Positions 1 to 38,941 of a stretch of 38,941 nucleotides of DNA are shown piece by piece. How positions within the stretch are numbered: position 1 is the first letter of the stretch; every line of letters begins with the position of its first letter. The stretch is from Prolixibacteraceae bacterium. Lineage in GTDB: Bacteria; Bacteroidota; Bacteroidia; Bacteroidales; Prolixibacteraceae. The notes beneath the pieces are model-generated. The model saw nothing but the letters and a program-made list of their open reading frames with translations, did not search any database and was not told the origin of the DNA. The translations under genes and the position numbers were made by a program. The DNA is taken from assembly GCA_025355875.1 (NCBI GenBank), contig JANXYV010000098.1:1-38941 (forward strand), in the 5' to 3' direction.

Positions 1-1087
1 CCTGAAGTTGGGCCGGATTATCAACGAAAATTACCCGGATGTAAAGGTAATATTAACCAGAAATACCGATGTTTTTGTCCCCTTGATCGACCGGTCTAAA
101 ATTGCCAATAAAAATAAAGCCGATCTGTTTATCTCACTTCATGCAAATATTTGCGGCACTCCCGCAACCCGTGGAACTGAAACTTTTTGCCTTGGCGTTG
201 CCCGGATGGAAGAAAACCTGGATGTTGCCAAGAAGGAAAATTCTGTTATTAAGCTCGAAGATGATTACTCAGTTACTTATGAAGGATTTGATCCGGATTC
301 TGACGTGTCTAACATCATGTTTGAAATGGCTCAGGAAACTTATTTGAAGCAAAGTTTAGATTTCGCAGATGATATTCAGCGTCAACTTCAGTCCAAAACC
401 GAGAGTCCGAACAGAGGCCCAAAACAAGCAGGATTTTTAGTTTTACGACTTTCGGCCATGCCAAGCGTTCTGGTTGAAACCGGATTTATCAGTAATACTT
501 CGGATTCACATTATCTGAATAGTGAGCTTGGTCAGCAAACCATTGCCCAATCTGTTTTTGAAGCGTTCAAGCGATTCAAAAATAAAAATTCAGGATCAAG
601 CAACGCGGTGATGACTGAAAACAAACCAGTTACCGAAAAATCTAAAAGCTCGTCGGTTAATCCTCCCCAAATCGAAAGTCAAAATAAGAAGGCGGAAATA
701 AAGACGCAAGGAAGCCCAGTTGCCAAGGTTGAAGAAAAGAAACCGGAACCCCAGATTCCTGAACATAAACCTGAAGTAAAACCTGCTGTAAAGAAAGAAG
801 CAAAACCGGAAATAAACCAGACTCCAGCTCAGGAAGATTCCTATTTTAGCGTTCAAATTGGGGCCAATATTACCCCGGTTGAACCCACTGCTGCCAATTT
901 TAAAGGATTAAAAGAAGTGCGGAGGGAAAAAACGGATAAATATTACCGGTACTTTGTAGGTAAAGAAATATCGGTTGAATCAATCACACCGGTCTGGGAA
1001 AAAATCAAGCTGAAATTTCCCCAGGCATTTATTGTTTCGTTTGTAAATGGGAAACGGATTATTCTGGATCAAAATACTGTCAAGTAA
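1..1087 (+). CDS. N-acetylmuramoyl-L-alanine amidase, 3' part (5' end outside window)
   Basis: The reading frame is already open at base 2, so the start lies upstream of the window. The visible part is an Amidase_3 zinc hydrolase that cleaves the lactyl-Ala amide bond in peptidoglycan during cell separation and remodelling. Numbering from base 8, the zinc-ligand His is in SLHAN (residue 45) and the catalytic Glu is in VETGFISN (residue 157). The first His and Glu ligands would lie upstream. After residue ~195 comes a Lys/Pro/Glu-rich linker, then a C-terminal domain (residues ~281-351, starting YFSVQIGA) resembling a SPOR peptidoglycan-binding domain. The protein should act in the periplasm. 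It is followed 88 bp later by an MCE gene, a pairing I recall as common in Bacteroidota. The family call is secure; the SPOR-like domain is likely. Confidence 0.9.
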   Translation, partial: LKLGRIINENYPDVKVILTRNTDVFVPLIDRSKIANKNKADLFISLHANICGTPATRGTETFCLGVARMEENLDVAKKENSVIKLEDDYSVTYEGFDPDSDVSNIMFEMAQETYLKQSLDFADDIQRQLQSKTESPNRGPKQAGFLVLRLSAMPSVLVETGFISNTSDSHYLNSELGQQTIAQSVFEAFKRFKNKNSGSSNAVMTENKPVTEKSKSSSVNPPQIESQNKKAEIKTQGSPVAKVEEKKPEPQIPEHKPEVKPAVKKEAKPEINQTPAQEDSYFSVQIGANITPVEPTAANFKGLKEVRREKTDKYYRYFVGKEISVESITPVWEKIKLKFPQAFIVSFVNGKRIILDQNTVK

Positions 1088-1116
1088 ACACATTTACCTG
1101 AAATTTTCAAAATCAA

Positions 1117-1148
1117 TTTGTTTTACTGCCCGATGCTGTTTAGCTTTG
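1117..1148 (+). promoter_or_regulatory. Bacteroidota-type promoter of the MCE gene
   Basis: A TTTG at 1117-1120 and a perfect TAnnTTTG element (TAGCTTTG, 1141-1148) are separated by 20 bp. This matches the -33/-7 consensus of the Bacteroidota primary sigma factor. Transcription would start about 1153-1156, leaving a leader of roughly 20 nt before the start at 1176. The MCE gene therefore probably has its own promoter besides any read-through from the amidase gene. Confidence 0.6.
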
Positions 1149-1175
1149 TAACCGAAAACAGACATAAAAAGAAAC

Positions 1176-2441
1176 ATGATAAAGATTTCAAAATACACCA
1201 AACTTGGCTTTCTTGTAATTGTCAGTTTAGTCCTGTTAATATGGGGCATTAACTTCCTGAAAGGAATCAATCTGCTCAAAAGAAGCAATACCTATTATGT
1301 AGTTTATGATAAGATAGATGGCTTGCTCAAATCAAGCTCTGTAACTATAAATGGCTTTCAGGTTGGACAAGTCATACAAATCGGATTTCTGAGCGACTAT
1401 TCTGGACGGATTTTAGTGACACTGGCTCTTACGGAGAAGGATTTCAAAATTGCAAAAGGTTCAACAGCCAAAATCATTTCCAGTGATATCATGGGAACAA
1501 AAACCATTCGTTTGGAGATAGTACATTCAGGCGAATACTATTCTCCTTATGACACCATACCGGGAACTACCGAGGAGGACCTGAAAGAACTGGTCAGCAT
1601 GCAGGTATTGCCTTTAAAGAAAAAAGCCGAAGAATTGATTGCTTCAATGGATTCGGCGCTGAACATTGTAACAGATGTTTTTAATAAGCGAACGCAGAAT
1701 AACCTGACCCAGAGTTTTGAAAATATTAATCGTACCATTGCCAGTATTGAATCGGCCTCTGCCGAGCTGAACAAAATCATGACCAGCGGGCATATCAGCT
1801 CCATTGTCGAAAACATCGACCAGGTAAGTGGTGCTTTCAGCAAAAATTCGTCTCAGATAAGTAACCTGATCAAAAACCTTTCCTCCTTGTCTGATTCGCT
1901 TTCAAAATTGAATGTAAGTCCTATTTTTGATCACATTAGTTCATCCATTGCTGGACTGGACACTATGATTCAAAAACTTAATTCAAAAGATAATTCTGCC
2001 GGCTTATTACTGAACGATCCTGTCTTGTATCAGAATCTGAGCAGTTTGACGGCCAGCCTTGATTTATTGCTAAAGGATGTGAAGAACAACCCGAAACGGT
2101 ATGTGCATTTTACCGCCTTAAAAATGGGGAAAGACGTTTATATAACAGCAAAACCTAACTCTTCGGAATCAAAGAACCAGATTACTTACAGAGTACACCT
2201 GATTTCTAGTCTCGATAAGTTATCGGTCGATTCTTCTCCTTTTCAAGGGTTGGGAACCATTGAAGAATTTAAAGTTGGTAAAACATATAATTATCTGACT
2301 GGCAGCACTTCCGACTTTTATACAGCCTCGAAACTTCTGGATATGGCAAGGACCAATTTCGCGGATGCCAAAGTGGTAGCTTTTAAGAATGGACACAGTA
2401 TTAAACTTGAAAAGGCAGTGAAACAACAATCAGGGAAGTAA
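1176..2441 (+). CDS. MlaD/MCE family lipid-transport substrate-binding protein
   Basis: 421 residues. A single N-terminal membrane anchor (about residues 9-28) is followed by one MCE domain (about 37-117, with SSSVTINGFQVGQV and the MGTKTIRLEI end). A long Ser/Asn/Ile-rich helical region follows (about 140-300), as in the hexameric MCE proteins that form lipid tunnels across the periplasm. Family members work with an MlaE-type permease and MlaF ATPase to move phospholipids between the membranes. Neither partner gene is in the window. A good promoter lies 28 bp upstream. The C-terminal ~110 residues (from about 310) form a small extra domain I do not recognise. The family call is secure; substrate and direction of transport cannot be told. 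Confidence 0.85.
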   Translation: MIKISKYTKLGFLVIVSLVLLIWGINFLKGINLLKRSNTYYVVYDKIDGLLKSSSVTINGFQVGQVIQIGFLSDYSGRILVTLALTEKDFKIAKGSTAKIISSDIMGTKTIRLEIVHSGEYYSPYDTIPGTTEEDLKELVSMQVLPLKKKAEELIASMDSALNIVTDVFNKRTQNNLTQSFENINRTIASIESASAELNKIMTSGHISSIVENIDQVSGAFSKNSSQISNLIKNLSSLSDSLSKLNVSPIFDHISSSIAGLDTMIQKLNSKDNSAGLLLNDPVLYQNLSSLTASLDLLLKDVKNNPKRYVHFTALKMGKDVYITAKPNSSESKNQITYRVHLISSLDKLSVDSSPFQGLGTIEEFKVGKTYNYLTGSTSDFYTASKLLDMARTNFADAKVVAFKNGHSIKLEKAVKQQSGK

Positions 2442-2465
2442 AAAACATCGAACCTGCTTACTTAG

Positions 2466-3059
2466 CTATTTGGGCAAAGAAGCAGGATGACAAAAACAAT
2501 GGATCAGGTGGTCATTCACCATTCCGGTTGCCTGCATATGAGAGTAAATAATGGTTGATCCAACAAATTTAAACCCTCTTTTTTTCAAATCGGAGCTGAT
2601 CTGATCGGAGAGTTTGGTACTTGCAGGTATTTCGGAATTTGATTTGCGATTATTAACGATGGGTTGCCCATTCACAAATGCCCAGATGTATTCGTCGAAA
2701 CTTCCAAACTCAGCCGCAATCTCCAGGAAATGTTTTGCATTGGATATACTCGCCTCAATCTTGAGTCTGTTCCGGATTATCCCCGGATTTGACATGAGTT
2801 CGTCGATTTTGCGCTGATCGTACCTGGCCACTTTACAGACATCAAACCCATCATACGCTTTTCTGAATTCTTCCCTTTTATTGAGTATGGTTTGCCAGCT
2901 CAAACCGGCCTGCATTCCTTCCATGATCAGGAATTCAAATAACTTCTGATCATCATGCAAGGGTTTTCCCCATTCTTCATCATGGTATTTCGCCATCAGG
3001 TCATTTTTCTGTCCCCATGCACACCGGTCATCCAGGATTTCATTTTCCATAGTAGTCAT
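2466..3059 (-). CDS. tag: DNA-3-methyladenine glycosylase I
   Basis: 197 residues, the usual length for Tag, a base-excision repair enzyme that removes 3-methyladenine from alkylated DNA. The zinc ligands of the family are all present: Cys13 and His26 near the N-terminus (CAWG and YHDEEWG) and His184 and Cys188 near the end (NDHLIHCFC). The substrate-pocket motif GLSWQTILNKREEFRKAY is intact. The start chosen is the first ATG of the frame; a second in-frame ATG lies three codons on, and both leave the zinc Cys in place. The gene stands alone, converging on the MCE gene (24 bp between ends) and diverging from the TPR gene. Confidence 0.95.
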   Translation of the reverse strand: MTTMENEILDDRCAWGQKNDLMAKYHDEEWGKPLHDDQKLFEFLIMEGMQAGLSWQTILNKREEFRKAYDGFDVCKVARYDQRKIDELMSNPGIIRNRLKIEASISNAKHFLEIAAEFGSFDEYIWAFVNGQPIVNNRKSNSEIPASTKLSDQISSDLKKRGFKFVGSTIIYSHMQATGMVNDHLIHCFCHPASLPK

Positions 3060-3182
3060 TCATTTTCAGATCATTAATCAGAGAAAAGTCAAACAATAAA
3101 GGAGCAGCAAATTCTCTTTGTGGTTAAACTTGCGAAAAAATATTTAAAAAAAGCGAAAAGAAAGTCGTTCGTGCTAAAATAT

Positions 3183-3190
3183 TATTTTTG
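3183..3190 (+). promoter_or_regulatory. -7 element upstream of the TPR gene
   Basis: A perfect TAnnTTTG match (TATTTTTG) lies 20 bp before the ATG at 3210. No clean TTTG -33 box is visible at the usual distance, so support is partial. If real, transcription would start near 3196, which rules out the upstream GTG at 3120 and the ATG at 3192 as starts. Confidence 0.4.
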
Positions 3191-3209
3191 CATGACTAAA
3201 TTGCACCGC

Positions 3210-5171
3210 ATGAAGAAATTGATTATTGTTATATTCCTGCTTTCTTACAATCTGACATTCAGTCAGTTGAATATAGATCATTATATCGAGGTGGGTGAAA
3301 CCCTGATCCAGATTGGGAATTATGTTGGTGCGATTGAAAACTTCAACATCGTGATCACTTTCAGACCCCATTTACCTGAACCCTATTATTTCAGGGCAGT
3401 AGCCAAACATCAGCTTGAAGATTACCGGGGAGCAATCAAAGATTATAATGCGGCCATTGATATTAAGCCTTTCTATCCGGATGCTTTTATGAACCGGGGG
3501 CTGGCCTATTTGCAGCTAAATGATTACAAAAGAGCAATCGAAGATTATGACCGTGCCATCGAACTGGATCCCAATAATTCCAACATATATAACAACCGTG
3601 GAATTGCAAAAGCTTCAATCAAAGATATTGACGGGGCTATCTCCGACTATGATAAAGCACTTCAAATCAATCCGAAATTCACCAACAGCTACATTAACCG
3701 CAGCAATGCCCGCCTGATGAAAAACGATATCCGCGGAGCCATCAAAGATTTGAACCAGGCAATCATTATCCGCCCACATTATTCAAGCGCTTATCTGTTA
3801 CGAGGATTGGCCCGGTTCGAACTCAACGATTACGCGGCAGCACTTCGCGATTTTGACCAATGTCTGAAATTAGATCCCAAAAGTGCAAACGCCTACAATA
3901 ACCGGGGTATCGTAAAGCAAAAACTTGAAGATTATAAGGGAGCGATTGTCGACTATAATTTCGCCCTGCAACTCGATCCTACGATGGCAAGCGCCTATAT
4001 GAACCGGGGTATGGCCAAAGAAATGCTGAAATTGCCCGGCTTTGATGCCGATTATGCTATAGCCGCCAAACTTGATCCAAAATTTGCCTTGAACACCAAA
4101 AAGACAGAATACCAGACCCCAACACAGGCCAATCCGAAAGCCAGCCAAACGACTCCACAATCGCAAGCTCAAAATCAGAATCCATCACAAACTGCTGCAA
4201 CACAAACCGCACCAAATCAAACAACTACAGCTCAAAACAACAACGTTTCGGCCAGTCAGAATGATCTGGTCCAGGATTCAGAACAAAAAAAAGAGACCAA
4301 AGAAGAACGTGATCGCCGAAGATACCGTCTTACCTTGGCCGATTCCCAAAATATGCCTCTGAACAAGGCCGAAACCATCGACGACGGACGTATACAAAAC
4401 AAAAACATTGTCATCGATTTGCAGCCCATATTTATCTTGTCGTCGTACAACAAGTTCGGTTCGGAATACATTCATTCACAATACTATAATCTGGAACTCG
4501 AAACAATTAATAACTTCAATAACTACAATCCGGTAATTTCAATATCGAACAAACCGGATGAAGTGCTTACTGAAGTTTTCAAAAACAACATCCTTTTCTT
4601 CAACGAAAAGATTAAAATTAATGGTAACGAGAGCCTGAATTATCTGAGTAGAGGCATTTTCTATTCGCTCATCAATGAATTGACACTTTCGATGAACGAC
4701 ATTAACAAATCGATCAGCCTGAATGACAAAAATTTACTGGCATATTTCTCACGGGCCAACTGCCGTATGGAGATTACAGAACAGTTTGATCAGGTTAAGC
4801 AAACTTCGGAGGCCATCAATGTACCTTTGAAAAACACCCCAAAGCAAAACCAGGTCACAACGGTTGAAACGGTTACTGACTACAGCGAAATAATGAAAGA
4901 CTATGCGACCTGTCTTCAATTAAATCCAAAATTTGCATTTGCCTATTTCAATCAGTCATTTGTAAAATGCAAACTCCGCGACTACGAAGGAGCACTTGCT
5001 GATTTAAACAAAGCCATAGATATTGAAAAAGATTTTGCTGAAGCATATTTTAACCGAGGTTTGACAAAAATTTACCTCGACGACGTTGAAGGTGGAGCCA
5101 TGGATTTAAGCAAGGCTGGCGAACTTGGCATCCAGGATGCCTACAATATAATTAAAAGGTATTGCAATTAG
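3210..5171 (+). CDS. Secreted tetratricopeptide-repeat protein
   Basis: 653 residues from the ATG at 3210. This start gives a normal signal peptide (MKKLIIVIFLLSYNLTFS, cleavage before Q) and sits just after a -7 promoter element; the frame is open back to 3120 but without a signal-like start. About eight consecutive 34-residue TPRs follow (with repeated NRG and A..DY..A....P motifs). Next comes a Gln/Thr/Asn/Pro-rich low-complexity linker (about 4120-4260 in DNA), a middle segment of unknown fold, and a second set of about three TPRs at the C-terminus. TPRs bind protein partners, so this is probably a periplasmic or outer-membrane scaffold; the partner is unknown. It lies 28 bp upstream of rarA in the same direction, so read-through is possible but a functional link is not implied. 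Confidence 0.8.
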   Translation: MKKLIIVIFLLSYNLTFSQLNIDHYIEVGETLIQIGNYVGAIENFNIVITFRPHLPEPYYFRAVAKHQLEDYRGAIKDYNAAIDIKPFYPDAFMNRGLAYLQLNDYKRAIEDYDRAIELDPNNSNIYNNRGIAKASIKDIDGAISDYDKALQINPKFTNSYINRSNARLMKNDIRGAIKDLNQAIIIRPHYSSAYLLRGLARFELNDYAAALRDFDQCLKLDPKSANAYNNRGIVKQKLEDYKGAIVDYNFALQLDPTMASAYMNRGMAKEMLKLPGFDADYAIAAKLDPKFALNTKKTEYQTPTQANPKASQTTPQSQAQNQNPSQTAATQTAPNQTTTAQNNNVSASQNDLVQDSEQKKETKEERDRRRYRLTLADSQNMPLNKAETIDDGRIQNKNIVIDLQPIFILSSYNKFGSEYIHSQYYNLELETINNFNNYNPVISISNKPDEVLTEVFKNNILFFNEKIKINGNESLNYLSRGIFYSLINELTLSMNDINKSISLNDKNLLAYFSRANCRMEITEQFDQVKQTSEAINVPLKNTPKQNQVTTVETVTDYSEIMKDYATCLQLNPKFAFAYFNQSFVKCKLRDYEGALADLNKAIDIEKDFAEAYFNRGLTKIYLDDVEGGAMDLSKAGELGIQDAYNIIKRYCN

Positions 5172-5199
5172 CCATACCTTTATCCCAGGATATCAGTAG

Positions 5200-6486
5200 A
5201 TGATACAAAACGTAAATCAACCTTTAGCTGAACGATTGCGCCCGGGCACACTCGACGATTACATAGGACAGGAGCACCTGATCGGTGAAGGGGCCGTTTT
5301 ACGAAAGATGATCGAATCGGGTAAAATATCCTCCTTCCTGCTTTGGGGCCCTCCGGGAGTTGGCAAGACTACCCTAGCCAAAATCATTGCAAACACTCTG
5401 AACCGTCCGTTTTATACGTTGAGCGCCATAAATTCCGGAGTCAAAGACATCCGCGACGTGATTGAAAAATCGCAGCGAAACCAGTTTTTCAGTCACCCCA
5501 ATCCCATCCTCTTTATTGATGAGATTCACCGTTTCAGCAAAGCACAGCAAGACTCTTTGCTTGGCGCAGTCGAACAGGGAATTATAACCCTGATCGGAGC
5601 CACCACCGAGAATCCATCGTTTGAAGTCATTTCACCGCTTCTATCCCGCTGCCAGGTCTATGTATTGAAACATCTTGATAAAGCTGATTTACTAAGGATT
5701 GTATCACTTGCATTGACCAAAGACCCCTATTTGAAAACCAAAGACATACGGATTGAAGAAGATGAAGCTTTGCTTCGTTTTTCAGGTGGTGATGCGCGCA
5801 AACTGCTAAATGTACTGGAATTGGTTGTTAATTCCGACGAAGAAGAAATCATCACAATTACCAATGACAAAGTGATCGACCGGCTGCAGAACAACATGGC
5901 CATGTACGATAAAAACGGAGAAATGCACTACGACATCATTTCTGCATTTATTAAAAGCATGCGTGGCAGCGATCCTGATGCTTCGGTTTACTGGCTGGCA
6001 CGGATGATTGAAGGCGGTGAAGATGTCAAGTTTATTGCCCGACGCATGTTAATTCTGGCTGCCGAAGATATTGGCCTGGCTAATCCAAATGCCTTGCTGC
6101 TCGCTCAGGGCACTTTTGACGCAGTTCATAAAATCGGACATCCTGAGGCACGAATCATCCTCTCTCAATGCGCTATTTACCTGGCAACCTCAGCAAAAAG
6201 CAATTCGGCATATGTGGCCATCGACGATGCGCTGGCTTTGGTCAAATCGACCGGCGACCTTCCCGTACCATTGCATATCCGGAACGCACCAACAAAACTA
6301 ATGAAAGAATTGGGTTACGGCAAAGAATACAAATACGCTCATTCATTTAAAGATAATTTTGTCGATCAGGATTTTTTACCTTCTGAAATAAAAAATCAAA
6401 AGCTGTATACTCCGCAAAACAATCCGCTGGAACTAAAAATCCTGGAGCGTCTGAAAAGCCTTTGGGGAAAACGTTACGATAAATAA
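5200..6486 (+). CDS. rarA: Replication-associated recombination protein A (AAA+ ATPase)
   Basis: 428 residues, typical of RarA/MgsA, the bacterial relative of eukaryotic WRNIP1/Mgs1, which acts at stalled replication forks. Visible motifs are Walker A GPPGVGKT (residues 50-57), Walker B FIDEIHRF (105-112), sensor-1 region [10 protein letters not shown], the arginine finger in LLSRC, and the sensor-2 motif GGDARKLLN. The C-terminal half has the family's tetramerisation region ([18 protein letters not shown] and [18 protein letters not shown]). The gene starts 28 bp after the TPR gene. No residues are missing and the length is normal. Confidence 0.95.
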
Positions 6487-6623
6487 AGGGATACGAAGAA
6501 GAAAAAGTGATCTTCCTCTCCCAATTAATCCACAAAAATCCGCAAAGTATTGTTACAAAACGATTAAAATTAGAAGAATTTTAGAAAAAAAAAGACTAGT
6601 TTCGCGCTGACTAATCGCCACCA

Positions 6624-7376
6624 ATGGAACTAATCAGAAATTGCCTTTCACCTTTCAGAAAAGTAACTTTAGCCGATTTGGACAAAGTTAAACTGATGAA
6701 CAGGGTAGACCTGAAGTTTTGCCTTCATGTCTCAAAATTACCGGCCATTCTGGAAGCCATCCGGTCGGAGTATTCAGTCTTGCAGATTAATGACGAAACA
6801 GTCTTCCAATACGACACTACTTATTTCGATACTCCTGACGACCAAATGTTTCTTTGCCATCACAATGGAAGGTCAAACCGATTCAAAATCAGGGTTAGAA
6901 GTTATGTTGAATCACATCTTAACTTCCTCGAGATTAAACTTAAAAACAATGTTGGCCGAACCTCAAAAGAGCGGATTGTAAAGCAAGAATTCAGACCTGA
7001 ATTCACAAATTTTGAATTAGATTTCCTGGAAAACAGATCTCCTTTTTCCGGGCTCCATCTGGTGCCAAAAATCGGCAGTTTCTTTAAACGGTTTACCTTG
7101 GTTAACAATCAGTTCACTGAACGGATAACCATCGATATCTGCCCGGGATTCAAGAATTCTGAAAAAGAAATAACCCTGGACAAACTCGTGATTATTGAGG
7201 TAAAACAAGATAAATCCAACGATCATTCTCCGATAAGCAAAGTTTTGCGAACTCACCAAATACGAAAAGAGGGTTTTAGCAAATATTGTGTTGGCAGGTC
7301 TTTGCTTGAAGAGAATATTAAAAAAAATAATTTCAAACCAATCCTCCTGAAAATCAAGAGAGAATACCTAAACTAA
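6624..7376 (+). CDS. VTC-domain protein (polyphosphate polymerase-like)
   Basis: 250 residues. The protein has the tunnel-fold VTC domain found in the yeast polyphosphate polymerase Vtc4 and its bacterial relatives. The basic strand motif MNRVDLKF (residues 25-32) stands for the RxExK motif. Further basic residues lie on alternating strands (RFKIRVRSY, FLEIKLK, SKERIVK), and an acidic IIEVKQDK strand (~191-198) follows, as expected for nucleotide and phosphate binding with a metal. Bacterial members are usually soluble and paired with a DUF4956 membrane protein, exactly as here (10 bp gap). Whether this one makes polyphosphate or binds another triphosphate compound cannot be read from sequence. 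Confidence 0.8.
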   Translation: MELIRNCLSPFRKVTLADLDKVKLMNRVDLKFCLHVSKLPAILEAIRSEYSVLQINDETVFQYDTTYFDTPDDQMFLCHHNGRSNRFKIRVRSYVESHLNFLEIKLKNNVGRTSKERIVKQEFRPEFTNFELDFLENRSPFSGLHLVPKIGSFFKRFTLVNNQFTERITIDICPGFKNSEKEITLDKLVIIEVKQDKSNDHSPISKVLRTHQIRKEGFSKYCVGRSLLEENIKKNNFKPILLKIKREYLN

Positions 7377-7386
7377 ACGATTAACC

Positions 7387-8067
7387 ATGCATCTTCTGAG
7401 TATCTTACTACAAAACATTTCCGACACCGAAGGATTGAGACTTTTTGGAATGAAGTTGATCAATGTCGAAGATTTCGTTTCATTATTAGTTCGTTTTTCA
7501 CTGAACCTGATTGTGATCATTGTGATCGTGGTTGGGCTTTATGCAAAAAACAGCCGCCGAAAAGATTTCTATTTCAGTTACATTGCCATCAGTATCGGCA
7601 TCTTCCTATTGTGTTTCTTGTTGGCAAATGTCAAAATGGAACTCGGTTTTGCATTAGGACTCTTTGCGGTTTTCAGCATCATCCGATATCGCACCGATTC
7701 CATACCTATCAAGGAAATGACCTACTTGTTTGTCGTCATTATAGTTTCGGTCATCAATGCCTTGGCCAATAAAAAAATCAGCTATGCCGAATTGATCACG
7801 ACCAACTTACTGATTGTTGGCGGCTTGTACATCATGGAAAAAATATTGAATTTGCGCCAGGAGTTATCTTACCGGATACTTTATGAAAAAATTGAAAATG
7901 TGCAAACCGGGCGCGAAGAAGAATTGCTTGCTGATCTGAAACTTCGGACCGGTATCAATATCACTAGATTTGAAATAGAACGTATTGATTTCCTGAGAGA
8001 TGTGGCCTATATCAATATCTATTTTGATATCAATGGCAAAAAGAAGCTGAATGGCAATGAAAACTAA
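7387..8067 (+). CDS. DUF4956 membrane protein, partner of the VTC protein
   Basis: 226 residues with about four to five hydrophobic segments (roughly 35-52, 63-81, 85-98, 112-127, 137-150), then a soluble C-terminal domain of ~70 residues (ERIDFLRDVAYINIYF). The core LGFALGLFAVFSIIRYRTD is the signature I associate with DUF4956. This family repeatedly neighbours VTC-domain genes, so an inner-membrane channel or anchor for polyphosphate or another product is the favoured guess, without direct proof. The gene is 10 bp after the VTC gene and overlaps the next gene by 17 bp, pointing to translational coupling. Confidence 0.75.
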   Translation: MHLLSILLQNISDTEGLRLFGMKLINVEDFVSLLVRFSLNLIVIIVIVVGLYAKNSRRKDFYFSYIAISIGIFLLCFLLANVKMELGFALGLFAVFSIIRYRTDSIPIKEMTYLFVVIIVSVINALANKKISYAELITTNLLIVGGLYIMEKILNLRQELSYRILYEKIENVQTGREEELLADLKLRTGINITRFEIERIDFLRDVAYINIYFDINGKKKLNGNEN

Positions 8068-8740
8068 ACTTTTGTTGCTTTTCGTCCTATTCCCCTTCAC
8101 GTTTTCTGCATACGCGCAAAAATTTCCTGCCACCTGGATTGAGCTTGGAGTCAGCAAAAAAATTGGGAAAAACCTGAAGATTGAATTCAACCCTGAGCTG
8201 AGGTTGCTGGATAGTTTAAAGATGGATTGTTATATTCTGGAAGGTGGCCTTTCATATAAACTGCACAAATACCTTACCCTTGCCAGTTATTACAGGTACG
8301 AGGAGGTTTACAAGTATAAGAAAAAATCGGGTGACCTGAAAGGAACGGAGTCATTGAGTCTGCTTGCTTTCGAAGCAAAGACCGGAATTGACGTGAAACG
8401 ATTCAATTTTCAGTTCCGGCTACGGTTTACTCAGGGATTATTTAATAACAATAACGCCTCCGAAATTCGGTACCGGTTCAAAATCGATTACGACCTCAAA
8501 AAATACAAATTGATTCCTTATGCTTCCGTTGAGTTTTTCCACGACTATCTGGTATTCCCGGTCGAAAGGGAAAACATTTCAGGACAATTTAAAGGCATTG
8601 ATAAAATCAGGTATACCGCGGGAGTTTCTTATGCAATTAATAAAAACAATGAGGCAACCATTTTTTACCGGATACAGGATAACAGGATAAAGGACCAAAC
8701 TGCAAATATTCTGGGATTAGGTTATAGCTTTGACTTTTAA
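8051..8740 (+). CDS. DUF2490 outer-membrane beta-barrel protein
   Basis: 229 residues. It has a signal peptide (cleavage after SAYA, before QKFP), then repeated amphipathic beta strands rich in Tyr, Lys and Arg, ending in Phe (YSFDF), as typical for outer-membrane barrels. The pattern matches DUF2490. The start at 8051 lies inside the preceding gene; an alternative start two codons on (8057) gives an equally good signal. As the third gene of the VTC/DUF4956 unit it may be the outer-membrane member of the same system; that role is inference from position only. Confidence 0.75.
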   Translation: MAMKTKLLLLFVLFPFTFSAYAQKFPATWIELGVSKKIGKNLKIEFNPELRLLDSLKMDCYILEGGLSYKLHKYLTLASYYRYEEVYKYKKKSGDLKGTESLSLLAFEAKTGIDVKRFNFQFRLRFTQGLFNNNNASEIRYRFKIDYDLKKYKLIPYASVEFFHDYLVFPVERENISGQFKGIDKIRYTAGVSYAINKNNEATIFYRIQDNRIKDQTANILGLGYSFDF

Positions 8741-8813
8741 TATCCAGTTTAAAAAACTGAAACGACTTTTTTTCCAGCTGGTTCTGATCTGAAAGTCATT
8801 AAACATACTAAAA

Positions 8814-9221
8814 ATGGAAAACAGGAGAAAGTTTGTGCAAAGAATAGCTGCCGGCATGGCAGCAACCGGGATTCTGTACGTGCCTGCAAAAGCGTTTGCA
8901 GGCGAAGCCCAAATCAAAAATACATTTGTACATCATGTTTTCTTTTGGCTGAAGGATCCGAAGAATCCTGAAGTCCGTAAGCAATTCGAAAAAGGTCTGA
9001 GCGATTTAATCAAAGTTCCCCTGATTCAGTCTTACCACATTGGCAAACCGGTAGAATCAACGCGTGAAGTGGTCGACGATACATTCACCTATTCGTATAT
9101 GGCTTTCTTTAAAAGCAAAGAAGACCAGACGGCTTATCAAACTCATCCGATCCACCTTAAATTTGTGGAAGATTGCCAGCACCTTTGGGAAAAGGTAATC
9201 GTGTATGATGCGATGGACTGA
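8814..9221 (+). CDS. Dabb (stress-response A/B-barrel) protein with twin-arginine-like signal
   Basis: 135 residues. The N-terminus (NRRKFVQRIAAGMAATG, cleavage near AKAFAG) looks like a Tat signal. The mature part is a small Dabb ferredoxin-like barrel: VHHVFFWLKDP, the HIGKPVES strand, TYSYMAFFKSKEDQTAYQTHPIHLKFVE and WEKVIVYD. Family members are dimeric and some are cofactor-free cyclases or bind hydrophobic ligands; the substrate here is unknown. A periplasmic Dabb protein is less usual than a cytosolic one. It stands alone, 73 bp after the DUF2490 gene, and converges on the SpmA/B-like gene. Confidence 0.8.
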   Translation: MENRRKFVQRIAAGMAATGILYVPAKAFAGEAQIKNTFVHHVFFWLKDPKNPEVRKQFEKGLSDLIKVPLIQSYHIGKPVESTREVVDDTFTYSYMAFFKSKEDQTAYQTHPIHLKFVEDCQHLWEKVIVYDAMD

Positions 9222-9245
9222 TAATAGAGGAAAAGGAAAAGTGTA

Positions 9246-10478
9246 TTAGTGGAAAAACAGATACGCCAAAAGGATAGCCGCTGTAATGCCGGCAAAATCG
9301 GCGATCAGCCCGCATGTTAAAGCGTAGCGTGTATTTTTTATGCCAACCGATCCGAAATAAACCGCAAGGATATAAAATGTGGTATCTGCCGATCCCTGGA
9401 TAGTACACGCAACCCTTCCGACAAAGGAATCGGCTCCGTAATTCTTCATCGTATCCACCATCATTCCGCGCGCGCCGCTGCCGCTCAGAGGTTTCATCAA
9501 AGCAGTGGGCAACGCCGCTATAAAATCGGTATTAAATCCAATCTTCTGAAAAAACCAGGTGACACCCGAAATAACCCATTCCAATGCTCCGGAAGTCCGG
9601 AAAACCCCGATGGCAACCAGAATGGCAATCAGATAAGGAATGATCATGACAGCAGTATGAAAACCTTCTTTGGCGCCTTCAATAAAAGCGTCATAAACAT
9701 TCACTTTTTTTCGTAATGCCAGAAGTATAAAACTGATGATGATCGAAAAAATGATCAGGTTACTGGCAACAGACGAAATAGTCTGGATCTGATCTTTCGG
9801 CAAACCGGAAAAAAACCAGATTGTTGCTGCAATCAACACCGATAAACCTCCAAGGTAAGCCAGGATAGTCCGGTCGAGAAGGTTAATTTTCTGATGCCAT
9901 GCTACCGAAATCACTCCAGCCATCGTTGAAAAGAAAGTGGCCAGCAATATAGGAATAAATACATCGGAAGGGTTAACAGCTCCAAGTTGTGCACGGTAAA
10001 CCATGATGCTGATTGGGATGATCGTCAATCCTGAAGCATTTAATACCAAAAACATGATTTGTGCGTCTGAAGCAGTATCAGGAGTAGCATTCGTTTCCTG
10101 CATTTCCTTCATGGCCTTCAGTCCCATAGGAGTTGCGGCATTGTCGAGATTCAGCATATTGGCGGCAATATTCATTATGATTGACCCGTAAGCAGGATGA
10201 TCTTTGCCTAATGAAGGAAAAAGCTTATTGAAAAACGGACCGACCAGCTTTGAAAATACTTTCACCACTCCACCTTTTTCTCCGATTTTCATGATCCCCA
10301 TCCAAAGTGTCAAAACTCCGGTAAGTCCAAGCGAAATCTCAAAACCCGATTTTGCCATATCGAAGGTGGAATTCATCATTTCGGCGAAAATATTCATGTC
10401 GCCGAAAAAAATAAGTTTTACCAACCCGATCACAAAAGCCACCACAAAGAAGAAAATCCAGATATAATTTAAAGCCAT
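9246..10478 (-). CDS. Fused SpmA/SpmB-like nucleoside-recognition (Gate) membrane protein
   Basis: 410 residues. The N-terminal half resembles spore maturation protein SpmA (SFEISLGLTGVLTLWMGIMKIGEKGG, NIAANMLNLDNAATPMGLKAM). The C-terminal half resembles SpmB (GAKEGFHTAVMIIPYLIAILVAIG, LMKPLSGSGARGM, TIQGSADTTFYILAVYFG). Each half carries one nucleoside-recognition (Gate) domain with several membrane helices. The single-chain fusion is known in Bacteroidota, which do not sporulate, so the name describes ancestry and not role. The substrate is unknown. It is monocistronic, leftward, converging on the Dabb gene; the sequence upstream shows no clear promoter. Confidence 0.85.
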   Translation of the reverse strand: MALNYIWIFFFVVAFVIGLVKLIFFGDMNIFAEMMNSTFDMAKSGFEISLGLTGVLTLWMGIMKIGEKGGVVKVFSKLVGPFFNKLFPSLGKDHPAYGSIIMNIAANMLNLDNAATPMGLKAMKEMQETNATPDTASDAQIMFLVLNASGLTIIPISIMVYRAQLGAVNPSDVFIPILLATFFSTMAGVISVAWHQKINLLDRTILAYLGGLSVLIAATIWFFSGLPKDQIQTISSVASNLIIFSIIISFILLALRKKVNVYDAFIEGAKEGFHTAVMIIPYLIAILVAIGVFRTSGALEWVISGVTWFFQKIGFNTDFIAALPTALMKPLSGSGARGMMVDTMKNYGADSFVGRVACTIQGSADTTFYILAVYFGSVGIKNTRYALTCGLIADFAGITAAILLAYLFFH

Positions 10479-10560
10479 TGAAGTCAGATAGAATATTGCG
10501 GACTAAATATAGATAAAAAAGCGTATGATCCGTGGTTCAGTCAGGTAGCCGGAAAATAAA

Positions 10561-10596
10561 AAAGGTCATTCCGAATTTGACTTCAGAATGACCTTT
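10561..10596 (-). terminator. Intrinsic terminator of carAB
   Basis: A perfect 11-bp inverted repeat (AAAGGTCATTC at 10561-10571 and its complement at 10586-10596) with a 14-nt loop. In the leftward direction it is followed by a T-rich run (TTTTTTATTTT). It lies 133 bp beyond the carB stop, in the right orientation to end the carA-carB transcript before the SpmA/B-like gene. The stem resembles dispersed GTCATTC...GAATGAC repeats common in bacterial genomes. Confidence 0.7.
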
Positions 10597-10600
10597 GTAG

Positions 10601-10724
10601 ACTCCCCTAAACCCTCCCAAAGAGGAGGATTTGGCCTGGAAACAATTAAATGATCATACAATCAGGACTTCCATTGCCCAAACTCCCTTCCTCATTTTGG
10701 GGAAGAGCCGGGGATGGGGCTTCT
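10601..10724. repeat. Two copies of a C/G-rich dispersed repeat downstream of carB
   Basis: One copy at 10601-10635 (ACTCCCCTAAACCCTCCC then AGAGGAGG) and one at 10682-10724 (CTCCCTTCC then GGGGAAG, ending GGGGATGGGGCTTC). Both belong to the family seen again at 15865, 19136, 20073 and 23231: a CTCCCC tract, a short A-rich spacer and a GAGGGG tract that can fold into a hairpin, often ending GGGCTT. The copies are non-coding. Confidence 0.6.
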
Positions 10725-10728
10725 TTTC

Positions 10729-13700
10729 TTAATCTTTGTACTCGTCCCAGCTTTTAATCGTCAAGTCTTCCATTCCGTATTTACAGAAGGCGTATATAAA
10801 AGCGCTCGCTACGCGGGCATTGGTAATCAAAGGTATGCTGTAATCAATTGCGCTACGACGGATAGTGTATCCGTTGGTGATTTCACGGGTGGTATGGTCT
10901 TTCGGAATGTTGATAACCAAATCGATCTTCTTTTCCTTAATATACTCCAATGTATTCGGATGTTTGTCAGTTTCATCAGGCCAGAAAAGTCGGGTTGACA
11001 CAACCCCATTGTCAGCCAAAAATTGCTGTGTTCCTCCGGTGGCATAAAGGTTAAAGCCACGTTCAGCAAGCATTCTGGCGCTGCTGAGTAATTCAATTTT
11101 CGAGCGCGTTTCACCCGATGAAATCAGGATGTTTTTCTTCGGAATAGAATATCCTACCGAAAGCATCGATTTCAGGATGGCTTCGTAAAAGTTTTCACCG
11201 ATACAGCCCACTTCCCCTGTTGACGACATATCGACACCCAAAACCGGGTCGGCATTCAGTAACCGTGCAAAAGAGAACTGAGCTGCTTTCACGCCAACAT
11301 AATCCAATTCAAAAAGCGATTTGTCGGGCTTCTGGAAAGGAACATCCAGCATAACCTGTGTGGCAATTTCAATCAGATTGTATTTCATCACCTTCGAAAC
11401 GAACGGGAAACTGCGCGATGCCCGGAGGTTGCATTCGATGACCTTAATATCATTGTCTTTTGCCAGCAACTGCATATTGAAAGGCCCGGTAATATAGAGT
11501 TCTTTGGCAATCTGGCGGGCAATTTTCTTGATCCGGCGAATAGTTTCGATATACAACTTTTGAGGAGGAAAAACGATGGTTGCATCGCCTGAGTGAACTC
11601 CTGCAAACTCCACATGCTCCGAAATGGCATATGCCACAACCTCCCCATTTTTTGCAACGGCATCTATTTCAATTTCTTTGGCTTGCTCAATAAATTCGGA
11701 AACCACCACCGGATGTTCCTTCGATACATTGGCTGCCAGCGTGAGAAAATGCTGCAACTGGTCTTTGTTCGAAACCACGTTCATGGCTGCGCCTGAAAGC
11801 ACATATGAAGGACGGATCAGAACCGGGAAATCCACTTCATCGACAAATGTATAGATGTCTTCGATACTTGTAAGTTCTGACCACCGGGGCTGGTCGATGC
11901 CAAGCATATCGCACAACGAACTGAATTTTTTACGGTCTTCGGCGCGATCAATATTGGTGGGTGAGGTGCCCAAAATCGGAACGTTCTGACGGTGCAATTT
12001 CATAGCCAGGTTATTTGGAATCTGTCCACCCATCGACAAAACCACACCTTTTGGCACTTCCAGATCAACAATGTCCATCACCCGTTCGAAAGTCAGTTCA
12101 TCGAAATACAGCCGGTCGCAGGTATCATAATCAGTACTCACCGTCTCCGGATTGTAATTAATCATGACTGAACGATAATTTTCCTTGTGGATCGTGGTAA
12201 TCGCGTTCACACTGCACCAGTCGAATTCGACAGAACTTCCTATGCGGTATGCTCCAGAACCCAAAACAATTACTGACTTTTCGTCGCGTGGAAATTCCAC
12301 ATCGTGTTCGTTTCCGTTGTAGGTCAGGTACAAGTAGTTGGTCTGTGCCGGATATTCGCCTGCCAAAGTATCTATTTGTTTTACCGAGGGCAAGATATTC
12401 TTGCTCTTGCGCCATTCGCGCACTTTCAGCAAATCGCTGGTAATATTTTTATTCGACGATTTCAACACCAAACGGGCTAGCTGAAAATCGGAAAATCCTT
12501 CCTTTTTTGCCTGAAGCAATAGGGCATCGTCCAGTGTTGGAAGTGAATTGACTTGCTCCAGCTTATTTTTTGTGACATGTATATTATGAAGTTTTTGCAA
12601 AAACCACCGGTCAATTTTGGTCTTTTCATAGATTTCATCCACTGAATAATCTTTGTTGAATGCCTCAGCAATAGCGAAGATTCTGCGATCTGTTGGATTG
12701 CTCAGCTCTTCGTCGATCTGTTCAATGGTGATTTCCTCATTATTTGCCACAAATCCATGCATCCCAATTCCGACCATTCGGATACCTTTCTGAATGGCTT
12801 CTTCGAATGAGCGGCCAATCGACATGATTTCTCCTACCGATTTCATTGAACTTCCCAGGTTTTTCGATACTCCGGAAAATTTATTCAAATCCCAGCGTGG
12901 AATTTTACAAACGATATAGTCAAGGGCGGGTTCGAAAGCAGCTGTGGTCACTTTGGTCACCTGATTACTCAGTTGGTGCAACCCATAGCCCAAACCCAGT
13001 TTCGCTGCCACGAAAGCCAACGGATAACCGGTTGCTTTAGAAGCCAGTGCAGAAGAGCGCGACAAACGAGCGTTTACCTCAATTACCCGGTAATCTTCCG
13101 AGTGTGGATCGAGCGCATATTGTACGTTACATTCACCCACGATTCCGATATGACGGATAATCTTGATGGCAAGCGCACGTAGTTTGTGATATTCAGAGTT
13201 TGAAAGGGTTTGCGACGGAGCAACTACGATACTTTCGCCGGTATGAATGCCAAGCGGATCGAAATTCTCCATGTTACAAACCGTGATGCAATTATCGAAC
13301 CGGTCACGGACCACTTCGTATTCCACCTCTTTCCAGCCTTTGATTGATTCTTCAACGAGAATCTGAGGTGAATATGTGAATGCCTTTGATGCCAATGATT
13401 CCAGTTCTTCATCGTTGACGCAGAATCCGCTACCCAATCCTCCCAGCGTATAAGCAGCCCGGATGATGATTGGATAACCAACGATTTTAACTGCGGCAAA
13501 AGCTTCTTCCATGTTTAGGCAGGCAATGCTTCGGGGAGTCAACACATCAATCTCAGCCAGTTTTCCGGAGAAAATTTCACGGTCTTCGGTATCAATAATT
13601 GATTGAACCGGAGTTCCAACCACTTTTACATTGTATTTATCCAGAATTCCCTGACGGAAAAGTGCAACCCCGCAATTCAGGGCTGTTTGTCCGCCGAAAG

Positions 13701-13962
13701 CCAGCAAAATTCCATCCGGTTTTTCCTTGATGATCACTTGTTCTACAAAAAACGGTGTCACAGGAAGGAAATAAATCCGGTCGGCAATATCTTCCGAAGT
13801 TTGAATGGTTGCGATGTTCGGATTAATCAGAACGGTTTCCACATTCTCCTCTTTCAGGGCTTTCAATGCCTGAGATCCGGAATAGTCGAACTCACCGGCC
13901 TCACCGATTTTCAGCGCTCCCGACCCCAGTACGATTACTTTTTTAATGTCTTTATTTATCAT
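10729..13962 (-). CDS. carB: Carbamoyl-phosphate synthase large subunit, arginine-type
   Basis: 1077 residues, full length. It makes carbamoyl phosphate from ATP, bicarbonate and ammonia passed from CarA. Two homologous ATP-grasp halves are visible (GSGALKIGEAGEFDYSG at the N-terminus and GSGAYRIGSSVEFDWC near residue ~560). A C-terminal MGS-like regulatory domain follows (SARMLAERGFNLYATGGTQ). The N-terminal segment DRIYFLPVTPFFVEQVI and the GGQTALNCGVALFRQGIL region look more like animal CAD/CPS1 than like the common bacterial enzyme. The position beside argR and the arg operon suggests the arginine-dedicated copy; a second, pyrimidine copy may lie elsewhere. It starts 74 bp after carA, across a heptanucleotide repeat, and ends at a terminator. 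Confidence 0.95.
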   Translation of the reverse strand: MINKDIKKVIVLGSGALKIGEAGEFDYSGSQALKALKEENVETVLINPNIATIQTSEDIADRIYFLPVTPFFVEQVIIKEKPDGILLAFGGQTALNCGVALFRQGILDKYNVKVVGTPVQSIIDTEDREIFSGKLAEIDVLTPRSIACLNMEEAFAAVKIVGYPIIIRAAYTLGGLGSGFCVNDEELESLASKAFTYSPQILVEESIKGWKEVEYEVVRDRFDNCITVCNMENFDPLGIHTGESIVVAPSQTLSNSEYHKLRALAIKIIRHIGIVGECNVQYALDPHSEDYRVIEVNARLSRSSALASKATGYPLAFVAAKLGLGYGLHQLSNQVTKVTTAAFEPALDYIVCKIPRWDLNKFSGVSKNLGSSMKSVGEIMSIGRSFEEAIQKGIRMVGIGMHGFVANNEEITIEQIDEELSNPTDRRIFAIAEAFNKDYSVDEIYEKTKIDRWFLQKLHNIHVTKNKLEQVNSLPTLDDALLLQAKKEGFSDFQLARLVLKSSNKNITSDLLKVREWRKSKNILPSVKQIDTLAGEYPAQTNYLYLTYNGNEHDVEFPRDEKSVIVLGSGAYRIGSSVEFDWCSVNAITTIHKENYRSVMINYNPETVSTDYDTCDRLYFDELTFERVMDIVDLEVPKGVVLSMGGQIPNNLAMKLHRQNVPILGTSPTNIDRAEDRKKFSSLCDMLGIDQPRWSELTSIEDIYTFVDEVDFPVLIRPSYVLSGAAMNVVSNKDQLQHFLTLAANVSKEHPVVVSEFIEQAKEIEIDAVAKNGEVVAYAISEHVEFAGVHSGDATIVFPPQKLYIETIRRIKKIARQIAKELYITGPFNMQLLAKDNDIKVIECNLRASRSFPFVSKVMKYNLIEIATQVMLDVPFQKPDKSLFELDYVGVKAAQFSFARLLNADPVLGVDMSSTGEVGCIGENFYEAILKSMLSVGYSIPKKNILISSGETRSKIELLSSARMLAERGFNLYATGGTQQFLADNGVVSTRLFWPDETDKHPNTLEYIKEKKIDLVINIPKDHTTREITNGYTIRRSAIDYSIPLITNARVASAFIYAFCKYGMEDLTIKSWDEYKD

Positions 13963-13970
13963 GATGTCTT

Positions 13971-14033
13971 AAATTTCAAGTTCCAAATTTCAAGTCCCAG
14001 GTTTTCCGGTCTCCTGTCTTCGGACTTCTGTCT
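13971..14033. repeat. Degenerate heptanucleotide tandem repeat between carA and carB
   Basis: Nine consecutive 7-nt units fill almost the whole carA-carB gap. They begin AAATTTC, AAGTTCC and repeat that pair with one change, then drift to CCTGTCT, TCGGACT and TCTGTCT. The 7-base phase is kept throughout. The function is unknown. Being between two cotranscribed genes, it would be carried in the mRNA. Confidence 0.6.
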
Positions 14034-14036
14034 TTT

Positions 14037-15128
14037 TTACTTCTTCGTCTTTTTATATTCAATCACATTCTTCATGAAATCATCAAACAGAAACTCGGTA
14101 TCAACCGGTCCGCTGGCAGCTTCAGGATGGAATTGCGTCGAGAAGAAAGGTTTGGTTTTATGGCGGATTCCTTCGTTGGTTTGGTCGTTTACGTTGGTAA
14201 ACAAGGGTTCCCAATCAGCAGGTAACGTTTTGGTATCGACAGCGAAACCGTGGTTCTGTGAAGTGATGAAACAGCGATCGGTTCCTTGCAGCAACACCGG
14301 TTGGTTGTGACTGCGGTGACCGAATTTCAGCTTGTAGGTTTCAGCTCCGGCAGCACGCGCCAACAACTGGTTTCCGAGGCAAATTCCCATGATTGGCTTT
14401 TCTGCAGCCATCGTTTTTCGGATGTTTGCAACAGTAGCATCGCACAAAGCCGGATCACCAGGTCCATTCGAAAGAAAGATTCCGTCAAAATCTTCAGTAT
14501 TGAAATCATAGTCCCAGGGCACAACAATAACCGTCGCATTTCTATTCATCAAACAACGGATGATATTATATTTTACACCGCAATCGACCAAAACAATTCG
14601 GTGTTCACCATTACCATAAACTTCAACTTTATCAGAACTTGCAATGGCAACGAGGTTCTCCTGATTGGGATCATAAAAATCGATCAATTCGTCTTCAAAC
14701 TCAATTTTGCCCAGCAACGAACCTTTTACGCGGATAATTTTAGTCAGAGCACGGGTATCTATTCCGAATAAACCGGGCACTTTATGTTCTTTCAACCAGT
14801 CTCCCAAACTCTTGATAGCATTCCAGTGACTGTATTCAAACGAATAATCCGAAACAATTAAGCCAGTGATATGAATCTTGTCTGATTCGTAAAACTCATA
14901 AAGGTTTTTCTCTTTCGAGTCGCTAGGCACACCATAGTTTCCTATCAGCGGAAAGGTCGATACCAGGATTTGACCGGTATAAGAAGGATCTGTTAAACTT
15001 TCGGGATATCCTGTCATAGCTGTATAAAAAACGACTTCCCCGGCTACTGACTTTTCATATCCGAACGATTGTCCTTCAAAAGTTGTCCCGTCTTCAAGGA
15101 TCAATCTGACTTTTCTAAGTTGTGTCAT
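14037..15128 (-). CDS. carA: Carbamoyl-phosphate synthase small (glutaminase) subunit
   Basis: 363 residues. This class I glutamine amidotransferase supplies ammonia to CarB. The catalytic triad is Cys250 (GICLGNQ), His334 and Glu336 (TQFHPEA). The N-terminal CPSase domain starts VRLILEDGTTFEGQSFG. Segments such as GNYGVPSD, DCGVKYNIIRCL and VVPWDYDF resemble the glutaminase part of eukaryotic CAD, in line with the large subunit. The gene is first in a leftward carA-carB operon. It is preceded by a probable attenuator and leader ORF (see 15155-15279), so its expression is likely controlled by premature termination as well as by initiation. It is divergent from argR. Confidence 0.95.
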   Translation of the reverse strand: MTQLRKVRLILEDGTTFEGQSFGYEKSVAGEVVFYTAMTGYPESLTDPSYTGQILVSTFPLIGNYGVPSDSKEKNLYEFYESDKIHITGLIVSDYSFEYSHWNAIKSLGDWLKEHKVPGLFGIDTRALTKIIRVKGSLLGKIEFEDELIDFYDPNQENLVAIASSDKVEVYGNGEHRIVLVDCGVKYNIIRCLMNRNATVIVVPWDYDFNTEDFDGIFLSNGPGDPALCDATVANIRKTMAAEKPIMGICLGNQLLARAAGAETYKLKFGHRSHNQPVLLQGTDRCFITSQNHGFAVDTKTLPADWEPLFTNVNDQTNEGIRHKTKPFFSTQFHPEAASGPVDTEFLFDDFMKNVIEYKKTKK

Positions 15129-15147
15129 TGTTTCAATGCTAAATATT

Positions 15148-15187
15148 AAAAAAAATGCGTTTGACTACGGCTGTAGGGCAAACGCAT
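15148..15187 (-). terminator. Intrinsic terminator in the carA leader (attenuator candidate)
   Basis: On the minus strand a perfect 9-bp stem (ATGCGTTTG at 15187-15179 with CAAACGCAT at 15163-15155) encloses a second small stem (CTAC/GTAG around AGCC). It is followed directly by a run of eight T (including the last base of the stem). It lies 19 bp upstream of the carA start, inside the leader, and so can only act by stopping transcription before carA. The leader ORF stop is 5 nt before the stem. Confidence 0.7.
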
Positions 15188-15192
15188 GGTTG

Positions 15193-15279
15193 TTATTTCT
15201 TAAACAAACTGTCGGTACTATGTAACTTCGGATTTTCAACCTGGCACTTTTCAAGTTTAAATTCGTATGTCTTTTTCAT
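15193..15279 (-). CDS. Leader ORF of carAB, 28 codons
   Basis: An ATG at 15279-15277 opens a 28-codon frame that ends with TAA at 15195-15193. The peptide begins MKKTYEF and ends DSLFKK. It has seven Lys and no Arg, so it does not look like a classical arginine-codon leader. It begins 8 nt after a -7 promoter element, hence nearly leaderless, with GGCGGAA just before the ATG. A ribosome at its stop would cover the 5' arm of the terminator stem that starts 5 nt later. This resembles the layout of the E. coli pyrBI leader, where translation coupled to UTP-sensitive pausing prevents termination. No peptide homology is claimed. Confidence 0.5.
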   Translation of the reverse strand: MKKTYEFKLEKCQVENPKLHSTDSLFKK

Positions 15280-15287
15280 TTCCGCCA

Positions 15288-15295
15288 CAAAAATA
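15288..15295 (-). promoter_or_regulatory. -7 promoter element for carAB
   Basis: The minus strand reads TATTTTTG, a perfect TAnnTTTG. No clean TTTG is found 19-21 bp further upstream (an A/T-rich run is there instead), so only half of the consensus is seen. It would start transcription near 15282 and give a leader of about 150 nt containing the leader ORF and the terminator. Confidence 0.45.
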
Positions 15296-15318
15296 GATAT
15301 TAATTTCTGAAAAAAAAG

Positions 15319-15349
15319 TTTGTAATAACTATTTTTTTGCATAAATTTG
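15319..15349 (+). promoter_or_regulatory. argR promoter
   Basis: TTTG at 15319-15322, a 19-bp spacer and TAAATTTG at 15342-15349 match the full Bacteroidota consensus. Transcription would start near 15355, about 20 nt before the argR start. This promoter is back to back with the carA -7 element, 24 bp apart, so a regulator bound here could affect both directions. Confidence 0.65.
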
Positions 15350-15358
15350 CATCGAAAA

Positions 15359-15372
15359 TGTATATTTATACA
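15359..15372 (+). promoter_or_regulatory. Candidate ArgR operator over the argR start
   Basis: A perfect palindrome TGTATA-TT-TATACA lies between the predicted transcription start and the ATG at 15375. Its AT-rich 14-bp form is compatible with half of an ARG box, although the Bacteroidota consensus is not known to me. Binding here would block argR itself, the usual autoregulation of ArgR. I found no second clear copy in front of the GNAT gene or carA. Confidence 0.4.
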
Positions 15373-15374
15373 AA

Positions 15375-15857
15375 ATGAAGAATCGTACCAAAAGACAGCT
15401 TGCCATTAAACAGGTAATCCTCAGTAGCCGGATCAGCAGTCAGGATGAGCTTTTACGCATCCTGAAAGATCAGGGATTTGAGTTGACCCAGGCTACCTTA
15501 TCGCGCGATTTGAAAATTTTGAAAGTTGCAAAAGTGTCCGATAAGGAGTTGGGATATGTGTATATTATTCCTGAAGGAGTGAATATCGAATCTCAGCGCG
15601 AAAATTCACGGATCAATTTTTTAGCCGATGGGTTTCGCGATTTGCAGTTCTCCGGAAACCTGGCCGTTATAAGGACCTTGCCAGGTTATGCAAACAGCCT
15701 TGCCGTGGTGATTGACAAAGCTGAACCTTATGAAATCATTGGAACCATTGCCGGAGACGATACCATTTTACTGGTCATGCGAGAAGGAATTACGCACAGC
15801 GACCTGATCAACAGCCTCATTCTGGTGATGCCAAAACTGGAGGATAAACTGGGGTAA
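15375..15857 (+). CDS. argR: Arginine repressor
   Basis: 160 residues, normal for ArgR. The N-terminal winged helix-turn-helix domain carries LTQATLSRDLKILKVAKV (Ser43-Arg44-Asp45 in the recognition helix). The C-terminal oligomerisation and arginine-binding domain carries GTIAGDDTILLVMREG (Asp128-Asp129 bind the arginine guanidinium in the family). It is a DNA-binding hexamer with arginine as co-repressor, and probably controls the downstream arg genes, carAB and itself. A strong consensus promoter and a palindrome overlap its 5' region. It is separated from the rest of the operon by ~300 bp of repeats. Confidence 0.95.
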   Translation: MKNRTKRQLAIKQVILSSRISSQDELLRILKDQGFELTQATLSRDLKILKVAKVSDKELGYVYIIPEGVNIESQRENSRINFLADGFRDLQFSGNLAVIRTLPGYANSLAVVIDKAEPYEIIGTIAGDDTILLVMREGITHSDLINSLILVMPKLEDKLG

Positions 15858-16165
15858 AAAAGAAAGCCTCCCCCAAACCCCCTCCAAAAGAGGGGGCTTA
15901 AAAAAGGAACAAAACAATGAATAGCCCTGGATTTCAACCCAGGCAAAATAAAAAGGTGCAATCTGCTTTGCCGTTCGGCTTTAGCAAACGGAAATGAAGA
16001 CCCAAAAGCTCTGTTAGGAGCGAAATATCGGTAGCCCCGGGTTTCAACCCGGAAAAAAAAAGAAAAAGAAGAAAACCGTCCGCGAGAAAGTGATACTAAA
16101 AGAGACAATGGTATTTCGGACGGAAAAGAAATAAAAATTGAAGGGTGTTTAAGAGAAAAAAGAAA
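15858..16165. repeat. Intergenic stretch built from two dispersed repeat families
   Basis: No gene is seen. At 15865-15900 lies a copy of the C/G-rich family (CCCCCTC/GAGGGGG stem at 15878-15896). At about 15918-16052 lies a second element: a hairpin core CCTGGATTTCAACCCAGG (15926-15943), an internal part with CTGTTAGGAGCGAAATATCG, and a second core CCGGGTTTCAACCCGG (16037-16052). I recall this unit (the GAGCGAAATATCGGTAG part with the PGTTTCAACC-type cores) from many Bacteroidota genomes. A further inverted repeat CCGTCCG/CGGACGG spans about 16077-16124. Confidence 0.6.
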
Positions 16166-16864
16166 ATGAAAGAACTTAAAAATATTATAATACTGGTTGC
16201 CACCGAAGAACATTTGAAATATGTTGATCAGGTGAACGATGCGATCGACATCGCTTCCAAAGAACGCGGAACCGGGATCGCCCGCCGCACCTATGATTAC
16301 ATCGGCTCAAAAATGCTGGACGGGAAAGCCATCATTGCCCTCGAAAATGGTGATACTTTTGCCGGATTCTGCTATGTGGAAACCTGGGGCGATAAAAGTT
16401 TTGTGGCCAATTCCGGATTGATTGTAGTCAAAGAATTCCGAAGTATCGGGCTGGCTACTGAAATCAAACGGAAAGCTTTTGCTCTCTCAAGAACGAAATA
16501 TCCGAATGCCAAAATTTTCGGTCTCACCACAGGGTTGGCCGTTATGAAAATCAACCATGAACTCGGTTATCGCCCGGTAACTTTTTCGGAACTGACTGAC
16601 GATGAAGATTTTTGGAAAGGTTGCCAAAGTTGTGTAAATTACGATATTTTACAGCGTACCGGAAAAAGCAAATGCCTCTGTACAGGCATGGTGTACGATC
16701 CGGCCTGGGAGAAGGAAAAAAAACCGGAAGAAAAGAAGCAAAACAATGGCTGGGCAATTAAAGGAACATTACTTGACATCATTAATAAATTGAAACCCAA
16801 TAAAAACGGATCACAGCTTAAAGGCATTTTCGGTTTTATACTGTTTAATAATAAAAAATCATGA
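16166..16864 (+). CDS. GNAT-family acyltransferase, candidate N-acylglutamate synthase
   Basis: 232 residues from the ATG at 16166 (a GTG at 16145 would add seven mostly basic residues with no benefit). The GNAT fold shows in LIVVKEFRSIGLATEIKRKAF, the acyl-CoA pyrophosphate loop region. A Cys-rich segment follows (Cys153-x2-Cys156 and Cys170-x-Cys172), which could bind a metal. A Lys/Glu-rich tail ends the protein. It overlaps argG by 4 bp (ATGA). No argA or argJ is seen in the window, so this gene is the natural candidate for the first step, acylation of glutamate by acetyl- or succinyl-CoA. From memory, a GNAT protein was tied genetically to this step in Bacteroides thetaiotaomicron; I have not checked that it is the same family. 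Confidence 0.75.
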   Translation: MKELKNIIILVATEEHLKYVDQVNDAIDIASKERGTGIARRTYDYIGSKMLDGKAIIALENGDTFAGFCYVETWGDKSFVANSGLIVVKEFRSIGLATEIKRKAFALSRTKYPNAKIFGLTTGLAVMKINHELGYRPVTFSELTDDEDFWKGCQSCVNYDILQRTGKSKCLCTGMVYDPAWEKEKKPEEKKQNNGWAIKGTLLDIINKLKPNKNGSQLKGIFGFILFNNKKS

Positions 16865-18054
16865 AGGATAAAGTTGTATTAGCATTCAGCGGAGGTTTGG
16901 ATACTTCGTATTGCGCCAAGTACCTTTCGGTTGAAAAAAATATGGATGTGAACACAGCCATTGCAAACACCGGCGGATTTAGTCAATCCGATTTGGACGC
17001 AGTAGAGAAAAAAGCATACCAACTGGGTGCAGTGAAACATGTTGCGCTCGACGTAACCGACGCGTATTATGAAAAAAGTATCAAATACATGGTTTTCGGA
17101 AATATTCTCCGAAACAATACTTACCCGATTTCAGTCAGTTCTGAACGTGTTTTTCAGGCCATTGCAATCATTGAATATGCTAAGCAAATCGGCGCCAAAT
17201 TCGTGGCACACGGAAGTACAGGCGCCGGAAACGACCAGGTTCGTTTCGATTTAACCTTCCAGATTCTGGCTCCGGAAATTGGCATCCTCACTCCTACCCG
17301 CGATCTGGAATTAAGCCGTCAGGAAGAAATTGACTACCTGAAAGCTCACGGAGTGGAAGCTGACTGGAAAAAGATGGATTACTCCATCAACAAAGGACTT
17401 TGGGGAACCAGCATCGGCGGAAAAGAAACTCTAAAATCGAACAAAACTCTTCCTGAAGAAGCATATCCTTCGCAACTCACAGAAACCGGAGAAAAAGAAA
17501 TTACCCTCTATTTTGTTGGAGGTGAGTTGAAAGGCGTGGATGGCAAACAATACGAGAATCCGGTGAACGCAATCCGTGCACTGGATAAACTTGCTTCGCC
17601 ATTTGCCATTGGCCGCGATATGCACATTGGCGATACCATCATTGGCATCAAAGGCCGTGTTGGTTTTGAAGCTTCCGCTCCGATCATCATTATTAAGGCA
17701 CACCAGATGCTCGAAAAACACACCCTCACCAAGTGGCAGCAATACTGGAAAGAACAGCTAGGCAACTGGTACGGAATGTTCCTCCACGAAGCTTTGTATT
17801 TCGAACCGGTAATGCGCGACATCGAAAAATTCCTCGAACACTCGCAGGAAACCGTAACCGGAAAAGTAATTGTGAAACTGAAACCATACAACTTCGTTCT
17901 GGTTGGCGTTGAATCTGATCACGATCTGATGCGTTCTGAATTCGGTGAATATGGCGAGAAAAATTCTGCCTGGACAGCCGATGATGTGAAAGGATTTACC
18001 AAAGTGCTTTCCACTTCGCTGAAAATTCACAATTCGGTGAATCACAGTTTTTAA
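16861..18054 (+). CDS. argG: Argininosuccinate synthase
   Basis: 397 residues, the family's normal length. ArgG joins citrulline and aspartate with ATP to make argininosuccinate. The N-terminal PP-loop AFSGGLDTSY (residues 8-17) binds ATP. The family segments AHGSTGAGNDQVRFD and SINKGLWGTSIGGKE are intact. It overlaps the GNAT gene by 4 bp, so the two are translationally coupled. Downstream is a perfect 26-bp hairpin before argC. The partner lyase gene argH is not in the window. Confidence 0.97.
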   Translation: MKDKVVLAFSGGLDTSYCAKYLSVEKNMDVNTAIANTGGFSQSDLDAVEKKAYQLGAVKHVALDVTDAYYEKSIKYMVFGNILRNNTYPISVSSERVFQAIAIIEYAKQIGAKFVAHGSTGAGNDQVRFDLTFQILAPEIGILTPTRDLELSRQEEIDYLKAHGVEADWKKMDYSINKGLWGTSIGGKETLKSNKTLPEEAYPSQLTETGEKEITLYFVGGELKGVDGKQYENPVNAIRALDKLASPFAIGRDMHIGDTIIGIKGRVGFEASAPIIIIKAHQMLEKHTLTKWQQYWKEQLGNWYGMFLHEALYFEPVMRDIEKFLEHSQETVTGKVIVKLKPYNFVLVGVESDHDLMRSEFGEYGEKNSAWTADDVKGFTKVLSTSLKIHNSVNHSF

Positions 18055-18069
18055 AAGATTAGCAATAAA

Positions 18070-18132
18070 GTCATCCCGAACTTGTTTCGGGATCTCAATT
18101 TTGATCAGATCCCGAAACAAGTTCGGGATGAC
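18070..18132. repeat. Perfect 26-bp inverted repeat between argG and argC
   Basis: Arms at 18070-18095 and 18107-18132 (beginning GTCATCCCGAACTTG) are exact complements around an 11-nt loop. The unit resembles a dispersed GTCATCCCGAAC...GTTCGGGATGAC repeat seen in many bacterial genomes. No T-run follows in the forward direction, so it is more likely a stable mRNA hairpin or processing site than a terminator. Confidence 0.7.
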
Positions 18133-18165
18133 ACTTCGATCAAGTTTTAAATAATAATTAAGAAA

Positions 18166-19134
18166 ATGATTAAAGTTGGAATAATAGGTGGAGCCGGATA
18201 TACAGCAGGAGAGCTCATTCGGATTTTACTGAATCACCCGCAGGCTGAACTGACTTTTGTACAAAGCAGCAGCAATTCCGATAATTTACTTTCGGACGTT
18301 CACACTGACCTGCTGGGAGATACGGATATTCGCTTCACCGCCAAAGCAGATTTTTCGATCATCGATGTGGCCTTTTTGTGCATGGGGCACGGAAAATCAA
18401 ATGAATTTATTCAGAAAAATACAATTCCTGAAAACGTGAAAATCATTGATTTGAGCCACGACTTCAGGCTCAAACGGGAAGGAAACAGCTTCGTTTATGG
18501 CTTGCCCGAATTGAATTGTGAGCTGATCAAAAAATCGAATCGCATTGCCAATCCGGGATGTTTTGCAACCGGAATTCAATTAGCCGTTTTGCCATTGGCT
18601 TCTGCCGGATTGATCAAAGACGAATTGCATATCCATGCAATTACCGGCTCAACTGGTGCCGGACAGGAACCGAGCAAAACCTCACATTTCAGCTGGAGAA
18701 ACAACAATGTTTCTGTTTACAAAGCATTCGAGCACCAGCATTTGGGAGAAATTGGCCAAAGTTTCAAACAACTTCAGCCCGATTTCACATACGACATCAA
18801 TTTTATTCCAATCAGGGGGAATCATACACGAGGCATCTTTGCTTCAGTTTATACCAAATTTGACGGTTCTTTAGAAGAAGCAATCAAGCTGTATCAGGAT
18901 TATTACGCTTCGCACCCGTTTGTAAATGTGAGTTTAAAAAATCCTGACTTGAAACAAGTGATAAACACCAACAAAGCAATTGTTTACCTCGAGAAACACG
19001 GAAATAAACTTATGATCCTTTCGGTAACCGATAATCTGCTGAAAGGCGCTTCGGGACAGGCCGTTCAGAACATGAATCTGATTTTTGGTCTGGAAGAAAC
19101 CACAGGTCTGAATTTGAAGGCGGTGGCGTTTTAA
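18166..19134 (+). CDS. argC: N-acyl-gamma-glutamyl-phosphate reductase
   Basis: 322 residues. This NADPH-dependent enzyme turns N-acylglutamyl phosphate (from ArgB) into the semialdehyde used by ArgD. The Rossmann motif GIIGGAGYTAGEL is at residues 5-17, the catalytic Cys132 is in NPGCFATGIQ, and the family His220 is in RGNHTRGI. Given the ArgF' type in this locus, the true substrate is probably the N-succinyl compound. A C/G-rich repeat begins 2 bp after its stop. It lies 111 bp after argG across the inverted repeat. Confidence 0.95.
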   Translation: MIKVGIIGGAGYTAGELIRILLNHPQAELTFVQSSSNSDNLLSDVHTDLLGDTDIRFTAKADFSIIDVAFLCMGHGKSNEFIQKNTIPENVKIIDLSHDFRLKREGNSFVYGLPELNCELIKKSNRIANPGCFATGIQLAVLPLASAGLIKDELHIHAITGSTGAGQEPSKTSHFSWRNNNVSVYKAFEHQHLGEIGQSFKQLQPDFTYDINFIPIRGNHTRGIFASVYTKFDGSLEEAIKLYQDYYASHPFVNVSLKNPDLKQVINTNKAIVYLEKHGNKLMILSVTDNLLKGASGQAVQNMNLIFGLEETTGLNLKAVAF

Positions 19135-19135
19135 T

Positions 19136-19170
19136 AGCCTCCCCCAACCCCTCCGAAGGAGGGGAGTTTT
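19136..19170. repeat. C/G-rich dispersed repeat after argC
   Basis: The sequence AGCCTCCCCCAACCCCTCC followed by GAAGGAGGGGAG forms a CCCCTCC/GGAGGGG stem with a GAA loop. It is the left flank of the inserted GIY-YIG gene. Confidence 0.65.
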
Positions 19171-19230
19171 GCAGCCTGCAAGACTGGAAAATATACAGAG
19201 ACAGATAGTTACTATTAAAATTGACTGAAA

Positions 19231-20046
19231 ATGGAGAGTATCAAACTTAATGACATTCTTAATCTTGAAAACTTATCGAACGTTAAAATCAGATTTAATT
19301 TGATGTTTGAACATAACTGGAATCCAATTGAGATTTTTAAGAATGGTGATTTTCGCGTTATGCTCAAAGGTCAATATTGGAATTACGAAAAGAGAAAATC
19401 TTTCAAGGACGGACAAATTACTGTAGGTTTGATACGAATAAAACCAAAAGAAAACTTATGGCTATTGTTTCATATTGGCAAGATAACCAAAGATTTAAAC
19501 GTATTTAATGGTATTGGATACGAATATGAAACGCTATCTGAATTTGAAAAATATTTTGGACGGCTAATCGTAAAGTTTGATAATAAAGCACAAACAATGA
19601 TTCGTAATGCAGAATCAGTAATTTACGATTGTGAGGTTGCTCAAATTTTGCCTGACACTTTTGATAATGACATTTTCCCTGGTTATGACAAAGTGAATAT
19701 TTCATGGGAAGAAATGTGTCGTGTTTTAGAAAAAGACAATTGGAAGACTTCACTTCAGAATCAAAAAGGAGTTTACCTTATCACTGATGTTTCGAATGGG
19801 AAAAAGTATGTTGGTTCAGCGTATGGCGAAAATATGATTTTAGGGCGCTGGAGAGCATATATCAAAACCGGACATGGTGGCAATTCTAAACTTAAAGCTC
19901 TGCCTTTTGATGACATTAAAAAGTATTTCAGATACTCAATTCTTGATATTTACAAGGCAACTACCAACGATCAATTAATTATCGAGAGGGAAAATTGGTG
20001 GAAAGAAGTTTTTCAAAGTAAAAGGTTTGGTTATAATGAAAATTAG
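19231..20046 (+). CDS. GIY-YIG domain protein inserted in the arg operon
   Basis: 271 residues. The C-terminal ~95 residues form a GIY-YIG nuclease-like domain: G180-V-Y182, then Y193-V-G195, Arg206/Arg208 (LGRWRAY), Glu252/Glu254 (IERENWW) and a terminal GYNEN. The N-terminal ~170 residues (EHNWNPIEIFKNGDFRVMLKGQYWNYEK and following) form a domain I do not recognise. The order of catalytic residues fits a functional nuclease. The gene is visibly more AT-rich than argC and argD on either side, has no role in arginine synthesis that I can name, and is flanked by two copies of the same repeat. It is probably a horizontally acquired cargo gene with unknown target. Confidence 0.7.
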   Translation: MESIKLNDILNLENLSNVKIRFNLMFEHNWNPIEIFKNGDFRVMLKGQYWNYEKRKSFKDGQITVGLIRIKPKENLWLLFHIGKITKDLNVFNGIGYEYETLSEFEKYFGRLIVKFDNKAQTMIRNAESVIYDCEVAQILPDTFDNDIFPGYDKVNISWEEMCRVLEKDNWKTSLQNQKGVYLITDVSNGKKYVGSAYGENMILGRWRAYIKTGHGGNSKLKALPFDDIKKYFRYSILDIYKATTNDQLIIERENWWKEVFQSKRFGYNEN

Positions 20047-20072
20047 ACATCAAATTTAGTATAAACATTTTT

Positions 20073-20110
20073 TAGCCTCCCCTTTCGGGGGAGGTTTGGA
20101 GGGGGCTTTT
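20073..20110. repeat. C/G-rich dispersed repeat that abuts the argD start
   Basis: A CCTCCCC/GGGGAGG stem with a TTTC loop is followed by TTTGGAGGGGGCTTTT, which ends exactly at the argD ATG (20111). The G-rich arm supplies GGAGG motifs at ribosome-binding-site distance. Confidence 0.65.
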
Positions 20111-21235
20111 ATGAATTTATTCGACGTATATCCGTTACTCGACATCACTCCCGTGAAGGGAGAAGGGTGCTACATGTGGGACGAAAACGGAACCAAATAT
20201 TTGGATTTGTACGGTGGTCATGCTGTAATTTCAGTAGGCCATTCACATACACATTATATCAAAAGAGTAACCGACCAATTAAACGAGATTGGTTTTTACT
20301 CCAATTCGGTACAGGTTCCGCAGCAGCAGGAACTCGCTGATAAACTCGGCCAGGTTTCCGGCTATCCTGATTACCAGCTTTTCCTGGTAAATTCAGGAGC
20401 AGAAGCCAACGAAAACGCGCTGAAACTGGCTTCTTTTGTGACCGGCCGAAAAAAAATTGTAAGTTTTAAAAAAGGATTCCACGGGCGCACTTCGGCAGCA
20501 GTTGCGGTAACTGACAATCCTAAACTTATTGCTCCGGTAAATGAAACTTCCAATGCCATTATTATTCCATTCAATAATCTGGAAATATTGGAAGAACAGC
20601 TAAAAACAAATGAAATTGCCGGAGTTATCATTGAAGGAATTCAGGGAATTGGAGGGATTCACGTTCCTGCTGAAGGCTTTCTGATTCAGGCCGAAAAGTT
20701 GTGTAAACAATACGGTGCACAGCTAATTCTGGACGAAATACAATCAGGATACGGTCGCAGCGGAAAATTCTTCGCGCACCAATATACCAGCGTAAAACCA
20801 GATTTAATTACGGTAGCTAAAGGAATGGGAAATGGTTTTCCGGTAGGTGCATTGCTCATTGCTCCTGAAATTAAGCCTTGGCATGGCATGCTTGGAACCA
20901 CTTTCGGTGGGAATTATTTGGCATGTGCCGCAAGTCTGGCTGTTCTGGAAATCATGGAAAATGAAAAACTGGTTGAGAATGCCGCTAAAGTAGGTGATTA
21001 CCTGATCAGTAAACTGAAGAAGTTTCCCCAAATCAAAGAAGTAAGAGGGCTCGGTTTAATGATCGGACTCGAATTTGACAATCAGATTAATGACATTCGT
21101 CATGTTTTATTAAATAAACATCATATTTTTACAGGAGTAAGTGGAACAAACACTATCCGCTTACTTTCTCCTTTAACTTTGACCAAACAACAAGCAGATA
21201 TTTTTGTTGAAGCTTTAGCTGAAACGATTGGATAA
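20111..21235 (+). CDS. argD: N-acylornithine aminotransferase
   Basis: 374 residues from the ATG at 20111; the frame extends back to a TTG at 20096 but that part is repeat sequence. This class III PLP aminotransferase converts the N-acyl semialdehyde from ArgC to N-acylornithine with glutamate as donor. Lys237 (VAKGMGNGFP) would bind PLP and Asp208 (LDEIQSGYGRSG) contacts its nitrogen. The NSGAEANENALK and FHGRTSAA motifs are intact. It is somewhat short for the family but complete. The start codon directly follows a repeat whose G-rich arm may act as Shine-Dalgarno. proC follows 14 bp later. Confidence 0.93.
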   Translation: MNLFDVYPLLDITPVKGEGCYMWDENGTKYLDLYGGHAVISVGHSHTHYIKRVTDQLNEIGFYSNSVQVPQQQELADKLGQVSGYPDYQLFLVNSGAEANENALKLASFVTGRKKIVSFKKGFHGRTSAAVAVTDNPKLIAPVNETSNAIIIPFNNLEILEEQLKTNEIAGVIIEGIQGIGGIHVPAEGFLIQAEKLCKQYGAQLILDEIQSGYGRSGKFFAHQYTSVKPDLITVAKGMGNGFPVGALLIAPEIKPWHGMLGTTFGGNYLACAASLAVLEIMENEKLVENAAKVGDYLISKLKKFPQIKEVRGLGLMIGLEFDNQINDIRHVLLNKHHIFTGVSGTNTIRLLSPLTLTKQQADIFVEALAETIG

Positions 21236-21249
21236 CAAAAATTAAAAAG

Positions 21250-22041
21250 ATGATTGACCAGAAAATTACCATTATTGGTGGAGGGAATCTCGGAGGTGCA
21301 GTTGCCTTTGGTTTAATAAAATCGAAGCAAATACAGCCATCGGCCTTAACGATTTCTGACCGTTACACAACTGTTCTAAAGAAATTTCAGGAACAAGGTG
21401 CAACTACGACTGATAACAATGTCGAGGCAGTCAGTAACGCCGACATTATTATACTGGCCATCAAACCCTATCAGGCTCAAGATATTCTGGAAGAAATCAA
21501 ACCTGTTTTGAACTCTAGTCAAATTCTGATTTCAGCAGTTGCAGGTTTGGGTCTTCTGAAACTTGAAGAGGCTTTGAGCACTTCGGGGGTGCAAACATTC
21601 AGGATCATGCCCAATACAGCCATTGCGATTCAGGAATCAATGACTATGATTTCGACTAATGTCAAATCGGAGGAACTGCGCAACCTGGTCGTTCACATCT
21701 TTGATCAATTAGGTAAAGCAATCATAATTTCTGAAGATCTGATGGCCGCGGCTACTGTGCTTGGCTCATGCGGTATCGCATTTGCGTTGCGGTATATCAG
21801 GGCTGCCATGCAGGGAGGAATTGAAATGGGTTTCAGTGCAGAAATGGCGCAATTCATTACCGCTCAAACCGTTAAAGGCGCTACCGGATTAATTCTTGAT
21901 TCAGGCAGACATCCGGAACAGGAGATTGACAAAGTGACTACTCCACGGGGAATCACCATTACCGGGTTGAATGAAATGGAACATAAGGGTTTCAGTTCTT
22001 CGTTGATTCAGGGATTGATCGCTTCGTTCAATAAATGTTGA
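21250..22041 (+). CDS. proC: Pyrroline-5-carboxylate reductase
   Basis: 263 residues. This is the last step of proline synthesis, reducing pyrroline-5-carboxylate with NAD(P)H. The N-terminal Rossmann motif is IIGGGNLGGAVAFG. The C-terminal family signature runs from KGATGLILDSGRHPEQ to the TTPRGITITGL motif. It overlaps proB by 7 bp, and lies 14 bp after argD, so proline and arginine genes are cotranscribed. Confidence 0.95.
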   Translation: MIDQKITIIGGGNLGGAVAFGLIKSKQIQPSALTISDRYTTVLKKFQEQGATTTDNNVEAVSNADIIILAIKPYQAQDILEEIKPVLNSSQILISAVAGLGLLKLEEALSTSGVQTFRIMPNTAIAIQESMTMISTNVKSEELRNLVVHIFDQLGKAIIISEDLMAAATVLGSCGIAFALRYIRAAMQGGIEMGFSAEMAQFITAQTVKGATGLILDSGRHPEQEIDKVTTPRGITITGLNEMEHKGFSSSLIQGLIASFNKC

Positions 22042-23138
22042 TTTTGAAAACAAATTTGCGCTATAAAAAAATAACTGTCAAGGTTGGCAGTAACGTTCTA
22101 ACCAAGTCTGACGGAACATTAAATGATACGAACATTTCTCATTTGGTAGATCAGCTTGCAAATCTGAATCAACAAGGAGTTGAAATTGTACTTGTCTCAT
22201 CGGGAGCGGTAGCTGCCGGACGTGGGGAAATCGGAAATGGCAGGAAACTGGATACTGTTTCTGCACGGCAGTTGTGGTCGGCAGTTGGTCAGGTAAAAAT
22301 GATCAACAGCTACGCAGAAGCATTCCGGAAGTATGGAATTTCATGCGCACAAGTTCTCACCACGAAAGAAAATTTCAGTGATCGGGTCCATTACCTGAAC
22401 ATGAAAAACTGTATTTCTACCTTGATTGAGAATAAGGTCATTCCAATTGTGAATGAGAATGATACGATATCGGTAACTGAATTGATGTTTACCGATAATG
22501 ACGAGCTTTCAGGATTGATTGCATCGATGGAAGATTCGGAAGCCTTGATTATTTTGAGCAATATTGATGGAATCTACGATGGATCTCCTGATCTGCTTGA
22601 ATCGAAGGTGATTCGCGAAATCACCTCCAAAAGCAAACCGTTGAATGAGGCAATTTCGACCAGTAAATCAAGTTTTGGTCGTGGGGGCATGTTGACCAAA
22701 TACCACATTGCCAAAAAAGTGGCCAAAGGTGGTATTAACGTTCACATTGCTAACGGAATGAAGGAAAATACGCTGCTCAAGATCATGAATCCGGCGGAAG
22801 ATTTTGTTCACACCACTTTCCTTTCGGATAAGAAAAAATCTTCGAATGTAAAAAAGTGGATTTCTTATTCCGAAAGTTTTGCCAAAGGCGAGTTGGCCGT
22901 AAATGACGGTGCCCGAAACGCGCTTCTTTCGAGCCAGGCCACCAGTCTTTTACCAGTCGGAGTAATTTCGATTGAAGGCACTTTTGAAAAAGGCGATCTG
23001 GTGAAAATAAAAGATGAAGAAGGAAATCTGATAGGAATCGGCAAATCGGAATACAACTCTGAAAAAGCTGAAAAATATATGGGAAATAAAAACAAAAAAG
23101 CAGTAGTTCATTACGATTATTTATATTTAATGGAATAA
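22035..23138 (+). CDS. proB: Glutamate 5-kinase with PUA domain
   Basis: 367 residues. This is the first, normally feedback-inhibited step of proline synthesis. An N-terminal amino-acid-kinase domain (TVKVGSNVL, VLVSSGAVAAGRGE, IVNENDTISVTEL, GRGGMLTKYHIAKK) is followed by a C-terminal PUA domain (from about residue 275, SYSESFAKGELAVNDGARNALL). The start lies inside proC (7-bp overlap). ProA follows after 134 bp that contain a repeat hairpin. Confidence 0.95.
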   Translation: MLILKTNLRYKKITVKVGSNVLTKSDGTLNDTNISHLVDQLANLNQQGVEIVLVSSGAVAAGRGEIGNGRKLDTVSARQLWSAVGQVKMINSYAEAFRKYGISCAQVLTTKENFSDRVHYLNMKNCISTLIENKVIPIVNENDTISVTELMFTDNDELSGLIASMEDSEALIILSNIDGIYDGSPDLLESKVIREITSKSKPLNEAISTSKSSFGRGGMLTKYHIAKKVAKGGINVHIANGMKENTLLKIMNPAEDFVHTTFLSDKKKSSNVKKWISYSESFAKGELAVNDGARNALLSSQATSLLPVGVISIEGTFEKGDLVKIKDEEGNLIGIGKSEYNSEKAEKYMGNKNKKAVVHYDYLYLME

Positions 23139-23230
23139 CAAAAATATTGACCCAGGACTTGTTTACTGAAATACCCTTTTCATAGACCCCTTTTAATTGC
23201 CCCCTGAGGCAAGACATTCCTGAGTTATAT

Positions 23231-23260
23231 TCCCCCTTCCTCCCCCGGAAGGGGGCTTTA
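23231..23260. repeat. C/G-rich dispersed repeat between proB and proA
   Basis: A perfect 9-bp stem CCCCCTTCC (23232-23240) and GGAAGGGGG (23247-23255), followed by CTTTATATTT. It belongs to the same family as the copies at 15865, 19136 and 20073. It could attenuate, or act as a terminator before, proA, which starts 13 bp later. Confidence 0.65.
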
Positions 23261-23272
23261 TATTTCTAAATT

Positions 23273-24523
23273 ATGACAGTAAAAGAGCAACTTACTTTGG
23301 TTTTAAAGGCCAGCCGGAAACTGAACCTTGTTTCAGTTGAGAAAATAAATCAGGTTTTACATGATGTAGCAGCTGCTGCAATCGATCATTCAGCGTTTAT
23401 CCTTCAGGAAAACACCAAAGATTTGAGTCGGATGGATCCAAATGATCCGAAGTACGACCGGTTGATGTTAACTGAGGATCGCCTTCTGGGAATTTCTTCC
23501 GATATGGTTAATGTTGCCTCGCTGCCCTCTCCTCTTGGCAGGATTTTAAGCGAAACCAGCCGACCCAATGGACTACATATCTCAAAAATAAGTGTGCCTT
23601 TCGGAGTTATCGGAATCATTTACGAAGCCCGACCGAATGTCACATTCGATGTATTTTCATTGTGCCTAAAATCTGGGAATTCCTGCGTTTTAAAGGGAGG
23701 AAGCGATGCTAACCACTCGAATGTGGCAATTGTAAAAGTGATTCAGGAAGTGCTCCGAAAACATGAAATGGATGAAAATATCCTTTCTTTACTTCCAAAC
23801 GACCGTCAAGCGACCAACGAATTGCTTCATGCGCATGGATTGGTTGATTTGATTATTCCGCGCGGATCGCAGAATTTGATCAATTTTGTCAGGGAAAACT
23901 CATCGATTCCGGTGATTGAAACCGGGGCAGGAATTTGCCATACTTATTTTGATGAGTTTGGTGATACTTGTAAAGGTCGTGATATCGTATACAATGCCAA
24001 AACACGACGTCCAAGTGTTTGCAATGCACTCGATTGCCTGATTATCCATCAGACCAGGTTAAAGGATTTGCCTGTTATTACAGAACTTTTGCCTCAAAGT
24101 CGGGTCGTTATTTTTGCTGATGAAAAAGCGTACCATGTTCTCGACGGAAAGTATCCGGCTGAATTGCTCGAACATGCTACCGAAGAATCATTTGGCACCG
24201 AATTTCTATCCTATAAAATGTCGATAAAAACGGTTGCTGATTTGGATGAAGCCTTGGATCATATTGCTCAATACAGCTCCAAACACTCCGAAGCAATTGT
24301 TTCCGGAAATCAGGAAGTACTTGAAATATTCCGCAAATCAGTTGATGCAGCCGCAATTTACTGCAATGTATCGACTGCGTTTACCGATGGTGCACAGTTT
24401 GGCCTGGAAGCCGAGATTGGTATTTCAACTCAAAAACTTCATGCCCGCGGACCGATGGCTCTCGAAGAGCTAACAAGCTACAAATGGATTGTGATTGGTG
24501 ACGGGCAGATCAGGGCGAAATAA
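23273..24523 (+). CDS. proA: Gamma-glutamyl phosphate reductase
   Basis: 416 residues. It reduces the product of ProB to glutamate semialdehyde, which cyclises to the ProC substrate. It has the aldehyde-dehydrogenase fold with the family motifs [17 protein letters not shown] and [11 protein letters not shown], and the catalytic thiol Cys250 in [12 protein letters not shown]. Length is normal and the frame is clean. The 5' untranslated stretch consists largely of the repeat hairpin ending 18 bp before the start. Confidence 0.96.
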
Positions 24524-24543
24524 GATCGGGAATAAGGAAAGGT

Positions 24544-24590
24544 TAACTTCAAACTCCGGAGGAGTGAAATATTTGTTGAATAAGATAAAC
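24544..24590. repeat. Relic of a third dispersed repeat family
   Basis: The core ACTCCGGAGGAGT (5-bp arms around GGA, 24553-24565) followed by GAAATATTTGTTGAATAAGA resembles the CAACTCCGGAGGAGTTGAAT unit that I recall as abundant in Bacteroidota intergenic DNA. It lies in the 251-bp gap between proA and argF', in which I see no gene and no clear promoter. Confidence 0.4.
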
Positions 24591-24774
24591 AAGAAAGTCG
24601 TCTGTGTGTTCACATTGCAAAAAGCAAAAAGCCCTTTTCCGACGAAACGAGATTCAACTTCCAAACTGAAGAAAAACACTTTCCAGATATGAAAATTGCT
24701 GTATCTTTATGCTACGACACATATCTAAATAAACCATTTCAAAACAATACATTCAGAAGATAAATAAGCCCAAA

Positions 24775-25722
24775 ATGAGACATTTCACATCGGTTCACGA
24801 CCTGGAAAACCTGGATGAAGCTTTAAAACTAGCTTTCGAAATCAAAAAATCTCCATATAAATATCAGGAACTGGGGAAGAATAAAACACTTTTGCTTGTT
24901 TTCTTTAACTCTAGTCTCCGCACCCGTTTAAGTACCCAGAAAGCCGGATTGAACCTGGGAATGAATGTCATTGTTTTCGATATTAACGAAGGTGGCTGGA
25001 AATTGGAAACCGAATTGGGCGTGATCATGGATGGCGACAAACCGGAGCATATTCGTGAGGCAGTGCCGGTTATCGGTCGATATTGCGACATAATTGGTGT
25101 CCGATCTTTCGCCAAGTTTGAAAGCCGGAAAGATGATTATGAGGAAAAAATCATTCAGCAATTTGTTGATTATTCTGGAGTTCCGGTGGTGAGTATGGAA
25201 GCAGCTACCCGTCATCCGCTGCAATCATTTGCCGACCAGTTGACCATCGAAGAATTCAAAACCAAAGCGCGGCCCAAAGTAGTTTTAAGTTGGGCCCCAC
25301 ATCCCCGAGCTTTACCCCAGGCTGTTCCGAACTCTTTTGTTGAATGGATGCGCCAAACCGATTATGAACTGGTAGTTACTCATCCTGAAGGTTACGAACT
25401 TGCTTCAGAATTCATGGGGAACGTGAAACCTGAATACGATCAGATGAAAGCATTTGAAGACGCAGATTTTATCTATGCAAAAAACTGGGCTTCCTATTCA
25501 GATTACGGAAAAATCCTTTCGAAAGATCGTTCATGGACTGTTTCTGAAAGGCAAATGGCAGTAACCAACCATGCAAAATTCATGCATTGTCTGCCGGTTC
25601 GGCGAAATATGATTGTGACCGACGAAGTGATTGACGGACCGAATTCAATCGTGATTCAGGAAGCAGAAAACCGTTTGTATTCGGCCCAGGCTGTATTAAA
25701 GATGATATTGGACAAATTATAA
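24775..25722 (+). CDS. argF': N-succinylornithine carbamoyltransferase (ArgF')
   Basis: 315 residues. This transcarbamylase uses carbamoyl phosphate from CarAB on an N-acylated ornithine. The carbamoyl-phosphate site is FNSSLRTRLST (residues 44-54). Further family segments are HPLQSFADQ and FMHCLPVRRN. Ordinary ornithine enzymes have STRTR here and a different second half; this one matches the acyl-ornithine branch. Residue 90 is Pro (GDKPEHIRE). As I recall the structural work on this family, Pro90 marks the succinylornithine enzyme of Bacteroides fragilis, while a Glu at that place (Glu92 in Xanthomonas) marks the acetylornithine enzyme. That makes succinyl intermediates likely for this pathway. 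Confidence 0.92.
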   Translation: MRHFTSVHDLENLDEALKLAFEIKKSPYKYQELGKNKTLLLVFFNSSLRTRLSTQKAGLNLGMNVIVFDINEGGWKLETELGVIMDGDKPEHIREAVPVIGRYCDIIGVRSFAKFESRKDDYEEKIIQQFVDYSGVPVVSMEAATRHPLQSFADQLTIEEFKTKARPKVVLSWAPHPRALPQAVPNSFVEWMRQTDYELVVTHPEGYELASEFMGNVKPEYDQMKAFEDADFIYAKNWASYSDYGKILSKDRSWTVSERQMAVTNHAKFMHCLPVRRNMIVTDEVIDGPNSIVIQEAENRLYSAQAVLKMILDKL

Positions 25723-25723
25723 T

Positions 25724-25782
25724 AGTTCGGAGTGTCCAGATTGCCTAAATTTTTGAATTAAAAACTCCAAGCGCTCCGAACT
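25724..25782. repeat. Inverted repeat between argF' and argB
   Basis: An 11-bp stem (AGTTCGGAGTG at 25724-25734, CGCTCCGAACT at 25772-25782, one G-T pair) around a 37-nt AT-rich loop. It begins just after the argF' stop. No T-run follows, so it is more likely an mRNA hairpin or repeat than a terminator. Confidence 0.5.
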
Positions 25783-25804
25783 CATAACTTCAGGCACTTA
25801 TTTT

Positions 25805-26584
25805 ATGGAAAGATTGACCATTGTAAAAGTTGGCGGAAAAGTCGTTGAGGAAAAAGAATCGCTCGATTTGTTGCTGAACCAGTTCGCACAAATCAGGGGA
25901 AAACGGATTTTGGTGCATGGTGGCGGAAGACTGGCTTCTACGCTTGCCGAAAAGCTTGGAATAGAAACGCGCATGGTTGAAGGTCGTCGGATTACTGATG
26001 AGGCCACTTTGGAGGTTGTTACCATGGTTTATGCAGGGCTGGTCAACAAAAATATAGTTGCCGGCTTACAGGCCAGGGGCTGTAATTCCATCGGCTTAAC
26101 AGGCGCTGATTTAAATGTGATCCGAGCAAAAAAACGGCCGGTAAAGGACATTGATTACGGTTTTGTGGGTGATATTTTAGGTGTAAACACTTCTGAATTG
26201 CGATTATTGCTGAACGAAGAGGTTGTACCGGTAATGGCTCCTATTACTCATGACTGCCACGGACAGTTGCTCAATACCAATGCCGATACTATTGCAGCTG
26301 ATCTGGCTATTGAATTGTCGAATTACTTCACTGTAAATCTTTTCTATTGTTTTGAAAAAAAGGGAGTTTTGTTAAATTCGCAGGATGAAAATTCAGTAAT
26401 TTCTGAACTGAGTTTTGATCGTTTTAAAATTCTTCAGGAGGAAGGGGTAATTGTGGAAGGAATGATTCCAAAACTTGACAACGGGTTCAATGCCATGAGA
26501 AACGGAGTCAGCCAGGTTTTAATCACAAATCCGAACCTGATTTCAATGGCCCGCGGTACACGTTTAAGCCTGAAAGATGATTAA
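25805..26584 (+). CDS. argB: N-acylglutamate kinase
   Basis: 259 residues. It phosphorylates N-acylglutamate, giving the substrate of ArgC. The amino-acid-kinase motifs are VKVGGKVV (Lys8, Gly10-Gly11), VHGGGRLAS, EGRRITDEATLEVVTMV, the NTNADTIAAD nucleotide-site segment and GMIPKLDNGFNAM. In this locus it probably acts on N-succinylglutamate. It is the last gene of the rightward operon, 82 bp after argF', and is followed after 28 bp by a tRNA gene and an integrated element. argE and argH, which often follow, are not here. Confidence 0.95.
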   Translation: MERLTIVKVGGKVVEEKESLDLLLNQFAQIRGKRILVHGGGRLASTLAEKLGIETRMVEGRRITDEATLEVVTMVYAGLVNKNIVAGLQARGCNSIGLTGADLNVIRAKKRPVKDIDYGFVGDILGVNTSELRLLLNEEVVPVMAPITHDCHGQLLNTNADTIAADLAIELSNYFTVNLFYCFEKKGVLLNSQDENSVISELSFDRFKILQEEGVIVEGMIPKLDNGFNAMRNGVSQVLITNPNLISMARGTRLSLKDD

Positions 26585-26612
26585 TTCTGAAAACTAATAT
26601 TTTATAATCTAT

Positions 26613-26686
26613 CGGGGTGTAGCGCAGCTTGGTAGCGTATCCGTCTGGGGGGCGGGGGGTCGCAAGTTCAAATCTTGTCACCCCGA
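26613..26686 (+). tRNA. tRNA-Pro (anticodon GGG)
   Basis: A full cloverleaf can be folded: acceptor CGGGGTG/CACCCCG, D-stem GCGC/GCGT, anticodon stem TCCGT/GCGGG with loop CTGGGGG (anticodon GGG at 26647-26649), 5-nt variable loop, T-stem GCAAG/CTTGT with loop TTCAAAT, discriminator A. The CCA end is not encoded. The 3' end is the attachment site of the element to the right; the gene itself remains intact. Confidence 0.93.
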
Positions 26687-26687
26687 C
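26671..26687 (+). repeat. attL: 17-bp direct repeat, copy 1 (in tRNA-Pro)
   Basis: AATCTTGTCACCCCGAC covers part of the T-loop, the 3' strand of the T-stem, the 3' strand of the acceptor stem, the discriminator and one more base. The identical copy is at 29727-29743. Confidence 0.8.
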
Positions 26688-26695
26688 AACAGTTT

Positions 26696-26745
26696 AAAGC
26701 CTGATAATCAATTAAATGTAAAAGATTATCAGGCTTTTTTATTTT
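26696..26745 (+). terminator. Terminator after tRNA-Pro (inside the element)
   Basis: A perfect 14-bp stem (AAAGCCTGATAATC at 26696-26709 with its complement at 26724-26737), a 14-nt A-rich loop, then T-rich sequence (TTTTTTATTTTTT overlapping the stem end). It ends the tRNA transcript and shields the integrase from read-through of the arg operon. Confidence 0.8.
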
Positions 26746-26825
26746 TTAAAATTCTATATTATTTGGCATTTTTGAACCCTTTTTGCACATTTTTGCGTAT
26801 ATTTACACATAAAACATAGCAAAAA

Positions 26826-26875
26826 CCTTGCAAATTGCGACGGACATTAAATTTATCATAGTTTCGCTTGCAAGG
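26826..26875. repeat. Inverted repeat upstream of the integrase
   Basis: CCTTGCAA (26826-26833) and TTGCAAGG (26868-26875) are exact complements 34 bp apart, ending 24 bp before the integrase start. This is a possible arm-type site or operator for the integrase. Confidence 0.3.
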
Positions 26876-26899
26876 TATTTGCACACTCAAAATCAAGTG

Positions 26900-28123
26900 A
26901 TGGCTGCAATAAAAATAATACTCGATACAAGGACAATCAAAAAGGACGGAACTTATCCAATAAAGATTCAACTGTTCCACAGATCAACCACTTACATTGG
27001 TCTGGATATTGCCGTAAAAAAAGAACAATGGAATGGCGAGGAAGTCATTGATCACCCCAAAAGCAAGCGATATAACCTGATTATTAAAAACAGGATGATT
27101 CAGGCCGGGAATATGTTGCTCGAAGTCTCGGCAACTGGCAGTCTGAACCGTTTTAACATGAAAGAACTGAAGGCCATGGTCGATGGAAACACCACCGAGA
27201 TCAAGCCTGAAAAAAAAGATGCCTCGCTGATTACCGAACATTTCGAACGGTATATTGCGACCCTGCTAAACCCGCGTACGGCAGCTATTTACCGCGAAAC
27301 ACTGGATAAGGTCAATTTGTACGATCCTAAAAATATGCTAAAAAACATATCTTATACCTGGCTGGTTGATTTTGATACTTTTTTGTCGGGAACGTGTGGG
27401 GTGAATACCAGGGCGATCCACCTGCGGAACATCCGTGCGGTGTATAACGATGCGATGCGCCGCAAGCTGGTTGACCGCAATTTATACCCATTTTGGGATT
27501 TCAGGATTAAAAAGGCCAAAACGATTAAGCGGCACCTGACGATTGAACAGATGAAAACCTTGCGCGACTATCCGGTACAGCCTCACCATGAGAAATACCG
27601 GCAATTGTTTATGCTTACATTTTACCTGATTGGCATCAACATGGTTGATTTGCTGCGCCTAAAAACGATCAGTGACGGACGGGTAGAATATATCCGCGCT
27701 AAGACCGGTCGGTTTTATTCGATTGAGGTCTTGCCTGAAGCCCGGGCAATTTTCGAGCAATATGGTGGAAAAGAATTTTTATTGGATGTGCTGGATCGCT
27801 ACAAAAACTATAAGGATTTTACGGCCCGCATGAACGAAAACCTGAAAGAGATTGGCGCACTGGAATGGGTGAAGAACAAGGCCAAAGACCCGAAACGGGT
27901 GAAAAAGAATGTCAAACATATTACCCCGTTATTTCCTGACCTGATTATTTATACCGCCCGTAAATCGTGGGCTACCATTGCCTCGAAACTGGATATACCC
28001 AAAGATACCATTGCCATGGCGCTTGGGCACGGCACCAATACGGTGACTGATGATTACATTGATTTTGATATGGCCAAGGTGGACCGGGCCAACCGGGATA
28101 TTTTAAAGGCGATGAAATCTTAA
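26900..28123 (+). CDS. Tyrosine recombinase (integrase) of the element
   Basis: 407 residues from the ATG at 26900 (MAAIKIILDTRTIKKDG), which gives the usual N-terminal arm-binding domain of Bacteroidota integrases. An earlier in-frame start at 26828 would add 24 unrelated residues. A SAM-like core-binding domain (about 110-220) and a catalytic domain follow. Arg354 (YTARKSW), His377 (ALGHG) and Tyr386 (DDYID) are in place. The first catalytic Arg, normally in GLR, is replaced by Asn in FYLIGINMVDLL, as I recall for part of the Bacteroidota family. It should catalyse integration and excision at the 17-bp tRNA-Pro repeat. Its stop codon directly abuts the end of a small opposing ORF. Confidence 0.9.
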   Translation: MAAIKIILDTRTIKKDGTYPIKIQLFHRSTTYIGLDIAVKKEQWNGEEVIDHPKSKRYNLIIKNRMIQAGNMLLEVSATGSLNRFNMKELKAMVDGNTTEIKPEKKDASLITEHFERYIATLLNPRTAAIYRETLDKVNLYDPKNMLKNISYTWLVDFDTFLSGTCGVNTRAIHLRNIRAVYNDAMRRKLVDRNLYPFWDFRIKKAKTIKRHLTIEQMKTLRDYPVQPHHEKYRQLFMLTFYLIGINMVDLLRLKTISDGRVEYIRAKTGRFYSIEVLPEARAIFEQYGGKEFLLDVLDRYKNYKDFTARMNENLKEIGALEWVKNKAKDPKRVKKNVKHITPLFPDLIIYTARKSWATIASKLDIPKDTIAMALGHGTNTVTDDYIDFDMAKVDRANRDILKAMKS

Positions 28124-28216
28124 TTATTTCTTTTTTTCATATTCAGCAAGTTTTTCTTTAAACAGCAATAAATCATTGCTTATTTTATAGTTTATTTCAC
28201 GCAATACAATATTCAT
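28124..28216 (-). CDS. Possible 30-residue ORF at the end of the AbiE-type pair
   Basis: An ATG at 28216 opens a 30-codon frame in another phase than the nucleotidyltransferase, overlapping its last 20 bp. The peptide begins MNIVLREINYKI and ends AEYEKKK; it is amphipathic, Leu/Lys/Glu-rich and could be a helix. It ends next to the integrase stop codon. It may be a tiny third gene, the tail of a lost gene, or chance; no ribosome-binding site is seen. Confidence 0.25.
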   Translation of the reverse strand: MNIVLREINYKISNDLLLFKEKLAEYEKKK

Positions 28217-28595
28217 GAACCCGCATAAATCTGGTTGGATAAATACTCCCTCGGGTTGTAGTATTTACCTCGATCTTAATTTGAGCGCCAGGTAGCTGAC
28301 AATTAATTTTAACATCCTGTCCTTCGCGTGATGCTGCTGTTACGCTAATTCTTGGAATAGATTGTTCCAAGTCGAATTTAATTCGTGCCAGTCCATCTGA
28401 AATATCTTTCAATGCCGTTTCCCGGTCATCAATTGGAAGATACGTTAAATCGATATCGACTGATAGCCTGGGCATACTTCGTACAAACAGGTTAATGGCA
28501 GTTCCACCTTTGAGCGCAAACATTGTCTCTTTTGCAACATACGGGAGCGTTTGTAACAATAAATCAACCTGTGCTTTATATTTTGGATCGATCAT
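28197..28595 (-). CDS. Short AbiEii/AbiGii-type nucleotidyltransferase (toxin component)
   Basis: 132 residues. The nucleotidyltransferase core is clear: GGTAINLF (Gly30-Gly31), the metal-binding pair Asp47 and Asp49 in SVDIDLTY, and a third acid, Glu109, in KIEVN. AbiEii proteins, as I know them, run on to 200-300 residues, with a DLYGGKLCAALDRQHPRD-type motif and a helical C-terminal half. Here the frame stops soon after RGSIYP, so the C-terminal half is missing. It may be a truncated, inactive toxin or a naturally minimal form like MNT-type proteins. It is coupled to the antitoxin gene by a 4-bp ATGA overlap. AbiE toxins are thought to act on RNA or nucleotides; the target here is unknown. 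Confidence 0.75.
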   Translation of the reverse strand: MIDPKYKAQVDLLLQTLPYVAKETMFALKGGTAINLFVRSMPRLSVDIDLTYLPIDDRETALKDISDGLARIKFDLEQSIPRISVTAASREGQDVKINCQLPGAQIKIEVNTTTRGSIYPTRFMRVHEYCIA

Positions 28596-29359
28596 AATTG
28601 AGCTAATTCTTTGGATATTGTTATACGGAATTGAGAATCATACAAACCATTACTGATAATACTGCGATCTCCCTCTCCAAGATTGACCAAAGATAAATCA
28701 AGAAACTGGAACCATTGATGATTTGCTTTTTTCGCCATGTATAAAAATAGGCGTTTAACTTTTACCGAACTGCATCCTTCCAAAAGCTTCTGCAACAGAC
28801 TTGGCCTTAGATTTACCAATCCAGACATGATTTGATAAACCTCCATGATGTCCAGCTTTTCCGGAGTAAGGTAAAGACATTCGAAAATTGCCCTTTCCGC
28901 TGAAGAAATGGTCAAAGGGAATTGTGTTTCCTGATATTCATCTATCCCAATTTCTTCTGGAAGAAATGATGTTCTGATGTGGCTTACCGTTTCATTCCAT
29001 GAATATTGTTTAAACCATGCTGGCAATCTCGTATTCAATAGAGAGAATAAATAAACAATCTCGGTTCCGGTGCGGATATAATGTGAAAACCCCAAAATGG
29101 ATAAAGCTGTTGGGCCACCAATGTAAACAGACAAATTAGCTTGTTTTTGCATTGAATAAAGTGCACCTTGCCAACCTACATTTTCATTCGGACGTTTGAA
29201 TGCACCAACACCAACCGATTCAAGCCATCCACTTTTTCGATACCTTTGTTGCAGGTCATATGAGAATCCGTTTGCATCAAGCCATGAAGCAAGCATTATT
29301 GTTCCCGGGACATGCAAATCCAGAAGTCTCTTTAATTTTATTTCATTATTCGTACTCAC
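28592..29359 (-). CDS. AbiEi-type antitoxin / transcriptional regulator
   Basis: 255 residues, starting at GTG 29359. The N-terminal winged-helix domain covers LDLHVPGTIMLASWLDANGF and the following QRYRKSGWLESVGVGAFKRP. A middle domain carries GGPTALSILGFSHYIRTGTEIVYLFS, typical of AbiEi, and SSAERAIFECLYL follows. Family members neutralise the AbiEii nucleotidyltransferase in a type IV manner and repress their own promoter. The gene is first in a two-gene leftward operon; the palindrome at 29365-29380 lies just upstream of its start and could be the operator. AbiE pairs stabilise mobile DNA and can abort phage infection. Confidence 0.8.
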   Translation of the reverse strand: MSTNNEIKLKRLLDLHVPGTIMLASWLDANGFSYDLQQRYRKSGWLESVGVGAFKRPNENVGWQGALYSMQKQANLSVYIGGPTALSILGFSHYIRTGTEIVYLFSLLNTRLPAWFKQYSWNETVSHIRTSFLPEEIGIDEYQETQFPLTISSAERAIFECLYLTPEKLDIMEVYQIMSGLVNLRPSLLQKLLEGCSSVKVKRLFLYMAKKANHQWFQFLDLSLVNLGEGDRSIISNGLYDSQFRITISKELAQL

Positions 29360-29726
29360 AGTACAAATATCGCAATATTTTTAAAGAAACAAACAATATC
29401 CTGATTATTTTAATCTACTGCATTGTTATTGACCTGCGTCACAATCCGAATAATCTTGTTCTATCTAAATTCAAGGAAGTTTTCATTTTAAGAAATTTAA
29501 ACTGATGCTTTTAAACTTCAAGGCTGAAAATGAAGATCAAATAATAAAAAAGATTCGAACCCAAAATATTTACACGATTCGTTCCTGAAATCCTAAAATT
29601 TGACTATAATTGCATCAATATGTGAGTGTTAACTCGTCGTTCTTCCATTTGTGAACCATTAGGTGACCTTGATAAAAACATCAGACATAAACTATTGATT
29701 CAATGACATTTGCGGCATAAAAATAT

Positions 29727-29743
29727 AATCTTGTCACCCCGAC
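29727..29743 (+). repeat. attR: 17-bp direct repeat, copy 2
   Basis: AATCTTGTCACCCCGAC is identical to the tRNA-Pro 3' end at 26671-26687; flanking bases differ on both sides. It is not a tRNA: no other part of the cloverleaf precedes it. Confidence 0.8.
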
Positions 29744-29756
29744 TAATTGATAATCA

Positions 29757-29791
29757 AAGGGTTAGAATGAATTTTCTAGCCCTTATTTTTT
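29757..29791 (+). terminator. Terminator just outside the element, probably the original tRNA-Pro terminator
   Basis: An 11-bp stem with one G-T pair (AAGGGTTAGAA at 29757-29767, TTCTAGCCCTT at 29774-29784) and a 6-nt loop, followed by ATTTTTTT. It stands 13 bp from the att repeat, close to the 9-bp spacing of the terminator at the other end. Confidence 0.7.
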
Positions 29792-30031
29792 TGTATGGTG
29801 CCGGATTAATGGAAAATCCGCTTATAGAATCCACCTTCCGCTGGGAACTATTGATTTACATAGGTCGAATTTATATTACTAGTCTTGAGGTAAGTAAGAG
29901 ACTATTATTGCGAACAGCGCAAAGTGGTCAATTTAACAGGCACGTCTAGTTCTTTACATTTCAGGGCATTGTGCGAATAATGAGATGTTTACTAACTATA
30001 GAGTTTTGAAGCAAATGTATTAGTGATAAAA

Positions 30032-32011
30032 CTATATTTTTATAAACCTAGTAGAATAGCTTTTATCACCGCTTTGAATGTTCATGATATAATTCCCTTT
30101 CTCTAACGAAGAAAGATCAATGTTGGTCCCTTTACTTACTTCTGACTGATCAATTATTACAGATTTTACAAGTCGTCCATCGTATGAATAAATTTTTGCC
30201 ACCATCTCTGATTTCAGAAGTTCGTTGAACTTAATAACTGCTCTGTCGGTTACGGGATTTGGGTAGAGGTTTAAAGTTCCATCGACTTCTGTTTTCAATT
30301 GGTGGTTGTCGGTTGTGGTATTCTCTTCTATACGAACCAACTCAATTCCATTTCCTGTTCCAAGATTTCGAGAATACATCATATCTTCAGGGTTGTTCCA
30401 ATGCTCATGAACTCCCAGACTTTTCAGAGGTGTTCCGCTATTGTCGGGGTCGTAAACAATGCCTTTTGGCCACCAGTCCGAGCTTGCTGCCTGGTGTAGG
30501 TAATCATCAACTCCGTCCCACTGGACATAAGCATATCGTGGCGGGTTGGTTGTGAGGTCTTCTTTTGAAAATTCTTTCTGAAGTATATCAAGACAAACTG
30601 ATTCGATTGCAACCGGGTCAAGGGAAAATATAAACGAAGAACACCAGTCGTTGTTAAAAGGAGCTGTTACAAATTTTTGGGGTTTTTGATGTTCATACGA
30701 AGTGGCCCACAGGCCGTCCATAAAGTAAAGTAGTGTTTTTCCTCCCAGGTTTTTGCTTCCCATAAGATCGACAAAAACCCTGTAAAGATTGTAACCATAA
30801 CGCATTCCAGCATTGTCAGGGTTCATCAGTCCCTTATGCAATTGCCACGATCCATCGGTGGTATTCGAACCAAAATGATTTTTGGCAAAAAAGGTAACTC
30901 CCCCCCACCTGTGACCTTTCATGGTTGGTACGTTAATTAAATAGCTGGCATCCATCATTTCTTTGAAGAAATTATGAGTTTTTATATCTGTCATAACAGT
31001 GCCTTTGTCTGAATAGTATATTCCTACTTCAGAACTTGGTGTAATTTTAAATCTACCTGTAACATTCCTTTTTGAAATATATTTAATGTCAGGAAATTCA
31101 ACAACGAATTTCTTGTAAAGCGTATTCCAGATATCGGCCATAGGATCACCTATATATATGTTTTTTTGAGGAATTTTTGCTTCATTTACCAATTGTCTTA
31201 GCAATGTTAGGATTGCTTGTGGCGAAGTATCACTTTCAACAGGTATTTTTGAATTCATATCGCCATTTGGAGCAGCACCACTGTATGCTGTTACTGCATT
31301 AATCTTTATAAAAATTGTTTCTTCAGGCGAGTAACCAACATCCCCTTTTCCTTTTTGATTATTGAAATACTTAAAAATGGCTACCCAGGCTTCGGAATCG
31401 GTCTCTTTACCTGTAAGCTGTTTTATTCCTTTGGAAAACATAATGTCAGTTACATTTTGACTGGTATTTTTCTCAAGATAATAAGCATCACTTTGACTGC
31501 TATTAGTGCATTTCTCGTTTGTGGCACCCGGGTCATGAACCCATACCACCCTTCCTGGTAGTATACCTTTCGCCTCTCCAATCGGAGCATTTGGACCAAG
31601 AGGATCTTTAAAAGTGTTTACAGTTGTTATATTTGCGCTCAATGTTTCGTTTTTGTTCAGTAAAGCTGTAGTAACAGCTATTCCGGCAATCAGAAGAAAA
31701 GACATGGCCACTATAACCTTTTGTTCCCTAAGCTTCGCCCTTGCCTTTTTGAAAAAGTATGCCGAAGCAAATAATCCACTTAAATAGAGTAGAAACGAAG
31801 TCGCTACAGGAAAAGCAACTTTCATGCAAGGATAATTTGCGCGCGACGGCTTTGGGAGTATTCTAATAATAAGCCAAATTAAGGCAGCGAGCCCAAAAAT
31901 AAAGAACAAAATTGTAATTATAAAACTTGTTTTGTTTTTTGATTCACTTTTCAATCCAATTAATCCTTTATCAAACCGCTGTTTAATATATTGATCAAAA
32001 TTCATTTGCAT
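30032..32011 (-). CDS. DUF362 protein with three membrane helices and a T9SS sorting tail
   Basis: 659 residues. Three hydrophobic helices lie at about 28-52, 64-88 and 98-118. The loop after helix 2 is strongly basic (KKARAKLREQK), so the rest should face the periplasm. The main domain (about 150-560) looks like DUF362, with PEETIFIKINAVTAY, the LINVPTMKGHRWGGVTFFAKNHFG core and SLDPVAIESVCLDIL. The last 80 residues (from LNLYPNPVTDRAVIKF) are a type A T9SS sorting domain. T9SS tails normally follow a cleavable signal peptide, so a triple-spanning N-terminus is odd. The domain is of unknown function; some relatives lie next to ferredoxin domains, but no Fe-S Cys motif is seen here. Monocistronic. 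Confidence 0.75.
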   Translation of the reverse strand: MQMNFDQYIKQRFDKGLIGLKSESKNKTSFIITILFFIFGLAALIWLIIRILPKPSRANYPCMKVAFPVATSFLLYLSGLFASAYFFKKARAKLREQKVIVAMSFLLIAGIAVTTALLNKNETLSANITTVNTFKDPLGPNAPIGEAKGILPGRVVWVHDPGATNEKCTNSSQSDAYYLEKNTSQNVTDIMFSKGIKQLTGKETDSEAWVAIFKYFNNQKGKGDVGYSPEETIFIKINAVTAYSGAAPNGDMNSKIPVESDTSPQAILTLLRQLVNEAKIPQKNIYIGDPMADIWNTLYKKFVVEFPDIKYISKRNVTGRFKITPSSEVGIYYSDKGTVMTDIKTHNFFKEMMDASYLINVPTMKGHRWGGVTFFAKNHFGSNTTDGSWQLHKGLMNPDNAGMRYGYNLYRVFVDLMGSKNLGGKTLLYFMDGLWATSYEHQKPQKFVTAPFNNDWCSSFIFSLDPVAIESVCLDILQKEFSKEDLTTNPPRYAYVQWDGVDDYLHQAASSDWWPKGIVYDPDNSGTPLKSLGVHEHWNNPEDMMYSRNLGTGNGIELVRIEENTTTDNHQLKTEVDGTLNLYPNPVTDRAVIKFNELLKSEMVAKIYSYDGRLVKSVIIDQSEVSKGTNIDLSSLEKGNYIMNIQSGDKSYSTRFIKI

Positions 32012-32656
32012 CAGTATTAGTGTGCGTGTAAGATAAGCATTATCAACAATATTATTTAGCCTGTTTAAATATATAAAATGGCAATATAAAACAATGACTA
32101 TCAGTTTTTTAATGAATATAATTCATCAGCTTAATGATTTATAAACGGTCAGGAACACAAATAAGCGCCTTGCTTGTATGCCGTTCATCCTTCGGTGACA
32201 GAAAACAGTTAAGCTTGATACTTTAAATTGGTCATGCCGGACAAATTGACTACTCTGCGCCGATGCAATAATGGTCACATAATTATAAGAAGTTTATAAC
32301 TTAAATCTGTCTTGTATGGTTCAATAATCCCCGGTGGAACGTGTTTTTTAGTTCGGCTTTTCCACTATACTTATAATCAATCGATTGTAATTTAGTTCAA
32401 ATGATATTGTTGTGAAAGGAATCAATTATCCAAATTTTGAATTTTGCGGCATTCATAATGAAAATAGAACAATCTTTGATGCAACGAATTGGAAATCAGA
32501 TGCGTTTTAAAGCACTCTTTCGGGTTATGGAACTTGTGCTATTTTATTTTGCATATGCCAAGCTTCAGCATTTGTACTCTCTGTTGCACTCCAATACCAG
32601 CCATTGACCATTTAAGCAGAACAATCCATCCCTGCAAGTTGTGAACTAAATACTTT
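32012..32656. other. 645-bp gap without a functional gene
   Basis: AT-rich, with stops in all frames. The only recognisable content is a 28-codon relic on the minus strand (32525-32611, listed separately). I see no promoter matching the full consensus and no strong hairpin. Confidence 0.5.
32525..32611 (-). pseudogene. Relic of a FISUMP-type domain
   Basis: The frame reads NGWYWSATESTNAEAWHMQ, close to the YWSSTES...AWY motif of the Fibrobacter-succinogenes major-paralogous (FISUMP) domain found in many Bacteroidota lipoproteins. A stop precedes it by one codon and the frame ends after 28 codons. Only the C-terminal motif of a former gene seems to remain. Confidence 0.4.
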
Positions 32657-33211
32657 TTAAAGTTTCAAAGAAATTCCTAAAGTAAGGTAAGCCGTTAAAG
32701 ATAATTCTCCCATCACTGCAAACTTATCTGAAAAATAATATCGACTTCCTACAAACAAATCTCCTCCAATAAGTTTTCTTTCTGGATGAGAAGGTTCGCT
32801 GGCTGAACCATTCCAGTTCCATGATCTTATATTAAAGCCCAAAGTCAATCCTCCGTATGTATCAAGTTTCTCAGCCAGGGGGAAATGATAGGCACCCCGG
32901 GCACCAATCAAAATCCGGTTCACTGTCCAGTAATCATCTCCAAGATAATTGCCATTTTCTTTATAATTAGCATATCCCAGATACCCTCCGATACCCAATG
33001 ACCCTTTATTAGGATCATTATCCTTTACTCCAACTTCAAATGAAGCTGATGCTGAGGGTGTTTTTATTTCATAGCCAGATGGACTATAACCACCAAAGCC
33101 AATACCAAGATTGAGAACTTTATCACCTTTTTGAAAGGTAGAAGTTTGTGCATGAACCAGAATTTGACCACAGAAAAATAATGCAGCCAAGGTTAGAATT
33201 TTGATTTTCAT
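32657..33211 (-). CDS. Outer-membrane beta-barrel protein
   Basis: 184 residues. Signal peptide with cleavage after VHA (residue 21), then alternating amphipathic strands rich in Gly, Tyr and Asn (LGIGFGGYS, LGIGGYLGYANY, LIGARGAYHFP, YGGLTLGFNI, LFVGSRYYFSDKFAVMGEL), ending in LTLGISLKL. The pattern fits a small porin-like barrel of about eight strands (OmpW/OprF-N style). No ligand or function can be read. It lies 57 bp downstream of the large T9SS protein gene in the same direction and could be cotranscribed with it. Confidence 0.7.
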   Translation of the reverse strand: MKIKILTLAALFFCGQILVHAQTSTFQKGDKVLNLGIGFGGYSPSGYEIKTPSASASFEVGVKDNDPNKGSLGIGGYLGYANYKENGNYLGDDYWTVNRILIGARGAYHFPLAEKLDTYGGLTLGFNIRSWNWNGSASEPSHPERKLIGGDLFVGSRYYFSDKFAVMGELSLTAYLTLGISLKL

Positions 33212-33268
33212 AGTGAATAATTTTTAGTTGAACTTTTAGTTTTTAAAAATTTACGATAGAAATTTCAA

Positions 33269-36200
33269 TTAGTGCATTTTCAGCATCTTCTTTACCTCGC
33301 AGCTAGTTCCGTTTTGTAGTTTGCAGAAGTATATCCCGCTTTCAAATCCTGAGGCATTCCATTCAACTGAGTATTCTCCGGCAGGTTTTTGTTCATAGAC
33401 CAGACTGGCAACTTCGGTGCCCATGCCGTCAAATACGTTCAACGATACAAAGCCAGGTTCTACAACCCGATAATTAATTGTTGTTGAGATTTGGAACGGA
33501 TTTGGAAAAATCTGGATGAAAACTAATTTGTCGTCGATTTCTGAATTTAATGGTTTTTCTATTCCGGTAATCTGATTCGAAACAACCGTCGAATCACTGA
33601 TAATTCCGGTATTCCCTTTGTCTTCATAAATCATTATTTGATTTTTTGCTGAACTTTGAGAGTCCGCAAGAATGAAGTGAGTAGAGTGTGCCGGAATAAC
33701 AATGCGATCGTGTTTAAATTCCCCGGACGAGCTTTCACGGGCTTGAATAATATTCAGATCGTATGTCTTTGCTTGTCCCTGATTAACAAATGCTACGCGG
33801 TTAAAATCCGGCGATTCGATTCTCACACTATCGTTCTGAACGACCGTGAAATTCAAAATTTCAAAACTGTTCTCGCCGTTTGTTGATCGGTTTATTACCT
33901 CGAGATTGACTGTTTTTGTTTTGTTATCCGGGTTTCTGAATTCCATTCCACCGTCATAAGTGAGACGATCGGTTTGATTATTCACAGCATCGCTTCGCCA
34001 ATAATTGAATACCGAAGAGTTTTCGAACACAGCAACAGAGGCTAAAGAATCACGGAAGGCATTCATCTTAATCGAATACGATCCGGACGGAATGACATAG
34101 CCAATTGGAGCTTCATTAGTTCCTGTCTTTGGTATAATAGGGAATCCGTCAAGCATGTTTTCGACAACAGTACTATCAGCAAACCCGATGGAATTACCAG
34201 CAGGATCATTGATCTTAATCGATGAATTATTAGTGTTCATGACTAGAAGTGAGGGCTGTTCTTCCATATTACCGCTTTTGGTGCTGGATTGGTTTGGAAG
34301 GATTGGTGCAAGCAGATATGTGTTCGCAGAAGAATCAAGATACATACCCATGAGTTTGATTCCGCTGCCCCACTTGAGCGGAGGGTAGTACCAGGTGTTA
34401 TACAGTGAATCAATGATAACTGCAGGCTTCTCGCCGCCATCACAATTGCCCAGAGGACAATTACTGTCGTAAACAAGAAGTTCGGACTGGCTGGTGTTCG
34501 GAATTTTCTTGATGGCATACGGAACCACTTCATGCCCTCCTGAACCTCCCCCGAAAGTGTATTTATGATAGAGAGACAGTCCACAATGATTTTGGATTGA
34601 TGAAAAAAGATTGTCTTTAGCATCCTGAAGCGTCTCTCTCGGAGTCCTCATTTTACGTGTTTTTTCAAACGTGATGGCTGCGTAACCGAATTGATAGATG
34701 AAAAGTTGATTTATCACCAATCGGCGATAGTCGTTAAGAGGGAGTTCAATCAGGTTGGTATATGACCCAAGCTGTGGGAAATATGATTTGAATGCAATCG
34801 GAGAATCAAACTCAAGAAGGCTGCTGATTGCAAAGCCAAAACACGAACCATTGAAGTCACCCTTGATATATTTCCAATAGAGTAACGCGCTAAATGAGCA
34901 GATAGGTGGGGACATGCTCTCATAACATTGGTTAATCCCAAAGGCCTTGGTGTACAATGGCCAATCGGGAAAATCAGAACTTCGGGCCTGAATAGGGTAT
35001 GTTATGGCTGTAAACTCAGCAGAATAAGGTGCACCCGTATTTGGATCAGTGCCCTTATAGTAAAACCTGTTATACCAGGTGTCCGGCCACATATTCGAAT
35101 CGTTCTTGAACTGCCATCCATGTATTGCCGGGTCGTATGCTTCAAAATCTCCGTTTGCCTTGAATCGTGTTAAGATGTATCCCTTTATTCTGAAGTTTGA
35201 AATCACAGCGGTATCTGACGGATCATTGAGATTTGTTAAAACCAGCTTGCACTTGCTCGACAATGTATCAGGAACGTGCCAGACAAAACTTCCAGCAGCG
35301 GCAGGAACGTTGCGAGTGATCTTATGAAATGTTTTTCCATTGTCTACGCTGTATTCAATTTTAATCGAATCCTGTCCGGATGAATTCCATTCGATGGAGT
35401 AGGGCGCATCAGCAAGAAGGGTCTCTCCCTTTATTGGTTTCAGCACATTGAAACTGCCGGACGTTTTTATCCAGGTATATTGAATCCATCGCGAATTTTG
35501 CCATGAGTTTGATTTCCATCTTTTTTTTTCATAAGTGCTTAGTATATTGCCGTAAGAATCGCATGTGTAGCTATCAAAAAGAGAATTTACCCATACATCA
35601 CCGTTCCAGCGTTGTTCCAGCATGGTGGCAGGGTAGCCATTCGCATCGTATGTGTAGTTATCCTGCAGATAGTTCACCCAACCGCTACTGCTCCAGGCTT
35701 GCTGCAAGGTAGTTGATGGATTTCCATTCGGATAAAACGAATAGGTTTCACGTCCATAAGTTGTCCAGTCATTGTTATACCAGTTTTGTTTAGTTAAAGA
35801 CGTTCGATTTCCATCTTTGTCGTATGTTGCGGTATAGGATGTTGTATTCACCCATTTGCCGGATATCCATTGCTGCGACAAAACACTTGTTGCATTTCCA
35901 TCATCATCATACGTAAACATGTTTCGGCTATTGTCTACCCAGGCGCCATTGGTCCAATTCTGCTGCAAATCAATTGTATCATATCCTTTTTCATTATAAG
36001 TGGGAATGATTTGTGATAACCACTGGGAGCCGCTGTTCCAGGTCGTTTCAGAATACAAGGTTTCTACCCCAAGCGAATCATAGGCCCATGCTTCTTTGAT
36101 TACGGGTTGCCATTTGTAAGCAGTTGTATCCCATCGCTCTGACATTGAACCAATATGATTCCCTTGTCCATCATAGGTGTTCGTTAATCTCTCATAATCT

Positions 36201-36463
36201 ACCCAGGCATTCTTGACCCATATATGCGAAGCATAGTTTTGGACAACCCATCCGGTTGAATGATCATTTTTCGATGTTTTGACTTGCGTTGGATGGGTAA
36301 GCAAAAGTTTCCTGATTCCAATTGTTCTTTGAAAAGCATCCTGATCAATTACAGGTGCTCCTTTGGTTACCTGTTGAGCATACGATGAATTTACAATGAT
36401 AAACAGAAAAAAAACAATAAGCAGAGTCCCGCCACAGGGGACAATTCGGGAAAGATTTTTCAT
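33269..36463 (-). CDS. T9SS-secreted protein with W/Y-rich repeats and a cysteine-peptidase-like core
   Basis: 1064 residues. Signal peptide 1-29 (NSSYA before QQ). Residues ~84-330 hold eight repeats with a ~29-residue period, each with YD..GN and a W..G.WVN stretch. An immunoglobulin-like domain follows (~338-427). Residues ~430-715 look like a papain-type domain: Cys541 in NGSCFGFAISS, His644 in GGHEVVPYA and Asp666 in LLVYDSN would form the triad. A region of beta domains comes next, then a T9SS sorting domain (~978-1064, FPNPFQISTTINYRV to the end). The call of peptidase is from the spacing and local motifs only; a transglutaminase-like or inactive binding domain is possible. Likely cell-surface or secreted. 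It is divergent from a LytS/LytTR pair, which could regulate it. Confidence 0.65.
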   Translation of the reverse strand: MKNLSRIVPCGGTLLIVFFLFIIVNSSYAQQVTKGAPVIDQDAFQRTIGIRKLLLTHPTQVKTSKNDHSTGWVVQNYASHIWVKNAWVDYERLTNTYDGQGNHIGSMSERWDTTAYKWQPVIKEAWAYDSLGVETLYSETTWNSGSQWLSQIIPTYNEKGYDTIDLQQNWTNGAWVDNSRNMFTYDDDGNATSVLSQQWISGKWVNTTSYTATYDKDGNRTSLTKQNWYNNDWTTYGRETYSFYPNGNPSTTLQQAWSSSGWVNYLQDNYTYDANGYPATMLEQRWNGDVWVNSLFDSYTCDSYGNILSTYEKKRWKSNSWQNSRWIQYTWIKTSGSFNVLKPIKGETLLADAPYSIEWNSSGQDSIKIEYSVDNGKTFHKITRNVPAAAGSFVWHVPDTLSSKCKLVLTNLNDPSDTAVISNFRIKGYILTRFKANGDFEAYDPAIHGWQFKNDSNMWPDTWYNRFYYKGTDPNTGAPYSAEFTAITYPIQARSSDFPDWPLYTKAFGINQCYESMSPPICSFSALLYWKYIKGDFNGSCFGFAISSLLEFDSPIAFKSYFPQLGSYTNLIELPLNDYRRLVINQLFIYQFGYAAITFEKTRKMRTPRETLQDAKDNLFSSIQNHCGLSLYHKYTFGGGSGGHEVVPYAIKKIPNTSQSELLVYDSNCPLGNCDGGEKPAVIIDSLYNTWYYPPLKWGSGIKLMGMYLDSSANTYLLAPILPNQSSTKSGNMEEQPSLLVMNTNNSSIKINDPAGNSIGFADSTVVENMLDGFPIIPKTGTNEAPIGYVIPSGSYSIKMNAFRDSLASVAVFENSSVFNYWRSDAVNNQTDRLTYDGGMEFRNPDNKTKTVNLEVINRSTNGENSFEILNFTVVQNDSVRIESPDFNRVAFVNQGQAKTYDLNIIQARESSSGEFKHDRIVIPAHSTHFILADSQSSAKNQIMIYEDKGNTGIISDSTVVSNQITGIEKPLNSEIDDKLVFIQIFPNPFQISTTINYRVVEPGFVSLNVFDGMGTEVASLVYEQKPAGEYSVEWNASGFESGIYFCKLQNGTSCEVKKMLKMH

Positions 36464-36722
36464 TTGCCACTATTTTTTTGTTAATTACAATTGAATGATC
36501 TCATCACGGTAAATGGAAACTATATTAATGGATGTTTGATTACAAGAATCGACTTTAACTTTAATGTTTTATTACCCTAAATTTACTTACTAATTATGAG
36601 GTGTTTAGATGGTTTTACACGTCAGGAATGATTTGAAGGATAACAGGGCTGAAATACTTGATGTGAGAAAAAGCAACCAGTCTGAAATTGCCGTAAATTG
36701 CAGTGATATAATTTACAGCTTT

Positions 36723-37772
36723 ATGAGAAGAAAAATAAAATATACAGAGGTCGGAATATATCTTCTTTTGTGGATGATCCTCACTTTTTTCCTCTTGTAC
36801 TTTGTCTATGATTACAAAGCTCCATTTTTACAGCAATTGATTGCCATTCTCACTGTTACCGCCTTCACTGCGCTGCCGGCCTATATTTCTTCCAAATTTC
36901 TGGTACCAAGGCTTTTGTATCCTAAAAAACACGGAATGTTTATTGGTGCCTTGGTTATTACTGGATTTGCCAACACGGCGGCAACTTATTTATTGGCCGG
37001 AGTACTTTATTATGAAATGAGCGGGAAATCGGTATTCACGAACAATGCCAATTTTCAATTGCTATTTTCATTTTTCTTTATCATTAATTGCATAGTTATC
37101 ATAGTAAGCAGTGCTATTCAAATTATTATCGATCGTTTTGGTATTGAACAGCAATTACATGTGGTGGAAAATGAAAAGGTAAATACTGAACTTGCTTTTC
37201 TGCGCGCACAGATCAATCCTCATTTTCTTTTTAATGTCTTGAATACGATATATTTTCAGATTAATAAAGAGAACTTTGAAGCCCGGAATTCAGTAGAAAA
37301 ATTATCAGAGATGCTTCGCTACCAGCTTTATGAATGCACTACTGATATGATTGACATTTCTAAGGAACTCGCTTACATCGAAAATTATGTAGCTGTGCAG
37401 CAATTGCGTATGGAGACCGGTACTGATTTGCAATTGAAGTTGCCAGCAGATATTGGCTCATTTAAAATTGCGCCTCTTCTTATTTTGCCTTTGGTGGAAA
37501 ATGCATTTAAGCATATTTCGAACTTCAAAGATCCATCCAAAAACAAGCTCTATATTGCTATCTCCAAGGAACAGGATAGCCAATTTGTAGTAAACGTGGT
37601 AAATACTTTTTATTCGCTGGATGGTACTGGACAAGAACAAAATTCGAGCGGTCTCGGACTTAAAAACCTCAAACGGAGGCTGGCTTTATTGTACCCGGGG
37701 AAACATTCGTTAATCAATAAGCGTAATGAAAGCACGTATGAAACAACCCTTAAAATCCAATACCGTGATTAA
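36723..37772 (+). CDS. LytS-type sensor histidine kinase
   Basis: 349 residues from the ATG at 36723 (MRRKIKYTEVG). The frame is open from 36609, which would add 38 polar residues before the first helix, so the later start is preferred but not proven. Four membrane helices (in the longer numbering about 48-67, 75-95, 111-134 and 150-174) form the sensor. The His_kinase domain carries the phospho-acceptor His in AQINPHFLFNVLN (His167; 205 in the long form), and an ATPase part carries LILPLVENAFKH and SGLGLKNLKRRL. It overlaps the regulator gene by 47 bp and faces away from the T9SS protein gene. The signal sensed is unknown. Confidence 0.88.
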   Translation: MRRKIKYTEVGIYLLLWMILTFFLLYFVYDYKAPFLQQLIAILTVTAFTALPAYISSKFLVPRLLYPKKHGMFIGALVITGFANTAATYLLAGVLYYEMSGKSVFTNNANFQLLFSFFFIINCIVIIVSSAIQIIIDRFGIEQQLHVVENEKVNTELAFLRAQINPHFLFNVLNTIYFQINKENFEARNSVEKLSEMLRYQLYECTTDMIDISKELAYIENYVAVQQLRMETGTDLQLKLPADIGSFKIAPLLILPLVENAFKHISNFKDPSKNKLYIAISKEQDSQFVVNVVNTFYSLDGTGQEQNSSGLGLKNLKRRLALLYPGKHSLINKRNESTYETTLKIQYRD

Positions 37773-38469
37773 TTGTTTGGTAGTTGATGATGAACCAATT
37801 GCCCGTGAAGGTATGATGGAATATGTCAGGCAAATAGATTACCTGCATGCGGTTGCTCAATGCAAAAGTGCTGCAGAAGCTGCGTCTTTGCTTCAGAAGA
37901 ATAAAATTGACCTTGTTTTTTTGGATATACAAATGCCGAAACTTACTGGTATCGAGTTTGTAAAAGCACTTTCAATTCCCCCGCTTATTATCTTTACAAC
38001 GGCTTATTCTGAATACGCTTTGGAAGGTTTCGAACTGGATGTTGTTGACTATTTGCTCAAACCTATTTCATTTGCCCGGTTCCTGAAATCAGCCGAAAAG
38101 GCACAAAGTTACCTTCACGCAAAGAACAAAGAAATCAGTATTACCCTGGATTTCTTTTTTATAAAATGCAGTGGGAAAATAGAAAAGATAATCATGTCCG
38201 ATGTGATCTTTATTGAAGCTATGGCCAATTATGTCATCATCCATACGCGCCAAAAGAAATACATCACTTATATGACCTTTTCAGGAATTGAAGAGCAACT
38301 TCCGGCTCATCTCTTTGTACGGATCCATAAATCTTATATTGTTGCTATTTCAGCTATTCAGACCATTGATGCCAATGAGGTAATTGCAAATTCAATGAGG
38401 CTGCCAATGAGTAAAAATTATCGGAATGATGTCATGAGCCGAATAGAATCCAGGCTTATTAAAAGGTAA
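37726..38469 (+). CDS. LytTR-family response regulator
   Basis: 247 residues. The receiver domain has the acidic pair Asp21-Asp22 (VVDDEPIAREG), phospho-acceptor Asp67 (VFLDIQMPKLTG), Thr in FTTAYSEYALEGF and Lys in YLLKPISFARF. The C-terminal LytTR DNA-binding domain (from about 140) has DVIFIEAMANYVIIHT and FVRIHKSYIVAISAI. The start at 37726 overlaps the kinase gene by 47 bp; a second ATG at 37738 would give a slightly shorter form. It forms a two-component pair with the kinase upstream. LytTR sites are not identified by eye in the neighbouring promoters. Confidence 0.9.
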   Translation: MKARMKQPLKSNTVINCLVVDDEPIAREGMMEYVRQIDYLHAVAQCKSAAEAASLLQKNKIDLVFLDIQMPKLTGIEFVKALSIPPLIIFTTAYSEYALEGFELDVVDYLLKPISFARFLKSAEKAQSYLHAKNKEISITLDFFFIKCSGKIEKIIMSDVIFIEAMANYVIIHTRQKKYITYMTFSGIEEQLPAHLFVRIHKSYIVAISAIQTIDANEVIANSMRLPMSKNYRNDVMSRIESRLIKR

Positions 38470-38695
38470 ATTTGATTTTTTTCAAGCAACAGGGTATCCG
38501 AAATGTCGAAGAATTTTGATAACTTCGTTTGTGGAGTTTTGACTAAGAAAGATTTTATAATCAAGAATATATGGCGGTTGAAATTCATAATTGAAAGAAG
38601 TTTAAGCTAGGGATCAGACTGGAAAACTTGTTTTTCTTTTGTTTTGAAGTAAATTCATATATGGATGTTGTAAAAATTCCAAAATTCAGCATAAC
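38470..38695. other. AT-rich intergenic stretch
   Basis: No gene, RNA or clear promoter is visible. It separates the LytTR operon from a truncated gene at 38696. Confidence 0.4.
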
Positions 38696-38815
38696 ATGCA
38701 AAAAATTGTTATCCTCATTTTTAGCCTGATCCTGACATTTTCAGGCTATTCAAAAACTGCCAACATTGCCAAGGCCCGGATTCTGGCCGATCAATATTTT
38801 AAAAATTTGGCGTAG
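38696..38815 (+). pseudogene. 5' fragment of a secreted-protein gene, cut by an insertion
   Basis: The frame opens with a good signal peptide (MQKIVILIFSLILTFSGYSK), continues for ~19 residues (KARILADQYFKNL) and meets a stop exactly where the GTGGAC repeat begins. The short mature part faintly recalls the start of Spi-type propeptides of C10 peptidases, but is too short to decide. The rest of the gene, if it exists, would lie beyond the inserted DNA, outside the window. Confidence 0.45.
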
Positions 38816-38872
38816 TGGACAAAAAGAATGGTATTTTAAGGCTGTTTTGTTCATGTGGACAAAAAGAATGGT
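38815..38872. mobile_element. Probable left end of an insertion sequence (IS21-like end repeats)
   Basis: Two exact 18-bp copies of GTGGACAAAAAGAATGGT, at 38815-38832 and 38855-38872 (40 bp apart). Several short direct copies near the tip, and a tip starting TG, are features of IS21-family ends. The transposase genes would lie beyond the window, so the family cannot be confirmed. Confidence 0.5.
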
Positions 38873-38941
38873 GTTTATTTTAATCATTTTATCGAGTTTC
38901 TAAATTACAACTTAACTTTGCAATATCAAGTAAAACGGAAG

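Follow-up and report, generated by a model that had tools for sequence, protein, structure and literature searches.

Carbamoyl phosphate, the product of carAB, is a building block common to arginine and pyrimidines. In Escherichia coli pyrBI, a ribosome translating the leader ORF (pyrL) masks an intrinsic terminator, and the sequence of the peptide is free. In attenuators of the trp/his type, the position of the ribosome on a leader peptide decides whether the terminator forms. PyrR-dependent attenuation of pyr and carAB operons also employs a terminator before pyrimidine genes, and in fungi there is the arginine attenuator peptide of CPA1/arg-2. Among the articles that follow, each cited from the portion of its text accessible to the search, one describes a carA motif in Polynucleobacter, an extended imperfect hairpin by the ribosome binding site with 30 beta-proteobacterial examples (PMC8632094), and another the rbfL leader peptide of Staphylococcus aureus, through whose Arg codons arginine supply is read (PMC13009471). 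For Bacteroidota, the accessible portions report strong indications that amino-acid operons of Flavobacterium psychrophilum are preceded by leader-peptide attenuators (PMC9723704), leader-like small ORFs in Bacteroides (PMC7366714), and mRNAs without Shine-Dalgarno sequences (PMC6847099); in the portion of PMC4833913 the word arginine is absent. Leader-peptide attenuation in Bacteroidota is merely hinted at in the literature searched, and no carAB attenuator in this phylum was found among the matches listed, subscription papers lying mostly outside the scope of the search.

We analysed a window of 38,941 nucleotides (the whole stretch of DNA presented) from a member of the Prolixibacteraceae, a family of environmental bacteria, in which carAB is preceded by a short leader and a predicted terminator. 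The features are as follows:

15288..15295, minus strand: putative promoter -7 box TATTTTTG (by sequence)
15193..15279, minus strand: leader ORF of 28 codons, MKKTYEFKLEKCQVENPKLHSTDSLFKK, with its ATG at 15279 and stop TAA at 15193-15195 (by sequence)
15155..15187, minus strand: predicted terminator hairpin, outer stem ATGCGTTTG/CAAACGCAT, inner stem CTAC/GTAG (by fold, conservation and covariation)
15148..15155, minus strand: T8 run of the terminator, the first T of which closes the stem (by sequence)
15146..15187, minus strand: second small ORF within the hairpin, MRLPYSRSQTHFF (by sequence)
14037..15128, minus strand: carA, with its ATG at 15128 (Pfam PF00988 and PF00117)
10729..13962, minus strand: carB, large subunit (Pfam PF02786, PF02787 and PF02142)
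15375..15857, plus strand: argR, arginine repressor, divergent from carA (Pfam PF01316 and PF02863)
15359..15372, strandless: palindrome TGTATAAATATACA, ARG-box-like (by sequence)
15338..15351, strandless: palindrome TGCAAATTTATGCA, second ARG-box-like site (by sequence)

The box, the ATG, the stop, the hairpin, the T8 run and carA all lie where the first-pass annotation had placed them, as does the gap of 5 nt between the stop of the leader ORF and the hairpin. The box TATTTTTG is of the type TAnnTTTG, which we take to be the Bacteroidota -7 element, and a box of this type stands 45-107 nt 5' of the hairpin in 109 of 112 family leaders (there is none in L013, L026 and L068). Read on the minus strand from 15187 to 15155, the hairpin has the order ATGCGTTTG-CC-CTAC-AGCC-GTAG-T-CAAACGCAT, and by its sequence it is a predicted intrinsic terminator between the promoter and carA, the first gene. 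The small ORF that begins with it (ATG CGT TTG CCC TAC AGC CGT AGT CAA ACG CAT TTT TTT TAA) has a conserved start and a conserved arginine codon 2; its remaining codons are not conserved. The palindromes TGTATAAATATACA and TGCAAATTTATGCA, 5' of the promoter, resemble what we take to be the ARG box consensus, and similar ones are seen by eye before carA in relatives. Since these two sites lie between the divergent argR and carA, repressor and attenuator may both govern carAB. Elsewhere in the window, between the argC-like and aminotransferase genes of the arg cluster, lies a 271-aa ORF (19231-20046, plus strand) that, judging by a motif, presumably has a GIY-YIG-like look.

The window hairpin folds at -13.9 kcal/mol (z -5.96), with none of 200 shuffles as good; the ORF stretch 5' of it is unremarkable in structure (z +0.75; equalled by 156 of 200 shuffles). 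It was not listed by a simple terminator scan of the window, which takes loops of 3-8 nt, the stem here having an internal loop, and it falls in no known Rfam family, a search of the whole window at the gathering score having matched only the tRNA at 26613-26686. A carA search (above 300 bits) found the gene in 54 of 61 genomes, the window's own included; where the DNA upstream was then read, family members had the hairpin ahead of carA. A pattern for the hairpin matched 115 of 140 Prolixibacteraceae genomes, in 21 of 23 genera and mostly at one place per genome; the window's own genome has a second match at C108:33245. Outside the family the pattern matched 42 of 394 genomes of the class sample, and carA was present at none of the 29 of these 42 loci that were fetched. 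In the order's other families, none of the 18 upstream regions of carA contains the hairpin within 400 nt. Among the 25 family genomes without the pattern, carA was found in 15 and upstream DNA was available for 13, each of which carries a variant of the hairpin (13 of 13). Because these 25 genomes were also searched through carA, the union of hairpins is near a census, which by our tally leaves out eight pattern-positive genomes. It comprises 112 measured hairpins, 65 found via a pattern that fixes ATGCGTT and 47 via carA alone, and the T run precedes carA by 14-53 nt in all of them; at L075, L076 and L121 the portion of carA was too small for placement.

The covariation set consisted of 39 hairpins hand-picked to span genera from 81 unique ones, with L069 excluded. 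In this set 88.3% of cells are paired and 32 cells have changed on both sides, neither value being equalled in any of 500 shuffles, and 7 of 13 pairs have changed on both sides, a number reached by 2 of 500 shuffles; three inner pairs are unpaired in 12-19 of the 39 rows as aligned. Judged by comparison of sequences, the window hairpin is conserved far beyond chance. In the counts of leaders below, identical leaders are counted once, three groups of near-identical leaders weigh on the numbers, and genus g8 is excluded from most, because there the hairpin is far from carA. In that genus (L070, L074-L078 and L145) the hairpin lies 60 to more than 150 nt before carA where carA is present, the leaders carry GTG CGA (or CGG) near their 5' end, and an upstream AACGC(A) is, by eye, able to pair with the 5' arm of the terminator.

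At the base of its 5' arm the hairpin contains a conserved start codon with an arginine codon directly after it, a feature that the first-pass annotation had overlooked. The arm begins with NTG CGN in 111 of the 112 family loci measured, including 46 of the 47 found through carA alone, where the motif was not used; by eye the codons are also present in L070 and L145 of genus g8. The first codon is ATG, GTG or TTG and the second CGT, CGA or CGC. At the exception, L069, the hairpin base reads TGA CGC, and the leader ORF ends exactly there. The pairs further up the stem (n=80) are U.A in 44, U.G in 32, A.U in three and C.G in one at position 6, and U.A in 55, U.G in 25 and C.G in none at position 7; three C.G pairs occur at position 8. 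Given 57 U.G pairs versus one C.G at positions 6 and 7 together, drift is largely confined to the 3' arm. A purine stands at -3 of 96% of hairpin starts (n=78), 97% of carA ATGs (n=65) and 53% of leader-ORF starts (n=58). Elsewhere before the hairpin start, purines amount to 87% at -1, 75% at -2 and 68% at -4, the A+G baseline of the leaders being 67%. According to the accessible portion of one study, initiation in Flavobacterium is favoured by A at -3, and Bacteroidetes have fewer stray AUGs close to starts than expected (PMC6847099). The conservation and the purine at -3 fit a genuine start codon, then an arginine codon, in the hairpin. The T at stem position 7 is invariant too, which an arginine codon at positions 4-6 leaves unexplained, and stem strength may by itself account for the fixed GC pairs at positions 3-5.

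Two other leaders offer a comparison. In genus g34, of another family, carA was found in 23 of 25 genomes, and all 23 loci (L177-L199) have a terminator-like hairpin AGGAAC...GTTCC (AGGAACAGATAT..GTTCC) before the gene. The g34 leader contains a short, mostly Lys-rich uORF, the ATG of which was placed 38-57 nt before GGAAC (four of these being spurious), and a 5' hairpin CAGATATTC/GAATATTTG whose 3' arm could, by eye, pair with the 5' arm of the terminator; in the frame test 20, 17 and 19 of 23 were open, the spurious ATG having been taken in L179, L181, L183 and L188. The second comparison is pyrB of the Prolixibacteraceae themselves, above cut-off in all 11 family genomes searched. A terminator-like hairpin ACCAA...TTGGT precedes it in 9 of the 11, one being without it and one cut by a contig end; the arms ACCAACAG..CTGTTGGT and the T run, directly 5' of pyrB, are conserved. 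In seven of these nine (L270, L273-L275 and L278-L280; the window's own genome is L271, G000:C195) a leader ORF of at least 55 codons has its start 145-156 nt ahead of the hairpin and extends into or through it. NTG CGN is absent from the carA hairpins of g34 (23 loci) and from the pyrB hairpins. Since both stems are conserved without these codons, a conserved stem need not imply them.

The leader ORF follows a different pattern of conservation from that of the hairpin. The first-pass annotation had proposed an attenuator in which a ribosome on the leader ORF comes to lie over the 5' arm, and this relation is kept across most of the family; its 28-codon ORF does not hold as a conserved unit, for start codon, stop and frame all vary. 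Of what it expected from an alignment of carA upstream regions, the hairpin with covariation was recovered, and conservation of ORF length and stop position was not. Within the window's genus, the ATG of the 28-codon ORF is present in 10 of the 20 leaders covering the place, and its frame stops at -8 (five leaders, the window copy among them, just before the hairpin), +20 (11), +39 (four) or +45 (one) relative to the hairpin base. Excluded both from this count and from the frame test was L021, the most divergent member of the genus, where by eye the ATG frame stops after nine codons. The frame test found 20, 17 and 0 of 21 frames open, with L017 and L018 wrongly anchored; as two frames are mostly open, coding is less certain in this genus. 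None of 20 leaders there has a start at about -43. Across the other genera of the family, 73 of 85 unique leaders have an ATG or GTG positioned 37-46 nt ahead of the hairpin, and 16 of 21 genera include at least one such leader; 200 rounds of shuffled leaders gave a mean of 21.8 and a maximum of 32 with a start at -46..-37. Outside the window's genus, 69 of 70 leaders keep the frame of the leader ORF free of stops as far as -16; for the other two frames the numbers are 29 and 48. The stops range from -19 to +122 (64 of 70 within -19..+26), and the three possible frames with respect to the hairpin are taken by 29, 24 and 17 leaders, only 17 of the 70 leaders being in frame with the CGN codon of the hairpin. 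Peptide, frame and stop vary, yet the ORF reaches the hairpin, and thus the arrival of a ribosome on the 5' arm seems to be what matters. By its sequence, such a leader ORF would be able to bring a ribosome over the terminator arm. The element is most likely a conserved attenuator, of which the hairpin, start and arginine codon included, forms the tight part and the 28-codon ORF a loose one.

The first-pass annotation had also noted that the window ORF contains no Arg codon, which is correct (there are zero), and had judged classical arginine attenuation unlikely on that ground. With a start and an arginine codon of the hairpin's own, at 111 of 112 loci, arginine is again a candidate signal. 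Within the leader ORF itself, Arg codons show no enrichment: they make up 101 of 900 codons in frame, versus 116 of 866 and 57 of 845 when the frame is shifted (counted over the 77 leaders that have a start; L033 has none). It is therefore the hairpin codon alone that argues for arginine.

We propose the following scheme. By default, the polymerase would make the leader, the hairpin would fold and transcription would end at T8. If a ribosome were on the 5' arm as the polymerase reached T8, the hairpin would stay open and carAB would be transcribed. Ribosomes could enter by two routes: through the leader ORF, unconserved in sequence and ending just before or inside the hairpin, or at the hairpin's own NTG, which stands at the foot of the 5' arm with the arginine codon CGN next to it. 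A ribosome starting at the hairpin would need Arg-tRNA for codon 2. Under arginine shortage it would pause on the 5' arm and hold the terminator open, and with ample arginine it would leave. The sequences show the hairpin with its conservation and covariation, the leader ORF that reaches it and the frozen NTG CGN; from these we infer termination at the hairpin, use of both starts and arginine as the signal. A ribosome-masking attenuator, taking arginine reading and its coupling rival together, is very likely from the sequence pattern. That carAB is governed by a ribosome-mediated attenuator with arginine supply at the hairpin codon as the signal is a plausible reading of the same pattern, to which we lean tentatively. 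Among the candidate signals, arginine read at the hairpin codon ranks first, with coupling between translation and transcription as the main rival. A point against arginine reading is that in most leaders the hairpin start needs to be used independently, before folding.

In the coupling alternative, a real possibility if a less than probable one, the codons are irrelevant: a slow polymerase (low UTP or NTP) or fast starts would let a ribosome mask the terminator, and NTG CGN in the hairpin would be a reinitiation site or an RNA constraint, with no arginine sensing. It draws support from the lack of conservation in peptide, frame and stop, with translation nonetheless extending to the hairpin, and from the long leader ORF that runs into or through the conserved terminator-like hairpin before the family's pyrB. 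The accessible portion of one study also shows that ribosomes close to a terminator suppress it: in E. coli, moving the stop codon from 28 to 5 bp before the terminator lowered termination from ~90% to <10%, a minimum of 10-15 nt of free RNA being regarded as necessary, and terminators located within the first 100 bp of a coding region are effective (PMC4824070). The distance in the window is likewise 5 nt, which favours direct masking. Another, likewise seen as an excerpt, has the pyrL leader acting through coupling (PMC5021804). The pyrimidine-rich pause stretch is, however, missing from the carA leader. At -36..-1 outside the window's genus its composition is A 50%, U 22% and C 11% (at -70..-1 in the window's genus, U 24% and C 13%), whereas in the pyrB leaders U amounts to 35% and C to 21% at -100..-20, a count that includes L271, anchored on a wrong AACCAA, L277 being cut by a contig end. 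In composition and layout the family's pyrB leader is pyrL-like, and the carA leader is not. The pyrBI-like scheme favoured by the first-pass annotation is borne out as regards an ORF that reaches the terminator and is free in peptide sequence and sits poorly with a leader that is A-rich at 22% U. Coupling also leaves NTG CGN unexplained.

A rather improbable alternative is that the frozen 5' arm UGCGUUU is a binding site, recognised by a protein or small RNA or through alternative pairing of the RNA, with no role for the ribosome. Seven nearly invariant bases, position 7 included, would suit such a site, and in 5 of 22 genus groups pairing of the leader with the 5' arm is on average stronger than in shuffles (mean z of -3.0 in g45, -1.4 in g42, -0.9 in g7, -0.6 in g12 and -0.1 in g5), as well as by eye in g8, which the duplex test left out; yet in the other 17 groups the mean z is zero or above, so that the test revealed no general antiterminator. 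The changes that do occur sit at degenerate positions of the start and arginine codons and in codon 3, which counts against a binding site, and the signature of the leader ORF would go unexplained. PyrR, searched with model NF003549 only, was above cut-off in none of 10 family genomes and in 6 of 14 controls.

Far less probable still is a classical Arg-codon leader peptide with a 1:2 / 2:3 / 3:4 RNA switch. We first read such an attenuator from the Arg codons near the hairpin in several ORFs (e.g., L036, L067, L129 and L133), and 60 of 77 leaders have at least one Arg codon; the frame control removed it, for the +1 frame does equally well (59 of 77 leaders) and holds more Arg codons in total, and neither a general antiterminator nor an Arg codon in the window ORF was found. 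A single locus of genus g34 (L045, the same as L191) was likewise considered as an Arg-codon leader, which is not kept in its 22 relatives. Finally, although the window's own genome has 148 matches to an ATG-based hairpin and T-run pattern, and among the matches listed hairpins with an ATG/CAT base and a T run resemble ordinary terminators by eye, it is scarcely credible that the carA hairpin is the non-regulatory terminator of an upstream or antisense transcript, as argR is divergent, the promoter box lies 5' of the hairpin, and its place before carA is kept in the 112 loci, the g8 hairpin lying further off.

Returning to the reading with arginine as the signal, its boldest form has the terminator as its own sensor, held open by a ribosome awaiting Arg-tRNA on the 5' arm, which we regard as possible and somewhat speculative. 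If true, the leader peptide would here be reduced to one codon, and an attenuator kept across the family would show how little ribosome-read control requires; a start and an arginine codon within the stem would, in addition, permit a clean one-codon swap with compensation in the stem. As carAB feeds both arginine and pyrimidines, which signal is read is a real question, sharpened by the pyrL-like leader of pyrB.

Set beside the known systems, the carA leader shares with pyrBI (pyrL) a leader ORF that reaches a terminator before a pyrimidine-pathway operon, with the peptide sequence free. It differs in being short and A-rich, in often stopping before or inside the hairpin, and in that the terminator itself bears a conserved start and Arg codon. 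As in the trp/his type, a codon of the pathway amino acid sits where the ribosome would wait; unlike that type, there is one Arg codon, in the terminator's own 5' arm and beside a start codon, with no general antiterminator and without an excess of regulatory codons in the leader ORF. PyrR-dependent attenuation has the terminator in common with the carA leader, but PyrR was above cut-off in none of the 10 family genomes searched. The Polynucleobacter motif is also a structured RNA directly before carA, for which the accessible text describes no terminator or uORF, and rbfL, as far as its available portion goes, resembles the carA leader in having a very short leader ORF and, if arginine is the signal before carA, in reading arginine supply through Arg codons, whereas it blocks a ribosome binding site and targets a biofilm regulator. 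A self-sensing terminator would, if true, be the bacterial counterpart, at the same gene, of the fungal arginine attenuator peptide of CPA1/arg-2.
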